Assembly: GCF_014696715.1 (NCBI RefSeq)
Contig: NZ_JACJQO010000005.1
Span: forward strand, 372,001-436,000
DNA: 64,000 nt
DNA from: Pseudanabaena sp. FACHB-2040
GTDB taxonomy: Bacteria; Cyanobacteriota; Cyanobacteriia; Phormidesmidales; Phormidesmidaceae
Direction of reading: 5' to 3'
Shown here: positions 1 through 64,000 of the stretch, in pieces
How the letters are laid out: each line of letters opens with the position of its first letter
Position numbering within the stretch: position 1 is the stretch's first letter
The notes under the pieces: generated by a model
What the model saw: the letters and a program-made list of their open reading frames with translations, nothing else
The model's database searches: none
Told to the model about the DNA's origin: nothing
Translations under genes and position numbers: made by a program

Positions 1-1
1 A

Positions 2-1132
2 ATGGCATCTCCTCAAGACAGCTTTATTTTCCTCTTTCTTGATGGGGTGGGTCTAGCGCCTGCCTCAGCTCAAAATCCCCTGGCCGCTGCCAATGCCATC
101 CCCTATCTCACCTCCTTGCTAGGAATGCCGCTGATCCAGGGCTGCGACCAGCAAACCCCCACCCTTCTCTGCAAGCCAATTGATGCCTGCCTGGGGGTTC
201 CTGGCCTGCCCCAGAGCGCCACAGGACAAACCTCCCTCTACACCGGACGCAACGCACCTGAATTTCGAGGGCAGCACCAGACAGGCTTTGCCAATGGCTC
301 ACTGCGGCCACTCATCGAAGAATGGGGTCTGTTTAAGCGGGTACTGCAGCTAGGCGGCACCGCTACGATGGCAAACCTTTACTCGCCCCAGTATTTCGAG
401 GCCATTGCCAACCGCCGCGTGCGCTACTCAGTCGGCACATTGCTCACCCTGACAGCGGGCCTGCCCTTTCGTATGCAGTACGAGTATGAGCAGGGCGAAG
501 CCATTTTTTGGGATATCACGGGTGACTTTGCCCGCTATCGCGGCATTGCCGCTGCGCCCATTACCCCTCAAGAAGCAGGCAAACGCTTGGCAACCCTGGG
601 AGGGCAATACACCGTAACCCTGTTTGAGAGCTACCTGACTGATTTTGCCGGACACGATCAGGACATTGACCAGGCGGTGCGAGTGCTGCAGCTCGTAGAC
701 GCATTTTTAGAAAGCGTCATTACTCACCTACCGAGCCATGTAACGCTGGTTGTATCGAGCGACCACGGCAATCTAGAAGACCTCTCAACCAAAAAGCACA
801 CCCTCAACCCAGTGCCCCTGCTGGTAGTCGGCAAAGCCGCAGCCGCGTTCCAGTCTGTCACCGACCTCACAGGCATCACCCCAACAATTCTTAGCCTGGT
901 AGGACAGTCTCAAAGTGGGCCTGAAAAGTGGCAGAGCATCTTGCAAAGCCTACTAAAATCTTCTCTCCCTCCCTACAAAACTGCCTCATCCCCAGAGAAA
1001 AAAAGGGCCAAAAGCAGCTCAAAATCTCCCTTTTTAGGTGAAATTCGGCGGGGCTTTGCAGAGCAATTGGCCAACAACAAGCTACTCAAGCGCTCGCTCA
1101 ACCCTCTGGCAAAGACTGCGCCGCCTGAGTAA
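2..1132 (+). CDS. Alkaline-phosphatase-superfamily metalloenzyme (iPGM-like domain)
   Basis: Member of the metalloenzyme superfamily that includes phosphoglycerate mutase (iPGM) and alkaline phosphatase; substrate unknown. The metal ligands and nucleophile region are visible in order: D14 in FLFLDGVG, the SATGQT nucleophile loop at 72-77, D214/H218 in TDFAGH, D254/H255 in SSDHGN and H266 in KKHTLNP. After about residue 310 the chain becomes a Lys/Ser-rich tail without a recognisable domain. The ATG lies at base 2, so the true start could lie upstream of the window. The 3' end overlaps the convergent small gene on the minus strand by 35 bp. It is too short and lacks the inserted domain for a full-length iPGM, so a glycolytic role is not implied. 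The superfamily call is secure, the specific function is not. Confidence 0.8.
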   Translation: MASPQDSFIFLFLDGVGLAPASAQNPLAAANAIPYLTSLLGMPLIQGCDQQTPTLLCKPIDACLGVPGLPQSATGQTSLYTGRNAPEFRGQHQTGFANGSLRPLIEEWGLFKRVLQLGGTATMANLYSPQYFEAIANRRVRYSVGTLLTLTAGLPFRMQYEYEQGEAIFWDITGDFARYRGIAAAPITPQEAGKRLATLGGQYTVTLFESYLTDFAGHDQDIDQAVRVLQLVDAFLESVITHLPSHVTLVVSSDHGNLEDLSTKKHTLNPVPLLVVGKAAAAFQSVTDLTGITPTILSLVGQSQSGPEKWQSILQSLLKSSLPPYKTASSPEKKRAKSSSKSPFLGEIRRGFAEQLANNKLLKRSLNPLAKTAPPE

Positions 1133-1460
1133 TTTGAGCCAGCACAGGCCCCAGCGCAGCAGCAGGAAGTCCTTGGTTAGGTTGCAAGGCAACAGCGCTC
1201 TCAACGTCTTCGTGCTCAACTTCAAAAAGAACAACGAAAATCGCACTGGGAATGAGCCGACGCAGCACTTTAACGTGTTCTTCGGCGGCACTGCGTTTGC
1301 GAAAACGGGCAACGGTAATGCGCTGGCAGTGGGGCAACAGACGGATGATGCACCAGGGATAAAGGCGTTCCCTGGAGGGGTCGCTTTGCGAATCGCGATA
1401 AACCATAGGGTTCTCCAAAAATGTAAGCAGGACAAGGGAGCGCAACGCTTGCACAGGCAT
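1098..1460 (-). CDS. Conserved cyanobacterial hypothetical protein (120 aa)
   Basis: No assigned function. The protein has a well-structured core (residues 1-90) with the motif YPWCIIRLLP near residue 39 and a following R-rich stretch ITVARFRKR, and then a low-complexity Ala/Gln tail. I recall similar small proteins in many cyanobacteria (from memory, not searched). I chose the ATG at 1460: a GTG lies five codons upstream, but an AAGG Shine-Dalgarno-like sequence overlaps that GTG and sits about 12 nt before the ATG. The gene runs convergently into the metalloenzyme gene and overlaps it by 35 bp. The plus-strand open frame over the same bases has no recognisable protein features. Confidence 0.6.
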   Translation of the reverse strand: MPVQALRSLVLLTFLENPMVYRDSQSDPSRERLYPWCIIRLLPHCQRITVARFRKRSAAEEHVKVLRRLIPSAIFVVLFEVEHEDVESAVALQPNQGLPAAALGPVLAQITQAAQSLPEG

Positions 1461-1654
1461 CGCACAGCCGGACACCTTGCGAGATGCCCAGTCGCTTATT
1501 GGTTAGAGCGAAGGTTTTGTAAGAAACTAGGAAGGCACAGAAATCATTGCCTCCAGCGGTTTTCCTACCGGAGGTAAATCAAAGGCTTAGCTGTACCTGC
1601 ACTAATCCTCGTGCCAACTAAACAATTTGTCAATACGTCCTGTACAGCTTTGGT

Positions 1655-1897
1655 ATGGTAAGACGCTCACCCCCCAATCCAGGTCAAGACTCCGCATTGA
1701 AAAGGCTTCGGGAAGCGGCTGGGCTTTCCCAGCAGGAACTCGCCAGCCGTATTGGTGTGGGTGTGACCACCATCAGCCGCTGGGAACGTGGCGTCTCCCC
1801 TGCAATGTTGTCTGTCCCGCAAACGAAAGCCCTCTGCCGAGAACTGAGCTTATCAATCGAAGAACTCCCCGACGATTTTGGTCCTATTCAGGGATGA
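1655..1897 (+). CDS. XRE-family helix-turn-helix protein (80 aa)
   Basis: Small DNA-binding protein of the Cro/C1 (XRE) type. The HTH occupies roughly residues 14-45, with the typical LREAAGLSQQELASRIGV first part and TTISRWERG recognition helix. There is no extra effector domain, so it is essentially a bare DNA-binding unit. No strong ribosome binding site is visible before the ATG at 1655. It lies 70 bp upstream of the NERD membrane protein on the same strand and could be co-transcribed with it. It could be an antitoxin- or phage-type regulator, but no toxin or phage gene is adjacent; the target is unknown. Confidence 0.75.
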   Translation: MVRRSPPNPGQDSALKRLREAAGLSQQELASRIGVGVTTISRWERGVSPAMLSVPQTKALCRELSLSIEELPDDFGPIQG

Positions 1898-1967
1898 AGG
1901 CAGGAGATAGATTTCTCGCCTTGCAGGGCAAAGTATAGGGACAACAACGGGATTGCTTTAAGCTGTC

Positions 1968-2669
1968 ATGGCAAAATCAAGCAGTCAAGCTGGGAAAAGC
2001 ATTCGTCACTTGGCAGCGAAGAGAAAAGCGAAGGCAATTCTCTCTTTTATCTCTGCTGGGCTGGTTGCGATCGCTCCGAGTCTGCTCGTCAATGCTTTTA
2101 ACAATTTTCTTGGAGAGATCTCTTCTCTATCAGATCAAGCTCAAGACCCTGTTCTTCAAGTTTCGATCTACTTTTACCTGTTGTTTTTCCTAATCACTCT
2201 AGGGTTTATCTTCAATGGCTTTCACCTGCTGAAGCGAGCAAGACACGCTGATCAGGGAGCAAAAGGCGAAGAAGACACCGCCCAAGCCTTGAGACCGCTT
2301 GAGCGAGAGGGTTGGCAAATAGAGTACAACCTTCGCTTAAAAGGTGGATTAGGGGATGCCGATATCGTCTGCACCTCTCCCAAAAAGCAAACCTACGCAA
2401 TTGATGTAAAGTCTCACCGAGGCGAAGTTTTTACCAACGGCACTCAGCTCCAGCGCCGCATGGGGCACTCGACTTATCCCTTTGAAAAAGACTTTCTCAA
2501 CGGGGCCATGCGGCAAGCCTTGCAGGTGAAAGAGCAGAAGTCACTGCGCTTTGTTACCCCTATCGTTGCGTTTTCAGCAGCAAAGGTTTCAGTGCCTCCT
2601 GAGAAGCTGCGCGGCGTTTATGTCGTTGAAACAGCCAAGCTGGTGGTTCTACTAAAAGCGCTGGGATGA
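1968..2669 (+). CDS. Membrane-anchored NERD (nuclease-related) domain protein
   Basis: Two hydrophobic membrane segments (about residues 23-43 and 64-84) precede a NERD domain starting near residue 97 (GAKGEEDTAQAL). The domain shows the PD-(D/E)XK-like arrangement: an acidic residue in GLGDADIV (128-134) and D146-x-K148 in AIDVKSHRG. The catalytic acidic residue before the lysine is Asp rather than the more usual Glu. The NERD fold is related to restriction-type nucleases; activity on DNA or RNA is an inference from the family. The nuclease-like domain would lie on the cytoplasmic side after the second segment. No strong Shine-Dalgarno sequence precedes the ATG. It follows the XRE regulator gene. 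Confidence 0.75.
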   Translation: MAKSSSQAGKSIRHLAAKRKAKAILSFISAGLVAIAPSLLVNAFNNFLGEISSLSDQAQDPVLQVSIYFYLLFFLITLGFIFNGFHLLKRARHADQGAKGEEDTAQALRPLEREGWQIEYNLRLKGGLGDADIVCTSPKKQTYAIDVKSHRGEVFTNGTQLQRRMGHSTYPFEKDFLNGAMRQALQVKEQKSLRFVTPIVAFSAAKVSVPPEKLRGVYVVETAKLVVLLKALG

Positions 2670-2712
2670 AGTCGCGATCGCAACCAATTCATCGGTCATT
2701 TAGGCACTCATT

Positions 2713-2730
2713 AAGAATAATATATTCTTT
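2713..2730 (+). terminator. AT-only hairpin after NERD gene
   Basis: AAGAATA (2713-2719) and TATTCTT (2723-2729) form a 7-bp stem with a 3-nt loop, followed by T. The stem contains no run of GC pairs, so it would be a weak terminator. The surrounding 2670-2964 region is AT-rich and otherwise shows only the start region of the next gene. Confidence 0.3.
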
Positions 2731-2964
2731 CATCGGGAAATAAAGAAATAGCAACTTTCCCCTGTTTATCCCTTACAAAACATTGCGATAGGCGAACTGT
2801 TTCTTCCAGAAGCCTTGCTAGCAGGCTCTTTGCAGAGCAGTTCTGATTAAATTCGCTAAACTAGAGCGAGATCAGATGCCCTTGCAGAAATCTAAAGAAA
2901 ATATTAAAAAGAGGGCAGGGCTATATGCTTAGCCTGTTCTAACCCACTCCCACCTGGAGGAATC

Positions 2965-3186
2965 ATGGACACCTCTTCTCTTGTTCGAGTGCTGTGGCAC
3001 GTTATCGAGGAGACAGAGCCCAATTTACTGATGGGAGGAGAAGACACGCTGCTAGTGCGGCAAGTTTTACACGCCTTAGAAAATCGGCTCTGGCTCAACG
3101 GCGATGAAAAAAACTTTATTACTCACTACATGCGCTCAAAAATGCCTTTGATTAGAGATATGGCAAGCGCGCGATTTCAGGAATGA
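2965..3186 (+). CDS. Conserved hypothetical protein (73 aa)
   Basis: Small soluble, predicted helical protein of unknown function. It has a strong Shine-Dalgarno (GGAGG at 2956-2960) with good spacing to the ATG, which fixes the start. Its stop overlaps the start of the HAD gene as ATGA (3183-3186), indicating translational coupling, so it probably acts with or regulates that phosphatase. It has no Cys motif, signal peptide or membrane segment. Confidence 0.7.
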   Translation: MDTSSLVRVLWHVIEETEPNLLMGGEDTLLVRQVLHALENRLWLNGDEKNFITHYMRSKMPLIRDMASARFQE

Positions 3187-3947
3187 CGCAGCTACAAGCT
3201 TTAATTTTTGACGTAGATGGCACTCTGGCGGAGACCGAACGCGACGGGCACCGCCTCGCCTTCAACCAAGCATTTGCCGACTTTAATTTGGGCTGGGACT
3301 GGTCTGTTGGCCTCTACGGCAGGCTCCTAAGCGTGGCTGGAGGCAAAGAGCGCATCCGCCACTACGTAGAGCACTATCAGTCCTCCTTCGTGCCTGAACC
3401 AGACATGACAGCGTTTTGCACGGCGCTGCATCAGGCTAAAACCGAGCACTTCAAGGCCATTCTGCAGGCTGGGGCCATTCCCCTACGGCCCGGCGTCCAG
3501 CGGCTCATTCAAAATGCACGCAAACATGGGGTGAGGCTTGCGATCGCAACCACCGGCACCCTAGACAACGTACTGGCTCTACTACAAGCAACCCTCGGCC
3601 CAGAGGCACCCGACTGGTTTGAGGTAATTGCTGCTGGCGACATCGTCCCCGAAAAGAAACCAGCCCCCGACATCTACCTCTACACCCTCGACAAAATGGC
3701 CCTCGCCCCCGAGCACTGTCTAGTCATCGAAGACAGCCACCAGGGCCTCATTGCCGCCACCCGCGCTGGCCTCAACACCGTCGTCACCGTCAACGACTAT
3801 ACCCGCCACCACGACATGTCTGCCGCCCGCCTAGTACTCAATCACCTCGGCGACCCTCACCGCCCCTTCAAAGCCCTATCAGGCAATACCCGCCAAGCCT
3901 ACTACTTCACCCTAGAACTAGCCAAATCCCTACTCAAAACCCCCTAA
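3183..3947 (+). CDS. HAD-superfamily (CbbY-like) hydrolase
   Basis: Haloacid-dehalogenase-type phosphatase or phosphomutase. Motif I is DVDGTLAET with D10 as nucleophile and D12 as acid/base; the Thr of motif II lies in LAIATTGT; the motif III Lys is in PEKKPAPDIY; motif IV is VIEDSHQG. The cap domain between residues 15 and 90 and the overall sequence resemble the CbbY group, linked in photoautotrophs to xylulose-1,5-bisphosphate or other sugar-phosphate clearance (family knowledge; substrate not proven here). It is translationally coupled to the 73-aa gene upstream. TenA follows after a C-rich repeat. The last 150 bases are unusually C-rich on the coding strand and merge into that repeat. 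Confidence 0.85.
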   Translation: MTQLQALIFDVDGTLAETERDGHRLAFNQAFADFNLGWDWSVGLYGRLLSVAGGKERIRHYVEHYQSSFVPEPDMTAFCTALHQAKTEHFKAILQAGAIPLRPGVQRLIQNARKHGVRLAIATTGTLDNVLALLQATLGPEAPDWFEVIAAGDIVPEKKPAPDIYLYTLDKMALAPEHCLVIEDSHQGLIAATRAGLNTVVTVNDYTRHHDMSAARLVLNHLGDPHRPFKALSGNTRQAYYFTLELAKSLLKTP

Positions 3948-4037
3948 CCCTCCCCATCTCCCCCACCCTCTCCATCTCCTCCACCCTCCCCCTCTCCCCC
4001 ACCCTCTCCATCTCCTCCACCCTCTCCATCTCCCCCC
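3948..4037 (+). repeat. C-rich tandem minisatellite between HAD gene and tenA
   Basis: Almost pure C/T/A sequence made of imperfect units such as CCCTCTCCATCTCCTCCA and CTCCCCCACCCTC. It begins at the HAD stop codon and runs into the tenA start. It belongs to the same family of C-rich or G-rich tracts seen at 16.9, 19.1-19.3, 29.7-29.9, 36.9-37.0 and 45.7-45.9 kb. Confidence 0.85.
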
Positions 4038-4661
4038 ATGCCCCTCTCCCACCAGCTCTGGCAAGCCAACGAAGACCTCGCCCTAGCCTGTCTGCATCAT
4101 CCTTTTGTCCAGGGGATTGGCGACGGCAGCCTGCCAGAGCGCAAGTTTGCTCACTATGTCGGTCAAGACGCCTTCTTTCTCGAAGCTTTTGCCCGTGCCT
4201 ATAGCCTAGCTGCAGCTAAAGCCCCAACTTGGGATGGGTTCCAGATTTTTCATGGCCTAGCTGAGGGCGTGCTGCAAGAGCTGAACCTGCACAAGGGCTA
4301 TGCCCAGACTTGGGGCGTTGACCTGCATCAAGTCAGCCCTGCCGGGGCTACCCGGCAATACACCGACTTTCTGCTCGCTACAGCTTGGAGCCAGGATGTG
4401 GGTCTGACTGCTGTAGCCATGTCGCCCTGCATGCGGCTCTATGCCTACCTGGGCCAGTCTCTAGCCCAAGCAGGCATTCCCGATCACCCCTACAGCAACT
4501 GGATCAAGACCTACAGCAGCAGCGACTTTGAGCCGCTGGCCCAGCAGCTAGAGCAGCTAGTCGAAGCCTACGCCCAAGACAGCGCTCTGACGCAATCTAC
4601 CTACCGCTACGCTATGCAGTGTGAGCGGGATTTTTTTGAGGCAGCCTGGCAGGTGAGTTAA
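4038..4661 (+). CDS. tenA: TenA-family thiaminase II / aminopyrimidine aminohydrolase
   Basis: TenA hydrolyses thiamine breakdown products, releasing hydroxymethylpyrimidine for thiamine salvage. This is the TenA_C type, with the active-site Cys present: C131 in AMSPCMRLYAYLG. D44 in YVGQDAFFL and a C-terminal Glu in MQCERDFFEAAW (about 195-204) correspond to the other catalytic positions. The 207-aa length is close to the normal size. The start ATG lies at the very end of a C-rich repeat and no normal Shine-Dalgarno is possible there, so translation may depend on the upstream message. A G-rich tract follows the stop. A HAD phosphatase lies upstream; TenA and HAD activities are combined in plant thiamine salvage, but the pairing here may be coincidental. 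Confidence 0.85.
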   Translation: MPLSHQLWQANEDLALACLHHPFVQGIGDGSLPERKFAHYVGQDAFFLEAFARAYSLAAAKAPTWDGFQIFHGLAEGVLQELNLHKGYAQTWGVDLHQVSPAGATRQYTDFLLATAWSQDVGLTAVAMSPCMRLYAYLGQSLAQAGIPDHPYSNWIKTYSSSDFEPLAQQLEQLVEAYAQDSALTQSTYRYAMQCERDFFEAAWQVS

Positions 4662-4695
4662 GGGGCGTGGATGGGTGGGAGAGTGGACGGGGTTG
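4662..4695 (+). repeat. G-rich tract following tenA
   Basis: Immediately after the tenA stop the coding strand turns G-rich (units like GTGGATGGGTGGGAGAGTGG), complementary in character to the C-rich tract upstream of tenA, so the gene is bracketed by inverted low-complexity arms. Confidence 0.7.
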
Positions 4696-4726
4696 AGCTA
4701 GATGGTGCGATCGCACATTCCACCAA

Positions 4727-6055
4727 TCAAAGCGTTTGCCCAATATCCGCCAAAGCCCGACAGATATTGCTGAACAAAGGACGCTGAGACAGATCAGGAG
4801 TCATGCAGCGTTCCTGTAGCTGGCGAAGACCGTCAAAAGCCTCTGCTTGGGCAGCCATATCAGTTAGCTGGCAGCGATCTAGCAAGTCTTCAAGCATGCA
4901 CCCAAAGGCCCTCACCTCCAACCGCTCCAGAGCTGCCCCGCGAACCGGATCATTCAAGTCGTAAAACGAAGCTGCGCCAAAATCACCCAGAAGGCTGTCT
5001 CCGGCTTCATTCACCAAAGTGTTGTGAGGGTAGAGATCGCCATGCATAATACCTCGGGCATGGAGATGTGCTGCCGCCGCCGCAATTCCCCCAGCAATCC
5101 GTAGTGCAGCCGCCAGCGAAAAAGACGTGCCCGGCTCATAGGTGTCTCGGGTGCAGCTATCTAGACTGGGCGGATTCCCAAGGTTCTGATAATCCGCAGG
5201 AATAAACGGAAATACCAGCCCCGCCTTACCCTCAGGAGCGTTAACCAACTTGCCCAAAACGCTAACCAAATTACTGTGCGTTCCAGCCGCTATGCAGGCC
5301 CGCATTTCATCTGCAGGCAAACCATCACTCGTGATCTCACCTTTGAAGACTTTGACGGCAACTTCTCTGCTATCTTGCCCAACCTGCCAAAGGCCCTTTG
5401 AGATCACGCCAGAAGCCCCCTGGCCCAGAGTGCCTTCTAGGGTGATATCTGCCCAGTCAATATTTGTCAGCGGTGAACTGACCGGAGAACCCGCACTGCA
5501 GAAAGGGTTGCCCGAGTAAGCTAGCCAAGATAAGCGAGGCAGAGTCAACAGCCAGCCTGGTAGCTGCTCAAGCCGATTGGCCGCCAGCCGCACTAGCTCT
5601 AGATGGGTGCAGGCAGCCATTTGGTCAGGTAGCGATCGCAATCGATTACCCGCCAGCATTAGCTTTTGCAGTTTTTTCAGGTGGCCCATCGAAGCAGGCA
5701 GCTGCTCAATCTGGTTATCGGTCAGGATCAGCCAGCGAGTGGTCAAAGGCAGCGCCTGATCTGCAACAGTCCTAATCTGATTGGCTTTAAAGCCGATCAT
5801 CGAGAGGTTAGGGCACCGGGAAAGAACCTCTGGAATCTCCTCAAACTCGTTGTTGTTGAAGAAGACAACTCTAAGGTTTTTTAACTGGCAAAACTCATCT
5901 GGCAAAGACTTGAGATGATTGTTCGACAAGTCCAAAATCTCTAGAGACTCGGCCAGATCCAAAATCTCTAAGGGAAATTGAGTTAGCCCACAGGAAAGAT
6001 CAAGCCTTTGAGCATCTATAGTTTGATTAGATTGAAGTAAATCTAATGTTTTCAT
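4727..6055 (-). CDS. Leucine-rich-repeat protein fused to a kinase domain with HGD motif
   Basis: The N-terminal half (about residues 15-185) carries roughly seven leucine-rich repeats of the LxxLxLxxNxLxxLP type. The C-terminal half is an Hanks-type kinase: glycine loop TLGQGASGVISKG near 209, Lys in VAVKVF near 235, catalytic loop MHGDLYPHNTL near 337-347, and GDFGAASF near 357. The usual HRD is HGD, a substitution typical of RD-minus kinases, while Asp and Asn are kept. I chose ATG 6055 because homologous-looking sequence begins there; an upstream ATG at 6130 would add 25 residues without features. No membrane segment, so cytoplasmic. The target and any partner are unknown. Confidence 0.8.
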   Translation of the reverse strand: MKTLDLLQSNQTIDAQRLDLSCGLTQFPLEILDLAESLEILDLSNNHLKSLPDEFCQLKNLRVVFFNNNEFEEIPEVLSRCPNLSMIGFKANQIRTVADQALPLTTRWLILTDNQIEQLPASMGHLKKLQKLMLAGNRLRSLPDQMAACTHLELVRLAANRLEQLPGWLLTLPRLSWLAYSGNPFCSAGSPVSSPLTNIDWADITLEGTLGQGASGVISKGLWQVGQDSREVAVKVFKGEITSDGLPADEMRACIAAGTHSNLVSVLGKLVNAPEGKAGLVFPFIPADYQNLGNPPSLDSCTRDTYEPGTSFSLAAALRIAGGIAAAAAHLHARGIMHGDLYPHNTLVNEAGDSLLGDFGAASFYDLNDPVRGAALERLEVRAFGCMLEDLLDRCQLTDMAAQAEAFDGLRQLQERCMTPDLSQRPLFSNICRALADIGQTL

Positions 6056-6243
6056 ATATCGTCTGCCGTAGCTGTTTGGGTCTGTATTCGTGCCTCGCTT
6101 AATATGGCATTGGAACAGATCCGCTGGCATTGACGTATAAAGCTTTGATAAATGCTTGCGCCTTTCTTGTTCCGGCCTCTCCTGATGCCTTCCTGCCGAC
6201 GCTTATCCCCATAGGCCCAATGAAGCGTAGGTCACCAAGAAAC

Positions 6244-6269
6244 AAAAAAACTGGGTGAGACGACCCAGC
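6244..6269 (-). terminator. Rho-independent terminator of rbp-rpsU
   Basis: On the minus strand CTGGGT-cgtctc-ACCCAG (plus 6251-6268) is followed by a run of seven T. It lies about 90 bp after the rpsU stop. Confidence 0.8.
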
Positions 6270-6359
6270 TTAAGGTGTTCCACAGAGCAGTCTTTGCAAG
6301 CGCTAAAACAGCCCTAAAGGACAGGAACAGATAAAAATAAATTAGATAGGCAGCGAACC

Positions 6360-6548
6360 TTAGTACCGAAAACGGGCTTTTTGCTTTTTGTGCTTCGCCA
6401 GTTCTTTACGCTTGCGCTTCTCGATTGGGGTTTCGAACTGACGGTTTTTCTTCATATCAGAGAAAATGCCCGCCTTCGAAACTTGGCGCTTAAACCGGCG
6501 CAGAGCCGATTCAATTCCCTCATTTTCTCCAAGAATAACTTGGGCCAT
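6360..6548 (-). CDS. rpsU: 30S ribosomal protein S21
   Basis: Component of the small ribosomal subunit, 62 aa, starting [20 protein letters not shown] and ending in the Lys/Arg-rich tail typical of S21. It lies 100 bp downstream of the RRM RNA-binding gene on the same strand. This rbp-rpsU order is a recurrent cyanobacterial arrangement, and in studied species the two are co-transcribed and cold-responsive (literature knowledge, not visible here). A terminator follows. Confidence 0.95.
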
Positions 6549-6648
6549 TCAAATCTCCTCACAAATCACCTGGACATAAAAAAGCAGTGGCAAAGCAGCA
6601 CCCTCTCTTTGTCCACGGAGTTGAGCAGTAAGCCGTTAGGCTGGAGAT

Positions 6649-6969
6649 TTAGTAGCGTCGAGCACCACCGCCACCACCGCCGCCGCCTTTCCGATTGCCC
6701 CAACCGCCTTCAGAAGACCCTCTGGGTTCACGAGGTTTGGCTTTATTGACCTTCATGTCACGGCCCATCCACTCGGCTCCATCTAAAGCTTCGATGGCGG
6801 CAGTTTCTTCTTCCTCGGTTTCCATCTCAACAAAGGCAAAGCCACGAAAGCGCCCCGTTTCCCGATCTACTGGCAGCTGTACTCGCTTGACCGTGCCATA
6901 CTCTGCAAAAACTTCACTGAGGTCTGCTTCCGTTGCTTCAAAGGAAAGATTGCCAACATAGATAGACAT
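6649..6969 (-). CDS. rbp: RRM-type glycine-rich RNA-binding protein
   Basis: Single RNA-recognition motif (residues 1-80) with RNP2 IYVGNL at 3-8 and RNP1 RGFAFVEM near 43-50, followed by a Gly-rich tail ending in [10 protein letters not shown]. This matches cyanobacterial Rbp proteins (A/B/D), which are cold-induced or bind thylakoid-related mRNAs depending on the paralog. The ATG at 6969 is chosen because the RRM begins right there. Downstream is rpsU. The 253 bp between this start and nrtS probably contains a long 5' UTR, as usual for this family. Which paralog it is cannot be told. Confidence 0.9.
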
Positions 6970-7222
6970 ACGCATCTCTAGAATGAGGGGGCCTTGAGAC
7001 TTAGATCCGGAGAGACGCTGAAAAAACGAATTACACAACCGAAGTAAATCCTATCCGTAACATTAACACACTCAACTCCAGACCCAATCACTATTAACAA
7101 TTTCCTAAAGTCGCTGACGATATACTCGGGGCCAAAGGGCATGCCCCCAATGCTCCGGCTGTCAACAGCAGTTGTCAGATAATGGGCGCGTTTGAGTTGA
7201 GTACAATACGGCACTTATAAGC

Positions 7223-7510
7223 ATGAAGGGATATTTGCTAGCTCTGGTTGACCCTGAGTTTCGCTTGGGGGCTATAAAAGTAGCTCTGGTTGTCGGCAGC
7301 CTGCTGTTTACGATCAATCATGGTCCTGCCTTGATGCAGCAAGATATGACGATTAGCCGTTGGCTGGCAGGCACGTTCACCTATGTTGTTCCCTACTGTG
7401 TCAATGTGCATGGGCAGTACGCCAGTCGTCTCCGCCGGAAACATTGCCCGATCTCTATAGAGGCTCCTTCGGAGGAGCTGCCTCTCGGGTCGGGGCGTCA
7501 GAATCGGTAG
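7223..7510 (+). CDS. nrtS: NrtS-family nitrate/nitrite transporter (small membrane protein)
   Basis: Resembles NrtS, a short bacterial transporter shown in some cyanobacteria and other bacteria to move nitrate/nitrite. The diagnostic part is residues 8-62: a first hydrophobic helix (IKVALVVGSLLFTINHGPAL) and a second one around AGTFTYVVPYCVNVHGQYA. NrtS can act as one or two subunits; only one copy is present here. The tail after residue 66 is polar and unlike the core. It is divergent from rbp. A possible -10 TACAAT lies at 7202-7207. No GTAN8TAC NtcA box is seen between the two divergent genes. Confidence 0.75.
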   Translation: MKGYLLALVDPEFRLGAIKVALVVGSLLFTINHGPALMQQDMTISRWLAGTFTYVVPYCVNVHGQYASRLRRKHCPISIEAPSEELPLGSGRQNR

Positions 7511-7586
7511 TGCTGCCTGCTGGCCGCAGCGAAAGTTTCTTTAACAGATGCGCTGCCCATTTTAATATGCTGCTAAACATAAATAA

Positions 7587-7606
7587 CCCCGGCATTTCTG
7601 CCGGGG
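7587..7606. terminator. GC-rich hairpin after nrtS
   Basis: CCCCGGCA (7587-7594), loop TTTC, TGCCGGGG (7599-7606). The stem is strong. There is only a weak T-rich stretch on the minus-strand side, so it may act in both directions. Confidence 0.55.
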
Positions 7607-7728
7607 CGGATTACTCATAAAGGGTTAATTTAAGAAGCCTTTGGGCTTAAAACTAATGTAGCTGCTTCTAGGGCGACAGGCTGTAAACCCTCAGTGAAGC
7701 TCTATAAAGTAATCCCAAATTTGATAGT

Positions 7729-7845
7729 CTAGCCGGCTGAGCTATGAATGGACTTCTGAGTAGCTACCGACTTCACCGCGACCCAAGGGGTTGCTGCCGC
7801 TTTTTCCTCTTCCTTCTCACCAAACAGCTTGCTTAAGAAGCCCAT
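7729..7845 (-). CDS. Candidate small protein, 38 aa
   Basis: Reads from ATG at 7845 to TAG at 7729. It begins MGFLSKLFGEKEEEKAAA, an amphipathic N-terminus then a charged run, and continues with TPWVAVKSVATQKS. The codons look like real coding sequence (few rare choices), but no good Shine-Dalgarno is present; an AGGGA lies about 20 nt upstream. Function unknown; the amphipathic start could attach to membranes. Could be chance. Confidence 0.4.
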   Translation of the reverse strand: MGFLSKLFGEKEEEKAAATPWVAVKSVATQKSIHSSAG

Positions 7846-8254
7846 GATCTAAAGTGCCAATCCCTGGGGGCATTTACCCGCAACGGTAGCGCAGTTGGCA
7901 GAAAACGTTGGCAATTCTCTGAATTAAACGACTGCCACTGCAAGGTCGTTGGCTTGCTCGAAGAACGTAAAGGTCTAATAAGGAAGCGCCCTTGTCAGAA
8001 AAACGTCTGCTTAGCCTGCCCGGTTACCAGTTTCTCTAGACTAGAAGCAGGCATGACTCAGGTTTTTGCTGTGACTTTGGTCTGCTCATAGCGGCAGCTG
8101 TTGTTGATCTGGGCCTGTTAGCTTTGTTTCCTAAAGCCAACATACGGAGCTTCGATTCAACCAATTGCTACAGGGGAAGAACAGGCCAGAACCCAAGCTA
8201 GCAATATTGGAGCAGCTTTAGTCAAAAGGAAGTCGGAAGGGAATGGATGGCAGA
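7846..8254. other. 409-bp intergenic region without recognised gene
   Basis: I see no tRNA, no open frame with coding character and no classical terminator. A long-range pair GCCTGC (8018-8023) with GCAGGC (around 8051-8056) could form an RNA stem. The region may contain promoters for the 38-aa ORF on the minus strand and an unrecognised RNA. Confidence 0.4.
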
Positions 8255-8500
8255 TCAAGCTCCCTGAGCCAGCGCTGGATTTTCCTCGGCCAGCATATTA
8301 GCTGTTAGGGGCTGCAGGTTATAGCCTACAACTGGAATACCTTGGCAAAAAATGCCTAGCTTGGAGCGCATTTCAAAAGCGGGCTTGCGGCTCTGCTGCC
8401 ATTCTTTTTCGGTGTAGAGCTTATAGCCCTGGGAGCCGGTCACTAGCTGGACCGGCGTTTGCCGAGAGCGGGAGACGAGTAGATGAGTGGGTTGGAACAT
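8255..8500 (-). CDS. Conserved cyanobacterial hypothetical protein (81 aa)
   Basis: Small soluble protein with the N-terminal phrase MFQPTHLLVSRSRQTPVQL and a C-terminal GIFCQGIPVVGYNLQPL. I recall similar proteins in many cyanobacteria (from memory). It has no catalytic motif, membrane segment or signal. It lies downstream of the acyltransferase gene on the same strand, separated by 139 bp containing a terminator-like hairpin, so it probably has its own promoter. Confidence 0.65.
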   Translation of the reverse strand: MFQPTHLLVSRSRQTPVQLVTGSQGYKLYTEKEWQQSRKPAFEMRSKLGIFCQGIPVVGYNLQPLTANMLAEENPALAQGA

Positions 8501-8574
8501 TTTCTAAGGGCTGCCTGAAACAGCGAAGGTTGTTTATCTATAAAACTCTTTTTTTAAAGGGAGGAAAATGAGGA

Positions 8575-8598
8575 GAACCGAGAGATAGCCTTCGGTTC
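8575..8598 (-). terminator. Hairpin downstream of acyltransferase gene
   Basis: GAACCGA (8575-8581) pairs with TCGGTTC (8592-8598). On the minus strand it is followed by a T/C-rich stretch, which suggests a modest terminator for the acyltransferase message. Confidence 0.45.
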
Positions 8599-8639
8599 CC
8601 CGAATGAGTAATTCTTCTTCTATCTCGCGATAGAGGGCT

Positions 8640-9578
8640 TTAATCATCATTTTGCTGCCCTTTTTCTTCTTCAACCAGGCGATCTAGCTCCAGCTGCATG
8701 AGCCGGGTTACTCGGTGGTAGCACTCATCAACATAGGCTTTGTCGTGGGCAGCTGCATCGCCATAGCGATCGAAAAAGATGGGGCGGCAGATGCGGGTAT
8801 GTAGCTGCACTGGCAGAGGAATGTTGGGCAAAGGGCCTAGCGCCAAACCCCAAGGCAAGCCCAAGTAGATTGGCCAGGTGCCCGGATCGATGCCCCAAGG
8901 CCAGGGTATACCCCGATGGTGCAGCCGCTGAAGAACGGGATAGACATCGGCCAGAATAAACAGGGTGGAGTGGGCCCCGTAGGAGATTAGCGGCACTATC
9001 GGTACGGCTTCTTGCAGGGCCAGCTTGATGAAGCCCTGATGCCCCCCAAAATGAATCTTGTGTCGCAGCGCGTGGGGTCGAAACACATCCTTCAAGCCGC
9101 CGGGGTAAATAAGCAGGCTAGCATTTTGCCGTAGGGCTGCTAGGGCTGTTTGAGGGTGCGCTCGCAGGGCCCCCACTTGGGTAGCCAGACGGGCCAAAGC
9201 AGGCCAAACCCGCCACATTCTAGATTCCATTTGGGCATAGATGGGCCGCTCTGTCCCAAAGTGTCTAAACCAGTCGTAGGCCATCATGACAGTATCGGGC
9301 GCAGCCCATCCGCCGTTGTGCGAACCAATAAGAAGGACTTTGCCCTCGGCCGGAATGTGTTCCCAGCCATCGGTCTTGACTCGGAAGTAATGGCGATATA
9401 CGCCCCCAAAAAAGGGCAGCAGTTTTTCGATCACGTGGGGGTCTCGATCCTCTAGAGACCAGCCGGTCAACGTATTGTTTGGGGTAGCAGCGGCTTTGAG
9501 GTACTGCGATACCAGAAAAGCAGCAGAGTCTGAAAAAGTCTCTGGAGGCGGCATTGGGTAGTGGCGTGGTTGAGACAA
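8640..9578 (-). CDS. Lysophospholipid/diacylglycerol acyltransferase-family protein
   Basis: Glycerolipid acyltransferase of the LPLAT superfamily, MGAT/DGAT-like branch. The acceptor motif region is LLIGSHNGGWAAPD (about residues 83-96), a variant of the NHxxxxD box in which the His is kept and the Asp is further away. The second block LLIYPGGLKDVFRP (about 155-168) matches the glycine block for phosphate binding. Cyanobacterial members such as Synechocystis slr2103 make neutral lipids like triacylglycerol or phytyl esters (literature knowledge); whether this protein is orthologous is not certain. It has no obvious transmembrane helix but several hydrophobic, Trp/Pro-rich patches near residue 225 that could contact the membrane. 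Confidence 0.75.
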   Translation of the reverse strand: MSQPRHYPMPPPETFSDSAAFLVSQYLKAAATPNNTLTGWSLEDRDPHVIEKLLPFFGGVYRHYFRVKTDGWEHIPAEGKVLLIGSHNGGWAAPDTVMMAYDWFRHFGTERPIYAQMESRMWRVWPALARLATQVGALRAHPQTALAALRQNASLLIYPGGLKDVFRPHALRHKIHFGGHQGFIKLALQEAVPIVPLISYGAHSTLFILADVYPVLQRLHHRGIPWPWGIDPGTWPIYLGLPWGLALGPLPNIPLPVQLHTRICRPIFFDRYGDAAAHDKAYVDECYHRVTRLMQLELDRLVEEEKGQQNDD

Positions 9579-9891
9579 GAAAGCCTGCTTTTTGGGAAAC
9601 CAAAGGTCTCCTGTATTTTATGGAACTGCCAGGGTGGCTACAACGATAGCACTCAGGAGTTTGGTAGAACTGATGTTTACGGCTTGGGGAAGAGGCTAAT
9701 GGACCTCGCCTCTAGGCTAAATTTGGCTCCCAATTAGCACCCTCAACATCTCTATCTATGGAAAATTTTGGCTCTCTCTTTGGAGAGATCACGCTGTGGG
9801 TCGCAGGTTGTTAGAATTTCATAATTTTTTCGGGAACATAAAGCCTCTGTTGTGCAGTCATACCCCTCGGCACTCACCAAGGAGGATGCTT
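9579..9891. other. Divergent intergenic region, 313 bp
   Basis: Separates the acyltransferase (minus) from the small membrane protein gene (plus). No gene recognised. The only decisive element is the AAGGAGG Shine-Dalgarno at 9879-9885 that sets the next start. Confidence 0.5.
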
Positions 9892-10122
9892 ATGACTCTC
9901 TACTTAATTCCAGCTACGCTTGTTTTTGCGATCGCACTGCGAACCCTAATGCGAGATGTAACCGCGTCCAAAGCCGATGTGGAAACCTGGATCTGCTTTA
10001 CTGTGGCGGCGCTGCTCTGGCCGCTAACGCTGCCCGCTATTCTCTACAAGAAGTATTTTGCCAACTTGACTGGCCCGACTAACCTCTTACCGGCTCAGCC
10101 CAAGCGAGTAAATGCCCTATAG
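9892..10122 (+). CDS. Small membrane protein (76 aa), conserved hypothetical
   Basis: Two hydrophobic segments (about residues 2-19 and 32-54) separated by a short charged loop suggest an integral membrane protein with a helical hairpin. The start at ATG 9892 is set by a perfect Shine-Dalgarno AAGGAGG (9879-9885) six bases upstream; the in-frame ATG at 9886 is too close and longer extensions lack coding character. Function unknown. A strong hairpin 120 bp after the stop likely ends the transcript. Confidence 0.65.
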   Translation: MTLYLIPATLVFAIALRTLMRDVTASKADVETWICFTVAALLWPLTLPAILYKKYFANLTGPTNLLPAQPKRVNAL

Positions 10123-10243
10123 CCCTTAACTCCAAATCAAATATTGTTAAATTTAGCGGCTACAAATCGCTAAAAACCCTGACGCTGCATAGGTTGAGCT
10201 TGGCTTAAAACTTCAACTAAGTGCCTCTCAACGCCATTTTCAT

Positions 10244-10276
10244 AAAGTGCCCTGACTGAAATAGCCAGGGCACTTT
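10244..10276 (+). terminator. 11-bp perfect stem-loop
   Basis: AAAGTGCCCTG (10244-10254) pairs with CAGGGCACTTT (10266-10276). T-tract is short. Located downstream of the 76-aa membrane protein gene. Confidence 0.6.
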
Positions 10277-10374
10277 GCGTTCGATCTAGCCGATGTGCTT
10301 CTACCGGTTCACTTGATTGGCACTACAAACGTTGCCCTAAGCGCAGGAGAATGCACCTAGGGCAGGAGTGCCGT

Positions 10375-10944
10375 TCAATTTTGGTAAGCGCCTAAAGCTT
10401 TAGCTTGAGGAATGGGTCGGCGGAAATACTCGATAAAGTGATGGACCGTATAAGGGTCAGACCACTCTAGCTGAGCCCGCTGCTCTAGAATAATCAGCGT
10501 ATCTTTTTCACTCATAGAGGGACGCCAGGCTTTGCGATTGCGGCAAGACACCCAAGCATTCAGCACTTGAAAGATTTTAGCCAGCTTGTCCTGCGGCACA
10601 GACCGCCGATAATACTGGTCTAAGATGATAGCAACCTCAGAGAGACCAGCTTCCTTGGCTAGCTGAGCGCTCTCCTGAAACCAGGTATTTAAGTGAGTCT
10701 GCACCTGCTTATGATTTTGAAACTCCTGCTCAAGCACAATAGGGTTTAAAAAAACGGCCCCTAAATTCTTGAAGTAGGCCGCTAAAAATAAAGTCTTTTT
10801 CTCTCGATCACTGAGGCCCGCTAAAGTTCCGTAAGCCAAGCAAAGGTCTGCCAGTGTAACAGACTCTTGGGCTAACCAGCTACTTTTTCGACTCAGTAAT
10901 CCTCGCAAGGTTTTGATGTAACTTCGAAGACTGGGATAGCTCAC
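10375..10944 (-). CDS. Degenerate HD-GYP-like protein
   Basis: The domain skeleton is that of HD-GYP phosphodiesterases: AGLSDREKKTLFLAAYF aligns with the helix before the catalytic HD, and RPSMSEKDTLIILEQRAQ (141-158) with the C-terminal RP-ALSPEEAL-IL motif. The catalytic pair HD is replaced by K59-N60 (FKNLG instead of HDIGK), the HHE motif region reads LDQYYRR (109-114) and the GYP is missing. It should therefore not cleave cyclic-di-GMP and may be a sensor or protein-interaction version. The 189-aa length is about one HD-GYP domain. No response-regulator domain is present. The start follows normal spacing; the neighbours are unrelated. Confidence 0.65.
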   Translation of the reverse strand: MSYPSLRSYIKTLRGLLSRKSSWLAQESVTLADLCLAYGTLAGLSDREKKTLFLAAYFKNLGAVFLNPIVLEQEFQNHKQVQTHLNTWFQESAQLAKEAGLSEVAIILDQYYRRSVPQDKLAKIFQVLNAWVSCRNRKAWRPSMSEKDTLIILEQRAQLEWSDPYTVHHFIEYFRRPIPQAKALGAYQN

Positions 10945-11456
10945 TTTTACTGACCTCGACGATTGGTGATGCCCCTTTTAACGATGGCTAGGCTTTTTAA
11001 AGATAAGCCTTAGTACACAGTTGGGTAGTCAAGATTTCGTGCAATCAGCAGCATCTAGCCCAGTGACTAAGGATGCCTTAAAGAGCCCTTTAGGAAAGAC
11101 AGCAGCTAACCTCTAATTAATAGAATGCAACCTCCATCAAAGTCATCTAGATTTCTTCTGTCTGATGCACGCTGCACTCGATAATAGCATCCCCCAGCAG
11201 GTGGGACGCTTAACCCTTTAGCCTCTATTGCGACTTAAGGACAGCATCACCATTGATGATGTTGGCAAAACAATCTGCACTGGAATTGATCAGGACTGGC
11301 CCCTTAAGTTCCTCAATCCCGGGAGCCTTTGAAGCTCCTGCCCCCGCTTTTGAGGGCTGGGAGCCCCCGCAGCAACTCTCCAGAAAGTATTTTGCGGATG
11401 ATTGACTGGACTGACAGCATCCGGCGCTACACAAACTATACAAACCAGGGGCATTT
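10945..11456. other. 512-bp region without a convincing gene
   Basis: Lies between the HD-GYP-like gene and murD, both on the minus strand. It contains the upstream region of the former and a Cys-rich TTG-start frame (11225-11443) that I do not accept as a gene. No tRNA or clear terminator is present. Confidence 0.5.
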
Positions 11457-12809
11457 CTAACCTGATTGAAACCTCTCTAGGCAGAGTTGGCGGAAGTGGT
11501 CGCCCCGCACTTCAAAGTTGGGGTACTGATCAAAGCTGGCGCAGGCTGGGGAGAGCAACACTGTTTTGACCCGATCTTGCAGAGCCAGTTCCGCACTCCG
11601 CTCAACCGCCCGCTCCATGGTTTCTACAATTTCGTAGTCTCCAAAACCTTCCTGCTCTAGCCGCTGGGCAAAGGCGGGAGCCGCCGATCCAATCAGCAGA
11701 ACTTGGGCCGCCTGCCGCTGGATAGCCCGCATCCAGGCAGTGTCGTCGCCCGCCTTGGCTTCACCACCAGCAATAAGAATGACCGGAGCAGCAACGGAGC
11801 GAAGCCCCACCTCGGCAGCATCGTAGTTAGTTGCTTTGCTGTCGTTGACAAAGTTGATGCCTTGCCAGGTGCAGATGTGCTCTAGGCGATGGGGCACGCC
11901 AGGGAAATTGGCTACGCCCTGAGCAATAGCTGCTTCATTAATCTCGGCTAGGCAGGCGGCCGTCACGGCCATTAAAAGATTTTGCAGGTTGTGCGACCCA
12001 ACCATCTTTAGAGCATCAGCCCGGACGATGGGCAGCGTATCGAACTTGACCCAGCCATCTTCGATATAGGTAGTGGGCTGGAGCGGTGCAATCGCACTTC
12101 GGCCCCCCACGCTGGTCCAGTACACGTCGCCAAAAATGCGGGGCACGTGCTCTCGCAGGTAGAGGTCGTCGCCGTTAAAGATGGCGTATTCCGAGCGGTG
12201 CAGGAGCGCTGCCTTGATCTGAAAGTAGTTTTCTAGGGTCTGGTGGCGCTGCAGGTGGTCGGGAGTAAAGGTGGTCCACACGCCAATGCGGGGAGCTAGG
12301 GTGGGCGAAGCCTCGATTTGGTAGCTGCTGAGTTCTGCCACAATCCAGTCGGGCACCTGCTGCCGCAGGGCCAATTCGCAGGTAGCGTAGCCGATATTGC
12401 CGCAAGCGGGAGCATCATACCCAGCCGCCTGAAAGATGGCAGCAATCAGGGCGGTGGTGGTGGTTTTGCCGTTAGTGCCGGTGACACCCACCCAGCAGCG
12501 GTCTTCCAGGGTGCGCCAAGCCAGTTCAGTTTCGCCAATCACCTCAATACCAAGATCGCGCGCCTGATTTAGGGCTGGGGCATCCCAAGGCACACCAGGG
12601 CTAACGACCAGCAGGTTGAGCGTGTCGTCGGGGACAAAGCTGTGGCCTAACTCGACGGTGATCCCCTCTGCCTGTAGAGCTTCAATGTCCGTTACCTGCA
12701 AGGGGGCGGAGTTGCGATCGCTCAATACCACCTGCCAACCTTCCTGGTGCAGCACCCGGGCCGCTGCAATGCCAGATTTGCCAAGGCCAATCACATGGGC
12801 GTTATTCAT
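11457..12809 (-). CDS. murD: UDP-N-acetylmuramoyl-L-alanine--D-glutamate ligase
   Basis: Cytoplasmic peptidoglycan precursor enzyme: adds D-Glu to UDP-MurNAc-L-Ala using ATP. The N-terminal nucleotide fold has [15 protein letters not shown] at residues 6-20. The ATP-binding loop is [15 protein letters not shown] near residue 109. The Mur ligase C-terminal domain is present, and 450 aa is the expected length. It follows glyS by 11 bp on the same strand, so the two form an operon. murC and murB lie 46 kb away, consistent with dispersed mur genes in cyanobacteria. Confidence 0.97.
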
Positions 12810-12820
12810 TGCAGCAGCAC

Positions 12821-14977
12821 CTATCCTTTGACGATTGCCCCAAAGTCTGCCAGCACCCGCGCATGATTTCGCAGCAGGCTCAGCAGATTGAGGCGGTTGC
12901 GCCGGACAGTGGCCTCTTCAGCCATCACCAAAACGCTGTCAGGCCCGTCAAAGAAACGGCTGACGACTGGGGCGGCAGCAGCCAGCCCGGTGATCAGCTT
13001 GCGGTAGTCTCGCTGGGCTTGAGCCGCCTGGGTTTGGGGCAGCAGATCTTGCAGGGCCTCGAAAAAGGCTGCCTCCGAGGGCTGCTGAAATGCCTGGGGA
13101 TCGATTACGGTAGCAGCATCAAGGCTCTGGGTGTCGAGACTGCCCTGGGCAGCCAGCCGAGAGGCTCGATTGACCGTTTCATACACCTGATCGAGGGTAC
13201 CGTCTTGCCGAATGCTCTGGAGGAACTGCGCCCGATCGCGCACGTCTAGCAGGTCAATCAAAGCCCGCTCAGCATAGTCGGGATCGTTGTCGCCCAGCAC
13301 TGCGTTGACCAGGTCGTAGTCAATCTGGCGATCGTCCTGCAGTAGCGATCGCACCCGCGCCAGGAAGAAATCGCTGAGCTGATTTTCTAGGGTAGCAGCA
13401 TCGGCAATTTGAATTGCCGGATCGGCGACAAAGTCTTGCACTACGGTCTTGAGCAGCTGGTGCAGGTTGAGGGGCAAGTTTGCTGCCCAGGTAACGTTGA
13501 GAATGGCATTGGCCGCTCGTCGCAGGGCAAAGGGATCAGACGAGCCGGTGGGCAGCATGCCCAAGCTAAAGATACTGACCAAGGTATCAATGCGATCGGC
13601 AATGCCCACGATCTGCCCGATCAGCGACTGCGGCAGATCGTCTTCAGCGCCGCGTGGCAGGTAGTGCTCAAAAATGGCGTTGGCCACCGCTTCTGGCTCT
13701 CCCGCATGCAGGGCGTATTTCTGGCCCATTACCCCCTGAAGTTCAGGAAACTCACCCACCATCTGAGTCACTAGATCAGCCTTGCACAGCAGCGCCGCCC
13801 GCTGGACTGCCTCCTGATCGCTCTGAGCAAGCTGGAGCTGATCGGCAACGTGGGCTGCGATCGCACCAATCCGCCGCACTTTGGCCCGCACAGATCCGAG
13901 CCGTTCTTCAAAGGTGACGGTTTCGAGCTTGTCAACAAAGGCCTCAAGCGGCTGGGATCTGTCGGCATCAAAGAAAAACTTGCCGTCTGAGAGCCGCGCC
14001 CGGATCACCCGTCCGTTGCCCTCGGCAATCAGGTCAGCCTTGGCCGGATCGCCGTTAGAAATGGTGACAAAGCAGGGCAGCAGGGTGTTGGCATCCGCCG
14101 CTGGCCGCACTGGGAAATAGCGCTGGTGGCTCTCCATTTCCATCATGGCCACTTCTGGGGGCAGCTCCAAAAACTCGGGATCGAACCGCCCGACGACAGC
14201 GGTAGGCCACTCCACCAAGTTCGTCACTTCATTTAATAGATCGGGCGATATCACAGCAACACCCTGGGCTGAACGGGCCGCTGCCTCGGTCTGTTCCTGA
14301 ATGCGCTGTTTGCGAAGGGCCGAATCTACCTCGACAAAGGCATTTCGCAGCGTATCGACGTACTCCTGGGCATGGGTCAGAGAAATTTCGGCGGGATGAA
14401 GCACCCGGTGTCCGGCGGAGATGCGATCGCTCGTGCAGATCTCCGAGCCATTTTCTAGCGTCAGGGGCAGCACGGCATCATCGAGCAGCGTCACCAGCCA
14501 TCGGATCGGCCTGGGAAAGCGCAGGTCACCATCGCCCCAGCGCATAAACCGCTTGCCCTCCAGGCCAAAAATCCACTGCGGCACCAGCTCGGTCAAAATC
14601 TCTGCCGTAGGCCGACCGTGGATCGCCTGGTTAACAAAGACAAAATCGCCCTTATCTGTCTGCCGCACCTCTAGGGCGCTAACCTCTACACCTCGCGACC
14701 GGGCAAAGCCCTCGGCAGCCTTGGTAGGTTTGCCGTCTTTAAAGGCAGCCTGGGCCGGGGGGCCTTTGACCTCTTCCTGCCGGTCGGGCTGGCGATCAGG
14801 CAACCCCTCAACTAGCAGAGCTAGCCGCCGGGGGGTACCGTAGAGCTGAATTGCGGCAGGCTCTAGAAAGTTTTCCTTGAGATCGGGGGCGATGCGCGCC
14901 TCCCACTGCCGTAGCGCCTCACTCACAAAACTGGCGGGCAGCTCTTCCGTGCCGACTTCCAGCAAAAACGTTGCCAT
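12821..14977 (-). CDS. glyS: Glycyl-tRNA synthetase beta subunit
   Basis: Beta chain of the bacterial tetrameric (alpha2beta2) glycyl-tRNA synthetase, which charges tRNA-Gly. It starts [18 protein letters not shown], the canonical N-terminus, and the 718 aa length is normal. The central HD-like region around [18 protein letters not shown] and the C-terminal anticodon-binding part are intact. The alpha subunit gene glyQ is not in this window. The gene is the first of a glyS-murD operon. Confidence 0.97.
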
Positions 14978-15261
14978 ACGTCCTTATATTTACTCTTTAT
15001 GCGATCGCACCATCACCATTGAATCAGCCCCCTCTGGCTTAGCCTTTTGAGGCTCTGACCGGTCAGGCGCTTTTTTCCAATTTCAACAGTCTACCGTGAC
15101 AATTGAACGGTTACGCCCAGTGTCTTTTAATCAGGCTCTCGAGCTTGCCCCTATTAGAGGCATACAACCTACCAATCTCAGCGGATCCTCGGCAGATCAT
15201 TGAATTTAGCATCTGTCCCCGGTATGGTGTGAATGACTTACCGCAATGAGTAACGAGCCTT

Positions 15262-15957
15262 ATGCAAGGTCAGCAAGTGCTTATCACAGGCGGTACTGGA
15301 GGGCTAGGGACGGCAGTTACCCGTGCGGTTTTAGAGCAGGGTGCCGCCGTTACGCTGCCGTACCGCCAAGCCCGAGACATGGAAAGGCTGCTGGCCGTCT
15401 TACCCCCAGCAGAGGCTGAGCGAGTTACCTTTAAACAGGCCGATTTGACCGATGAAGCCGCTGTCGCTGACCTGATTGGCGAAATGGCGCAGCTAGATGC
15501 GTTGATTCATCTAGTAGGCGGTTTTTCGATGGGGCCAACGGCTGAGTACAGCTATGCCGATTGGCAGGGAGCCTTTGAGCTAAACCTGCACACGACGTTT
15601 CTCCTCTGTAAACACAGCCTGAAGAAAATGCAGGCCCGCAACTACGGTCGGATCGTCACGGTTGGATCGCGAGGAGCAGTTGAACCCGTCGGTCAGCTAG
15701 CGGCCTACTGCGCCTCCAAAGCGGGGGTAGTGGCGCTCACCAAAGCAATTGCCGATGAGATGAAAGGCACCAACATCACAGCCAACATAGTGCTGCCTAG
15801 CGTGATTGATACCCCCACCAACCGCAGAGCCATGGGGGAAGAAAACGCTAGCCAGTGGGTCACCCCGGCCTCTCTGGCCCAGGTCATTTGCTTTTTGGCC
15901 TCGGCAGCGGCAAAAGATATTCGGGGGGCAGCAATTCCAGTTTATGGCAATGTCTGA
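15262..15957 (+). CDS. Short-chain dehydrogenase/reductase
   Basis: NAD(P)-dependent oxidoreductase of the classical SDR family. Cofactor motif TGGTGGLG is at 9-16, N108 is in ELNLH, the catalytic Ser is S136, and Y149xxxK153 is in YCASKAG. It lacks the Asp/Arg signature needed to call NAD versus NADP with confidence. The 231-aa length is typical of a single-domain SDR. The stop overlaps the start of the CPBP protease gene, so both are made from one message. Substrate unknown. Confidence 0.85.
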   Translation: MQGQQVLITGGTGGLGTAVTRAVLEQGAAVTLPYRQARDMERLLAVLPPAEAERVTFKQADLTDEAAVADLIGEMAQLDALIHLVGGFSMGPTAEYSYADWQGAFELNLHTTFLLCKHSLKKMQARNYGRIVTVGSRGAVEPVGQLAAYCASKAGVVALTKAIADEMKGTNITANIVLPSVIDTPTNRRAMGEENASQWVTPASLAQVICFLASAAAKDIRGAAIPVYGNV

Positions 15958-16837
15958 AAATCCTTTTGTACGGATAAAGGCGCGAGTTGTCGTGCTGGGC
16001 TTTTTTGCGATCGCAGGCTCCCTGGCCCTGCTCTTTGGCATATTGGGCACCCTCAACGTCCTGCCGCTGCAGCCCAACGACCCGATCTTGGCCCCGGTCC
16101 TCTACATCTTGATCTTTAGCGGGCTTTGCCTATCGGTCTTGCTCTGGTCACGCCGACCGCCTTTGTCCCTGGAATACCTGCTCGGTCGCTGGCCTGCCCA
16201 TTTCTCTTGGCAGGCCATGGGGCTGCTAGTGCTGGGGATGTTTTTTTTCTCTTTAGGAGCCTTTCAGCTTTCCTACCTGCTGCTCTCGTTAGTCGCACCG
16301 GGCATTGTCGAAGCCACCCTGCAGCAAACCCTGCTGCTCTCAGCCGAAGAAACCTCAACCCCAGGACTCTACAACCTGCTGATGCTGTTCTCGGCCATCG
16401 TGGTGGCTCCGATTACCGAAGAGTTTTTATTTCGCGGCATTCTGCTGCACCGCTGGGGGCTCAAGTGGGGAATTCGTCCGGCCATTGTGCTGACCTCCAT
16501 CTTTTTTGGGGTACTGCACTCCAACCTGATCGGGCTGTTTGTCTTTGGGGTGATCATGTCACTGCTCTACCTGCATACCCGCTCCCTGCTAGTGCCCATC
16601 GCAGCCCATGCCTTGAATAATGCGATCGCAACCGGCCTAGAATTCCTGACCGCCCAAGCCAACCCCGAGACCAGCGTCAATACCCTGGCAGAATTTCGCG
16701 CCAGCTGGTGGCTAGGCGTCCTCTGCTTAGCCGTCTCAGCCCCCTGGCTAGTGCGCTATATCCGCCGCCAGTGGCCCCAGCCGCAGGAAGAATTGCCCTA
16801 TTTCATGAATCAGAGTGAGAAAGAGTTAGGGCACTAA
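15950..16837 (+). CDS. CPBP-family intramembrane glutamic protease
   Basis: Multi-pass membrane protease of the CAAX/Abi (CPBP) family. The catalytic motifs are all seen: E157-E158xxxR162 in ITEEFLFRG, H190 in FGVLHSN, and H220/N224 in AAHALNNAIA. About six to eight hydrophobic segments span the 295 residues. I take ATG 15950 (two codons after another ATG at 15944); a further upstream frame inside the SDR is rejected as N-terminal extension because it lacks homology-like sequence. The start overlaps the SDR stop by 8 bp, so translation is coupled. Targets unknown. A C-rich repeat follows the stop. Confidence 0.85.
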   Translation: MSENPFVRIKARVVVLGFFAIAGSLALLFGILGTLNVLPLQPNDPILAPVLYILIFSGLCLSVLLWSRRPPLSLEYLLGRWPAHFSWQAMGLLVLGMFFFSLGAFQLSYLLLSLVAPGIVEATLQQTLLLSAEETSTPGLYNLLMLFSAIVVAPITEEFLFRGILLHRWGLKWGIRPAIVLTSIFFGVLHSNLIGLFVFGVIMSLLYLHTRSLLVPIAAHALNNAIATGLEFLTAQANPETSVNTLAEFRASWWLGVLCLAVSAPWLVRYIRRQWPQPQEELPYFMNQSEKELGH

Positions 16838-16892
16838 GAATATAGAGGCAGAGGAGCCATAGACCTTACTATTGGCTCCTAAATTCATTCCC

Positions 16893-16975
16893 ACCCCCCA
16901 TCTCCTCCACTCCCCCATCTCCCCCACCCCCCACTCCCTAACCCATCCACCCATCTACCCCCACCTCCCCCGCGT
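16893..16975 (+). repeat. C-rich low-complexity tract (CPBP-kinase gap)
   Basis: Tracts such as CACCCCCCATCTCCTCCACTCCCC and CCATCCACCCATCTACCCCC precede the Ser/Thr kinase start. Upstream a short purine-rich stretch with AGAGGCAGAGGAGCC (16844-16858) and a later GGCTCC (16875-16880) could pair, a shorter version of the two-arm arrangement seen elsewhere. Confidence 0.75.
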
Positions 16976-16990
16976 CTCCTGCTATCCTCA

Positions 16991-19084
16991 GTGAACAAAC
17001 TCACAAAGCAAGGGCATATGTTCGGACTGGGACAGGGCGGAATGCTGCTCGGCGGGCGCTACCGGGTGGTGCGGGAGCTGGGCCGGGGCGGGTTTGGCCA
17101 TACCTATCTGGCAGAAGACGCCAACCGGTTTCAGGAGATGTGTGTGCTCAAAGAGTTTGTGCCCCAGGTGGAGGGGGAAGCCGCTCTGGAGAAGGCGCAG
17201 CAGCTTTTTGCGCGCGAGGCTAACATTCTCTACCAGCTAGATCATCCTCAGATTCCTCGGTTTCGGGAGCTGTTTCGAGAAGGCGGGCGGCTCTTTCTAG
17301 TGCAGGACTACGTAGAGGGACCAACTTATCAGGAACTGCTAGAGACTCGCCGCCGCTATGCTGGGCAGTTTTCTGAAAATGAGGTCGCTATGCTGCTGCG
17401 GCAGGTATTGCCGGTACTTCAATATCTTCACAGTTTGGGGATCGTACACCGCGATATTTCCCCCGACAACCTGATCCAGCGCAACGCCGATGGACTGCCC
17501 GTGCTAATCGATTTTGGCGGGGTGAAGCAGCTGGTCGTCAACGTTCGCTATCAATTGGGGGTTGAGCAGCCCTACGCCAACGCAGACGGGCAGGTGACGC
17601 GGCTGGGCAAAGCCGGATATGCCCCAGCAGAGCAGCTAGATTCGGGCGTTGCCAATCCTAGCTCTGACCTGTACGCGCTGGGGGTTACCGTTCTGGTGCT
17701 GCTGACCAGCGAGGAGCCAGAGGCGCTTTTTGATCAGCGCAGCCAAACCTGGCAATGGCAGGAGAAAGTTAGGGTCAGCCCAGCTCTGGCCACAGTTCTC
17801 AATCGGCTGGTTGCGCCTCGGGCCAGCGATCGCTACGCCACTGCTGATCAGGTGATGGCTGATTTCCACATCGCTGCCTACGATAGCGGCAGCTGGCAGT
17901 CGTCTTTGCCCATCCGCATGCAGCCCATGACGCCGCCCCCCCCACCGCCGCTTCCCGATCCGCCTGCTCCTCGCCGCAAGTCTACGCCTCAGCCGCCTCG
18001 CGGGCCTGCCTATATCTCCTTGACCGACCCGCCCTATGCGCCTCTGCCCCAACCCACCGCGTCCTACACCCCACCGCTAATTGAAGAACCCGTCGAGCCC
18101 CGCCCACGCCCCACGCCCCGCTCCTCTTCAGGTTGCCTGCAGGCTTTGTTGGGTCTTTTGGTGCTGCTCGGAGTAGTGGGGCTGGGCTGGTGGGGGCTAA
18201 CAGCCTCGGGCTGGCTGGATAATATCGCCATCCCTGGCGGTAGTGACGTTGGCGGTCCTGACATTTCTGAGGAAGAGCAGACCCGCAAACGCGCCACTAC
18301 TGAACGGGCGCAGGCCTTGGGCGTCGATAATTCTTATTTGACCCAGTTAACCGATCAGCTCTTTTATGAGCGCTATCCTGACCTGCGGGGTACCCAGCTC
18401 ACCAGTAGCCCAGAAGATGCCGCCTTGCGGACTGAGTGGGATGCGATCGCAAACGACATGCTCACCCTCACCGAGCAAAACCTCAGTACTGCTGCCCGTC
18501 AGCGTCTAGGTCGCTACAACTCCAGCGACCTCGATCGTTGGAGAGCCCAAGTCAATCAGCTCTATGTCAGCCGCCGCGCCCTCTATGACTTGGCCGATGC
18601 CCGCTATGGCAACCTTTTTCCCGGCCGAGTCAACGACGGCTTTGTTGAAGAACCCACCAGTCAAATCTGGTTTGCCCTAGCTCAAGATCGAGTCAACGCC
18701 CTAGAGTCAGGCCAAAAGCTCACCGAAATCAGCTTTCAGCCAGGAACCTACAGCCAGCAGATCCAGGTCAACCTCGACCCCGGCGAAGGCCAGGTCTACA
18801 CCCTCAACCTAAACAGCGGCCAGCTTCTGCGCCTCAACCTCCAGCCCTCCTCCCCCGAAACCCTGCTCTCGCTCTACCTGCCCAGCCCCACAGATGAAGA
18901 CCCCTACCTGCTGTCCGACTCCTCAAACACCACCTGGTCCGGCGAACTCACTCAAACCGGGTACTACGAAATTGTCGTCGTCTCCACAGCCCAGCAGCCC
19001 ATCACCTACCAGCTCAACGTCGCCGTCGATACCGTCATCACCAATCCTGCCGAGCCTCCTGCTGCCTCGGCGGATAAGGATTAG
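16991..19084 (+). CDS. Serine/threonine protein kinase with C-terminal PPC-like exported domain
   Basis: Hanks-type kinase, 697 aa, GTG start. Kinase domain: glycine loop LGRGGFGHTYLA (30-41), K54 in CVLKEF, H153-R154-D155 in VHRDISPDNLI, D174FG in IDFGGVK. A Pro-rich linker follows around 310-370, then one transmembrane segment (LLGLLVLLGVVGLGWWGL, near residue 385) and an exported part. The last 110 residues (from about LDPGEGQVYTLNL) resemble the pre-peptidase C-terminal (PPC) beta-sandwich, usually extracellular. This suggests that an outside signal is read and phosphorylation occurs inside. ATG at codon 10 is an alternative start. The targets are unknown; the arrangement is typical of cyanobacterial Spk-type kinases. 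Confidence 0.9.
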   Translation: MNKLTKQGHMFGLGQGGMLLGGRYRVVRELGRGGFGHTYLAEDANRFQEMCVLKEFVPQVEGEAALEKAQQLFAREANILYQLDHPQIPRFRELFREGGRLFLVQDYVEGPTYQELLETRRRYAGQFSENEVAMLLRQVLPVLQYLHSLGIVHRDISPDNLIQRNADGLPVLIDFGGVKQLVVNVRYQLGVEQPYANADGQVTRLGKAGYAPAEQLDSGVANPSSDLYALGVTVLVLLTSEEPEALFDQRSQTWQWQEKVRVSPALATVLNRLVAPRASDRYATADQVMADFHIAAYDSGSWQSSLPIRMQPMTPPPPPPLPDPPAPRRKSTPQPPRGPAYISLTDPPYAPLPQPTASYTPPLIEEPVEPRPRPTPRSSSGCLQALLGLLVLLGVVGLGWWGLTASGWLDNIAIPGGSDVGGPDISEEEQTRKRATTERAQALGVDNSYLTQLTDQLFYERYPDLRGTQLTSSPEDAALRTEWDAIANDMLTLTEQNLSTAARQRLGRYNSSDLDRWRAQVNQLYVSRRALYDLADARYGNLFPGRVNDGFVEEPTSQIWFALAQDRVNALESGQKLTEISFQPGTYSQQIQVNLDPGEGQVYTLNLNSGQLLRLNLQPSSPETLLSLYLPSPTDEDPYLLSDSSNTTWSGELTQTGYYEIVVVSTAQQPITYQLNVAVDTVITNPAEPPAASADKD

Positions 19085-19310
19085 GTGGGGAAAGTAGGGG
19101 AGGTGGGAAGGTGGGGGAGTAGGGGAAGGTGGGGGAGATGGGAACCCGGAGATGCGGAGACCCGGAGAATACTCAGCTTGAAAATCAACCTCACCCCATA
19201 ACACTAATTAATCACGCTCTAAGCCCCATCCACCCTCCACCCATTCACCCCCTACTCCCCCACCTTCCCCTACTCCCCCACCTTCCCCTACTCCCCCACC
19301 TTCCCCTACC
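19085..19310 (+). repeat. Inverted minisatellite: G-rich arm, spacer, C-rich arm
   Basis: Just after the kinase stop lies a G-rich arm (19085-19160). A 28-bp block at 19110-19137 is the exact reverse complement of 19255-19282. The right arm consists of three direct copies of the 18-bp unit CTCCCCCACCTTCCCCTA starting at 19255, 19273 and 19291. The roughly 95-bp spacer between the arms is unique. A transcript would fold into a long, very GC-rich hairpin. Confidence 0.9.
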
Positions 19311-19369
19311 CCTCCCCATCTCCCCTAAATTCCGCTTAGGATCAAGGTATCCGCTTCACCCTTCCCCTC

Positions 19370-20092
19370 ATGACCGACGTTCTTAGGTCACCCAGCACCG
19401 AATCGTCTGCTCCAGCCCAGGAGCCACGGCTTTATCAGTCTCCTATCGGTAAAAAGCTGCTCTCGGCGGTAACTGGGCTAGGACTGGCAATCTTTGTCCT
19501 GGTGCATATGCTGGGCAATTTAATTTTGTTTACTGGCAGCAATGCCTACAACCAGTACGCCCGCCACCTAGAAGACTGGGGAGTGCTGCTGTATGTCATT
19601 GAGGCTGGGCTGCTGGTATTTGTCCTGGTACATGCGGGGCTGGGCATTCAGATTTACCTGAACCGGCTCAAAGCTCGCCCGGTGCATTACCAGAAATATG
19701 CTTCTGCGGGCAGTCCCAGTCTGCAAAGCCTGAGTTCTCGCACCATGATTTTTACCGGCATTACGCTGGCGGTCTTTTTGGTGTTTCACCTGACTAGCTT
19801 TAAGTTTGGGGCCTATTACGACGCTGAGTTTGGCGGAGTTCCGGGGCGGGATTTGGCGCGGCTGGTGTTTGAGAAGTTTCACGAGCCGATGTATGCCTTT
19901 GGCTATCCGGCGGTGATGGTGCTGCTAGGCTTCCACCTACGCCACGGCATCTGGAGTGCGCTGCAGTCGCTGGGGGCCATGAGCAAGTCGATTAGGCCCC
20001 TGGTCTATGCCCTGAGTACGGTTTTAGCAGCGCTGATTGCGGCAGGATTTATTGCGCTGCCGCTGGCAATTTATTTCAACCTGTTGAGCTGA
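19370..20092 (+). CDS. sdhC: Succinate dehydrogenase cytochrome b558 subunit
   Basis: Membrane anchor of complex II of the B. subtilis-like (type b558) family. Five hydrophobic segments are visible in 240 aa, with conserved His residues suited to bind heme (LVHMLGN near residue 43, LVHAGLG near 84, VFHLTSF near 140, KFHEPMY near 170 and GFHLRHG near 188). The acidic/polar N-terminus is longer than usual. It is 36 bp before sdhA, so the two form a unit. The iron-sulfur subunit sdhB is not in this cluster; in cyanobacteria it is commonly elsewhere. Works in succinate oxidation into the plastoquinone pool (family knowledge). Confidence 0.9.
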   Translation: MTDVLRSPSTESSAPAQEPRLYQSPIGKKLLSAVTGLGLAIFVLVHMLGNLILFTGSNAYNQYARHLEDWGVLLYVIEAGLLVFVLVHAGLGIQIYLNRLKARPVHYQKYASAGSPSLQSLSSRTMIFTGITLAVFLVFHLTSFKFGAYYDAEFGGVPGRDLARLVFEKFHEPMYAFGYPAVMVLLGFHLRHGIWSALQSLGAMSKSIRPLVYALSTVLAALIAAGFIALPLAIYFNLLS

Positions 20093-20128
20093 GTAGCGGC
20101 GGCGGCAAGCCCCACGGAGAGGAGCACA

Positions 20129-22042
20129 ATGGCACTAGATTCACGGGTTCCGGCAGGGCAATTGCAGGACAAGTGGGATGGCTTTAGGGAGCGCTGTCGT
20201 CTGGTTAGCCCCAACAACAAGCGCAAGCACACGGTTTTGGTAGTCGGTACGGGCCTAGCGGGGGCTTCGGCGGCAGCGAGTTTGGCGGAGTTGGGCTACC
20301 ACGTTAAGAGCTTTTGCATTCAAGACTCTCCCCGGCGGGCGCACAGCATTGCGGCCCAGGGCGGCATCAATGCGGCCAAAAATTATCCTAATGATGGCGA
20401 TAGCGTTTGGCGGCTGTTTCACGACACGATCAAGGGCGGTGACTATCGCTCCCGCGAGGCCAACGTCTATCGGCTGGCCCAAATCAGCACCAGCATTATT
20501 GACCAATGTGTGGCTCAGGGAGTTCCCTTTGCCCGTGAATACGGCGGCCTGCTCGACACCCGATCCTTTGGCGGTACGCTGGTTTCGCGCACCTTTTATG
20601 CACGAGGACAGACTGGACAGCAGCTCCTGCTAGGGGCCTATAGCGCCATGATGCGCATGGTGCAGGCTGGCAAAATAGAGGTCTATGCTCGGCGGGAAAT
20701 GCTGGACCTGGTTGTCGTCAACGGGCAGGCGCGGGGCATTGTGGTGCGCAACTTGGTAACGGGCCAGCTGGAGCGCTATGCCGGAGATGCCGTTTTGCTC
20801 TGTACGGGCGGCTATGGCAATGTCTATTACCTCTCAACCAACGCCAAAAACTCCAACGTTACAGCGGCGTGGCGCTGCCACAAGCGGGGAGCCCACTTTG
20901 CCAATCCCTGCTATACCCAGATCCACCCTACCTGTATTCCGGTTTCAGGGGACTACCAGTCGAAGCTAACGCTAATGAGTGAGGGGCTGCGCAATGATGG
21001 TCGGGTATGGGTGCCCAAAACACCGGGCGATACTCGTTCCCCTGAGGCGATTCCCGAAGCTGAGCGCGACTATTACCTGGAGCAGCGCTATCCCACCTTT
21101 GGCAATCTGGTACCCCGTGATGTGGCTTCGCGCAACGCCAAGCAGGTGACCGACCAAGGGCGGGGTGTGGGTGAAACGGGGTTGGCTGTGTATCTAGACT
21201 TTCGAGATGCGATCGCAAAGCAGGGGAAAGGTGCGATCGCAGCCCGCTACGGCAACCTCTTTGACATGTACCAGCGGATCACAGGCGACAACCCCTACGA
21301 CGTGCCCATGCGGATCTACCCCGCCGTTCACTACACAATGGGCGGGCTGTGGGTTGACTACCACCTGATGAGCACCGTGCCCGGTCTGTTTGTGCTGGGC
21401 GAGGCCAACTTCTCTGATCACGGGGCCAACCGCCTCGGGGCCAGCGCCCTAATGCAGGGCCTAGCCGACGGCTATTTCGTCATTCCCTATACCCTAGGCA
21501 ACTACATTGCCAGTCAGCCCCTGCCCCCCGTTAGCCCTGACCACGATGCTTTTGCCGAAGCCGAAGCCGCTGCCCAAGCCCGCATCACTCAGCTACTTAG
21601 CATTCAGGGCGAAAAGACGGTGCTGGAGTTTCATCGCGATCTGGGCCGACTGGTGTGGGACTTTGTCGGCATGGCCCGCCACCGAGAAGGATTGGAATCG
21701 GTCATCACCCAGATCCAAGATCTGCGGGAGGAGTTTTGGCAAAACCTGAAGGTACCCGGCCAGCCCAACACCTACAACAAGAACCTGGAGTTTGCCGGAC
21801 GGGTCGCCGATTTCATGGAGCTAGCCGAACTGATGGCGCGAGATGCCCTGCATCGGGAAGAATCGTGCGGCGGCCACTTCCGCCAAGAGTCACAGACGCC
21901 AGAGGGTGAGGCCAAGCGAGACGATGAGCACTTTGCCTACGTTGCTGCCTGGGAGTATCGGGGCGAGGGGCGTGTGCCCGACCTGCATAAAGAAAGCCTA
22001 GACTTTGAAAATGTTGAGCTAACCCAGCGCAGCTATCGGTAA
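20129..22042 (+). CDS. sdhA: Succinate dehydrogenase/fumarate reductase flavoprotein subunit
   Basis: FAD-containing catalytic subunit, 637 aa. The nucleotide fold motif [19 protein letters not shown] is at 38-56. The His that binds FAD covalently is in [11 protein letters not shown] (H72). The active-site region includes QIHPTC and RDVASRNAK. Strong Shine-Dalgarno GGAGAGGAG precedes the ATG. This belongs to the B. subtilis/Bacteroides type of SdhA, matching the b558 SdhC upstream. The last 40 residues after the Cap domain are normal for the family. sdhCA lacks sdhB here. Confidence 0.95.
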
Positions 22043-22100
22043 GGCTTAAAAAAAGCAGTCAGACTAGACACTTTTGGAAACCATAGTTAACATACCGTAG

Positions 22101-22133
22101 TGAAGTGTTTACGAAATCTTAAGCAGCACTTCA
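22101..22133 (+). promoter_or_regulatory. 5'-leader hairpin upstream of fasciclin gene
   Basis: TGAAGTG (22101-22107) pairs with CACTTCA (22127-22133). It has no T-tract, so it could be an operator-like palindrome or leader structure for the secreted fasciclin gene, or the 3' end of sdhA. Confidence 0.35.
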
Positions 22134-22164
22134 TAGCAGTTTTGCATTCCCACAAGGAGTTGCT

Positions 22165-22779
22165 ATGCGTTTCATGAATCACGTACTTACCGTTGGGCTC
22201 GGAGTCCTCGGAGCAGGTTTGGTCGCGTCTTTGCCTGCTGCCGCTGGTGACATGGTTGAAAAGGACTCTGCCCAAGTAGAGACGACCGAGGAAATGCAAG
22301 AACAGGCCGAGGAAATGCAGGCCGAGGAAACCACTGAGACAACCATTGTCGATGTTGCATCTAGCAGTGGCGAGTTTGAGATTCTAGTTGCTGCCGTTGA
22401 GGCGGCTGGCCTAGTAGAAGTCCTATCTGGGGAAGGGCCTTTCACCGTTTTCGCGCCGACCGATGCCGCCTTTGAGGCCCTCCCTGAAGGTGCACTAGAG
22501 GCGCTACTCATGCCTGAAAACCAGGCGTTACTGGCTCAGATTCTGACCTACCACGTCGTCCCTGGTACCGTTACCTCTGGCGATTTGGTTGAAGGCGACG
22601 TAGCTACCGTAGAGGGCAGTGACGTTACAGTGTCTCTGGGCGACAGCGTCATGGTCAATGATGCAACCGTCGTGATGCCTGATATAGAAGCCAGCAATGG
22701 GGTGATTCACGTCATCGATAAGGTGATCATTCCCCCCAGCCTGCTGAGCGAACTTGATGTAGAAAAGCCTGCCTTATAG
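22165..22779 (+). CDS. Secreted fasciclin (FAS1) domain protein
   Basis: Adhesion-type exported protein with an N-terminal signal peptide (residues 1-27, ending AAAG), an acidic Glu/Gln-rich linker (about 28-58), and one FAS1 domain: [15 protein letters not shown] near 93-107, ILTYHVVPG near 127-135 and [13 protein letters not shown] near 178-190, all typical of the family. It has a Shine-Dalgarno AAGGAG 5 bases before ATG 22165. Such proteins usually sit in the periplasm or outside and mediate cell-surface interactions. It is a single-gene unit ended by the terminator at 22.85-22.91 kb. Confidence 0.85.
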
Positions 22780-22850
22780 TCAACTCCAGCTAGCACTGAG
22801 GTCTAGGGCAACAGCTGGCCCAGCCCTTAGTCTGCTAGCAGTCAAATAGA

Positions 22851-22914
22851 AAGACGGATCTGTCACAACCCCCATGACGTCTAACGGGGAAGTATTAGCA
22901 GATCCGTCTTTTTT
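22851..22914 (+). terminator. Terminator of fasciclin gene
   Basis: AAGACGGATCTG (22851-22862) and CAGATCCGTCTT (22899-22910) form a perfect 12-bp stem with a 36-nt loop followed by T-tract. The loop is long for a terminator. Confidence 0.75.
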
Positions 22915-23067
22915 ATTAGCTTTTTTTATGTACAATAAGTTTTGTAATGCTTTTATGAGGATTGCCCCAGCAATGACCTCCCAACCAATTTTGGGGTCTA
23001 TTCTATGCGGGTGAGGGGTATTGAAGTAAAAGGATCCATCAAATAATATTGATGTCTTTTAGCGAAG

Positions 23068-23100
23068 GTAAATTGCATTGTCTAAGTGCAATTTACTTTT
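23068..23100 (+). terminator. Terminator-like hairpin in AT-rich region
   Basis: GTAAATTGCA (23068-23077), 9-nt loop, TGCAATTTAC (23087-23096), then TTTT. Confidence 0.55.
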
Positions 23101-23392
23101 GCAGTGTGTTGGGGCAGCCATAAAAGATTTGCTCAGATTTATCCATTTCTTAAAGCTACACATTTTACCTGCCACAACGACGTTTTCTCTAATTAAGAGA
23201 AACTGAAAATTAAGCCTGATGCTTGATTTTTATTTTTTTGTACCTTAATATTTTGGTACTTCTACAAAGATATTTCTTGAAAGCTGTTTATTGGCTTGAT
23301 GGCTCGGATTAGAGCTATATCCTGGATAAACCAGCTCAAATTGGCTTAAAAAGAGATTGTTTCACATTTAGAAAAAATTTTGTTGTACTTTG

Positions 23393-23427
23393 GAGCTTTG
23401 GAATAAAATTTCCAAGGCTCGATTTTT
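23393..23427 (+). terminator. Terminator-like hairpin in AT-rich region
   Basis: GAGCTTTGGAA (23393-23403), loop TAAAAT, TTCCAAGGCTC (23410-23420), one G-U pair, then GATTTTTG. Confidence 0.55.
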
Positions 23428-23503
23428 GTGTTTATAGGTAATAAGCTCTTATCACTTTGTTAAAACTATTCTTTCTTTTTGTATGCTTACCTTTAAAGCA
23501 AGA

Positions 23504-23528
23504 TCAGCCAAAATGCTGATGGGTTTTT
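23504..23528 (+). terminator. Small hairpin with T-tract before hypothetical gene
   Basis: ATCAGC (23504-23509), loop, GCTGAT (23516-23521), followed by GGGTTTTT. It sits just 20 bp before the TATAAT of the downstream gene, so it would end an upstream RNA. Confidence 0.5.
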
Positions 23529-23542
23529 AACCTATAGATAGA

Positions 23543-23548
23543 TATAAT
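23543..23548 (+). promoter_or_regulatory. -10 element TATAAT before 79-aa gene
   Basis: Exact consensus TATAAT, 38 bp upstream of the ATG at 23587. A matching -35 is not obvious. Confidence 0.45.
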
Positions 23549-23586
23549 TTAGATTGGTTTTGTCTCGGGATAAGGATAGTTACTGA

Positions 23587-23826
23587 ATGAATCGTCAGGT
23601 ATTCACGAATTGGAACAAGCAGGCATTAATTGATTGGATCGAGCTGGAGCGGGTGAAAGGAACCGATTATCGGAACCTCGAGAACGCTCTCAGGCTCGAC
23701 TATGGCGTTCTTGACTGGTGGAGAACAGGTCTGGTCAATGAGCTGACCCCTGACCATCTTCAGGCTATTGCGGACTACCGAGGCTGGTCCCTTGCAAAAG
23801 TGCGAGAGTGGCTTGATATTAAATAA
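23587..23826 (+). CDS. Conserved cyanobacterial hypothetical protein (79 aa)
   Basis: Small soluble protein, helix-rich, with a C-terminal part (LTPDHLQAIADYRGWSLAKV) that resembles an HTH of XRE-like proteins but without the strong DNA-binding pattern. I recall similar sequences in several cyanobacteria. It has its own probable promoter and a good terminator at 23912. Possibly a regulator; function unknown. Confidence 0.65.
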   Translation: MNRQVFTNWNKQALIDWIELERVKGTDYRNLENALRLDYGVLDWWRTGLVNELTPDHLQAIADYRGWSLAKVREWLDIK

Positions 23827-23911
23827 ACTAAGTTTGAGTTAGCTGGATGGGCGATTAACTGGCCCCACCGTCGCCACTGGCCTGGGCAAAATTTTCTAAC
23901 CCTACGATTTT

Positions 23912-23941
23912 CAAAGCCCGCTTACGCGGGCTTTGATTTTT
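23912..23941 (+). terminator. Strong Rho-independent terminator
   Basis: CAAAGCCCGC (23912-23921), loop TTAC, GCGGGCTTTG (23926-23935), ATTTTTT. Ends the 79-aa gene transcript. Confidence 0.85.
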
Positions 23942-23982
23942 TAGGCGGAGCTATTGGTATTTAGAAAGCTTGCGATCGCACA

Positions 23983-24016
23983 AATAAAAACCTCCTGGCT
24001 GACGGACCAGAAGGTT
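23983..24016 (-). terminator. Terminator of rpsD
   Basis: On the minus strand AACCTTCTGG (24007-24016), 8-nt loop, CCAGGAGGTT (23989-23998) with one mismatch, followed by T-rich sequence. Located 66 bp after the rpsD stop. Confidence 0.7.
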
Positions 24017-24081
24017 AGGAGAAAAGTATTTAATTAGCGCGGTAAGCGTACGCCAGCTCGAAATAGAGACAGTATCGGAGG

Positions 24082-24690
24082 TTATGCCTTCCGCGAGTAG
24101 TACTCAACCACGAGCAGTTCGTTGATATTGAGCGCAATCCATTCCCGCTCGATGATGCCGTTCACCTTAGCAGTGAGCTTGCCCTTATCGAGTTCAAGAT
24201 GGTTGGGAACGTTGGCCAGACCAGGGAATTGCAGGTTGGCTTCCACCAAGGTGCGAGAGACAGCCTTGTCGCGAACGCTGATCACATCGCCAGGACGGCA
24301 CTGATAGCTAGGAATGCTAACGACCCGACCGTTGACGGTAATGTGACCGTGGTTGACGATCTGACGCGCCGCCGGAATGGTCGGGCCAAAGCCTAACCGG
24401 AAGATCGTGTTGTCTAACCGCATCTCTAGCTGCTGTAGTAGAGACAAGCCGGTAGAACCACCAGCCCGACGGGCTTTTTTCACGTACCGAAGCAGCTGCT
24501 TTTCCGTCAACCCATAGTTGAAGCGGAGCTTTTGCTTCTCTTCTAGACGAACCCCATATTCAGATTTTTTCTTACGGGCCTGCCCGTGTTGTCCGGGGGG
24601 ATAAGCCTTACGAGGAGATTTACGGCTCAGTCCAGGCAGTTCCCCCAGGCGGCGTACTACTCGGAGGCGAGGGCCTCTATATCGCGCCAT
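24082..24690 (-). CDS. rpsD: 30S ribosomal protein S4
   Basis: Primary binding protein of the 16S rRNA 5' domain, 202 aa. It starts [16 protein letters not shown], contains the S4 RNA-binding region ([23 protein letters not shown] starting near residue 87) and ends [15 protein letters not shown]. In E. coli S4 represses its operon; here it stands alone between a terminator and the amidohydrolase upstream region. Confidence 0.97.
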
Positions 24691-24964
24691 GCAGCTTGTT
24701 CTCCAAAGAATTCCAAAGTTACTATTGTAGCCGCATAACAGCCCTAGATCAACTTTCTCGTGCAGCTATTCCCGCTTCGAGGCAAGGAAAACTTCGGCGG
24801 TGGAGGGTTCAAAGAGGTCTTGAGTGAACCAGACATAGAGGCCGTAAATCATCTGCACCAGCAACAGCCCTTGCTAAGCAGGAATCTTTTGCCTCGGCCG
24901 TACGGTATCTCAGGCATGCTTAGTGGTTCCGGTTCATGGGAGGATGCCAAAAACTCCTTTTTCT

Positions 24965-26197
24965 ATGTCGATGGCTCCTCTCTTTGAGTTCACCAACTGT
25001 ATAGTTCTCTACGGGCCTGATCTGGTGCCCCACCACTGCCAGCACTTTACCGTCAGCGGCGACACAATTGACCAAATTGCCTTAGGCGAACCCTGCTACG
25101 CCATCAATCAAGGCACCCAGGTAATCATGCCCGGTATGTACAATGGCCACACCCACATGGGCGATAGCTGTCTGCCCGATGGAGCCACCGGCCTAACTTT
25201 AGAAGAAGGATTTTTTCGGCCCCACGGCTATAAATACCGGGAACTAGCCAAGCAGTCCGAAGCCGAACATCTAACGCACATTACCAATCACCTGCGCTAC
25301 ATGGCCCGCACTGGCACAGTCGGCCACTTTGACTTTCGGGAGCAGGGCATGTACGGCAGTCAACTCCTACGTCGAGCTTCCGAATCAACTGGGGTACGCT
25401 CAGTTATTTTGGGCCAGTTCAATGAGCTGCCTTTTACCTCCGACGAACTCCAGCACAATCAGGCAGCACTTAGCCCACAGGCCATCGATGAACTCAAGGC
25501 AGTGCTCGCCGCTGCCGATGGCTTCTCTGAAAGCACCATGAATGACCTGACCGACCCTGCTTGGCAGCAAATTCTTACCCTTACAGAAACAGCCCACAAG
25601 CTCCGGGCCATTCACTGCCTGGAAAACACTGCCTACAGGGAAGTCAGCCTAGCGGTGACTGGGCGCGGCGATTTGGAACGAGCGATTGATTTGTACCGGC
25701 CCCACCTGGTAATTCACGCCACTGTTGCCAATGCGGATGAAATTTCCTTGCTGTCGGAGCATCGGCTCAACGTAGTGCTCAACCCTAGAGCCAACGCTAA
25801 TCTAGGCCTACCACTGCCACCGATCGCGGCGCTGCTGCAAAGTCAGGCCAATCTGCTGTTGGGCACCGACAACGGCCTGCTTAACAGCCCCAACTTGTTT
25901 GCTGAACTCGATTTCACCTACAAAGTTGCCAAGAGTCAGTTTGGAGACGCCCTGCATCCTGACCCGGCTGACATTCTCAAACTGGTGACCAGCAACGTCG
26001 GTGCAGTCTTAGAAGGGGCGCTGGAGGACGGCACCTGCGGCTATCTAGCTGAGGGCAAACCTGCCGATTTTGTTGTTCTAGACTTTACCCAGCCCCATTT
26101 GCAGCGCAGCCGCCATCTGATTGCTAGTATTTTGACCCGTGTCACCCCGGCAGATGTGCTGATGACCGTGCGTCGAGGCAACTGTCTTCACGCTTAA
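24965..26197 (+). CDS. Amidohydrolase-family (deaminase-like) protein
   Basis: Metal-dependent amidohydrolase of the ATZ/TRZ-cytosine deaminase type. The metal ligands are intact: H62xH64 in NGHTHMG, H217 and E220 in AIHCLEN, H251 in VIHATVAN and D302 in LGTDNG. The chain is about 410 aa, typical for a hydrolase with a flanking beta-sandwich. The start is uncertain: ATG 24965 and 24971 are in frame and a longer ORF reaches 24923; none has a clear Shine-Dalgarno. It is monocistronic. Substrate not known; family members deaminate or hydrolyse cyclic N-compounds (atrazine derivatives, guanine, cytosine). The cysteine-hydrolase operon is 23 kb away. Confidence 0.75.
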   Translation: MSMAPLFEFTNCIVLYGPDLVPHHCQHFTVSGDTIDQIALGEPCYAINQGTQVIMPGMYNGHTHMGDSCLPDGATGLTLEEGFFRPHGYKYRELAKQSEAEHLTHITNHLRYMARTGTVGHFDFREQGMYGSQLLRRASESTGVRSVILGQFNELPFTSDELQHNQAALSPQAIDELKAVLAAADGFSESTMNDLTDPAWQQILTLTETAHKLRAIHCLENTAYREVSLAVTGRGDLERAIDLYRPHLVIHATVANADEISLLSEHRLNVVLNPRANANLGLPLPPIAALLQSQANLLLGTDNGLLNSPNLFAELDFTYKVAKSQFGDALHPDPADILKLVTSNVGAVLEGALEDGTCGYLAEGKPADFVVLDFTQPHLQRSRHLIASILTRVTPADVLMTVRRGNCLHA

Positions 26198-26199
26198 AA

Positions 26200-26282
26200 A
26201 AGAATCGCCTTCACCATTAAGGTCAAGACGACACTGATTCATTAATTTAAGCTGTTGCCTAAGACTGAAAGCCGCGATTCTT
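26200..26282. other. Long-range inverted repeat between convergent genes
   Basis: AAGAATCGC (26200-26208) and GCGATTCTT (26274-26282, including the yggT stop) are exact reverse complements separated by 65 bp. It may terminate both the amidohydrolase and YggT transcripts. Confidence 0.4.
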
Positions 26283-26574
26283 AAAAAGCAGCGTAGGCAA
26301 CCTGAGCTGCTGCCACGCTAACGCCCTGGGAAATGAACTGAAGCAGCAAAAAGGCCAGAATAGGCGAGAGATCGATACCACCCAGAGGAGGAATGATAGA
26401 GCGAAACACGTTTAAATAGGGGTCGGTTAGCTGGCTCAAGATATTGAAGGGAGGGCTAAGCCAATCCACATTGGGAAACCAGCTTAGCAAAATTCGGATA
26501 ATCAGCAAGACCGTATAAATCTGAAGGAAGGTGGCTACCGCGTTAGCGAGCATACCAACCAATGAAGTCTCCAT
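26281..26574 (-). CDS. YggT-family membrane protein
   Basis: Two hydrophobic blocks (about 9-30 and 68-95) with the conserved cytoplasmic loop motif SWFPNVDWLSPPFNILSQLTDPYLNVFRSIIPP typical of YggT. Family members (e.g. plastid CCB3/YGGT) are linked with cytochrome b6f heme attachment or cell-division and osmotic functions. The 97-aa length is normal. Convergent with the amidohydrolase. Confidence 0.85.
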   Translation of the reverse strand: METSLVGMLANAVATFLQIYTVLLIIRILLSWFPNVDWLSPPFNILSQLTDPYLNVFRSIIPPLGGIDLSPILAFLLLQFISQGVSVAAAQVAYAAF

Positions 26575-26734
26575 AACCCTAAGCTCCCAAGCCGATCCAT
26601 CGTGTATTGTTGTGCCAGTTCAAGTGTAACTGATAGTCACTGGGGAAGATGGGCCGAAAACCGCCCATTCTGTGAACCGCTGGTAAAATCTGCCCAGCGG
26701 CATTGTCCTGTGGGTTGAGCACATCCCTCCTTGG

Positions 26735-27061
26735 TCAGGAATCTATCAGCGAAGAATCGTCCAGCATTTCCTGAGGATAGCCATTAATACCGCCAAGCTG
26801 CTGCCGAACGTCATCAATAGCCTCGTTTAGCTGAGCAATTTTGTCTTCGAGGCGGCGACGGGCTATTTCCATGCTCTCCTCAGTGGCATCATCAAACACC
26901 TCTAGGGGCTGCTCGCGGCTATTAAGGGAGCGCAGAGTAGAAGCAGTCGTTTCTGAAGGCCTGAGCCGGGAAGCCGTCAAAGCCCCAACCACGCCGCCAA
27001 TCATGCCTCCAAATAAGGCTCCGGCAATAAAACCACCGGCAAAGTTATCTTGCTGGCTCAT
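26735..27061 (-). CDS. Membrane-associated glycine-zipper hypothetical protein (108 aa)
   Basis: N-terminal glycine-rich hydrophobic segment (residues 9-30, GGFIAGALFGGMIGGVVGAL) like a YtxH/glycine-zipper helix, then a coiled-coil acidic region (about 60-90: MEIARRRLEDKIAQLNEAID). Conserved in many cyanobacteria as far as I recall. Unknown function. It is separated from yggT by 160 bp on the same strand. Confidence 0.6.
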   Translation of the reverse strand: MSQQDNFAGGFIAGALFGGMIGGVVGALTASRLRPSETTASTLRSLNSREQPLEVFDDATEESMEIARRRLEDKIAQLNEAIDDVRQQLGGINGYPQEMLDDSSLIDS

Positions 27062-27218
27062 CGTTCCTTCCGGTGTCTATTCCGGTATCTATCTAAACAG
27101 GGAAGCTAGTCTACCGGATATGGGCCTCCGGTGACTTCTATTGTCGCTGACAAGGGCTCACCTGACTACCACGCTAGGCTGATTAACTAGAACTGATAGG
27201 TAGGGCTAGCGCAGCAAG

Positions 27219-27869
27219 CTAGGTACCAAAGGTGCGATCGCCCGCATCTCCCAGTCCCGGCACAATAAAGCCCTGGGAATTGAGCCCTTCGTCAATGGTG
27301 GCCGCATAGATATTGAGCTCAGGATAGGCATCTGCTAGCTTTTGCAGAGCTGCTGGGGCAGTGACTACGGAGATAATCCGCACCATCGACGGATCAGCAC
27401 CACGAGCGGTCAGTTCCTTCATCATTGCCATGATGGTGCCGCCCGTTGCCAGCATCGGTTCGCTAATCAGCACCCGCGTTTGAGGATCAAAAGAGGCTGG
27501 CAGCTTGTTGAGATAGCAGGTAGGCTCCAGGGTTTCTTCATCCCTAACAAAGCCGATGTGGTAAATCGAGGCCAGCGGCAGTAGAGACTGTGCCCCCTCC
27601 ATCAGTGCCAAGCCTGCCCGCAAAATTGGTACAATCACCACCGGCACTTCCGGGTTGATGAAGGTCGCCGGGCAGCTAGCCAAAGGAGTCTCAACCGTGG
27701 TCTCAAGGGTGGGCAGCCAATCTCGCACAGCCTCGTAGGTCAGCCATCGGCCTAGTTCAGTCATAGCTGAACGAAACAGGGTCGAGGGCGTGTCGGCATC
27801 CCGAGAAACGCCAAGCCAATGTTGGATTAGGGGATGGGGAGGAACAAATACGCGCAGTTGTGGTGCCAT
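27219..27869 (-). CDS. upp: Uracil phosphoribosyltransferase
   Basis: Converts uracil and PRPP to UMP in pyrimidine salvage. The PRPP motif is VLISEPMLATGGTIMAMM near 133-150, the uracil loop is GLGDAGDRTFGT at the C-terminus (about 205-216). All 216 residues fit the family, which typically has 205-215. It stands alone on the minus strand, with its promoter region facing crtH. Confidence 0.93.
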   Translation of the reverse strand: MAPQLRVFVPPHPLIQHWLGVSRDADTPSTLFRSAMTELGRWLTYEAVRDWLPTLETTVETPLASCPATFINPEVPVVIVPILRAGLALMEGAQSLLPLASIYHIGFVRDEETLEPTCYLNKLPASFDPQTRVLISEPMLATGGTIMAMMKELTARGADPSMVRIISVVTAPAALQKLADAYPELNIYAATIDEGLNSQGFIVPGLGDAGDRTFGT

Positions 27870-28160
27870 CTTTTAAGGAGTCAACTAAATCTGAAACATA
27901 ATACTCGTTTACTGGGCCTCGAATTATTAGCAGGATAGCGGTTTTGAGATTTTATAGCTGAGCTTGTACTCTAAATAGCGCTAATTTTTGCAGTAAATTT
28001 TTCTACGGGGCTTGCGCCCATTATGAAATAGTGGGCTCTAGGGGAAGCAGATCAAGGCGATCAGGCCCGTTCTTTCACACACTTGTAAATTATTAGGCAA
28101 ACAGGCCCTAGATTCCGGTTACAGAATTGATCACAGTAAAGCCACGAGTTGCCTAAAAGT

Positions 28161-29669
28161 ATGTCCACCAGCCAGCCTAAGCAGTGGGATGTGATTGTGA
28201 TTGGGGCGGGTATGGGCGGCTTGGTTACAGCTACTCAGCTAGCCGCCAAAGGAGCCCATGTCCTGGTCTTAGAGAGCTATTTAATTCCCGGCGGCAGTGC
28301 GGGCTATTTTGAGCGGGCAGGTTATCGCTTTGATGTGGGAGCCTCAATGATCTTTGGCTTTGGCAGCCAGGGCACCACCAACTTACTGACCCGAGCCTTA
28401 GCTGCCGTGGGTATGGAACTAGAGACCCTGCCCGATCCGGTTCAGGTTCACTATCACCTCCCCCAGGGTCTCGATATTCGGGTGCATCGTAACTACGAAC
28501 GGTTTCTGGAGGAATTGTGCGATCGCTTTCCCCACGAGCGGGTGGGCATTCGTCAGTTCTACGACGAATGCTGGCGGGTTTTCCACTGCTTAAACGCCAT
28601 GCCCCTGCTGTCGTTGGAAGAACCTCGCTATGTCGCTAGCGTGTTCGTCAAGCATCCGTTGGCTTGCCTAGGGTTAGCAAAGCGTTTACCCATCAATGTG
28701 GGAGGGGTGGCCCGCCGCTACTTGCGCGATCCAGAGCTGCTGCGATTTATCGACATGGAGTGCTACTGCTGGTCTGTGGTACCTGCCGAGCGCACACCGT
28801 TGATCAATGCCGGCATGGTGTTTAGCGATCGCCACTACGGCGGCGTTAACTACCCCAAAGGCGGAGTTGGTCAGATTGCCCAGCAACTCGTAACTGGGCT
28901 AGAGCAGGCAGGGAGCGAAATCTGGTATCGCTCGCGAGTCACCGAAATCTTAACGGAAAAGGGCCGAGCCATCGGCGTGCGCTTGGCCTCTGGCAAGACC
29001 TGCTTTGCCCGCCGCATCGTCTCCAACGCTACTCGCTGGGACACCTTTGGCTCCCTAGTAAAGCAGGATCTACCCCCTTCAGAACAACGTTGGCAGCAGC
29101 ACTACCAGCAGTCTCCCAGTTTCGTTAGCCTGCATTTGGGCGTCAAAGCCGAGGCGATTTCTGAGGCTGCCGACTGCCACCATATCTTGCTGGAAGACTG
29201 GGCCGAAATGGAAACCAGTGGCGGCACGGTGTTTGTCTCCATTCCGACCCTGCTTGACCCCGATCTAGCTCCGCCAGGGCATCACATTATCCATGCCTTT
29301 ACCCCTAGCTGGATGGCCGACTGGCAAGGGCTAACTTCCCAGGCATACCACGAGCAGAAGCAGGCAGCAGCGCTGGCTTTGGTTCGCAGACTGGAGCGGC
29401 TATGGCCGGGATTAGGCGATGCAATCTCACATCAAGAAATCGGTACCCCCCGCACCCACCGTCGCTTCTTAGGTCGCACCAACGGCACCTATGGCCCCAT
29501 CCCGGCAGGCAAGCCCTGGGGCCTGCTGGGCATGCCCTTTAACCGCACCGCCATCCCTGGCCTTTACTGCGTCGGCGACAGTACCTTTCCCGGCCAAGGG
29601 CTCAATGCAGTGGCTTTTTCGGGGTTTGCCTGCGCCCATCGGGTGGCGGTGGATTTGGGGCTGGATTAG
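28161..29669 (+). CDS. crtH: Carotenoid (prolycopene) isomerase
   Basis: FAD-dependent cis-to-trans isomerase of the phytoene-desaturase superfamily, acting in the thylakoid/cytoplasmic membrane after CrtP/CrtQ in carotenoid synthesis. The nucleotide fold IVIGAGMGGLVTATQLAAKG is near 12-31, and the C-terminal FAD motif GLYCVGDSTFPGQGLNAVAFSG near 468-489 is typical of CrtH. Length 502 aa. ATG at 28161 is preferred over the TTG four codons upstream. No other carotenoid gene is adjacent. A G-rich repeat follows the stop at once. Confidence 0.9.
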   Translation: MSTSQPKQWDVIVIGAGMGGLVTATQLAAKGAHVLVLESYLIPGGSAGYFERAGYRFDVGASMIFGFGSQGTTNLLTRALAAVGMELETLPDPVQVHYHLPQGLDIRVHRNYERFLEELCDRFPHERVGIRQFYDECWRVFHCLNAMPLLSLEEPRYVASVFVKHPLACLGLAKRLPINVGGVARRYLRDPELLRFIDMECYCWSVVPAERTPLINAGMVFSDRHYGGVNYPKGGVGQIAQQLVTGLEQAGSEIWYRSRVTEILTEKGRAIGVRLASGKTCFARRIVSNATRWDTFGSLVKQDLPPSEQRWQQHYQQSPSFVSLHLGVKAEAISEAADCHHILLEDWAEMETSGGTVFVSIPTLLDPDLAPPGHHIIHAFTPSWMADWQGLTSQAYHEQKQAAALALVRRLERLWPGLGDAISHQEIGTPRTHRRFLGRTNGTYGPIPAGKPWGLLGMPFNRTAIPGLYCVGDSTFPGQGLNAVAFSGFACAHRVAVDLGLD

Positions 29670-29860
29670 GGGTTGGGGGCTGGGAGTGGATGGGTGGATG
29701 TTTCCAGTAAGTTTAGATGTTTCTTGCATTAAATGAACCGGGGTATTGGGTGCCAGGTCAACGGTTTTAAGGAGGGTTTCACAAAAAATACCCCTCCACT
29801 CGCCTACCCATCCACTCGTCCACTCATCTACCCCTCCACTCATCCACTCGCCCACTTAGG
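29670..29860 (+). repeat. Two-arm G-rich/C-rich repeat after crtH
   Basis: G-rich arm just after the stop (29670-29700; units like GAGTGGATGGGTGGATG) and C-rich arm at about 29789-29860 (ACCCATCCACTCGTCC and ACCCCTCCACTC units). ACCCATCCACTC in the right arm is exactly complementary to GAGTGGATGGGT in the left arm. Spacer about 90 bp, unique. Confidence 0.8.
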
Positions 29861-29929
29861 AACATTGCCAATATTTAAGAATCCTGTTACTTCAGAGCAT
29901 TAGCCTGTAGGCGAGGGAAAATTAAAAGT

Positions 29930-29943
29930 GTAGCCGTTGTTAC
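29930..29943 (+). promoter_or_regulatory. Perfect NtcA box (GTA-N8-TAC) upstream of gdhA
   Basis: GTAGCCGTTGTTAC matches the NtcA consensus GTAN8TAC exactly. It ends 37 bp before the gdhA ATG at 29981. No TAN3T -10 is found at the usual 22-bp spacing, so NtcA could act as a repressor or the promoter architecture is non-standard. Confidence 0.55.
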
Positions 29944-29980
29944 AGTTTTAGCGGCACGATCTTTTCCCAAGGTATCTGCT

Positions 29981-31267
29981 ATGTCCACCAGTCTGCTGTC
30001 AGATGCTAACCGTCGTCTGGAACGGGCGCTGAAGTACGTCAAGATTTCTGAGGATGCTAGCGAGCGGCTGAAGTTCCCCAAGGCCAGCCTTAAAGTTTCG
30101 ATTCCGGTGCGGATGGATAATGGCTCTCTCAGGGTATTTGAGGGCTACCGGGTACGCTACGACGACACCCGGGGACCGACCAAGGGCGGCATTCGCTTTC
30201 ATCCCAACGTGAACATGGATGAGGTGCAGTCTCTGGCGTTTTGGATGACCTTTAAGTGTGCAGCGCTGAATTTGCCTCTAGGCGGTGGCAAGGGCGGCAT
30301 CACCCTCAACCCGAAGGAACTCTCTAAGTTTGAGCTAGAGCGGCTAAGCCGGGGCTATATAGATGCGATCGCAGACTTTATCGGCCCTGACGTCGATATT
30401 CCTGCGCCCGATGTCTACACCAACCCGATGATCATGGGCTGGATGATGGATCAATACAGCATCATCCGCCGTCAGCTTTGCCCTGCCGTGATTACTGGCA
30501 AACCCCTCAGCATGGGCGGTAGCCAGGGTCGCGACGCTGCTACCGGCACCGGAGCCTTCTTTGTGCTGGCCGCCATGATGCAAAAATTTGACAAGTCACC
30601 CCACGAAACCACGGTTGCGGTGCAGGGCTTTGGTAATGCTGGCAGTGTCATTGCCCGCCTCCTGTTTGAGGCTGGCTACAAGATTGTTGCCGTGAGCGAT
30701 TCTCAAGGGGGCGTATACTGCCCTGACGGGCTTGATATTCCCAGCGTTCAGCAGTTCAAAAATGCCGCCCGCAGCGTCAAAGCGGTCTACTGCGAGGGCA
30801 GCGTCTGCAGCATTGTTGAGAATCACCAAGTCCTGACGAATGAGGAACTGCTTACCCTAGATGTCGATATCCTGATACCTGCTGCCCTAGAAAACCAAAT
30901 CACAGCTGCCAACGCCGCTGATGTTCAAGCCCGCTACATCTTTGAAGTTGCCAACGGCCCAATTAGCGCTGATGCCGATGAGATTTTAGAGGCTAAAGGT
31001 ATCTACGTCTTTCCAGACATTCTCGTGAATGCGGGCGGCGTAACTGTTAGCTATTTTGAGTGGGTGCAAAACCGCAGCGGGCTGTACTGGACCGAAGAGG
31101 AGGTGAATCAGCGCCTTAGCCGCATGATGGTCACAGAAGCCGACAAAATCTGGCGTATTAGCCAGGAGTTAGCCATTCCCCTACGGACTGCTGCCTATGT
31201 TCACGCCCTAGACCGGCTAGGAGATGCCCTCAACGCTAAAGGCACCCGCGAATATTACGTTGGCTGA
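29981..31267 (+). CDS. gdhA: Glutamate dehydrogenase (Glu/Leu/Phe/Val dehydrogenase family)
   Basis: NAD(P)-dependent interconversion of glutamate and 2-oxoglutarate plus ammonia. 428 aa. The catalytic N-terminal motif is LPLGGGKGGITLNP near residue 96-109, followed by a dinucleotide domain with VQGFGNAGSVIARLL near 214-228. The NtcA-type box upstream suggests nitrogen control. In cyanobacteria GDH is usually an auxiliary to GS-GOGAT. It is followed by a palindromic repeat. Confidence 0.93.
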   Translation: MSTSLLSDANRRLERALKYVKISEDASERLKFPKASLKVSIPVRMDNGSLRVFEGYRVRYDDTRGPTKGGIRFHPNVNMDEVQSLAFWMTFKCAALNLPLGGGKGGITLNPKELSKFELERLSRGYIDAIADFIGPDVDIPAPDVYTNPMIMGWMMDQYSIIRRQLCPAVITGKPLSMGGSQGRDAATGTGAFFVLAAMMQKFDKSPHETTVAVQGFGNAGSVIARLLFEAGYKIVAVSDSQGGVYCPDGLDIPSVQQFKNAARSVKAVYCEGSVCSIVENHQVLTNEELLTLDVDILIPAALENQITAANAADVQARYIFEVANGPISADADEILEAKGIYVFPDILVNAGGVTVSYFEWVQNRSGLYWTEEEVNQRLSRMMVTEADKIWRISQELAIPLRTAAYVHALDRLGDALNAKGTREYYVG

Positions 31268-31287
31268 TAGACATTAGCAGGTAAGGT

Positions 31288-31322
31288 GCTGTAGAGACAG
31301 ATCTGAAATCTGTCTCTACAGC
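31288..31322. repeat. GTAGAGAC-type palindromic repeat, gdhA/aat convergent end
   Basis: 15-bp perfect stem GCTGTAGAGACAGAT (31288-31302) with ATCTGTCTCTACAGC (31308-31322), 5-nt loop. It lies between convergent gdhA and aat, so it could terminate both. The stop codon TAG of aat is formed inside the right arm. The ends GTAGAGAC are shared with the palindrome at 51921. Confidence 0.85.
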
Positions 31323-31918
31323 GAATTATCGACGAAGCTGCTTTTTCGCTTCAGAGCCAGCTTGAGTAGATCCTTATACTCGCCCTCGCTCAACACCTGC
31401 GCCCCGAAGCGCTCTAGGTGGGGGTTCATCATTTGGGCATCAAACAGGACAAAGCGGCGCTCCCGGAGATGCTCTACCAGCTTCACCATGGCTACCTTCG
31501 AGCCTTCAGAAATGCGGTAGAACATGGACTCGCCAATAAAGGCTCCGCCAATTGTCAGGCCCAAAATTCCTCCGGCTAGCTCATTATCCTGCCAGGTTTC
31601 AAAGCTGTGGGCCCAGCCTGCCTGGTGTAGTTCCCAGTAAATCTCTTTTAACTCGTCGGAGAGCCAGGTGGTTTCTCGATCAGCACAGCCACTAACCACC
31701 TCTAGAAACGCCTGATCAACGGCCACCCTAAAGCGGTTTTGATTGATTGCCCGACGGAGTGATTTAGGGTAGCGGAACCGGCTATCAAGGGGGACAATGG
31801 TGCGCTGCCGGCTAGAATACCAGCCCAGATTATCGCCCTCATCATCGGCCATTAAAAAATAGCCCTGAGAGTAGCCTCGAATAATCGCCGGAATGTCGTA
31901 CTGGAACGTGGTCAACAT
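31316..31918 (-). CDS. aat: Leucyl/phenylalanyl-tRNA--protein transferase
   Basis: N-end-rule enzyme that adds Leu/Phe to N-terminal Arg/Lys of proteins. The GNAT-like fold motifs are visible: YSQGYFLMADDEG near 15-27, TWQDNELAGGILGLTIGGAFIGESMF and the HLERFGAQVLS tail near 175. ATG 31918 is preferred over the GTG 17 codons upstream because the family begins there. The last codons and the stop lie inside the palindromic repeat shared with gdhA. Length 200 aa, slightly shorter than E. coli Aat. The ClpS adaptor gene is not in the window. Confidence 0.88.
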   Translation of the reverse strand: MLTTFQYDIPAIIRGYSQGYFLMADDEGDNLGWYSSRQRTIVPLDSRFRYPKSLRRAINQNRFRVAVDQAFLEVVSGCADRETTWLSDELKEIYWELHQAGWAHSFETWQDNELAGGILGLTIGGAFIGESMFYRISEGSKVAMVKLVEHLRERRFVLFDAQMMNPHLERFGAQVLSEGEYKDLLKLALKRKSSFVDNSL

Positions 31919-32060
31919 AGCAGGTCTACATCCGATCAAAGACCCTTCGATCCATGATAGGCGTTTCACGAAGGTTCAGATTTTATCCGTCCCAGGTAGC
32001 TTTAGGACTGGGGGAAGAACGCGATATCCTGTTAAGCATTCTCCCCGCAACAAACTTGCC

Positions 32061-32393
32061 ATGGCAGAACCCATTCCACCCCTCACGCTTCCTCCGGCCC
32101 GTGACCCTCGCCAGGAACAGCAGTGGCTTCAGGTTGCCCTGCACCAGTGGCTCAATGAGGAGTTTTTGCCGGAAACGGTCAACGCCGATATTGCCGAACG
32201 AGCCGCCCAGGTATTTATGCGCCAGCGTATGGAGGGGGAAAATGATGTCGATTCCCTTGTCATGGCGGTACTGACGGAAATGCAGGGGTTTGACTTTTCG
32301 AAAAGCTTTTACAGCGAATTTGCAGTGGCTAATGCCGTCAGCGACCTGTTGCTAGACAGCCTCGGCATTGAGCGCTGCTGCGGCATGAACTGA
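32061..32393 (+). CDS. Conserved cyanobacterial hypothetical protein (110 aa)
   Basis: Soluble helical protein with motifs EEFLPETVNADIAERAAQVF near 33-52 and ending in LGIERCCGMN. Starts at ATG 32061; upstream in-frame sequence has no coding character. I recall similar proteins in many cyanobacteria, apparently single-copy (from memory). The CC pair near the C-terminus could bind metal or form disulfides. It stands alone between aat (divergent) and the convergent rpsN, from which a terminator separates it. Confidence 0.65.
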   Translation: MAEPIPPLTLPPARDPRQEQQWLQVALHQWLNEEFLPETVNADIAERAAQVFMRQRMEGENDVDSLVMAVLTEMQGFDFSKSFYSEFAVANAVSDLLLDSLGIERCCGMN

Positions 32394-32404
32394 CGCAAAA
32401 CAAA

Positions 32405-32434
32405 TAGGGGCGCGAGATGTCACGCCCCTAAAAA
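32405..32434. terminator. Bidirectional terminator between hypothetical gene and rpsN
   Basis: TAGGGGCG (32405-32412), 10-nt loop, CGCCCCTA (32423-32430), then AAAAA. It serves the convergent genes on both strands. The TAGGGGCG palindrome resembles dispersed repeats seen in cyanobacterial genomes. Confidence 0.7.
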
Positions 32435-32467
32435 GCTATAGATCTGACTTTAGAGTAGACCTAACAG

Positions 32468-32770
32468 CTACCAGCTAGATTTAACAACCCCAGGCAGCAA
32501 GCCTTTGTGGGCCATGTCCCGCAACATGTTGCGGCAGAGGCCGAAATCGCGGTAGTAGCCCCGGGGCCGACCCGTCATCCAGCAGCGGTTGTGCAGACGA
32601 GTAGGTGCACTGTTACGCGGGAGCTGTTGGATCTTGCGATGAATTACCAGCTTTTCTTGCTGGTTTTCAGCGTTTTGAAACTGCTCAAGCAGAGCTTCCC
32701 GCTTGGCAGAATATTTTGCAACTATTTTTTCGCGCTTACGCTCCCGCGCAATCATGCTTTTTTTAGCCAT
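32468..32770 (-). CDS. rpsN: 30S ribosomal protein S14
   Basis: 100 aa, long (zinc-free) bacterial form of S14 typical of cyanobacteria and chloroplasts, starting [15 protein letters not shown] and containing [19 protein letters not shown]-type zinc-less core (near 61-81: [19 protein letters not shown]). The single Cys in that segment is one of those left of the CXXC set. It stands alone on the minus strand. Confidence 0.97.
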
Positions 32771-32961
32771 GCCACTTTTTCGCTCTTAGTTCTTTTGTTA
32801 AGACACAGTCTCTAATTATAAACAAAGACTCTCAAAAGGGTAACCCCCCGATATTGCCTCCCCTCAGTGCATTCGGTTATCGGCACTCGGATTGATAGGG
32901 TGGGCTTGGTACGGTAAGAAAGAAGGAATTGAGTTAGGACTTGCGATCGCAAGAAGACCCC

Positions 32962-33033
32962 ATGTCAGCCTTGATCACCTGGATTTTATTTGCCTGGGCC
33001 ATTCTAGTCATCGTCACCCAGTTTGTTAGCTGA
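32962..33033 (+). CDS. Candidate single-pass membrane micropeptide (23 aa)
   Basis: ATG at 32962 to TGA at 33031-33033 encodes a peptide that starts MSALITWILFAWAILVIV and is hydrophobic almost throughout, ending TQFVS. It would form one transmembrane helix, like the tiny subunits of photosynthetic complexes (PetN, PetL, PsaM), although it matches none that I recognise. An AAGAAG lies 8 bases upstream. It sits between rpsN and nth with no other gene in 295 bp. Could be chance; no conservation check is possible. Confidence 0.45.
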   Translation: MSALITWILFAWAILVIVTQFVS

Positions 33034-33065
33034 GGTTTTTAGCTAGGAGCCTGTGAGCTAAACTA

Positions 33066-33794
33066 TTAGCCAGATTTTGCTGAGCTTAATTTGGCCTGAC
33101 GAGCAGGTTGGGAGGCTTTGGCCTTGAGTTCGCGCCCTGCTAGAGCGCCTCGATCTGAAGGGCAGAGGTCGGCCAGTTCGCAGCGATCGCACATCGGGTT
33201 TCTGGCGTTGCAGACAGCTCGACCGTGATAAATCAGCCGAATCGACCAGTTTTCCCAGTCGGGCTGGGGCAGCAGCTTCATCATGTCCCGCTCGATTTTG
33301 ATCGGGTCTTCATGCTTGGTTAGGCCTAGGCGGTTGGTCAGCCGCTTGACGTGCGTATCAACCGTCACCCCAGCATTGATGCCATAGCCGTGGGCTAGCA
33401 CGACATTCGCCGTTTTACGGGCCACACCGGGCAACATCAGCAGATCGTCCATGCTGTTGGGCACTTCGCCTTGGAACTCGGTAACAATCTTTTGGCAGGC
33501 AGCGCGAATGTTCTTTGCTTTGTTGCGGTAAAACCCGGTTGATTTAACCAGCTGCTCCAGCTCCTCCAAATCGCATTCGGCAAATGCCTGAGCATCTGGG
33601 AACCGGGCAAACAGAGCAGGAGTGACCTTGTTTACGCGCTCATCGGTGCACTGAGCCGACAAAATAGTTGCAACCATCAGCTGCAGCACAGTTTCGTAAT
33701 CAAGAGAGCAGGGAGCCTCAGGGTAGAGGCGCTTAAGGCGCATGAGAATTTCCAGCGCCCGCTGCTTTTTGGCTGGGCGACGCGAGGGTGTCAC
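33066..33794 (-). CDS. nth: Endonuclease III (DNA glycosylase/AP lyase)
   Basis: Base-excision repair enzyme removing oxidised pyrimidines. The helix-hairpin-helix and catalytic Lys lie in LPGVARKTANVVLAHG near 121-136, catalytic Asp in VTVDTHVKRL near 144-153. The [4Fe-4S] site is C-X6-C-X2-C-X5-C (CNARNPMCDRCELADLC) near 197-213. A GTG start at 33794 overlaps the rseP stop by 4 bp, so the two genes are coupled. The C-terminal tail after 215 is Lys/Ala-rich and longer than in E. coli. Confidence 0.93.
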   Translation of the reverse strand: MTPSRRPAKKQRALEILMRLKRLYPEAPCSLDYETVLQLMVATILSAQCTDERVNKVTPALFARFPDAQAFAECDLEELEQLVKSTGFYRNKAKNIRAACQKIVTEFQGEVPNSMDDLLMLPGVARKTANVVLAHGYGINAGVTVDTHVKRLTNRLGLTKHEDPIKIERDMMKLLPQPDWENWSIRLIYHGRAVCNARNPMCDRCELADLCPSDRGALAGRELKAKASQPARQAKLSSAKSG

Positions 33795-34882
33795 TGGAGC
33801 AAATTCTGGAAAAACTCAAGTTGAGTGGTGTCTCGCACAATCAGAAAAACGCCCAGGCCCAGCAGCAACACCAGCCCGGTCTGCATCACATTTTCCTGAA
33901 TCCGCTCGGGTAGAGGCTTGCCGCGCAGGGCCTCGATCAGCAAAAAGGCCAGCTGTCCACCGTCTAGCGCTGGTAGGGGCAGAATGTTGATGATTGCCAA
34001 GTTGATGCTGATGGCGGCAGTAAACGGAAAGAGCCTGAATATATCGTACTGAACCAGACCCGCCCCCTGCTCCACAATTTTGACTGGGCTAGCGACTTGA
34101 CCCGCCATTTGGGAGAAATTAGTGATCAGCATGACAAAGCCCTGCACAATGCGGGTCAACATATCCTGGAACGACTGAGCGGCCAGGCCGAAGATCTGCA
34201 GCACGTTGGTGGGTCGTTGATACTGAATGCTGACGTTGGGCTGGAGCTGCACGCCAATAACAGATCTGCCCTCAGGACTAACCTCAGGAGTCACCGTCAC
34301 GTCGATCTCTCGGCTGCCCCGCTGAACAGTGAGATTGACCGGCTGGTTGGGGCTATTTTGAATCAGCTGAATGAATTGGGGAACGGTCTCTTCGCTGGCA
34401 TCTAGCAGCTTGCCTTGGGCAGCCACAATAATGTCACCATCTCGGATTCCGGCGCGAGCGGCAGGAGAAGACTGGGCCATCACCTGAGGAATTACAATGC
34501 CAGGCTGCCGGTTGAAGTCTTGAGGCACGCCCACGGTGCCAAACTGGACGACAAACAGCAGATAGGCAAATATCAGGTTGGCGATGACTCCGGCACTGAT
34601 CACAATGGCCCGGTCGAAGATAGGGCGATTTTTGAGCAGGTCAGGATCGTTGATGGGAATTTCGCTTTCGGGATCGTCATCTGGAAAGCCCACAAAGCCG
34701 CCCAGGGGAATGGCGCGGAGGGCATACTCGGTTTGGGGTCCCTGGTATTTCCAGAGAATTGGACCAAAGCCGATAGAGAAACGATTGACGTGGATGCCCT
34801 GAAGACGGGCGGCCAGGAAATGTCCTAGCTCGTGCACAACAATTAGAAGCGCTAATACTGCGATCGCAGCGAGAACGGACAT
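33791..34882 (-). CDS. rseP: RseP/S2P-family intramembrane zinc protease
   Basis: Site-2 protease in membranes that releases regulators by cutting transmembrane helices. The zinc motif H17-E18-x-x-H21 is in VVHELGHFLAARL, and NILPLPALDGG near 303-313 provides the third ligand. One PDZ domain lies around residues 115-190 (SSPAARAGIRDGDIIVAAQG). Start ATG 34882 gives the catalytic helix at the N-terminus; a TTG six codons earlier is rejected. It is coupled to nth. Upstream lies serS on the same strand, separated by a repeat-rich 200-bp gap. Confidence 0.9.
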   Translation of the reverse strand: MSVLAAIAVLALLIVVHELGHFLAARLQGIHVNRFSIGFGPILWKYQGPQTEYALRAIPLGGFVGFPDDDPESEIPINDPDLLKNRPIFDRAIVISAGVIANLIFAYLLFVVQFGTVGVPQDFNRQPGIVIPQVMAQSSPAARAGIRDGDIIVAAQGKLLDASEETVPQFIQLIQNSPNQPVNLTVQRGSREIDVTVTPEVSPEGRSVIGVQLQPNVSIQYQRPTNVLQIFGLAAQSFQDMLTRIVQGFVMLITNFSQMAGQVASPVKIVEQGAGLVQYDIFRLFPFTAAISINLAIINILPLPALDGGQLAFLLIEALRGKPLPERIQENVMQTGLVLLLGLGVFLIVRDTTQLEFFQNLLQ

Positions 34883-34988
34883 AGTTTCCCAGATGAGCAA
34901 ACGACAGGTTTTCCTATTCTAACGTCCAGGCTCAACCCCCCTAGGGTTTTGGCAGGGATCTCTGCTCCTAGGCATAGGAGAAGGGACT

Positions 34989-35077
34989 AAGAAACCCGTT
35001 TCTAGCATTTCAGAAACCGGGTTTCTAGCAAGCTATCTCGAGCCTTGCCTAAATCCTTCACAGAAACCCGGTTTCTC
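34989..35077. repeat. Cluster of AGAAACC(C)GGTTTCT palindromes
   Basis: Three copies or near copies in 90 bp: AGAAACCCGTTTCT at 34990, AGAAACCGGGTTTCT at 35012, AGAAACCCGGTTTCT at 35062. The second and third are exact reverse complements of each other and could pair. The cluster occupies the gap between serS (3' end) and rseP. Confidence 0.8.
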
Positions 35078-35087
35078 AGCCCCAGCC

Positions 35088-36419
<1,332 letters not shown>

Positions 36420-36467
36420 TCAGCGGCACAACCAATAAATCAGGATAGCAGCAAACCTATCGACCCA

Positions 36468-36507
36468 AGGGTCAAAACAAATGGAGCCGCGAAATTTGCA
36501 GCTCCAT
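36468..36507 (-). terminator. Terminator of nfu
   Basis: ATGGAGC (36481-36487) and GCTCCAT (36501-36507), 13-nt loop. On the minus strand a T-rich stretch follows (TTTGTTTTG). Lies downstream of nfu. Confidence 0.6.
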
Positions 36508-36565
36508 CAGCAAAACATCGGGAAAGGATACGCCCTCCCCCAACCTATATAATCCCCTGAAAAAT

Positions 36566-36805
36566 CTACATGACCTGCTCAATTTCTGCGATTTCGGGGA
36601 TAAACTCGCGCAGACGACGCTCAATACCCATCCGAAGCGTCATAGCTGAGCTAGGGCAAGAACCGCACGCTCCCTGCAGGCGCAGCTTGACAACAGGACC
36701 ATCGATTTCTACTAGCTCGACGTTGCCACCATCGGCCATCAGATAAGGCCGCATTTCATCCAAAACAGTTTCAACGTTATCGGTAGTTAGCGCCAGCGTT
36801 GACAT
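36566..36805 (-). CDS. nfu: NifU-C-terminal-domain scaffold protein (Nfu type)
   Basis: 79-aa Fe-S scaffold/transfer protein with the metal-binding CxxC in [18 protein letters not shown] near 45-62. Short single-domain Nfu proteins in cyanobacteria and chloroplasts deliver [4Fe-4S]/[2Fe-2S] clusters to photosystem I and ferredoxin (literature). Nothing else is in this operon. Confidence 0.93.
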
Positions 36806-36865
36806 GAGAATTACCTTACTTTTACACGGACTACTTTAATTCTAAGCACTGAGCCTACGCTTGTT

Positions 36866-37015
36866 AGTCAGAGAGGAGAGAGGGAAGAGGAGAGAAGAGT
36901 TATAAAACTTCTTGACCAAACCCATCCACCCATCTATCCCCAACCCATCCACCCATCTATCCCCAACCCATCCACTCATCTACTCCCCAACTCATCCACC
37001 TATCTACCCATCCAC
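36866..37015 (-). repeat. Two-arm G-rich/pyrimidine-rich repeat at prxQ 3' end
   Basis: On the prxQ strand the G-rich arm (37015-36905; AACCCATCCACCCATCTATCCCC-type units read as their complement) starts within the last codons, and the pyrimidine arm (36899-36866, TCTTCTCTCCTCTTCC-like) follows. Three near-identical 23-bp units are visible on the plus strand from about 36910 to 36985. The prxQ stop codon TAG comes from the GGGTAGATAGG repeat motif. Confidence 0.85.
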
Positions 37016-37558
37016 CCCCTGCAACTCATCCAAAGCCCCCAACACCTCCTGACTATGAATCGGCGGACTAACGCCTAAAAACCGCGCCCGCATCACACCC
37101 TCCGGGTCAATGATGTAGGTGTGCCGCAGAGACATTGCCCCTAACCAGGAGCCGTAAGCTTTGCTGACCTGGCCTTTAGGGTCAGAGAGTAAAGGAAACT
37201 CCAGCCCTTCGGAGTCACAAAACTCAGCATGGGAGTCGACATCGTCGGCGCTAACGCCCAGGATTTGGGCATTGCGCGCCTGATACTGAGCAAAATCGCG
37301 CTGAAACCGCTGCGCTTCTAGGGTGCAGCCAGAGGTAAAGTCCTTGGGGTAAAAGTAGAGAACGACCCATTGCCCCTGGTAGTCTGCTAGCGAAATCTCG
37401 CCATCGCCCGCATTGGTAGGCAGGGTAAACGCCGGGGCCGGTTCGCCAATGGGCACCTGTGGGCCACCCATCGCCACTGCTGGAGCCATTCCCGTTAGCC
37501 AAGTAATAAGGACAAGGCAAATGCTTAAAACACTACAAATTAGGGCTCGACGTGACAT
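37004..37558 (-). CDS. Exported PrxQ/BCP-type peroxiredoxin
   Basis: Thiol peroxidase reducing H2O2 and hydroperoxides, with an N-terminal signal peptide (residues 1-29; LVLITWLTGMAPAVA) that sends it to the periplasm or thylakoid lumen. The peroxidatic Cys C78 is in FYPKDFTSGCTLEAQRF. The resolving Cys normally five residues later is Gln (Q83); another Cys, C114, lies in HAEFCDSEG and could act instead, so it may be an atypical or 1-Cys enzyme. The C-terminal GVDG and stop fall in the repeat sequence. 184 aa with the signal peptide. Confidence 0.85.
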   Translation of the reverse strand: MSRRALICSVLSICLVLITWLTGMAPAVAMGGPQVPIGEPAPAFTLPTNAGDGEISLADYQGQWVVLYFYPKDFTSGCTLEAQRFQRDFAQYQARNAQILGVSADDVDSHAEFCDSEGLEFPLLSDPKGQVSKAYGSWLGAMSLRHTYIIDPEGVMRARFLGVSPPIHSQEVLGALDELQGVDG

Positions 37559-37757
37559 GGGCTCGCTCTATTAGATCGTCTTAGCAAAAGTTTAGGGCTT
37601 TTGATTGTCGAGCGCACTGAAGTTAGCGGAAGACACAGAGAGCAGCATTTAGCGACAGTTAGCTTTATGACTGATTTTGGTTGCCGATAGTGTGCGCGAC
37701 GTGGGGGCTCCACCACTCAAAGGGTTGAGCAGTCCCTTAAGAAAAAAAGAGAACCCG

Positions 37758-37785
37758 TTGCCGATCTAAATCCTTGGCATACAAC
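37758..37785 (+). promoter_or_regulatory. Candidate promoter of ACD/GNAT gene
   Basis: TTGCCG (-35 like) at 37758-37763, 16-bp spacer, TACAAC (-10 like) at 37780-37785, about 50 bp upstream of the start. Match to consensus is moderate. Confidence 0.3.
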
Positions 37786-37836
37786 GTAAGGGTGAGCATC
37801 TCCGTGCCGATGTCCTTACTTTGAGGCAGATTTACC

Positions 37837-40593
37837 GTGCTCAAACCCTCCAAGCCCACGACAGATCCGGCTTACGATATTCTGCGCTCCGAGCGCCAGC
37901 CGCTCAATGCCTTCTTTGCACCTCAGGCCGTTGCTGTTATTGGCGCAACGGATCGGCCCGGCAGCGTTGGCCGCACTCTACTTTGGAACCTGATCAGCAG
38001 CCCCTTTGGCGGCACTGTTTTCCCGATCAATCCTAAACGGCGCAGTGTTCTGGGCATTCGCGCCTATCCCAGCATTCAAGACACACCCGAGCCGGTCGAT
38101 CTGGCTATTATTGCTACCCCTGCCCCTACTGTCCCTGGCTTAATTCAAGAGTGTATTGCGGCAGGGGTCAGCGCTGTGGTTGTGCTGTCAGCAGGTTTCA
38201 AAGAAACCGGCGCAGCAGGAACAGCTCTAGAAAACCAGATCCGCGAGCTGCTGCGACAGAGCTCGCTGCGGCTGATTGGCCCCAACTGCCTGGGTCTTAT
38301 GAACCCCCTCAATGGACTCAATGCCACCTTTGCCAGCACCCTAGCCCGCTCTGGTAACGTCGGTTTCATTAGCCAGAGCGGTGCTCTCTGTACGGCAGTG
38401 CTGGACTGGAGCCTGCAGGAAAATGTTGGCTTCAGTGCCTTTGTCTCCATTGGCTCCATGCTGGATGTGGACTGGGGTGACCTGATTTACTACCTGGGCG
38501 ATGATCCTCGCACCCGCAGCATCGTCATCTACATGGAGTCGATTGGCAATGCTCGCTCTTTTCTATCGGCGGCGCGGGAGGTTGCCCTGACCAAGCCGAT
38601 CATCGTAATCAAGGCGGGCCGGACAGAGGCGGCAGCTCAGGCCGCCGCCTCTCACACTGGGTCGCTGGCAGGGAGTGATGCGGTATTAGATGCCGCCTTT
38701 CGGCGCTGCGGTGTGCTGCGGGTCAACCAGATTGCTGAACTGTTTGATATGGCAGAGGTGCTAGCCAAGCAGACCCACAGGCCTCAAGGCCCCCGGCTGA
38801 CTGTTATTACCAATGCCGGGGGACCGGGGGTGCTAGCCACCGATGCCCTGATTGCCACGGGTGGAGAGCTGGCGACCCTCTCTGAAGACACCCTAACCAC
38901 CCTTAACGAATTTCTACCGACCCACTGGAGCCACGGCAACCCCATCGATATCTTGGGAGATGCTGACCCCGAGCGCTACAGTCAGACGCTAGACGTGACG
39001 CTCAAAGACCCTAACAGCGATGGCCTACTGGTTATCCTGACGCCCCAGGCAATGACTGACCCGACTCAGACGGCTGAAAAGCTGAAGCAACTGGCTCAAA
39101 ATGCCGAAAAGCCGATCTTGGCAAGCTGGATGGGCGGGGCCGAGGTTACGAGCGGGGAGACTATTTTGAACCGGGCCAGCATCGCCACTTACCGCTACCC
39201 TGATGCGGCGGCGCGGCTGTTTAACTTCATGTGGAAGTACAGCTATAATCTGCGCGGCCTTTATGAAACTCCGGCGCTGCTGCCGCTAGAGGTGGATGCA
39301 GAGGAGCGATCGCAAGTTGATCACCTCATTCAATCAGCCCGCGCGGCAGGCCGCACAATTTTAACGGAGCTGGAGTCAAAGCAGATTTTGCGGGCTTACG
39401 GCATTCCTACCGTAGAGTCGCAGACGGCAGCAACGCCCGAGGCGGCAGTAGATTGTGCCGAAGCCATCGGCTACCCAGTAGTGGTGAAGCTGGTATCTGA
39501 AGTCATTACCCACAAAACTGATGTGGGCGGGGTGGTGCTCAACCTGCAAAATGCCGATGCGGTGCGGCAGGCCTACGGTGCGATCGCAGATGCCGTTACC
39601 GCCAAAGCTGGCCCCGAAGCGTTTACAGGCGTTACGGTGCAGCCCATGATCAACCGCGACGAGAGCTACGAAGTGATCGTTGGCAGCAGTGTCGATCCCC
39701 AGTTTGGCCCGGTGATTTTATTTGGGGCGGGGGGCCAGCTCGTCGAAGTTTTTCAAGATAGTGCCGTGGCGCTGCCGCCGCTCAACACCACCCTGGCCCG
39801 TCGCCTGATGGAGCAGACCAAAATCTACAAAGCCTTTAAGGGGGTGCGAGGCCGCCCTCCAGCGGATCTAGCAGGACTAGAAAAGCTGCTGGTGCGCTTC
39901 AGCCAGCTTGTGCTGGAGCAGCCCCTAATTGCCGAACTCGACATCAACCCGCTGCTGATATCGGCAACCGACAGCGCTCACCCACTGCTAGCCCTAGATG
40001 CCCGCATTGCCCTGCATCCCCCAGATATGGCCCTGGCTAGCTTACCGAAGCCTGCCATTCGGCCCTACCCGGTTCAGTACGTTACCCCCTGGCAGCTGAA
40101 AGACGGCACGCGGGTAACTATTCGCCCCATTCGGCCCGAAGATGAGCCGCTAATCGTAAAATTCCACCAGACCCTCTCCGAAGAAAGCGTCTATTTTCGC
40201 TACTTTCACCTAATGAAGCTGAGCAGCCGCATCGCGCATGACCGGCTGACCCGCATCTGCTTTATCGACTATGACCGCGAGATGGCGCTGGTTGTTGATC
40301 GCCATCAGCCCCAAACCGGCGAGCAGGAGATTTTAGCAGTCGCCCGTCTGAGCAAGTCCTACGGCCTGAATGAGGGGGAATTTGCCATGCTGGTGAGCGA
40401 TCTGTACCAGCATCAGGGATTAGGTACCCAACTGCTGCAACAGCTCCTAAAAGTAGGCCGAGACGAATCTCTAGAGCGTATCACTGCCGAAATCCTTCAT
40501 GAAAACCGGCCCATGCAGCGCGTCTGTGAGAAAGTCGGCTTTACTCTAAAGCACGCTCCAGATTTTATCGAAGCTGAGATTGTGCTCGCCTAG
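37837..40593 (+). CDS. NDP-forming acyl-CoA synthetase/GNAT fusion (Pat-like)
   Basis: 918-aa multidomain protein: CoA-binding domain (about 20-150; [14 protein letters not shown]), succinyl-CoA-ligase-like domains, ATP-grasp domain (near 490-720; [18 protein letters not shown]), and a C-terminal GNAT acetyltransferase (about 760-918; [19 protein letters not shown]). This is the Pat/PatZ arrangement, where the GNAT part acetylates lysines such as that of acetyl-CoA synthetase. Unlike what I recall for Salmonella Pat, the catalytic His of ADP-forming acetyl-CoA synthetase is kept here: H273 in [13 protein letters not shown]. So both activities may be real. A GTG start at 37837 is used. Its stop overlaps that of malQ. 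Confidence 0.85.
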
Positions 40594-42101
40594 TACCAGT
40601 GGTCAGGGGCACGGTCGGAGAAGCGGGTTAGCTCTCGTAGCTCATGGCAAACGTCGTCAGTGATCGATTCTGAGCGGTAGCGCCAAGACCAGTTGCCGTC
40701 GGCCTTGCCCGGCGTATTCATGCGAAACTCGCTGCCTAGGCCAAAGAGATCCTGCATGGGAATGATGTTGCGATCGGCAATAGACATCATCGCCACCCGG
40801 ATCAGATCCCAATGCACGCCTGCTGGTGACAGACAGCCTAGGAACATGATCACTCGGTTGCGCTCGCTCTCGTCTAGCTGGTTAAACCAGCCCACGGTGG
40901 TGTCATTGTCATGGGTGCCGGTGTAGACGATGCAGTTGCGGGGGTAGTTAAAGGGCAGGTAGAGGTTTTTGCTGTCGGAGCCAAAGGCAAACTGCAAAAT
41001 TTTCATGCCAGGGAACCCAAACTGGTCCCGCAGCTCCAGCACTTCGGGAGTAATCAGGCCCAGATCCTCGGCCAGAATGGGCAGGCTGCCCAATTCCTCC
41101 TTCACCTTGTTGAAAAGCTTCTCGCCAGGGGCTTCTATCCAGTGGCCATTCATCGCAGTGGTTTCGCCCTGGGCCACGGCCCAGTAAGCCTGAAACCCTC
41201 GGAAGTGGTCAATACGAATCCAGTCTACATAGTCGAGAATGGCTCGGATTCGCATCAGCCACCAGTGGAAGCCAGTTTCTTCGAGCTTGGCCCAGTTGTA
41301 GGTGGGGTTTCCCCAGAGCTGGCCGGTGGCACTGAAGTAGTCGGGGGGTACGCCTGCCATCTCAGAGGGCAGCAACGTCTCAGGGTCGATCATGAAGTTG
41401 TCGGGATAGGCCCAGACATCAACGCTGTCGTGAGCCACGTAAATTGGAATATCACCAACAATTTCGATGCCGCGCTCGTTGGCATATTGCTTAAGCGATG
41501 ACCACTGGCGGTGAAACTCAAACTGCTTGTATTTAAAGCGAGCAATTTCTACGGTTAGCTTTTCTTGCCACATCTGCATGGCTTCGGGCTGGCGGCGGGC
41601 AATAGCCGAGTCCCATTCTGACCAACCGGCTCCGCCATGAGCCTGTTTGAGCGCCATGAAGAAAGCGTAGTCATCTAGCCAGAAGGCGGCAGCTTCGCAG
41701 AACTGGGCATAACTCTGGCGATCTTCTTCGCTAGCATGGGCCTGGAAGGTTTCGGCGGCCTTTTCCAGCAGCTTCATCTTGGCTGGCACAACCTGCTCAA
41801 AATCCACGTAATCAGCCGGAAAGTCGGGCAGGTTGTCGAGATCGGCTTGGTCGATTAGGTTGCGATCGCGCAGCTGTTCCAAACTAATCAGAATGGGGTT
41901 GCCTGCCATTGAGGAGAAGCAGAGGTACGGAGAGTTGCCGTGTCCGGTTGGCCCCAAGGGTAGTACCTGCCAGATCTGCTGCCCTGTAGTCGCCAGAAAA
42001 TCAACGAAGCGATAAGCCTCTGGGCCAAGATCCCCAATGCCGTAGTGACCCGGCAGGGAGGTAGGGTGCAGCAAAATTCCGCTGGTTCTGGAGGAAGCCA
42101 T
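40590..42101 (-). CDS. malQ: 4-alpha-glucanotransferase
   Basis: Family GH77 enzyme that moves 1,4-alpha-glucan chains in glycogen metabolism. Nucleophile Asp in [17 protein letters not shown] near 285-301 and the [10 protein letters not shown] motif near 341 match the family. The 503-aa length is the standard DPE1/MalQ type. The last two bases of its stop and those of the convergent Pat-like gene share CTAG at 40590-40593, leaving no room for a terminator. Confidence 0.95.
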
Positions 42102-42281
42102 AACGTGCCCTGGAATATTCCCAATGACTCTAACACGGCAGTTTCAGCCGAGAGTGCTACCCTGGTTGGATTTTCATCTTTGCCTTAGGGAATATAAAAT
42201 GTCCTGTCAAGCGGTTGTGTTATTTGAGGCGAGTGGTGTCAAATTCAGTAGAACAGGGGAGCCCTTTGCCTGGAGTTTGTA

Positions 42282-42722
42282 GTGACGCATCGTAATCCTG
42301 CCCCCACAGTCGACCTGATCATTGAACTGATCGATCGGCCCCATCGCCCCATTTTGTTAATTGAGCGGCACAACCCGCCCTACGGCTGGGCCTTGCCAGG
42401 GGGATTTGTAGACTATGGCGAGGCGGTTGAAACGGCCGCCCGTCGAGAAGCTCAGGAAGAAATTGGGCTGGCGGTTTCCCTGGTGGAGCAGTTTTGCGTC
42501 TACTCCAACCCCAACCGCGACCCCCGCCAGCATACGATGAGCGTCGTGTTTCTAGCCACCGCTACTGGCGAACCTGGAGCCGGAGACGACGCTAAGGCAG
42601 TAGACGCTTTTAACCCCTGGGAGCTACCTAAAAATCTCTGCTTTGACCACGATCGCATCTTGCAAGACTACCTGCACTACCGCCACCACGGCATTCGACC
42701 CCGGTTTGGTGACGAGATTTAA
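42282..42722 (+). CDS. Nudix hydrolase
   Basis: Pyrophosphohydrolase with the full Nudix box [24 protein letters not shown] near residues 47-70 (GX5EX7REUXEEXGU). 146 aa, GTG start. Resembles ADP-ribose or general nucleoside-diphosphate Nudix enzymes; substrate not predicted. RidA follows by 52 bp on the same strand, so they may be co-transcribed. Confidence 0.88.
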
Positions 42723-42774
42723 GCAGTGAAACTAAGGGATAATCAGTCACGGCAACCCAACGCAACGGTACTCC

Positions 42775-43164
42775 ATGACCCGCAAAGTAATTCAAACAGA
42801 CAAGGCTCCCGCCCCCGTCGGCCCCTACAACCAGGCCATTGCCGCTAGCGGTCAACTGCTCTTTGTCGCCGGCCAAATTCCCCTTGATCCGGTTTCCGGC
42901 CAGATTGTTGGCGAAGGCGATATCGCAGCTCAGACAGAACAAGCGATCGCAAACCTGTCTGCCATTCTAGAAGCAGGCGGAACCACCCTTAACAGCGTGG
43001 TCAAGACTTCAGTGTTTCTCAAAGACATGAATGATTTCGCAGCAATGAATGCGGTTTACGCCCAACACTTTGGCGACGAATCGGCCCCGGCCCGCGCTTG
43101 CGTCGAAGTGGCCCGCCTACCCAAGGACGTGCTGGTCGAAATCGAGTGCATCGCTGTCATCTAA
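42775..43164 (+). CDS. ridA: RidA-family enamine/imine deaminase
   Basis: 129-aa protein that hydrolyses reactive enamines from PLP enzymes. The key Arg is in [20 protein letters not shown] near 104-123, and the motif [24 protein letters not shown] near 17-40 is diagnostic of the YjgF/RidA family. It is followed by a short gap and the convergent TPR protein gene. Confidence 0.93.
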
Positions 43165-43226
43165 GTTTTGTAGGCAAAGCAAAGCGTGCTCATCAAAGCA
43201 TATACTCAGGGACTACTCCACCACAC

Positions 43227-44291
43227 TCAGACCTTTAGCCCAAACTGCCCGATTGCCTGATTCAGCCGCAGGGCTTTTTCCTGATCTCCATTCTGCATAC
43301 AGCGAGTCTGGCCCGCTTCTAAGACCTGCCGTGCCTGCTCCTTCTCGCCCTGCATCACTAGCGCCATTGCCAAAGTGTAGTAAGCATCGGCATTGCAAGG
43401 GTCTTGGCGAATCTGGTTCTGACAGTTGGCAATGGTTTCCTGCCGTTTGCCTTTACCGCCAACTACCAGATTCATTACATTACCAACCTGAGCCAAGGTC
43501 ATCATGGGATCTTCATGCCAATCCCTTGAGGCAGACAGTCCCAGAAAGCTGCGAATAGCGTTGGCAGTTTTTTCTTTATCTCGCTTGCCCGAATCGTAAT
43601 AGCTCGTCAAAGGCAGCGTTTCCCCAGTCTTCAACCCCAAAGCTAGGCGGTAGGTATTGCCACCTTTGCTGCCGCTAGAGCGCTGCAGCGTAACGCTCAC
43701 TAGATGATGCAGCGGATGCTGAACCGTCTCAGCTCCCAGCAGACCCCGCTTGGTAAAGGTTAGCTGGCCCATGCTTTTGTCAAAATCGCAGGTGACCACT
43801 TTGCCGACAACCAGCATTAAGGCCAAGCCAGTGCCGCTAAAAAGAACTAAAAACAGCAGGCCGATCCAGCGGTCATCCTGGTGAATACGCAGCGAAGCGG
43901 CGGCTGGGCTTTGGATGAACTGATTGATCTGGGCAGCCCGATTCTGGTGAAAGCCGTTGCCAGAGCTATAGGCATTGGTTAGCGGCACCACACCCTGATC
44001 GGTTGTAAGCACCACCCGGTAGGTGTGGTCGCCATCGCTGTTTCGGTGAGTTTCTACCTCAGCCTGCTGCAGGCCAGCTAGCGAAAACGTGCGCGAGCGG
44101 CTGCCCAACGGATTGCTCTGGGTTAGCTCACATTGGGCTGGAGCAGTGCGAGTGCACTCAAAAACGGTCTCTCCCCCAAGGGCCAGCCAGACCATCAGAC
44201 CCGCCCCGGTAAAAATGCCGCCCATCAGCCAGAGCAGCCAGGGAACTAGCCGCAGCGTTAGCTGAGTAGACGTTTGCCGAACAACTCTCAT
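43227..44291 (-). CDS. Membrane protein with TPR-like C-terminus
   Basis: Two hydrophobic helices near residues 15-37 and 133-155 (IGLLFLVLFSGTGLALMLV) flank a soluble part; the C-terminal 80 residues (near 270-354, PCNADAYYTLAMALVMQGEKEQARQVLE) contain one or two tetratricopeptide-like repeats. So it is probably an inner-membrane protein with an exposed protein-binding end. I use ATG 44291 rather than the TTG 33 bp upstream. Not recognised as a known family. Convergent with ridA. Confidence 0.6.
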   Translation of the reverse strand: MRVVRQTSTQLTLRLVPWLLWLMGGIFTGAGLMVWLALGGETVFECTRTAPAQCELTQSNPLGSRSRTFSLAGLQQAEVETHRNSDGDHTYRVVLTTDQGVVPLTNAYSSGNGFHQNRAAQINQFIQSPAAASLRIHQDDRWIGLLFLVLFSGTGLALMLVVGKVVTCDFDKSMGQLTFTKRGLLGAETVQHPLHHLVSVTLQRSSGSKGGNTYRLALGLKTGETLPLTSYYDSGKRDKEKTANAIRSFLGLSASRDWHEDPMMTLAQVGNVMNLVVGGKGKRQETIANCQNQIRQDPCNADAYYTLAMALVMQGEKEQARQVLEAGQTRCMQNGDQEKALRLNQAIGQFGLKV

Positions 44292-44539
44292 AGCGGTTAT
44301 TGCCAGAAGGTTAACAAGATCCAATCAGTTTGTCTGAAGACCTTTCCGGGGATATTGCATGGGTCAGTCTGCTGTGTTCGGGCTCCCTGAGCCGTACTCT
44401 CCCCCTAGAATTCCCGGCTGGCTAGGTGAATTCCGCAAAACAATTCGGTCAGAAGGAGATTTGTACAGATTCCTTCACGTATTCTTCAAGGGTATGAAAA
44501 GGTAATTTCACGCACAAAAAGCGATCAGGTAGGCAGACC

Positions 44540-45673
44540 ATGTATGACTGCATCATTGTTGGGGCGGGACCAGCGGGCAGCGCCACCGCATACCATCTGG
44601 CTAAGCAGGGACACAGTGTACTGCTGCTAGAAAAAGCAGCACTGCCCCGCTACAAGCCCTGCAGTGGAGCCGTATCGCCCAGTGTGGCCCAGTGGTTTGA
44701 CTTCGATTTTGCCCCCGCCATCGATCGCACCATGCGCAAAGTTCGCTACACCTGGAAGTTAGGCGATCCCGTTGAGGGTGAACTGCAGACTGCAGAACCA
44801 ATCTGGATGGTTCGACGGGACGTTTTTGATCATTTCTTAGTACAGCAGGCCCAAACTCAGGGAGCCCAGCTCCAGGACAGTACCGCAGTCACAGGCATTG
44901 AGCTTAAGGGCGATTACTGGCAGGTCAATACTGCAAACGGCAGTTTTGAGGGCAGCTATGTGGTTGCGGCGGATGGAGCTGATGGGCCGATGGCTCAGTG
45001 GTTGGGCTTCCCAGAGCAGGAGGTGCGCTTAGCTGGCGTTTTGGAAGTGCCCACCAACACTCCTCTAGAAGATACCTGTGCCATCAATTTTGAGTTTGGC
45101 CTGGTCAAAAACGGCTGTCTCTGGAACTTTCCTAAACATCAGGGCTACTCCATCGGCGCTTGCGCCTTCCGGGGCAAAAACCTACAGGAATTCAAGACCT
45201 ACCTAGAGCCCTATGCCCAGTCCTTCGGCCTTTCCTATAGCCAAGGCAGCGCCTTTACCCACCCCCTCAAAGTCTGGGACGGCAACCGTCCCCTACACCG
45301 AGACAGAGCTGTTCTAGTCGGAGAAGCCGCTGCCACTGTCGATCCGCTGTCAGCTGAGGGCATTCGACCAGCGATGGTCAGCGGTGTGAAGGCAGCAGGG
45401 GCCATTCATCAGGCTCTTAACGGCAATGCCGAGGCCCTGGCTGCCTATACCCGTTCCATGCATGAGGAGTGGGGAGCCGATATGCAGTGGGCCCAGCGGA
45501 TCGCCAGCCTGTTCTACCGGGTGCCGGGCATTGGCTACAGAGTCGGCATTAAGCGGCCTACAGCCACCCAGCGGCTGGGCCAACTGTTGGCAGGAGAGAT
45601 TCGCTACGCTGACGTAGCAAATCGGGTGATGAAGCGGCTAGGGGGTGGGCTGATTCCGGGGTTGGGGGGGTAG
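44540..45673 (+). CDS. Geranylgeranyl-reductase-family FAD oxidoreductase
   Basis: FAD-dependent reductase of the GGR/ChlP family. The FAD fold motif CIIVGAGPAGSATAYHLAKQG is near 4-24 and the second motif VLVGEAAATVDPLSAEGIRPAM near 257-278 is typical. The PRYKPCSGAVS motif near 36-46 matches the cysteine-containing GGR signature. The usual ChlP of cyanobacteria (about 405 aa) is longer, so this may be a paralog acting on isoprenoids or lipids. The last 15 residues are Gly/Leu-rich and merge into a G-rich repeat at the stop. Confidence 0.75.
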   Translation: MYDCIIVGAGPAGSATAYHLAKQGHSVLLLEKAALPRYKPCSGAVSPSVAQWFDFDFAPAIDRTMRKVRYTWKLGDPVEGELQTAEPIWMVRRDVFDHFLVQQAQTQGAQLQDSTAVTGIELKGDYWQVNTANGSFEGSYVVAADGADGPMAQWLGFPEQEVRLAGVLEVPTNTPLEDTCAINFEFGLVKNGCLWNFPKHQGYSIGACAFRGKNLQEFKTYLEPYAQSFGLSYSQGSAFTHPLKVWDGNRPLHRDRAVLVGEAAATVDPLSAEGIRPAMVSGVKAAGAIHQALNGNAEALAAYTRSMHEEWGADMQWAQRIASLFYRVPGIGYRVGIKRPTATQRLGQLLAGEIRYADVANRVMKRLGGGLIPGLGG

Positions 45674-45920
45674 GAGGACGGGGAGACAGAGAGTAAGAGG
45701 ACAAGGGGACGCGGGGACGAAAGTTAGGCCAAAGTGGGAGTGTTCGAAAACTCGGAGTTAGCCAGGCTGAAACCCTTAATTTTCCGTTCTTGAAACCAAA
45801 CTTACACAAGAACCTGAACAGTTCCTCATCTCCCCCACCTCCTTCATCTCCCCCACCTCCTTCATCTCCCCCTCCCCGCGTCCCCGCGTCCCCGCGTCTC
45901 CCTTCCCCACGTCTCCCCCT
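45665..45920 (+). repeat. Two-arm G-rich/C-rich repeat after GGR-like gene
   Basis: G-rich arm at 45665-45715, including GGGGACGCGGGGACG near 45706-45720. C-rich arm at about 45828-45920 with CACCTCCTTCATCTCCCC repeats and CGTCCCCGCGTCCCC, the exact reverse complement of the left motif. The spacer of about 110 bp is unique. The GGR stop codon lies at the edge of the left arm. Confidence 0.85.
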
Positions 45921-46007
45921 TCTGGTTAACCTAAATTTCACCAGTTAACCTAACCAAACCGCTATGATGCCAGGAGGCTTCTCGTTTCAGGCCAGCTGGG
46001 GTACCCC

Positions 46008-47189
46008 ATGACTAGAGTTTTGATTTTGTACTCTTCCTTGGGTTCGGGGCATGTCGCTGCGGCCAAGGCTCTCAGCGCGGCGTTTGCTCGACTGCCAGAG
46101 ATTGAGGTGAGCAGCGAAGATGCGCTTGACTATGCCAGTCCGATCTATCGTCGGGCGGTTACGGAGTCTTATGAGCAGCTCAGTGAGCGATTACCTCAGC
46201 TTTACAAGGCATTTTATGAGGGCAGCGACATTGCTGATCTGGAAAAGTCGCTGGACAACAATCTAACTTGGGCTAGGCTAGAGCGTCCCTTTTTTCGCAA
46301 GCTGGAGACGTTGATTCGAGAGGCTAGCCCGGATGTGATTGTCTGCGTGCAGCAGATTCCCAGTCGGCTGTTGCAGCTTTTGAACGAGGAAGATGGGCTG
46401 GTCAGAGCGCAGTATGTCGTGGTGACGGATGCCATTGCCCACAGCACCTGGATTAACAAGGGTGTGAATGGCTTTTTCCTGCCGAATGACTTGAGCAAGA
46501 ACTTTTTAGTGCAGCGGGGGGTTGATCCAACGCTGCTCCACGTGACGGGCATTCCGATTCGGCTGGAGATGATGGAGCCGAAGGACAGGGCTGAAGCGCG
46601 ATCGCATCTCAATATTCCTTCTGATAAAAAAATAGTCACTCTCATGGGAGGTGGCCTCAACTCCCGGCGTGTGCGTCAATTGGTAAAGGATCTGCTTGCT
46701 TACGGCAGCATGGATACCCTAGTAGTGGCTGCGGGTCGCAACGAGACCTTGCTAGACGCGCTAGAAGAGATCACCAGCACACATCAGGTAACGCTGCAGA
46801 AGGTTGGCATGATCGACTACATCGACGACCTGATTGTAGCGAGCGACCTGATCATCACTAAGGCTGGCGGGCTCATTACCAGCGAAATTCTCGCGAGGGG
46901 TACCCCGATGGTAATCGTAGACCCGATCCCCGGCCAGGAGGAACAAAACGCTGATGTGATTGCTTCTGCAGGCGCGGGTGTGCAGCTCCGTCTGCTGGAA
47001 ATGGTTGCCCCTGCCGTCGAGTATTTGCTGACCCATGCGGGTCGTCTCCGCGATATGAGTGAGCGGGCTACCCTGTTGGGCAAACCTGACGCGGCTCTAG
47101 CCATCGCCAAGCATATCCTGGCCCACTGGCAAGCCGATTCTCTGCAAGCCAAAGATGTCACACCCTTTGCCGATGTCCCTGCCGACTGA
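46008..47189 (+). CDS. GT28/MGDG-synthase-like glycosyltransferase
   Basis: Glycosyltransferase of the family that includes MGDG synthase and MurG. The N-terminal acceptor part resembles MGDG_synth (VLILYSSLGSGHVAAAKAL near 4-22), and the nucleotide-sugar site is KAGGLITSEILARGTPMVIVDPIPGQEEQNA near 288-318. Cyanobacteria normally make galactolipid precursor by a different enzyme (MgdA), so this paralog's acceptor could be another lipid. The 393-aa chain has no obvious membrane helix. It overlaps the following GH1 gene by 35 bp, so both are made from one message. Confidence 0.8.
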   Translation: MTRVLILYSSLGSGHVAAAKALSAAFARLPEIEVSSEDALDYASPIYRRAVTESYEQLSERLPQLYKAFYEGSDIADLEKSLDNNLTWARLERPFFRKLETLIREASPDVIVCVQQIPSRLLQLLNEEDGLVRAQYVVVTDAIAHSTWINKGVNGFFLPNDLSKNFLVQRGVDPTLLHVTGIPIRLEMMEPKDRAEARSHLNIPSDKKIVTLMGGGLNSRRVRQLVKDLLAYGSMDTLVVAAGRNETLLDALEEITSTHQVTLQKVGMIDYIDDLIVASDLIITKAGGLITSEILARGTPMVIVDPIPGQEEQNADVIASAGAGVQLRLLEMVAPAVEYLLTHAGRLRDMSERATLLGKPDAALAIAKHILAHWQADSLQAKDVTPFADVPAD

Positions 47190-48705
47190 TTCCCCTATTT
47201 CCCCGTCCCAGCCTTTTCTGTGGGGCGTTTCGACCTCTGGCTACCAGCATGAGGGCGGCTACAATGGCCCTGATCAGCCGCAAAATAACTGGACCTGGTG
47301 GGAGCAGTCGGGCCGGGTTGAAGAAACGGGCGACGCTGCTCGGTTTTGGCAGCACTACCCCAAGGATTTTCAAAACTGTCGGGAGATGGGGCTAAACGGC
47401 TTTCGCCTCAGCATTGAGTGGCCCCGAGTGCAGCCAACCACCACAGCCAAGCGAGGGGCAGCCCCTGAGTTTGACTATGGGGCACTGGATGGATATTGCG
47501 ATCGCATCGCCGCCTGCCGCCAGTCTGGCCTAGAGCCAGTGGTCACCCTACAGCACTTTACCCATCCAGCCTGGCTAGGGCTCGATGCCTGGCTCAGTGC
47601 CGACACCATCAAGGCTTATTTGGCCTACGTCCAGGTCACCGTCACCCACATCAATCGCCGCCTGGTAGACCATCACCAGATGCCGCCTCTGCACTGGTAC
47701 ATCACCCTCAATGAGCCTAACATTCTCATCTCCAACACTTATTTAAAGGGAGACTTTCCCGGCGAAGCTTGGGGCCCAGGGGCAGCTTTGCGAGGGTACA
47801 ACCACATGCTGGCGGCCCATGTTCAGGCCTATAACTTAATTCATGACCTCTACGAGGCTGCGGGTTGGCCCCGGCCCCAGGTAGCGCTCAACACCTACTG
47901 CAGCGACCTGTACTGGTCAGAGAAAGTCATTTGGGATTTGCTCGATCTGCGGCAGCATCCGGTTAACGCCGACACCTTGCGAGATTACTTGGCTGAGAGC
48001 GCCCGCAGCTGGGAGAAAAGCCTGCAGGCGGCTGAATTGCCTCAGCGGCAGGGAGCCATCTATCAGATTGGTCGAGGGCTGCGACGTTTGGCCAACCGCA
48101 TCGGCCAGCAGGTGATTACTGGGACAGCCTTGAACGAAACGTATCAGGCCCTAGAAGCCTCTCCGCGACCGCGCGTCTTTGACTTTATTGGGCTGGACTA
48201 TTACGACCCATTTTTTGCCCACAGCTTTCAGTTCCCGCAGCTGGCTGAGCTGGCAGGCGGCAAGACTGATTTTCGCGGGCGACTGATGGCAGGCATTAGC
48301 CGTAAGTGGTGGGACTGGCACGTGCTGCCCGAAGGGCTCTTTTTCTTCTGCCAAGAATATTCCCAAACGTTTGATCGCTGCCCCATTATGATTGCCGAGA
48401 ATGGCATGGCTCTGCAGCGCACGTTCAATAATCACACGGCTAACCGCCGCACCGATGGGCTGTCGCGCAGCGAATTTTTAACCGCCCACCTGGAGCAGGT
48501 AAAGCATTTGCAGCAGGCCGGAGTGCCACTGTTGGGCTACTTCCACTGGTCTTTGATCGATAACTACGAGTGGGGTTCTTACACGCCTCGCTTCGGCCTG
48601 TTTGCTGTTGACTACATGAATGGAGCGGAGCGGCAGCAGGCTGATCACTTAGGCGATTGCCCGGCCGAAACCTACGCGAAGCTGATTCGAGACTCAGCCC
48701 AGTAG
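47155..48705 (+). CDS. GH1 beta-glucosidase-like glycoside hydrolase
   Basis: Family 1 hydrolase. The acid/base Glu is E187 in YITLNEPNI, and the nucleophile is E415 in IMIAENGMAL. The substrate region WTWWEQSGRVEETGDA near 46-61 is typical of plant-like or bacterial GH1 enzymes. It lacks a signal peptide, so it is cytoplasmic. Start is ambiguous: ATG 47155 or 47173, both inside the preceding glycosyltransferase gene; neither has a clear Shine-Dalgarno. The link with the glycosyltransferase suggests turnover of a glycolipid or glycoside (inference). Confidence 0.88.
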   Translation: MSHPLPMSLPTDSPISPSQPFLWGVSTSGYQHEGGYNGPDQPQNNWTWWEQSGRVEETGDAARFWQHYPKDFQNCREMGLNGFRLSIEWPRVQPTTTAKRGAAPEFDYGALDGYCDRIAACRQSGLEPVVTLQHFTHPAWLGLDAWLSADTIKAYLAYVQVTVTHINRRLVDHHQMPPLHWYITLNEPNILISNTYLKGDFPGEAWGPGAALRGYNHMLAAHVQAYNLIHDLYEAAGWPRPQVALNTYCSDLYWSEKVIWDLLDLRQHPVNADTLRDYLAESARSWEKSLQAAELPQRQGAIYQIGRGLRRLANRIGQQVITGTALNETYQALEASPRPRVFDFIGLDYYDPFFAHSFQFPQLAELAGGKTDFRGRLMAGISRKWWDWHVLPEGLFFFCQEYSQTFDRCPIMIAENGMALQRTFNNHTANRRTDGLSRSEFLTAHLEQVKHLQQAGVPLLGYFHWSLIDNYEWGSYTPRFGLFAVDYMNGAERQQADHLGDCPAETYAKLIRDSAQ

Positions 48706-48715
48706 GCTTTTTGCC

Positions 48716-48795
48716 CAACCCCCTCCTCTAACCTTGTCTAGAAGAGGAATTACCAATCTCCCTTACCCCCCTTAAAAGAGGGTGAGGGGGTTCCA
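48716..48795. repeat. Pyrimidine-rich tract with CCCCTTAAAAGAGGG palindrome
   Basis: CCAACCCCCTCCTCTAACC and, further on, CCCCCTTAAAAGAGGGTGAGGGGG form an imperfect inverted repeat at about 48764-48791. It lies between GH1 and the cysteine hydrolase operon and might end the GH1 transcript. Confidence 0.5.
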
Positions 48796-48960
48796 AATAG
48801 GCTGCGTTTACTTCTCAAACGGCCCCTAGTCACCCCACCGAGCTTTATCAGTCAGTTCAGGTATCAAGCTCTCTTGAGAGGGCTAAACTTCTCTTGGGCA
48901 TATTTGTCCAGGGTGAACCTTTTGGGAACACCAGAGAATGATATCCATCCTTTACTGATC

Positions 48961-49674
48961 ATGCTGAAATCTACCAATCTCCCTGCAATTGCTATGGGCC
49001 GCTATGTCAACGCCGATCCCTATCCCTATCCCTACAACGGAGACTTGCGACCCAACAATACGGCGCTAATTATTATTGATATGCAGACCGACTTCTGTGG
49101 TCAGGGCGGCTATGTAGACAAAATGGGCTACGACCTGACGCTGACCCGTGCCCCTATTGGCCCTATTAAGACAGTGTTGGCCGCAATGCGCGAGCACGGT
49201 TACACCATCATCCACACCCGCGAAGGCCACCGCCCCGATCTCTCCGACCTACCAGAAAATAAGCGTTGGCGCTCTCAGCGAATTGGCGCAGGTATTGGCG
49301 ACCCTGGCCCCTGCGGCAAAATTTTGGTGCGGGGAGAACTGGGCTGGGAGATTATTCCCGAACTAGCTCCCATTGCGGGTGAAGTCGTGATCGACAAACC
49401 AGGCAAAGGCTCGTTCTACGCTACCGACCTGGACCTGATTCTGCAGCGCCGAGGCATTCAAAATATTATTTTGACGGGCATTACTACTGATGTCTGTGTT
49501 CACACCACCATGCGCGACGCCAACGACCGAGGCTATGAATGTTTGTTGCTGGCCGACTGCACTGGTGCTACAGACTACGGAAATTATCTGGCCGCTCTCC
49601 AGATGATTAAGATGCAGGGTGGCGTATTTGGTGCTGTAGCAAGTTCCCAGGATTTAATAGAGGCAATCGGCTAA
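48961..49674 (+). CDS. Cysteine hydrolase (isochorismatase-like, biuret/ureidoacrylate type)
   Basis: Isochorismatase-superfamily amidohydrolase, about 237 aa. The catalytic triad is Asp in [11 protein letters not shown] (D40), Lys in VIDKPGKG (K146) and Cys in [11 protein letters not shown] (C179). The extra segment [15 protein letters not shown] near 85-99 and [10 protein letters not shown] resemble biuret hydrolase, triuret hydrolase and RutB proteins, suggesting an amide- or ureide-type substrate. Start uncertain: ATG 48961 or 48994, no strong ribosome site. First of a three-gene operon; its stop overlaps the ATG of the ABC ATPase by one base. Confidence 0.8.
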
Positions 49675-51221
49675 TGGATGCGATCGCAGTGAAGCCAGAA
49701 ATACCCCTAGTCGTCCCCCCCGAACTCAAAGTGGTGGAGATGACCAAGCACTTTGGCAGTTTAGTGGCTTTAGATACAGTCTCTCTGCTGTTAAGACCCG
49801 GCACCTTTCATGCCCTTTTAGGCGAAAACGGGGCTGGAAAGAGCACCTTGGTCAAATGCATTATGGGGTTTTATGCGCCGACCTCCGGCGAAATTCTGGT
49901 CGATCAGCAGGTTCACAAAATCAAAAGCCCCAGAGATGCCCATGAGTGCGGCATTGGTATGGTGTATCAGCACTTCACTTCGGTTCCTGCCATGACTGTG
50001 GCTGAGAACCTGGTGCTGTCTCGCTACGACACCGGCACGATGATCAACTGGAAGGCAGAGTACGAAGAACTTCAAGCCTTTATGGAGCGCTCTCCCTTCC
50101 GGGTGGACCTAAGAATGCCCGTAGGCCAGCTGGCTGCCGGACAAAAACAAAAGCTGGAAATCCTCAAGCAGCTCTACCTCAAGAGCCGCATTTTAATCTT
50201 AGACGAACCCACCTCAGTGCTGACCCCCGACGAAGCCGACGAGGTCTTAGGACTGATCCGCCAGGAGGTCACCGCAGGTCATCTCAGCGTTCTGCTGATT
50301 ACCCATAAGTTTCGGGAGGTAACCGCTTTTACTGATGAAGTAACGGTCTTGCGGAAGGGCAAGCAAGCCGGTCAGGGCCTGGTCAAAGACTTGTCTATCG
50401 AAGAAATGGCCCACATGATGCTGGGCGAAGAACGCAAGGCCAAAGAAGTTGCCAAAGTCGCTGTCGATAATCGGCAGCCCGTTCTAGCGGTAAAAGACCT
50501 GCACGCCGACAAAGACAACGGCCTGCCTGCCATCCACGGCCTTAACCTGACCGTCCATTCCGGTGAGATTGTCGGCATTGCAGGGGTATCTGGCAACGGT
50601 CAGCGGGAGCTGGTCGAAGTGCTGGCCGGTCAACGGCTGCCTACCCAAGGCACCATCTTGGTCAACGGCACCCCCTACGGAGCCACACGAGCTGAGATGT
50701 TCCGTCACGGGGTCTGCGCTCTGCCTGAGGAGCCGCTAAAAAATGCCTGTGTGCCCACCATGTCGGTCGCAGAAAACATGGCCCTGCGAACATTTGATCG
50801 GGCTCCTCAAGCCAAGTGGAATGTCTGGCTCATGCTCAAGGCCATTCGCAGCTCGGCTCAAGAACTCATCACCCGTTTCTCGGTCAAAACCCCCACTCCT
50901 GAGACGCCTGTGGGCAACCTGTCTGGAGGTAACGTGCAGCGCACTGTGCTGGCCCGCGAGCTATCCTCAGAGTCGGTCAAGCTGCTGATTGCCGCTAACC
51001 CCTGCTTTGGCCTCGACTTTTCAGCAGTGGACTTCATCCACAACTCTATTGTGGAAGCTCGCAATCGCGGGGTTGCCGTGCTGCTCGTTAGTGAAGATAT
51101 AGACGAACTGCTGGCTTTGGCTGATCGCCTAATCGTTATCAGTGAAGGGGAGTTTGCCTACGAAAGCTCGATTGAGAGCGCAGATATCAAAGTGATCGGT
51201 CAGAAGATGGCAGGGCACTGA
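49674..51221 (+). CDS. Double-domain ABC transporter ATPase (BMP/sugar-type)
   Basis: 515-aa ATPase with two nucleotide-binding domains like RbsA, MglA or the BMP-family (nucleoside-type) importers. First domain: Walker [10 protein letters not shown] near residue 50-58, signature LAAGQKQ, Walker [10 protein letters not shown] near 177-185. Second domain: degenerate Walker [11 protein letters not shown] near 305, signature LSGGNVQR, Walker [13 protein letters not shown] near 439-450. The phrase NPCFGLDF is typical of BMP-type importers. The partner permeases and substrate-binding protein are not in this operon. Flanked by two cysteine hydrolases, so the transported solute is probably their substrate or its precursor. 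Confidence 0.85.
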
Positions 51222-51223
51222 GC

Positions 51224-51910
51224 ATGAACACCCTTGCCGCTCAACCCTACGACTACCCGCTGCCCGTCGATACTGGCGTTGCGCTGATTATTATTGACAT
51301 GCAGCGAGACTTCCTAGAGCCAGGAGGCTTTGGTGATGCCCTTGGCAACGATGTTGCTCGGCTGCAGACTATTGTCCCCACTGTAAAGCGCCTGCAAGAT
51401 GCCTTTCGAGCAATGGGGCTGCCGATCTTTCAAACTGTAGAGGGTCACCAAAGCGACCTGTCCGACTGTCCCCCTTCAAAGCGCGATCGCGGTCAGGCCA
51501 GCCTCAAGATTGGCGACCCTGGCCCAATGGGCCGCATTCTAGTACTAGGCGAACCCGGCAACGCCATCATTCCCGAACTGGCTCCCCTGCCGGGAGAAAC
51601 AGTCATTCCCAAACCGGGAAAAGGTGCGTTCTACAACACCAACCTAGAATTCTTGCTGAAAACCCACAACATTAGTCACCTGCTGATTGCGGGGGTAACC
51701 ACCGAAGTCTGTGTCCAGAGCACCATGCGCGAAGCCAACGATCGGGGCTATGAGTGCCTGCTAATAGAAGACGCTACCGAGAGCTACTTCCCAGAGTTCA
51801 AGCAGGCCACGCTGGAAATGGTGCGGGCTCAAGGCGGCATTGTCGGTTGGACGACGACAGCCAATTGTGCGATCGCAGGTTTAACCGCCAAGTTTGCCGT
51901 CAAAGCCTAA
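51224..51910 (+). CDS. Second cysteine hydrolase of the operon
   Basis: Paralog of the first gene. Triad D25 in [12 protein letters not shown]130 in [11 protein letters not shown]163 in [16 protein letters not shown]. Both share the block EGH-DLSD and GDPGP-GRILV-GE near 73-110. Its first 20 residues and last 30 differ from the first copy, and the Asp after the triad Cys region is altered, so a related but different substrate is likely. It begins two bases after the ATPase stop, with ATG 51224. A GTAGAGAC palindrome follows the stop by 10 bp. Confidence 0.82.
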
Positions 51911-51920
51911 CCCTAAAAAA

Positions 51921-51952
51921 ACGTAGAGACGCGATGCATCGCGTCTCTACGT
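51921..51952. repeat. 32-bp perfect GTAGAGAC palindrome
   Basis: Two 16-bp halves, ACGTAGAGACGCGATG and its reverse complement CATCGCGTCTCTACGT, with no spacer. It lies between the convergent cysteine hydrolase and hemerythrin genes and could terminate both. Its outer GTAGAGAC matches the repeat at 31288. Confidence 0.85.
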
Positions 51953-51986
51953 CAGGGATTACCGATTAGGCGTTACCCATCAAGCG

Positions 51987-53033
51987 TTACTTTAGGGAGT
52001 TTGCCATTTCCTGCTGGAGCCGAGCCTTGGCAGCCTTGAACTGAGTCGACATTTGCTCTTTTTGCTCATCGGTGCAGTTGCGATCGATGGCAGCAAACAT
52101 GGTGCTTTCTTCCTGACGAATGTGGTCGCCCACCATCTCCATCAGATCCTCAACACGGGAGCGGAAAGCATCCGCATTAGAGGGGCTCATCGCTCTGATT
52201 TCGTTCAGGATTTGCTCCATCTGAGCCTGCTCGTCATAGAGCTCCTTGGTATTGTCTTCGCCATAGAAAGAGCGAACTCTGGGGTAAACAACTTCCTCTT
52301 CAGCCTTGGCGTGGACCAGCAGATCCTTATACAGCTGACCGAAGTACTCCTGCAGCTTCTGAGGATCTTTGGTCGCACCGATTTCGGTGAATAGGGTGTT
52401 GGCCTTGTTGTGGTCCAGACGAATCAGGGTCTGGATGTTCATGTCCTGCTTATCGGAACTTTGGGTCACAACGCTGCCAGCTACGCCGGAGAGCGCTGCA
52501 ACAGCATCCTGTACCCGAGCCCACAGACCCTGGTCAGCATCTTTACCAGTCAATTCCCGCACACCAACCAGCTCCAGCATGCCTTTGAGCTGTTCTTGGT
52601 GAGCCCGGTTTTCAAAGTTAACCGTATTCAAAGGAGCAATAGCCACTTCGATGTCAGCGCCGACGGTTTGCCCTGCTTTGTGTACTAGCAGACCGCTCAT
52701 TACCTGACCATGCTTGATCAGTTCGTGCTGAGCCAGCTTCTTGTAGAAAGAAAGCTCGCTGCCCGCCATCATTTGCTGGATTTGCTCGACCATCGTCTGG
52801 GTCGCTTGGCTAGGCTCAGCCTGCACGCCATACTGAACAATCACGGTTTCTAGAACGCCCAGGTTCTTCTGGTCATCCTCCATCATGTTTTGCAGGCGCT
52901 CCCGCACATCCTGGTCGGGGCATTCCATCATTAGTTTCTGCTCATTTGAGAGAATTAGATTTTGGAATGCTTTCATATCTGCCAGCTTTTCGCCGATTGC
53001 TAGTCGCTTGGCATCGTTTAGGGTAGTAACCAC
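51987..53033 (-). CDS. Hemerythrin HHE-domain protein with ferritin-like N-terminus
   Basis: 348-aa diiron protein. The C-terminal hemerythrin domain (about 200-325) has the metal ligands in RLDHNKANTLF (His), LLVHAKAEEEVVYPRV (His, Glu) and MVGDHIRQEESTMF (His, Glu). The N-terminal half (about 20-180) is helical with ferritin-like features, including QHELIKHGQVMSGLLVHKAG. It could sense or store oxygen, NO or iron. A GTG start at 53033 is set by AAAGGAG nine bases upstream. It is transcribed from the 460-bp region upstream, towards the hydrolase operon. Confidence 0.85.
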   Translation of the reverse strand: MVTTLNDAKRLAIGEKLADMKAFQNLILSNEQKLMMECPDQDVRERLQNMMEDDQKNLGVLETVIVQYGVQAEPSQATQTMVEQIQQMMAGSELSFYKKLAQHELIKHGQVMSGLLVHKAGQTVGADIEVAIAPLNTVNFENRAHQEQLKGMLELVGVRELTGKDADQGLWARVQDAVAALSGVAGSVVTQSSDKQDMNIQTLIRLDHNKANTLFTEIGATKDPQKLQEYFGQLYKDLLVHAKAEEEVVYPRVRSFYGEDNTKELYDEQAQMEQILNEIRAMSPSNADAFRSRVEDLMEMVGDHIRQEESTMFAAIDRNCTDEQKEQMSTQFKAAKARLQQEMANSLK

Positions 53034-53498
53034 TTCAATTGCTCCTTTGTTTGCACGAAAATTTGATGGATGCTTAAATCACAGCCGAAATGAGGTAGCC
53101 AGACACACATATAGACAACACCTCTCGCCGATAGCTTCAAGGTGTAGCTGCACTTCTTTTCAGACCTTTAATTGAGCAAAAGTAACTTCAAATAGAGGTA
53201 GCGTCCGTTAACTGACCGAAGTCAAGAGTTGAGTTAACAGCGCGCATTGAGCTGGGCTACAGTGTCATTCGACTGAAAACTTGATACCTTCATTCTGCAA
53301 TCGACCAAATTCTTCTTCACCTAACCTGAGTAAGAGGTTAGGGCTGTCAGATGGCAGGTTAAATCGAAAACAAATGCTGATTAACTAACAAAACTCATCT
53401 ATAAATCCAGCCTAGATTCAATCGGAAACCTAACCCCTACAGCGTCTTACTCCCTCTTAGGAGACGTAGAGATGGGTAAAACCGGGAAGAGCAGGAAT
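53034..53498. other. 465-bp region between hemerythrin and RNase genes
   Basis: Includes the hemerythrin promoter area and the 3' end of the RNase transcript. CCTAACCT (53320-53327) with AGGTTAGG (53335-53342) forms an 8-bp hairpin without T-tract. GTTAAC pairs flank 53208-53240. No convincing gene or tRNA. Confidence 0.4.
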
Positions 53499-55526
53499 TT
53501 AGGCGACGGAAGTCTCTGCCGCTTCCATCGTCACTTCTTCAAAGCGAATCACATCTTGACGAGGATTGGCATGGCTGACTCGAACCTGAAGCCGCTCACC
53601 CAGCGCCACATCCCGATTAAAGCGCATAGCCAGCTCCAGTCCCAAGTCTTCTAAGATGATCAGTCCCAGCCCATCATCTTCCCGCAGCCAGCGCAGCATC
53701 ATAGCGTCCCAGACTTGGTCCTGGTTGCGCCGCAGAAATTCTAGTGCCCAGTAGCGCTTGGTCTGCCGCTCTACCAGAGTCGCTTCGTAGGCGGCGTTGC
53801 TGGCCCCCTGAGTTAGCTCGGTCATTTCTGAGGAGGAGAAGGGCAGAGGGTCGCCACGCAGATGAGCCTTCAGCTGAAAATGGGCTAGCAGGTCAGTGTA
53901 GCGACGAATGGGGGAGGTAACCTGGCTATAGCTCTCTAGGCCCAGCGTTGCGTGGCGACTCGGCACGATGCCCATCTCACTGCGGGTCATGCAGCGGCGG
54001 ATGGCACAGTCGCGCACCCAGCCCGTAGGCAGCTGAATCAGCTCCTCATCGGTTGGTAGTTCGGGTTGAGGCTGGCTGCGGAAGGGAATGGCCAGGTTGT
54101 GCTCCTGACCATAGCGGGCAGCCACTTCCCCAGCCAAAATCATCATTTCTGCCACCATTTGGCGGGCACCTGAGTCTTCCAGGATATCGATGATGATGTC
54201 GTCTTCTGCCTCAGAGACTTTAATTGAAGACTCGGGCATGTGGATGCTGATAGCGCCCTGGGTTTCACGCCAGCGCATTCTGACCTGGGACCAATGTGCG
54301 ATCGCATGCAGTTCCGGCTCCGCCTGAATGCCCAGATCCAGCATTTCGTCTACGTCTTCGTAGGTCAGCCGATAGGTGGGTCTGATCACGCTGGCGTGAA
54401 TGCTGTATTCCTCAATGTCGCCGCGCTCATCTAAGATCACCCCAAAGCTGAGGGCGCAGCAGGTACTGCCCTGCACCAGGCTCATTGGGCCAGCCGCCAG
54501 CTCCAGCGGAAACATCGGAATCATGCCGGTGGGCAGGTACACCGTAGTACAGCGCCGCCGAGCCTCCAAATCCAGTTCATCACCGGGCTCTACCCATCGA
54601 GTGGGATCCGCAATGTGAATCCAGAGCCGATGCCGCCCATCGTCAAGCAGTTCCCCGCTGAGGCCATCGTCAATCTCGCGGGTGCTCTCATCGTCTACTG
54701 TATAGACCTTGAGATGGGTTAAATCTAGGCGTTCAGTATGGGGATCGGGAGGAGGATTGGTGATTCGATGCTGCGCCATGACCAGGAGATCCTCAGGAAA
54801 CTGTGTGGGGATTTGGCTGCGGCGCAACGACAGGTTCTCATGGAGGGACCACAAACCCAGCTTTACCAGCAGGTCAAAGGCACCTGCTTGAGTCGGGTCT
54901 TGCGCCAGAGCCGTCAGCGTTTCTACCGCCAGCGCCCGCTGATTGGCCTCATCCCCAAGGGCAGCTAGTTTTTCAATTGCTTCTAGACGAGGCCGATCAG
55001 TCTTACTCCACTCTATCGAGTCTCCCTGCAACCCGGAGCGAACCTTGTCTAAAAAGGCTTGCGACTCCTGCTGGCGCTGGGCCTGTTTCTCGATCTGATG
55101 CAGCAGCTCTTCTACCTGAGCGCTGGGGCGGGGCTCGTAGCGATCGCCCTTTTGCTTGAAATAAATCTTGTCTTCCGAGAGCAGACGGTGGGCCGCGTAG
55201 CGCTGGGGCGGTTGCTGCTCTGAAAATAACAGCAGCGCAAAAGAAGCCGGGTCGGTTGACTCACCGGCTTCACTCAGCAATTCCCAGGCTACCTCAAGGT
55301 TTGACGGGTCAATGTGAGCCTTTGCTGCTTGCAAAAACGAGGGCAGATCAGAGGGGTGAAAGGCGGTATCACTAACCTGATAGGTAAACTCTCGCGGATG
55401 CAGCGTGTAAGATTGCCCTCGCTCATCGATGACCACCCAGTTCTTTTTACCCTCTGGACGGTCAACGACTCCCAAGCGGGGCTGTCCCTGCTGCTTAAAC
55501 TCAACTAATGTTCCCTTATCAACCAC
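53499..55526 (-). CDS. rnr: RNase R/II-family exoribonuclease
   Basis: 3'-5' exoribonuclease with the RNB catalytic domain (about 268-560). The catalytic Asp set is in YTVDDESTREIDDGLSGELL, and the substrate groove motif RRYTDLLAHFQLKAHL lies near 541-556. The C-terminal S1-like RNA-binding fold ends the 675 aa. The N-terminal 230 residues are less conserved and may contain a cold-shock-like domain. GTG start. Distance to rpsR is 35 bp, so it is the third gene of the rpmG-rpsR-rnr operon, an order common in cyanobacteria. Confidence 0.88.
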   Translation of the reverse strand: MVDKGTLVEFKQQGQPRLGVVDRPEGKKNWVVIDERGQSYTLHPREFTYQVSDTAFHPSDLPSFLQAAKAHIDPSNLEVAWELLSEAGESTDPASFALLLFSEQQPPQRYAAHRLLSEDKIYFKQKGDRYEPRPSAQVEELLHQIEKQAQRQQESQAFLDKVRSGLQGDSIEWSKTDRPRLEAIEKLAALGDEANQRALAVETLTALAQDPTQAGAFDLLVKLGLWSLHENLSLRRSQIPTQFPEDLLVMAQHRITNPPPDPHTERLDLTHLKVYTVDDESTREIDDGLSGELLDDGRHRLWIHIADPTRWVEPGDELDLEARRRCTTVYLPTGMIPMFPLELAAGPMSLVQGSTCCALSFGVILDERGDIEEYSIHASVIRPTYRLTYEDVDEMLDLGIQAEPELHAIAHWSQVRMRWRETQGAISIHMPESSIKVSEAEDDIIIDILEDSGARQMVAEMMILAGEVAARYGQEHNLAIPFRSQPQPELPTDEELIQLPTGWVRDCAIRRCMTRSEMGIVPSRHATLGLESYSQVTSPIRRYTDLLAHFQLKAHLRGDPLPFSSSEMTELTQGASNAAYEATLVERQTKRYWALEFLRRNQDQVWDAMMLRWLREDDGLGLIILEDLGLELAMRFNRDVALGERLQVRVSHANPRQDVIRFEEVTMEAAETSVA

Positions 55527-55561
55527 CCCAACATTCCAGTTCTGCTCTCTTCCAGCTTAGT

Positions 55562-55777
55562 CTAGCCTTCCCGGTTCACGTAGGGAAGCAAAGCCAAAAT
55601 TCGGGCTCGTTTAATTGCGGTAGTCAGGTTCCGCTGCTGCTTAGCGGTTAACCCGGTAATGCGGCGGGGAAGAATTTTACCCCGCTCGGTGACAAACTTG
55701 CGCAGCAGATCGACATCTTTGTAGTCAATCGGCTCATCAGGTTTGATGGGGGATACACGACGACGGAAGTAGGCCAT
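55562..55777 (-). CDS. rpsR: 30S ribosomal protein S18
   Basis: 71-aa protein with the S18 core [46 protein letters not shown]. Binds S6 in the small subunit. It lies 15 bp downstream of rpmG and 35 bp upstream of the RNase gene on the same strand. Confidence 0.97.
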
Positions 55778-55792
55778 AGTCCTAAATTTCGA

Positions 55793-55981
55793 TTACTTAA
55801 TTTCTTTGTGGACAGTGTGCTTGTTGCAGTGGGGGCAGAATTTATTCAGCTCCATGCGGCCCGTCGTATTACGACGGTTCTTTTGAGTGGTATACCGAGA
55901 AACACCAGGGGTGCGTTTGTCCGGATTAGTCCGGCACTCGGTGCACTCTAGAGTGATAACAATGCGAACGCCTTTAGCCAT
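55793..55981 (-). CDS. rpmG: 50S ribosomal protein L33
   Basis: 62-aa protein with the zinc-binding pairs CTEC (14-17) and CPHC (49-52), so the Zn-containing type. First gene of the rpmG-rpsR-rnr operon. Confidence 0.97.
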
Positions 55982-56285
55982 AACAGGTAACCCGCGACAC
56001 TAAGCGGAAAACGAAGACACAATCTCTTATTATTTCACGCGATTGCGGAGGTTGGCAAACTATCTTTGCGATCGCAGCCCTTCAGCTCTCAAACCGACAG
56101 TGTAACAGTTGCCTCAAAAAGCTAGCCAGCCCAAGGGGCCAGCCCAATCAGCAAAGCCCTCAGATATCTGAGTCAAGCTATGCCCCTCGCTATACTAGCC
56201 GCTCTAGCGACAGCAAAGAGGAGCACCCAAACCAGTGCCCCTCTCTTGAGTTAAAAACTGATTCTAGAAATCAATCAGACAGACC
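55982..56285. other. 304-bp region between rpmG start and gap2 end
   Basis: Contains the promoter of the rpmG operon and the gap2 terminator; includes a HIP1 octamer at 56069. No gene recognised. Confidence 0.5.
56214..56244 (-). terminator. Terminator of gap2
   Basis: AGAGGAGCAC (56217-56226) with GTGCCCCTCT (56235-56244), one wobble pair. Minus-strand T-tract is short. Lies 42 bp after the gap2 stop. Confidence 0.5.
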
Positions 56286-57299
56286 TTACTGCCACTTAGA
56301 AGCGACCAGTTCGGCTAGGTCAACCACGCGCTGGCTGTAGCCCCACTCGTTGTCGTACCAGGCAACAACCTTGACCATGTCGCCGCCCATCACCATGGTC
56401 AGGCTAGCATCGACAATCGAAGACTCATCGGTCTTGCGGTAGTCGGTAGAAACTAAAGGCAGATCGGTGTAGCCCAAAATGCCCTTCATAGAACCGTGAG
56501 CAGCAGATTTGAGAGCTTCGTTGACCTGATCTGCGATCGCAGGCTTTTCGACCTGAACCACTAGGTCAACCACAGAGACGTTAGGAGTAGGCACCCGCAG
56601 TGCAATACCGTTGAGCTTACCCGCCATCTCAGGAATGACTAGAGATACCGCTTTTGCCGCCCCAGTAGTGGTCGGCACAATATTGAGCGCCGCCGCCCGA
56701 GCCCGACGCAGATCGCGGTGGCTGGCGTCTAGCAGCCGCTGGTCGCCGGTATAGCTGTGAGTAGTGGTCATCGTGCCTTTGACGATGCCAAAGCTTTCGT
56801 GCAGCACCTTAACCACAGGAGCCAGACAGTTGGTGGTGCAGCTAGCGTTGCTAACCACCCGCTCCTTGTCGTGGGTATAGTCTTCGTGGTTAACACCCAT
56901 CACATAGGTGCCGATGCCACCACCCTTACCAGGAGCCGTAATCAGAACCTTTTTTGCCCCAGCTTCGATGTGGCGAGCCGCGCCTTCTTCGCTGACAAAA
57001 ACGCCAGTCGATTCAATCACTAGGTCGACTTCCCAGGCAGCCCAAGGCAGATTATTGGGGTTGCGGTCAGAGTAGCATTTGATAGTCTTGCCGTTGACAA
57101 TAATGGCATCTTCCTCAGCCCGGATGTCCGCATCCAGACGGCCCAGCATGGAATCGTACCTAAGGAGATGGGAGTTAGTTTGGGGATCGGAAGTATCGTT
57201 GATAGCGACGATTTCAAGCTGACTGTTTTCTCTGGTCAGCCAGCAGCGGAGGAAGTTTCGACCAATACGCCCAAACCCGTTAATTGCTACTCTAATCAC
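56286..57299 (-). CDS. gap2: Glyceraldehyde-3-phosphate dehydrogenase, Gap2-type (Calvin cycle)
   Basis: NAD(P)-linked enzyme of photosynthetic carbon fixation, 337 aa. Catalytic Cys in [13 protein letters not shown] near residue 149-161, His in [17 protein letters not shown] near 174-190. The N-terminus [15 protein letters not shown] and the sequence overall fit Gap2 of cyanobacteria rather than glycolytic Gap1. Transcribed from a 560-bp upstream region that also feeds murC divergently. Confidence 0.93.
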
Positions 57300-57864
57300 T
57301 GCCTTTAAACCTCTGCACTACTTTCAGACTAGGTAACTATTCTTAGTCGGAATCCATCATATCGCAAAGCATGATCACCTTTACAGCAGAAATCCATTGA
57401 ACTAAGTCTATGGATAATCGCTGTATGTTTTTGTTTTGCCAATCGATTCAGGTTTGTGGCGCAAGCAAAACTTCTCCGAGGCAGGTATTCTAAGATGTCA
57501 CTCTAAAGCTGTCAGATGCAGCTCCAAAAATCCTTCTCTCTAGTCTTGCTACTCTGGCTCAACCCGATTACTATTAGGAACCCAATTCGGCTCCGGGCCG
57601 TAGTCAGGTTGAACTGGTTCAGCGTTCCTGGGTGATAGCCCTAGCAGCGCCGCTCTGGTGCAGCTGTGACCTGTTCGTTTGTCTGCTATTCAGGCGATGG
57701 GGTGGGCGCTAAAAGTTAGATTCACCGAGTCTGCAATTCAACCCTGATCCCCCTCTCGAATCCAGGTAAACAAGTAAAGGGAACCGCAGGGTAGGTCAAT
57801 CTGGCAAATCTTGATATGATTACGCCTGAATCTTGGTGTGGTGTGGTGTTTTGAGGAGAAAAGA
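57300..57864. other. Divergent promoter region gap2/murC, 565 bp
   Basis: No gene recognised; the longest ATG frames are under 25 codons. A minus-strand -10-like TATGAT (complement of 57356-57361) could serve gap2. On the plus side ATATGATTACG near 57814-57824 could serve murC, and the strong AGGAG at 57854-57858 precedes the murC ATG. Confidence 0.4.
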
Positions 57865-59370
57865 ATGTCGAAAACCGTCGATTTTGGCGGCAGACCATTC
57901 CATTTTATTGGTATTGGTGGCATTGGGATGTCTGCGCTCGCTTACATTCTCACAAAACGAAAGTTTCCTGTTTCAGGTTCAGACCTACGGCTGACGCATA
58001 TTACGCAGCGGTTGCAGGAAGCCGGGGCACATATTTTCTGGCAGCAGGAGGCCAGCAACCTCAGCTATTTTCAGACTCTGTCGAGCCAAAGCCAATATCC
58101 TTGGTCAGCGGTGGAAACCAACGCCGCACCGTCTGCTCCAATGATTCAGTGGTTACCTCAGGTCATTTGCTCAACCGCGATTGATACCAGCAACCCTGAG
58201 TACCAGGCGGCCCTACAGCTGGGCTGTCCTATTTTCCACCGCTCCGAATTACTGGCTGCTTTGATCGAAGACTACAGAAGCATTGCCGTCGCCGGTACCC
58301 ACGGCAAAACCACTACTAGCAGCATGGTGGGTCTGCTGCTGCTCGATGCGGGCCTCGATCCCACCATTGTCGTAGGGGGTGAAGTCTCAGCTTGGGAAGG
58401 CAATGCTCGCCTCGGGTATGGCCAGCACTTAGTGGCCGAAGCCGACGAATCTGACGGCTCTTTGGCTAAGCTCTCTGCCAGCATCGGCGTCATCACCAAT
58501 ATTGAACTCGACCACACAGACCACTACCAAAGCCTGGATGACGTCATTGCTACCTTCAAGACATTTGCCAAAAAATGTGACTTGTTGGTAGGGTGCATTG
58601 ACTGCGCTACTGTGCGCGATGCCATCCGGCCCTCAATCACCTACAGCCTCCACCCCGAGTCGGGGGCAGACTATGTAGCTGACGACATCACCTACCACGC
58701 AAGCGGCACCCAAGCCACGATTTGTGAGAAGGGTCAGCCCCTGGGAATTTTGAACCTCCAGGTTTTGGGTCAGCACAACTTGAGCAATGCCCTAGCTGCG
58801 ATCGCAGTTGGTCGCGCCCTAGGGCTCTCCTTCGCTCAAATTGCCAATGGCCTGGGCCACTTTGAAGGAGCCAGTCGCCGGTTTGAACAAAAAGGACACC
58901 ACGGCGGCATTCGCTTCATCGATGACTACGCCCACCACCCCAGCGAAATCCGAGCAACCCTAGCGGCCGCCCGGCTAAAGCTCAAAGATGTCTCCTACAG
59001 CGGTGCCGTCAAACGCATAGTGGCCGTTTTTCAGCCCCACCGCTATAGTCGCACAGCCGCCTTTCTGCCTGAATTCGCCAACGCCTTTACCGATGCCGAC
59101 CGGGTCATTGTCACCGACATCTACTCCGCCGGAGAAGTTAACTCATTCGGCATTTGCGGTCGCCAGGTGGCCAACGAAATTGCCGCCCGCCATGACCATA
59201 CCGAGTACCAAGACACTCTAGCCAGCGTGCAGGAGGCACTCACCGACACCCTGGAACCGGGAGACTTGGTTCTTTTCCTGGGAGCGGGTAATCTAAACCA
59301 GGTCATTCCCAATGTGATGGCGTACTATGCAGACTCTGAAGCCCAACCGCTTCAGCAAGCCTGCCGCTAA
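57865..59370 (+). CDS. murC: UDP-N-acetylmuramate--L-alanine ligase
   Basis: Peptidoglycan precursor ligase. Nucleotide-sugar domain GIGGIGMSALAYILTK near 15-30 and ATP loop VAGTHGKTTTSSMVG near 142-156. ATG 57865 with AGGAG six bases upstream is clearly better than the GTG at 57838. 501 aa. The murB gene follows after 54 bp, so murC-murB are one operon; ybaB may also belong. Confidence 0.96.
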   Translation: MSKTVDFGGRPFHFIGIGGIGMSALAYILTKRKFPVSGSDLRLTHITQRLQEAGAHIFWQQEASNLSYFQTLSSQSQYPWSAVETNAAPSAPMIQWLPQVICSTAIDTSNPEYQAALQLGCPIFHRSELLAALIEDYRSIAVAGTHGKTTTSSMVGLLLLDAGLDPTIVVGGEVSAWEGNARLGYGQHLVAEADESDGSLAKLSASIGVITNIELDHTDHYQSLDDVIATFKTFAKKCDLLVGCIDCATVRDAIRPSITYSLHPESGADYVADDITYHASGTQATICEKGQPLGILNLQVLGQHNLSNALAAIAVGRALGLSFAQIANGLGHFEGASRRFEQKGHHGGIRFIDDYAHHPSEIRATLAAARLKLKDVSYSGAVKRIVAVFQPHRYSRTAAFLPEFANAFTDADRVIVTDIYSAGEVNSFGICGRQVANEIAARHDHTEYQDTLASVQEALTDTLEPGDLVLFLGAGNLNQVIPNVMAYYADSEAQPLQQACR

Positions 59371-59424
59371 GCCTTGGCAAGTCCTATTCCTAGCGGCCGT
59401 CTAGCCTTGCTCTCCCCATCGCCC

Positions 59425-60339
59425 ATGGACAATCTGACTAACCCCTGGGAAGTAGACTCGCTGCTGCGTTCCCAAGTTTCGCTGGCCCCTTTTACGACCT
59501 TTCGGGTTGGGGGGCCCGCTGAACGGCTTGTCCTGCCTCGTTCTTTGGAGCAGCTGCAGGCCAGCGTTTCTTGGGCTAAAGAGCAAGATCTGCCGCTCAC
59601 TTTTCTGGGGGCAGGTTCTAACCTTCTGATTAGCGATCAGGGTTTGCCGGGGCTAGTTATCTGCACCCGTTACTGGCGACATACCCAGTTTGATGAAGCG
59701 ACCGGGCAAGTCACAGCAGCGGCAGGTGAACCGCTGCCCACCCTAGCCTGGAAAGCCGCCAAACGGGGCTGGCGAGGGCTAGAGTGGGCTGTGGGCATTC
59801 CGGGAACGGTGGGTGGGGCCGTTGTGATGAATGCTGGGGCCCACGGAGCCTGTACTGCCGACATTTTCCACCAAGCCCAAGTGTTTGACTCCATTCAAGG
59901 CATTACTGCGCTCGAGCCAGAAGATATGGGCTTTCAGTACCGCACATCGGTTCTACAGGTGCAGCCGCAGCTGTTGGTGCAGGCCACCTTTCAGCTAGAG
60001 CCGGGGCACGATCCCCAGGTTGTCACGGCAGATACCCTGGCCGACCTGGAGCAGCGGCGGGCTACCCAGCCCTACGACCTGCCCAGCTGCGGCAGCGTCT
60101 TTCGCAACCCCACATCCCACAGCGCTGGCTGGCTGGTAGAACAGTGTGGGCTAAAGGGGTATCGCATTGGCAATGCCCAGGTAGCGGAGCGCCACGCCAA
60201 TTTCATTCTCAACCGAGGGGGAGCCAGCGCAGCAGATATTTTGCGCCTCATCCACTATGTTCAAGATCAGGTAGAGGCTCGCTGGGCGCTGCGACTCAAA
60301 CCTGAGGTAAAAATGCTAGGGGAATTTCCCCCCGTGTAA
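59425..60339 (+). CDS. murB: UDP-N-acetylenolpyruvoylglucosamine reductase
   Basis: FAD enzyme reducing UDP-GlcNAc-enolpyruvate to UDP-MurNAc. FAD motif LGAGSNLLISDQGLPGLVI near 61-79, GIPGTVGGAVVMNAGAHG near 119-136, and the SCGSVFRNP catalytic Ser motif near 217-225. Type II-like, 304 aa. I chose ATG 59425; a TTG 17 codons upstream (59374) is possible. Confidence 0.94.
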   Translation: MDNLTNPWEVDSLLRSQVSLAPFTTFRVGGPAERLVLPRSLEQLQASVSWAKEQDLPLTFLGAGSNLLISDQGLPGLVICTRYWRHTQFDEATGQVTAAAGEPLPTLAWKAAKRGWRGLEWAVGIPGTVGGAVVMNAGAHGACTADIFHQAQVFDSIQGITALEPEDMGFQYRTSVLQVQPQLLVQATFQLEPGHDPQVVTADTLADLEQRRATQPYDLPSCGSVFRNPTSHSAGWLVEQCGLKGYRIGNAQVAERHANFILNRGGASAADILRLIHYVQDQVEARWALRLKPEVKMLGEFPPV

Positions 60340-60428
60340 GATTCCCACCACAGGGCGTTAGAATCGGATAGCTTAATTCAGCGTTCCTCGGAACCGCATT
60401 TAACAGCATTTAAGGGGTTAAAAGCACG

Positions 60429-60779
60429 ATGTCTAAAGGTCAAGGATTTGGATTTGGTGGACTGGGCGGCAAGATGAAGGAGCTTACTGAAGCCTTCAAA
60501 AAAGCTCAGCAAATTCAGGAAGGGGCCAAGCAGCTTCAGGAAGAACTGGAGCAAATGGAAATTGAGGGAGAATCTGGGGGAGGTTTGGTGAAGGTGGTCC
60601 TCAGCGGCAACCAAGAGCCTCGCCGAGTTGTGATTGCCCCCGACGCAATGAACGAAGGCCCAGACCTATTATCGGATCTGGTTACGGCTGCGATGAAAGA
60701 TGCCTACGACAAGTCTACGGCGACTATGCGAGAGCGCATGGAAGCGCTGACAGGTGGCCTAAATCTACCAGGAATGTAG
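60429..60779 (+). CDS. YbaB/EbfC-family nucleoid-associated protein
   Basis: 116-aa DNA-binding protein. The family motif [28 protein letters not shown], with coiled-coil followed by beta-strands ([18 protein letters not shown]) is clear. The first 12 residues are Gly-rich. In cyanobacteria YbaB-like proteins coat DNA and regulate gene expression. Located downstream of murB by 90 bp. Confidence 0.9.
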
Positions 60780-60878
60780 AATTGTTTCTTGTCCAAGTCC
60801 ATGACTGGAGTTTTGCCTCCGGAGAAGCTTCAGGCCTCGAAGTGGACTTGGTTTGAGTTGCCGCAGGAGGTGGGTTTG

Positions 60879-61367
60879 ATGGTGACAAAGCTACTCTTTG
60901 TGTGTTTGGGCAACATCTGCCGTTCCCCCTCAGCGGAAAATATCATGAACCATTTGATCCAACAGCGGGGGCTATCGGACCAAATTCAGTGCGACTCGGC
61001 GGGAACTTCTAGCTACCATATCGGCAGCCCGCCTGATCGTCGGATGACAGCAGCAGCCAGACAGTACGACATTGTCCTTCAAGGGCGAGCCCGTCAGTTT
61101 GAGGCAGTAGATCTTGCGGCCTTTGACTGGATTCTGGCGATGGATCGGGACAACTACCGCGATATTTTGGCGCTAGATCAGCGGGGACAGCACTCCGCTA
61201 AGGTGAAGCTGATGTGTGACTTTTGTCGCCATCATGCTGACCAGGAAGTGCCCGATCCATACTATGGGGGCCCGGAAGGTTTTGACTATGTGGTTAACTT
61301 GCTGTTGGACGCCTGTGAAGGGCTGCTGGATTTTGTGCTGGAGCAGTCTCCAGCTTCCTCAAACTAA
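60879..61367 (+). CDS. Low-molecular-weight protein-tyrosine phosphatase
   Basis: 162-aa phosphatase. The active-site loop C(X)5R(S) is in FVCLGNICRSPSAENI at the N-terminus and the general acid Asp in VPDPYYGGPEGF near 121-132. ATG 60879, with AGGAGG spaced 8 bases upstream, is better supported than the ATG 30 codons earlier. Targets may include tyrosine kinases of exopolysaccharide synthesis, although none is near. Confidence 0.9.
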   Translation: MVTKLLFVCLGNICRSPSAENIMNHLIQQRGLSDQIQCDSAGTSSYHIGSPPDRRMTAAARQYDIVLQGRARQFEAVDLAAFDWILAMDRDNYRDILALDQRGQHSAKVKLMCDFCRHHADQEVPDPYYGGPEGFDYVVNLLLDACEGLLDFVLEQSPASSN

Positions 61368-61383
61368 GCGGGAGCCGTAGACT

Positions 61384-63099
61384 GTGAATCAGGTTTACCG
61401 CAAGGAGCAGGCAGGCAGAAAGCGCTGGCGGGCTCGCTTGGGCGGGCTGGGGTTGGGCTTGGCCCTATACGGCTGGGGCTGGGGAGGACAGCCTGCGATC
61501 GCAGCAGAGCGCATTATTATCTCCTACGGTTCAATTGAGCGATCGATTCGAGTGAGCCAGCTAGAAGAGTTTGCGGCCACAGGGCAGCTTGATTCGCAGC
61601 TGGCAGCCTATGTTCGCCTATTTGATCTAGAGCCTAGGCAGCTGGTGCAACTGCAGCTGGCGCTCAATACGTCTGCCGATCTCGATGTGGTAGCCATCAC
61701 CCAATTTTTATACACCCCCCAGGGCAAGTTTCTGCTGAAGCAGGTGTCTCGGGTGATTCAAACGCCTTCTCGGCAGGCAGGCTTTTTAGCGACTCGAGGC
61801 GCTTTGATTCTGGCAGCGGCTGACCCCGATGGGGGGCTGACCCTGCTCAACGTGCTGCGGCATTTCCCGACCGAGGGCATTCGCATTGATGTGGCCCGAG
61901 GACTGGCCATTGTAAATCTGCTAAATCGGACTCTGGGCGAATCTAGCGCGGCTATTCAGGCTATTCAGCTGCAGTCGGCGGCAGCTGCCGCGCAGATTCC
62001 AGTGGAGGGGCAGGCTGCGATCGCACAGACCCTAGTCCAGCTAGAAACAGAGCAGCTCTATACAGCTCGAGTATTTGACCTAAACGTGCCCGGTTTGCAG
62101 GAACCTGCAGATCTATACTTGCCAGAGCCGATTCCTGGGACCGGCGCTTCGCCCTTCAACCGCCCGGTCGTGGTGATCTCCCACGGGCTAGGCAGCGGCC
62201 GGAACACCTTTGCCTACCTGGCCGAAAATTTGGCCGCGTTTGGCATTGCCGTGGTTACAGTGGAGCACGCTGGCAGCAATGCCCAGCAGCTCTCGGCTCT
62301 ACTTGAAGGCCAGACTAATTTTGTTACCCCTACCGAAGAGTTTATTGACCGCCCCCGGCAGGTGTCTCTCACCCTAGATGCCCTGCAGTTGGCAGCCCGC
62401 ATCAACCCGACCTTTAGAAATCGGGTCGATCTCAACCGAGTAGGCATTATTGGCCAGTCATTTGGGGGCTACACGGCTCTAGCCCTGGCGGGGGCCACTA
62501 TAGACTTTGCCAACCTCGGTAGCCAGTGTTCTCCCACAACGTTGAACCTAAATCTGTCTCTGCTGCTGCAGTGTCAGGCAACTCTGCTGGTCGATCCGGG
62601 TCAGTCGCTGATTGATCCTCGCATTCGGGCAGCCTTTGTCATGAACCCCGTAGGCAGCGCCTTGTTTGGCCAAAATGGCTATGCGCAGATAAATGTCCCG
62701 GTGATGATGGTGGCGGGAGCTGGTGATACAGTAGCTCCTGCCTTTTCAGAACAGATTCAGCCCTTCGGCTGGATGACCGCCCCAGAGCGGTATTTGGCCC
62801 TAATTGGCAACGGCAGCCATTTTTCGGTCATTGGTGACGAGCCCGGCTCTGATCAGCCCATTCCAGTACCGCCTGAAATCATTGGGCCTCGCCCCGATAT
62901 TGCCCAGAGCTACATGGAGATCCTCAGCCTGGTTTTCTTCAAAGTACACCTAGAAGAACAGGCGCAGTATCGCGCCCTGCTGCAGCCTGCGTTTATAGAA
63001 AATTTTATAAGCGCCGAGCCGCTGCCTCTGAGCCTAATTGAGGTTCAGCCGCTACCGACTGCCGAACTCCCCGCAACGCCTGCGGCCACTATTCGTTAA
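61384..63099 (+). CDS. DUF1400/alpha-beta hydrolase, lipase-like
   Basis: 571-aa exported protein typical of cyanobacteria. N-terminal signal peptide (1-40), then a DUF1400 region with GSIERSIRVSQLEEFAATG near 49-67, and an alpha/beta-hydrolase domain from about 245. The nucleophile Ser is in IIGQSFGGYTAL near 355-366, the oxyanion region VVISHGLGSGRNTF near 261-274, and the His in GNGSHFSVIG near 476. GTG start at 61384, 16 bp after the previous stop, so it may be co-transcribed. Confidence 0.85.
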   Translation: MNQVYRKEQAGRKRWRARLGGLGLGLALYGWGWGGQPAIAAERIIISYGSIERSIRVSQLEEFAATGQLDSQLAAYVRLFDLEPRQLVQLQLALNTSADLDVVAITQFLYTPQGKFLLKQVSRVIQTPSRQAGFLATRGALILAAADPDGGLTLLNVLRHFPTEGIRIDVARGLAIVNLLNRTLGESSAAIQAIQLQSAAAAAQIPVEGQAAIAQTLVQLETEQLYTARVFDLNVPGLQEPADLYLPEPIPGTGASPFNRPVVVISHGLGSGRNTFAYLAENLAAFGIAVVTVEHAGSNAQQLSALLEGQTNFVTPTEEFIDRPRQVSLTLDALQLAARINPTFRNRVDLNRVGIIGQSFGGYTALALAGATIDFANLGSQCSPTTLNLNLSLLLQCQATLLVDPGQSLIDPRIRAAFVMNPVGSALFGQNGYAQINVPVMMVAGAGDTVAPAFSEQIQPFGWMTAPERYLALIGNGSHFSVIGDEPGSDQPIPVPPEIIGPRPDIAQSYMEILSLVFFKVHLEEQAQYRALLQPAFIENFISAEPLPLSLIEVQPLPTAELPATPAATIR

Positions 63100-63125
63100 G
63101 TCATACGTTAAGCCAAGGGAACCAA

Positions 63126-64000
63126 GTGCCAGCAAGAAGCGGGGACGTGCAGGGATTTCTCAACCTTAATAAGCCAGGGGGACTAACCTCCCACGATTGT
63201 GTCGCTCGGGTCAGACGGCTGCTGCAGACCAAAAAAGTAGGCCACGGCGGCACACTCGATCCAGCAGCCCAAGGAGTGCTGCCCATTGCCGTAGGTCGAG
63301 CCACCCGACTACTGCCCTACCTAGCCTCGGGCAAAGCCTATCGAGCCGTAATCCGCTTTGGGCTGACCACCGCAACCGATGACCTAGAAGGTGAGATTCT
63401 GCATCAGCAACCAGCCCCAGATCTTTCCCTGGTTCAGGTTCAGGCGGCGCTGCCCCAATTTTTAGGCCAGATCGAGCAGGTACCGCCTCGCTACAGTGCC
63501 ATTCAAGTAGGCGGGCAGCGGCTGTATGATTTGGCTCGGCAGGGACAGACCGTTGAGGTTCCCTCCCGGCAGGTGCAGGTAAAGCAGATTGAAGTGCTGG
63601 ACTGGCAGCCAGGGGAGTTTCCCGAACTGACGGTTGCGATCGCATGTGGCCCCGGCACCTACATCCGCTCAATCGCTCGCGACCTAGGACAGGTACTAGG
63701 CCCAGGAGCAACCCTAGCCCACCTGCTGCGAACCCACAGCAACGGCTTCGACCTAGCCCAAAGCCTGACGCTGGACGCCCTAAAAGACCAAGCAGAAGCA
63801 GGCACTCTGACCCTACTGCCGCCTGACGACGCATTGAGCTACCTGCCCGCTCTCGATCTGGCAGGAGAGATAGCCGTACGCTGGCGACAAGGGCAAAAGC
63901 TGCCCGTGGATGATCAGGACTTGCAAATCGACGCTCTCTATCGCGTATTAGATGAGACCACCCGCTTTTTAGGAATTGCTCAGATCGCGCTGCGAGACGA
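63126..64000 (+). CDS. truB: tRNA pseudouridine-55 synthase, 3' truncated by window
   Basis: Makes pseudouridine at position 55 of tRNA. The motif GHGGTLDPAAQGVLPIAVGRATR near 38-60 contains the catalytic Asp, the KAYRAVIRFGLTT region near 69-82 follows, and GPGTYIRSIARDLG near 180-193 is the RNA-binding loop. GTG start with AGGGA five bases upstream. The sequence is open at base 64000, so the C-terminus is cut off by the window edge. Confidence 0.93.
   Translation, partial: MPARSGDVQGFLNLNKPGGLTSHDCVARVRRLLQTKKVGHGGTLDPAAQGVLPIAVGRATRLLPYLASGKAYRAVIRFGLTTATDDLEGEILHQQPAPDLSLVQVQAALPQFLGQIEQVPPRYSAIQVGGQRLYDLARQGQTVEVPSRQVQVKQIEVLDWQPGEFPELTVAIACGPGTYIRSIARDLGQVLGPGATLAHLLRTHSNGFDLAQSLTLDALKDQAEAGTLTLLPPDDALSYLPALDLAGEIAVRWRQGQKLPVDDQDLQIDALYRVLDETTRFLGIAQIALRD

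Follow-up and report, generated by a model that had tools for sequence, protein, structure and literature searches.

Three adjacent genes in the window, which is the whole stretch of 64,000 nucleotides from Pseudanabaena sp. FACHB-2040 that was analysed, probably represent one piece of an ancestral operon, now in at least three pieces, for the uptake and breakdown of oligo-ureas. A BMP-type ABC ATPase stands between a biuret hydrolase (BiuH) and a predicted triuret hydrolase (TrtA), and the remaining parts of an importer are encoded on another contig (Table 1).

Table 1. Features of the three-gene unit, its neighbours and the distant fragments
Feature	Position	Strand	Basis
BiuH, biuret hydrolase, isochorismatase-like cysteine hydrolase (gene 1)	48961..49674	+	NCBIfam and residues
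BMP-type double ABC ATPase (gene 2), predicted motor of importer	49674..51221	+	Pfam
TrtA, predicted triuret hydrolase (gene 3)	51224..51910	+	Nearest structure 6xix and residues
GH1 glycosidase and MGDG-synthase-type transferase	upstream of three-gene unit		Pfam/open frames
Hemerythrin protein	downstream of three-gene unit	opposite	Pfam/open frames
BMP binding protein, PermB and PermC, no ATPase	G000:C12:143476-146850		Pfam
Third fragment: stand-alone allophanate-hydrolase C-terminal domain (AH_C) and formamidase	160 kb away		

The unit and its distant transporter genes

The preliminary description of this DNA had reported tight spacing, complete D-K-C triads in both hydrolases and no adjacent permease or binding protein, and these observations were confirmed. 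The stop of gene 1 and the ATG of the ATPase overlap by 1 base, a 2-base gap separates the ATPase stop from the ATG of gene 3, the triads were complete in a residue alignment, and neighbours on both sides, checked by open frames and Pfam, included no permease or binding protein. The open frame of gene 1 covers 48874-49674 on the + strand, with TTG as the first possible start and an ATG at 48961; a later in-frame ATG at 48994 gives a better N-terminal fit to the family consensus and alters nothing else. The Isochorismatase family of Pfam matched the two flanking hydrolases with 146.0 and 148.7 bits, and the middle protein contains two ABC_tran stretches. The three-gene array is not a chance arrangement, because the BiuH-ATPase pair recurs across many relatives. 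Rfam searches at gathering thresholds matched nothing in the window or in the relatives' loci L015 and L153.

The first half of the ATPase has Walker A (GENGAGKST), Walker B and the switch His, and the second half has LSGGN together with a Walker A without GKS/T and a degenerate Walker B. A degenerate second half is usual for BMP-type ATPases. The protein is the sole ATPase match at E <= 1e-100 in its own genome, in a scoring that covered only 3 of the 105 candidates. The putative B6/sugar ABC transporters (NF047930, RbsA, XylG, AraG) likewise combine a double ATPase with BPD_transp_2 permeases. However, the best 25 of the 187 NCBIfam matches of the ATPase all fell under their own cut-offs (top match 424 against a cut-off of 670), including every curated sugar-transporter cut-off among those 25.

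The preliminary description had also proposed that a nitrogen source is imported with permeases encoded elsewhere, and the search for orphan BMP-type permeases and a binding protein found a BMP and two permeases on contig C12. Only one Bmp match was obtained in the genome by Pfam search (C12:143638-144402), with the permease pair directly behind it. The genome encodes six BPD_transp_2 permeases, of which two are this pair, two lie in the locus of the urea transporter (where NCBIfam confirmed UrtA and UreG) and the remaining two are, in our reading, a LivHM-type pair. A BMP-type importer consisting of binding protein, two permeases and double ATPase is thus complete in the genome but split between C12 and C5, which are unlinked. 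We infer that the ATPase drives the importer encoded at C12; relatives that carry the same parts beside the same hydrolases lend the proposal of permeases elsewhere further support.

The closest solved relative of the C12 BMP by sequence is AtzT of Pseudomonas sp. ADP (212 bits, 38% identity; structure 6pi5), which binds guanine, with a KD of about 110 nM, and 2-hydroxyatrazine (PMC6834077). The two proteins share the aromatic sandwich Tyr45/Trp194, Ser97, Phe98 and Asn169. By alignment only, the C12 BMP has Gln, His and Asp where AtzT holds guanine with Glu165, Asn218 and Asn220 (Thr139 behind). The same replacements were found in nearly all triuret-cluster BMPs examined, with mostly Gln at position 139. 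The pocket YSFQQNWHD occurs in 39/50 named BMPs and 34/45 others (a few contigs are in both sets), and in 0/10 control BMPs. The retained sandwich and the altered polar edge argue for a ligand other than guanine.

An alternative, which appears unlikely, is that the transporter takes purine bases or s-triazines and that the hydrolases merely clear internal breakdown products, biuret and triuret. The relationship to AtzT is in line with it, as is the presence of AtzD in some rhizobial operons, but the guanine holders of AtzT are replaced as described and AtzD is absent from 32 named cyanobacterial loci. The Brucella BMP 3s99 and 1/10 control BMPs likewise carry the pocket's His/Asp pair, and only E165Q and the change at position 139 separate the triuret-cluster BMPs from 3s99, whose ligand is presumably adenine. 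A 2025 paper calls a transporter adjacent to such hydrolases a nucleoside transporter, by annotation (PMC12625717). The preliminary description had regarded a permease and binding protein of known sugar or nucleoside function beside the operon in relatives as evidence against its reading; adjacent permease and binding protein genes do occur there, but an established function of that kind was not seen. If the importer takes biuret and triuret as we propose, a substrate would be given to a transporter that annotation leaves nameless or labels a nucleoside transporter, and the pocket signature would be a direct route to spotting and testing such importers in several phyla.

The operon in relatives

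Of 60 loci chosen from relatives, 16 keep the order BMP-PermB-PermC-BiuH-ATPase-TrtA intact, and the relatives with this operon come from several cyanobacterial families. Among named Pseudomonadota, including Sulfitobacter, Rhizobium and Ideonella, ATPase and BMP are both at the BiuH locus in 34/36, with the gene order of cyanobacteria and often with an allophanate hydrolase in addition. In a sample of 388 cyanobacterial genomes, ATPase and BMP occur together in 148, the ATPase alone in 6, the BMP alone in 12 and neither in 222, where presence is a strong match by the cut-offs used and the Fisher test treats genomes as independent, ignoring shared ancestry. The BiuH cut-off was passed in 146 of the 388, and 142 of those 146 have a strong match to the C12-type BMP. 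A C30 paralogue was left out of the system. Over-cut-off BiuH is missing from 16/154 ATPase-bearing genomes, so the transporter may also have other functions. At six loci of relatives the ATPase lies next to an aminotransferase, with neither hydrolase nor permease in the stretch retrieved. The same operons can also contain formamidase and, in Rhizobium, AtzD, which suggests further substrates.

The separated ATPases of the window's family form one clade (18 rows, SH-aLRT 99), and the separated BMPs of the family form one clade (20 rows, 95) together with one genome of another family. The ATPase and the BMP of Pseudanabaena sp. are similarly placed in both trees, and G134, G169, G189 and G329 have second copies, still intact, that branch at other points. 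Since there is a single clade of separated ATPases and a single clade of separated BMPs, and the two are alike in internal order, the operon apparently broke up once in this family. Of the family's 12 split BiuH-ATPase loci, only 3 still have TrtA next to the ATPase. If the importer does take up biuret and triuret, the family would show an operon that was broken up yet whose pieces were kept within one genome.

It is very improbable that the ATPase has ceased to pair with the C12 permeases, either as a relic of the former operon or as a motor for Urt or the LivHM-type pair. Such a loss would fit the unlinked loci and the BiuH-ATPase pairs that adjoin urea transporter genes in G079 and G043, the first of which has no strong BMP match, but the ATPase frame is unbroken and shares 64-80% identity with the family's other separated ATPases, a strong BMP match is missing in only 6 of 154 ATPase-bearing genomes, the Urt locus has, in our reading, two ATPase genes of its own, and the ATPase tree resembles the BMP tree.

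Identity of the two hydrolases

Gene 1 matched the NCBIfam model for biuret amidohydrolase (NF050097) with 420.8 bits, over the equivalog cut-off of 370, and the Rhizobium BiuH structure 6azo with 410.8 bits. The Asp-Lys-Cys triad, Phe41, Lys145 and Gln215 have been reported as the catalytic and substrate-binding positions of BiuH (PMC5806882), and all are retained in the alignment of gene 1. In addition, gene 1 has BiuH-type residues at 6/6 positions discriminating BiuH from TrtA. On these sequence grounds gene 1 is a biuret hydrolase, predicted to convert biuret to allophanate.

The closest solved structure to gene 3 is 6xix (280.8 bits), followed by 6xjm, labelled 'Biuret hydrolase' (207.6), and 6azo (203.0); the score against the BiuH model was just 247 bits, under its cut-off. 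The structure 6xix is TrtA, with the TrtA residues F35, N41, A134, E160, Y187 and I205, and with Q202 common to both enzymes (PMC7948467). Gene 3 is of TrtA type at all six and also has Q202, and is predicted to be a triuret hydrolase, an enzyme type that acts on triuret and hardly at all on biuret. The TrtA residues occur in 25/25 TrtA sequences at five positions and in 24/25 at I205. Among 40 BiuH sequences, 39 have the BiuH-type residue at four positions, with Ser in 28 and Ala in 12 at A134 and Val in all 40 at I205.

Of the two arrangements suggested in the preliminary description, sequential steps (triuret to biuret, then biuret to allophanate) are favoured by these residues, and alternative enzymes are disfavoured. 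That the pair acts as alternative enzymes on other amides such as ureidoacrylate or nicotinamide under over-annotated names is highly improbable. Such a reading would fit the breadth of the family, the weak matches to RutB and nicotinamidases and the lack of a TrtA model among the NCBIfam matches, but gene 1 passes the BiuH cut-off and reaches only 120.6 bits with RutB (cut-off 377.95), the residues reported for the triad and for substrate binding are conserved, and genes 1 and 3 differ at the six discriminating positions just as the characterised enzymes do.

Proposed pathway, known systems and nitrogen control

In the proposed pathway, the BMP with PermB and PermC, powered by the ATPase of the window, would import triuret and biuret. 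TrtA would take one ammonia off triuret to give carboxybiuret, which would lose CO2 to form biuret, and BiuH would convert biuret to allophanate. Decarboxylation, spontaneous or aided by the stand-alone AH_C protein, would turn allophanate into urea, from which urease would free the remaining nitrogen. In this scheme we infer which substrates are used, that the ATPase works with permeases encoded far away, and how the final step proceeds. The genome encodes urease alpha and has no allophanate hydrolase above cut-off. Its best amidase match (219.8 bits against a cut-off of 511.05) was not counted as AtzF; by sequence we take it to resemble GatA. Allophanate hydrolase was found in 5 of 50 chosen BiuH-bearing cyanobacterial genomes, and, counting matches of >=200 bits, the AtzF amidase at 0/32 of the named BiuH loci from cyanobacteria. 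The C domain of allophanate hydrolase decarboxylates. In urea amidolyase, the N and C domains have been reported to catalyse sequential reactions (PMC5770610).

A broader reading, tentative and rather doubtful, is that cyanobacteria commonly possess an oligo-urea ABC importer and have dropped the amidase, that the stand-alone AH_C decarboxylates carboxybiuret and/or allophanate so that nitrogen passes to urea and urease, and that the operon of the family exists in two to three mostly kept pieces. If this were true, biuret and triuret would be natural nitrogen sources of phototrophs, beyond fertiliser residues.

Clusters of TrtA and BiuH, also next to a BMP-type transporter, are already published for other bacteria. 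The TrtA-BiuH-AtzF pathway of Herbaspirillum sp. BH-1 and Rhizobium leguminosarum has the same hydrolases, residues and clustering (PMC7948467), whereas no AtzF amidase is encoded at the loci examined in cyanobacteria and the Pseudanabaena genes lie in at least three places. In nitrifiers, biuH-trtA-trtB-atzF stand beside bmpA-nupABC, so that a BMP-type transporter adjoins the same hydrolases (PMC12625717); that transporter carries the nucleoside label, whereas here the pocket and co-occurrence argue for oligo-ureas and the transporter is split from its ATPase. A search by title in the open-licence literature turned up no account of the fragmented form in cyanobacteria, which does not prove absence. 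A 2018 study by Robinson in Environ. Microbiol. is said to map BiuH and may already mention cyanobacteria.

The consensus of NtcA is GTAN8TAC. It was sought in 450 bases upstream and 30 inside each gene, and compared with 200 shuffles keeping single-base content only. No NtcA-like box was present in this range at the BiuH or the BMP gene of Pseudanabaena sp. In split loci the box occurred at 4/22 BMP genes (shuffle mean 2.25) and 3/20 BiuH genes (mean 2.01; a group that takes in the C30 paralogue as well as loci in which another gene precedes BiuH), and NtcA control of the window's genes is unsupported. The controls gave 2/18 for BiuH within operons, 1/21 for TrtA and 2/36 for PermB. Upstream of BMP in intact loci, the box was found in 11/19 (shuffle mean 2.37, maximum 7), counting the close relatives L125, L137 and L138 and L099, whose box lies inside the gene start, and this frequency is no more than suggestive of nitrogen control of the intact operons.

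The hydrolases of the window

The preliminary description placed three genes at window positions 48961-51910, with a 1-base overlap and a 2-base gap, and this arrangement was confirmed: the overlap joins the genes for BiuH (biuret hydrolase) and the ATPase, and the gap precedes the second hydrolase. Also confirmed was its statement that no permease or binding protein adjoins them. The 5' neighbours are a GH1 glycosidase and a transferase of the MGDG-synthase type; on the 3' side, the opposite strand encodes a hemerythrin protein. A protein encoded 5.8 kb upstream is presumably a RidA (YjgF)-like enamine deaminase, a name given from sequence appearance; its gene would be a further nitrogen-related one.

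Features of the own genome and one relative (L, fetched loci; C, contigs; G000, own genome)
Feature	Location	Strand	Remarks
BiuH	window 48961-49674	+	gene 1
Double ABC ATPase	window 49674-51221	+	gene 2
Second hydrolase (TrtA-type)	window 51224-51910	+	gene 3
RidA (YjgF)-like, presumed	window 42775-43164
BMP (binding protein)	L015 8477-9667		set at G000:C12:143476-146850
PermB (permease)	L015 9739-10836		same set
PermC (permease)	L015 10901-11851		same set
Third fragment	C5:584027-585636 (L153 6028-6456, 6612-7637)		stand-alone AH_C, PF21986, 142.8 bits; formamidase, NF009803, 583.7 bits, cut-off 406
Second stand-alone AH_C	L155 6387-6785 (G000:C10:109386-109784)		PF21986, 103.9 bits
Third BiuH-like hydrolase	L016 7218-7937 (G000:C30:33217-33936)		275.8 bits, under the BiuH cut-off
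Urease alpha	C1:315499		1002.9 bits
BiuH of G032, in two pieces	L128 8236-8930

Gene 1 scored 420.8 bits against NCBIfam's model for biuret amidohydrolase (cut-off 370), and its best solved relative is the Rhizobium BiuH 6azo (410.8 bits). Gene 3 reached only 247 bits with the same model; among solved structures it matches 6xix best (280.8 bits), which is TrtA, the Herbaspirillum triuret hydrolase (PMC7948467). Six positions at which the TrtA and BiuH consensus diverge (PMC7948467) were compared in 25 TrtA-type and 40 BiuH-type proteins, comprising locus-search matches of ≥200 residues and >45% identity and four per type from named Pseudomonadota. TrtA-type proteins carried F35, N41, A134, E160, and Y187 in 25/25 and I205 in 24/25. 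BiuH-type proteins had Y, Y, D, and T at four positions in 39/40, V at the I205 position in 40/40, and S (28) or A (12) at the A134 position. The sole row deviating at those four positions was a paralogue on contig C30, also without the Gln of Q202. At all six positions gene 1 follows the BiuH pattern and gene 3 the TrtA pattern, and because of these discriminating residues the two are best read as sequential enzymes. TrtA would convert triuret to carboxybiuret, which would turn into biuret, and BiuH would convert biuret to allophanate. The preliminary description had proposed two steps or two alternative enzymes; the first option is favored over the second. The Asp-Lys-Cys triad, which it had reported as intact in both hydrolases, was present in all 65 proteins checked.

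The C30 paralogue, a third BiuH-like hydrolase, lacks the substrate-binding Gln (Q202/Q215), has odd residues at several specificity positions, and adjoins genes that read as type I restriction-modification.

The transporter and its separated halves

The own genome (6.28 Mb in 44 contigs; completeness 99.95%) has one Bmp match and six BPD_transp_2 permeases. The search for orphan BMP-type permeases and binding proteins suggested in the preliminary description led to contig C12, where two permeases lie directly behind the Bmp gene and no ATPase is present at the locus. Two others of the six permeases belong to a urea transporter locus adjoining ureG, and the last two appear, from our reading of the ORFs, to be a LivHM-type pair. 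The BMP itself seems, as we read its sequence, to have a lipobox-like Cys as well as a twin-arginine stretch. The window ATPase was the sole own-genome match to itself at E ≤ 1e-100 (only 3/105 candidates scored).

Six own proteins served as queries in a search that covered L015, L016, part of the window, and 60 loci from related genomes; these 60 are a non-random sample, each selected because it matched BMP, BiuH, or ATPase. The complete one-strand order BMP-PermB-PermC-BiuH-ATPase-TrtA was found in 16 of these 60 loci (L081, L082, L083, L084, L085, L086, L088, L089, L090, L096, L097, L100, L119, L125, L137, and L138). In the window's family, Phormidesmidaceae, we examined 18 relatives' loci with a separated BMP (L101-L116, L118, and L120). 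In 16 of them the stretch retrieved, which sometimes stopped at a contig end, contained no ATPase, and L118 and L120 had a BiuH-ATPase pair nearby on the other strand. TrtA adjoins the ATPase in 3/12 separated BiuH-ATPase loci of the family (window, L128, and L135), and G257 has BMP, ATPase, and BiuH each on a different contig.

Across 388 cyanobacterial genomes, BiuH was counted above its cut-off (146 genomes), BMP at best E < 1e-130 (160; 27 weaker matches, all E > 1e-87, left out), and ATPase at best E < 1e-150 (154; 8 weaker matches left out). The genes co-occur (Fisher p < 1e-74, shared ancestry ignored), and at least two of the 12 genomes counted as BMP only (G103 and G217) carry the ATPase on locus inspection, at 65-66% identity.

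Co-occurrence of system genes, in numbers of genomes
Pair	Scope	Both	First only	Second only	Neither
ATPase, BMP	388 genomes	148	6	12	222
BiuH, ATPase	388 genomes	138	8	16	226
BiuH, BMP	388 genomes	142	4	18	224
ATPase, BMP	window's family, 60 genomes	46	2	5	7

In quick trees of ATPase and BMP, with SH-aLRT support only, the 18 separated ATPases of the family grouped together (support 99). So did 20 separated BMPs (support 95), in a clade that contains G005 of another family, whose ATPase is absent from the tree. The own ATPase and BMP have the same sister group in both trees (support 80 and 91), consisting of G317, G257, G243, and the separated copies of G329, G169, and G189. Genomes G134, G169, G189, and G329 have a second, intact operon copy placed elsewhere in both trees. 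The simplest reading would be that the operon split a single time, between PermC and BiuH, in an ancestor of the window's family, and that the two halves then descended vertically and were for the most part retained. Several inner branches are weak, the order inside the two clades is not identical, and in the ATPase tree the outgroup has a long branch and is questionable. Separated genes of other families (ATPase L091, L093, and L095; BMP L092 and L098) fall outside the family clades, so breaks happened elsewhere too.

Several loci depart from these arrangements. BiuH of L128 looks interrupted, matching as two adjoining pieces, and the adjacent ATPase and TrtA match fully. In L107 and L112 (G012 and G325) the BMP gene stands alone and the permease pair is absent from the fetched stretch; the transporter there is thus scattered still further. 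In L122, L123, L126, L127, L136, and L139 the separated ATPase lies directly behind an aminotransferase gene (one of six scanned: PF00155), with no system hydrolase or permease in the fetched stretches. In another family (L093 and L095, of G079 and G043) the BiuH-ATPase pair adjoins urea transporter genes, with UrtA, UrtB, and UrtC confirmed in L093 and L095 judged from ORFs; G079 has no strong BMP match. The motif GTAN8TAC, which we take to be an NtcA-like consensus, occurs 5' of BMP in 11/19 intact loci (e.g., L085, L089, and L097; shuffle mean 2.4) and at about chance level in split loci.

The pocket of the binding protein

Among solved BMPs, AtzT is nearest in sequence. It binds guanine (KD ~110 nM) and 2-hydroxyatrazine, the ligand being sandwiched by Tyr45 and Trp194 with Ser97, Phe98, Glu165, Asn218, and Asn220 (PMC6834077). 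In triuret-cluster BMPs the sandwich is almost always conserved, as are Ser97, Phe98, and Asn169, with Trp or Phe for Tyr45 in a few. Unlike AtzT, these BMPs have Gln at position 165 in 36/41 cyanobacterial (Pro 4, Leu 1) and 4/4 Pseudomonadota proteins, and His/Asp replace Asn218/Asn220 in 45/45. Among 50 BMPs from 51 named loci with a BMP match, position 165 was Gln in 47 and Thr in 3, and His/Asp was present in 50/50. The nine-position string YSFQQNWHD occurred in 39/50 of these and in 34/45 of the earlier set; the sets overlap in at least L162, L172, and L198 (= L096, L084, and L088). Control BMPs of the same class, the 10/30 loci with an ORF >300 residues found at the match (other 20 dropped), had the string in 0/10 and His/Asp in 1/10, by rough alignment at 20-32% identity. 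In the alignment, Brucella BMP 3s99 shares the His and Asp but keeps the Glu. Such a conserved, guanine-unlike pocket round a flat ligand would fit biuret or triuret, without proving it.

The end of the pathway and related clusters

The third fragment lies on the same contig, 160 kb from the window genes, and encodes a stand-alone C-terminal domain (AH_C) of allophanate hydrolase (AtzF) and a formamidase. This formamidase is 86% identical to that of L086, placed between PermC and BiuH, and in G113 (L135) AH_C and formamidase genes directly precede BiuH-ATPase-TrtA. The second stand-alone AH_C gene, on C10, adjoins an ABC ATPase that looks to be of another type.

No allophanate hydrolase above cut-off was found in the own genome, and 5/50 chosen BiuH-bearing cyanobacterial genomes have one. 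The own genome encodes urease alpha, which matched in 339/388 genomes (315 above cut-off), including 139/146 with BiuH (compared by eye; some weak or in pieces). The seven without a match (G279, G284, G296, G309, G344, G368, and G380) are assemblies broken into 370 to 1050 contigs. Allophanate is unstable and gives urea and CO2 (PMC6219798). The end route is therefore likely from allophanate through urea to ammonia. The N and C domains of allophanate hydrolase catalyse sequential reactions (PMC5770610), and we infer that the stand-alone AH_C would speed allophanate decarboxylation.

TrtA-BiuH-AtzF clusters have been published (PMC7948467), and in nitrifiers biuH-trtA-trtB-atzF adjoins bmpA-nupABC, labelled a nucleoside transporter (PMC12625717). 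No publication on the TrtA-BiuH-BMP system in cyanobacteria was found among the literature matches listed. Since the enzymes and transporter are the same, whereas the end route differs and the genes are scattered, the cyanobacterial system is best regarded as a variant of the published one.

Of 552 confirmed relatives in a scan of named genomes, the best 80 BiuH loci were covered, with ≥38% identity required for the ATPase and ≥200 bits for AtzF. Pseudomonadota accounted for 36 (ATPase and BMP both 34, TrtA 34, AtzF amidase 26, formamidase 12, AtzD 8) and Cyanobacteriota for 32 (ATPase 27, TrtA 23, BMP 12, stand-alone AH_C 8, formamidase 6; these counts are lower bounds, as several contigs are short). 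Neither AtzF amidase nor AtzD occurred at these 32 cyanobacterial loci (0/32 each). Ten loci were from Verrucomicrobiota (BMP 3), one from Acidobacteriota, and one from a SAR324 member that has AtzF as well as BMP, the permease pair, BiuH, ATPase, and TrtA. The gene order is plain on annotated plasmids of Sulfitobacter pontiacus, Rhizobium sp. BG4 (second permease gene missing from the PLSDB table), R. indicum, and Ideonella dechloratans.
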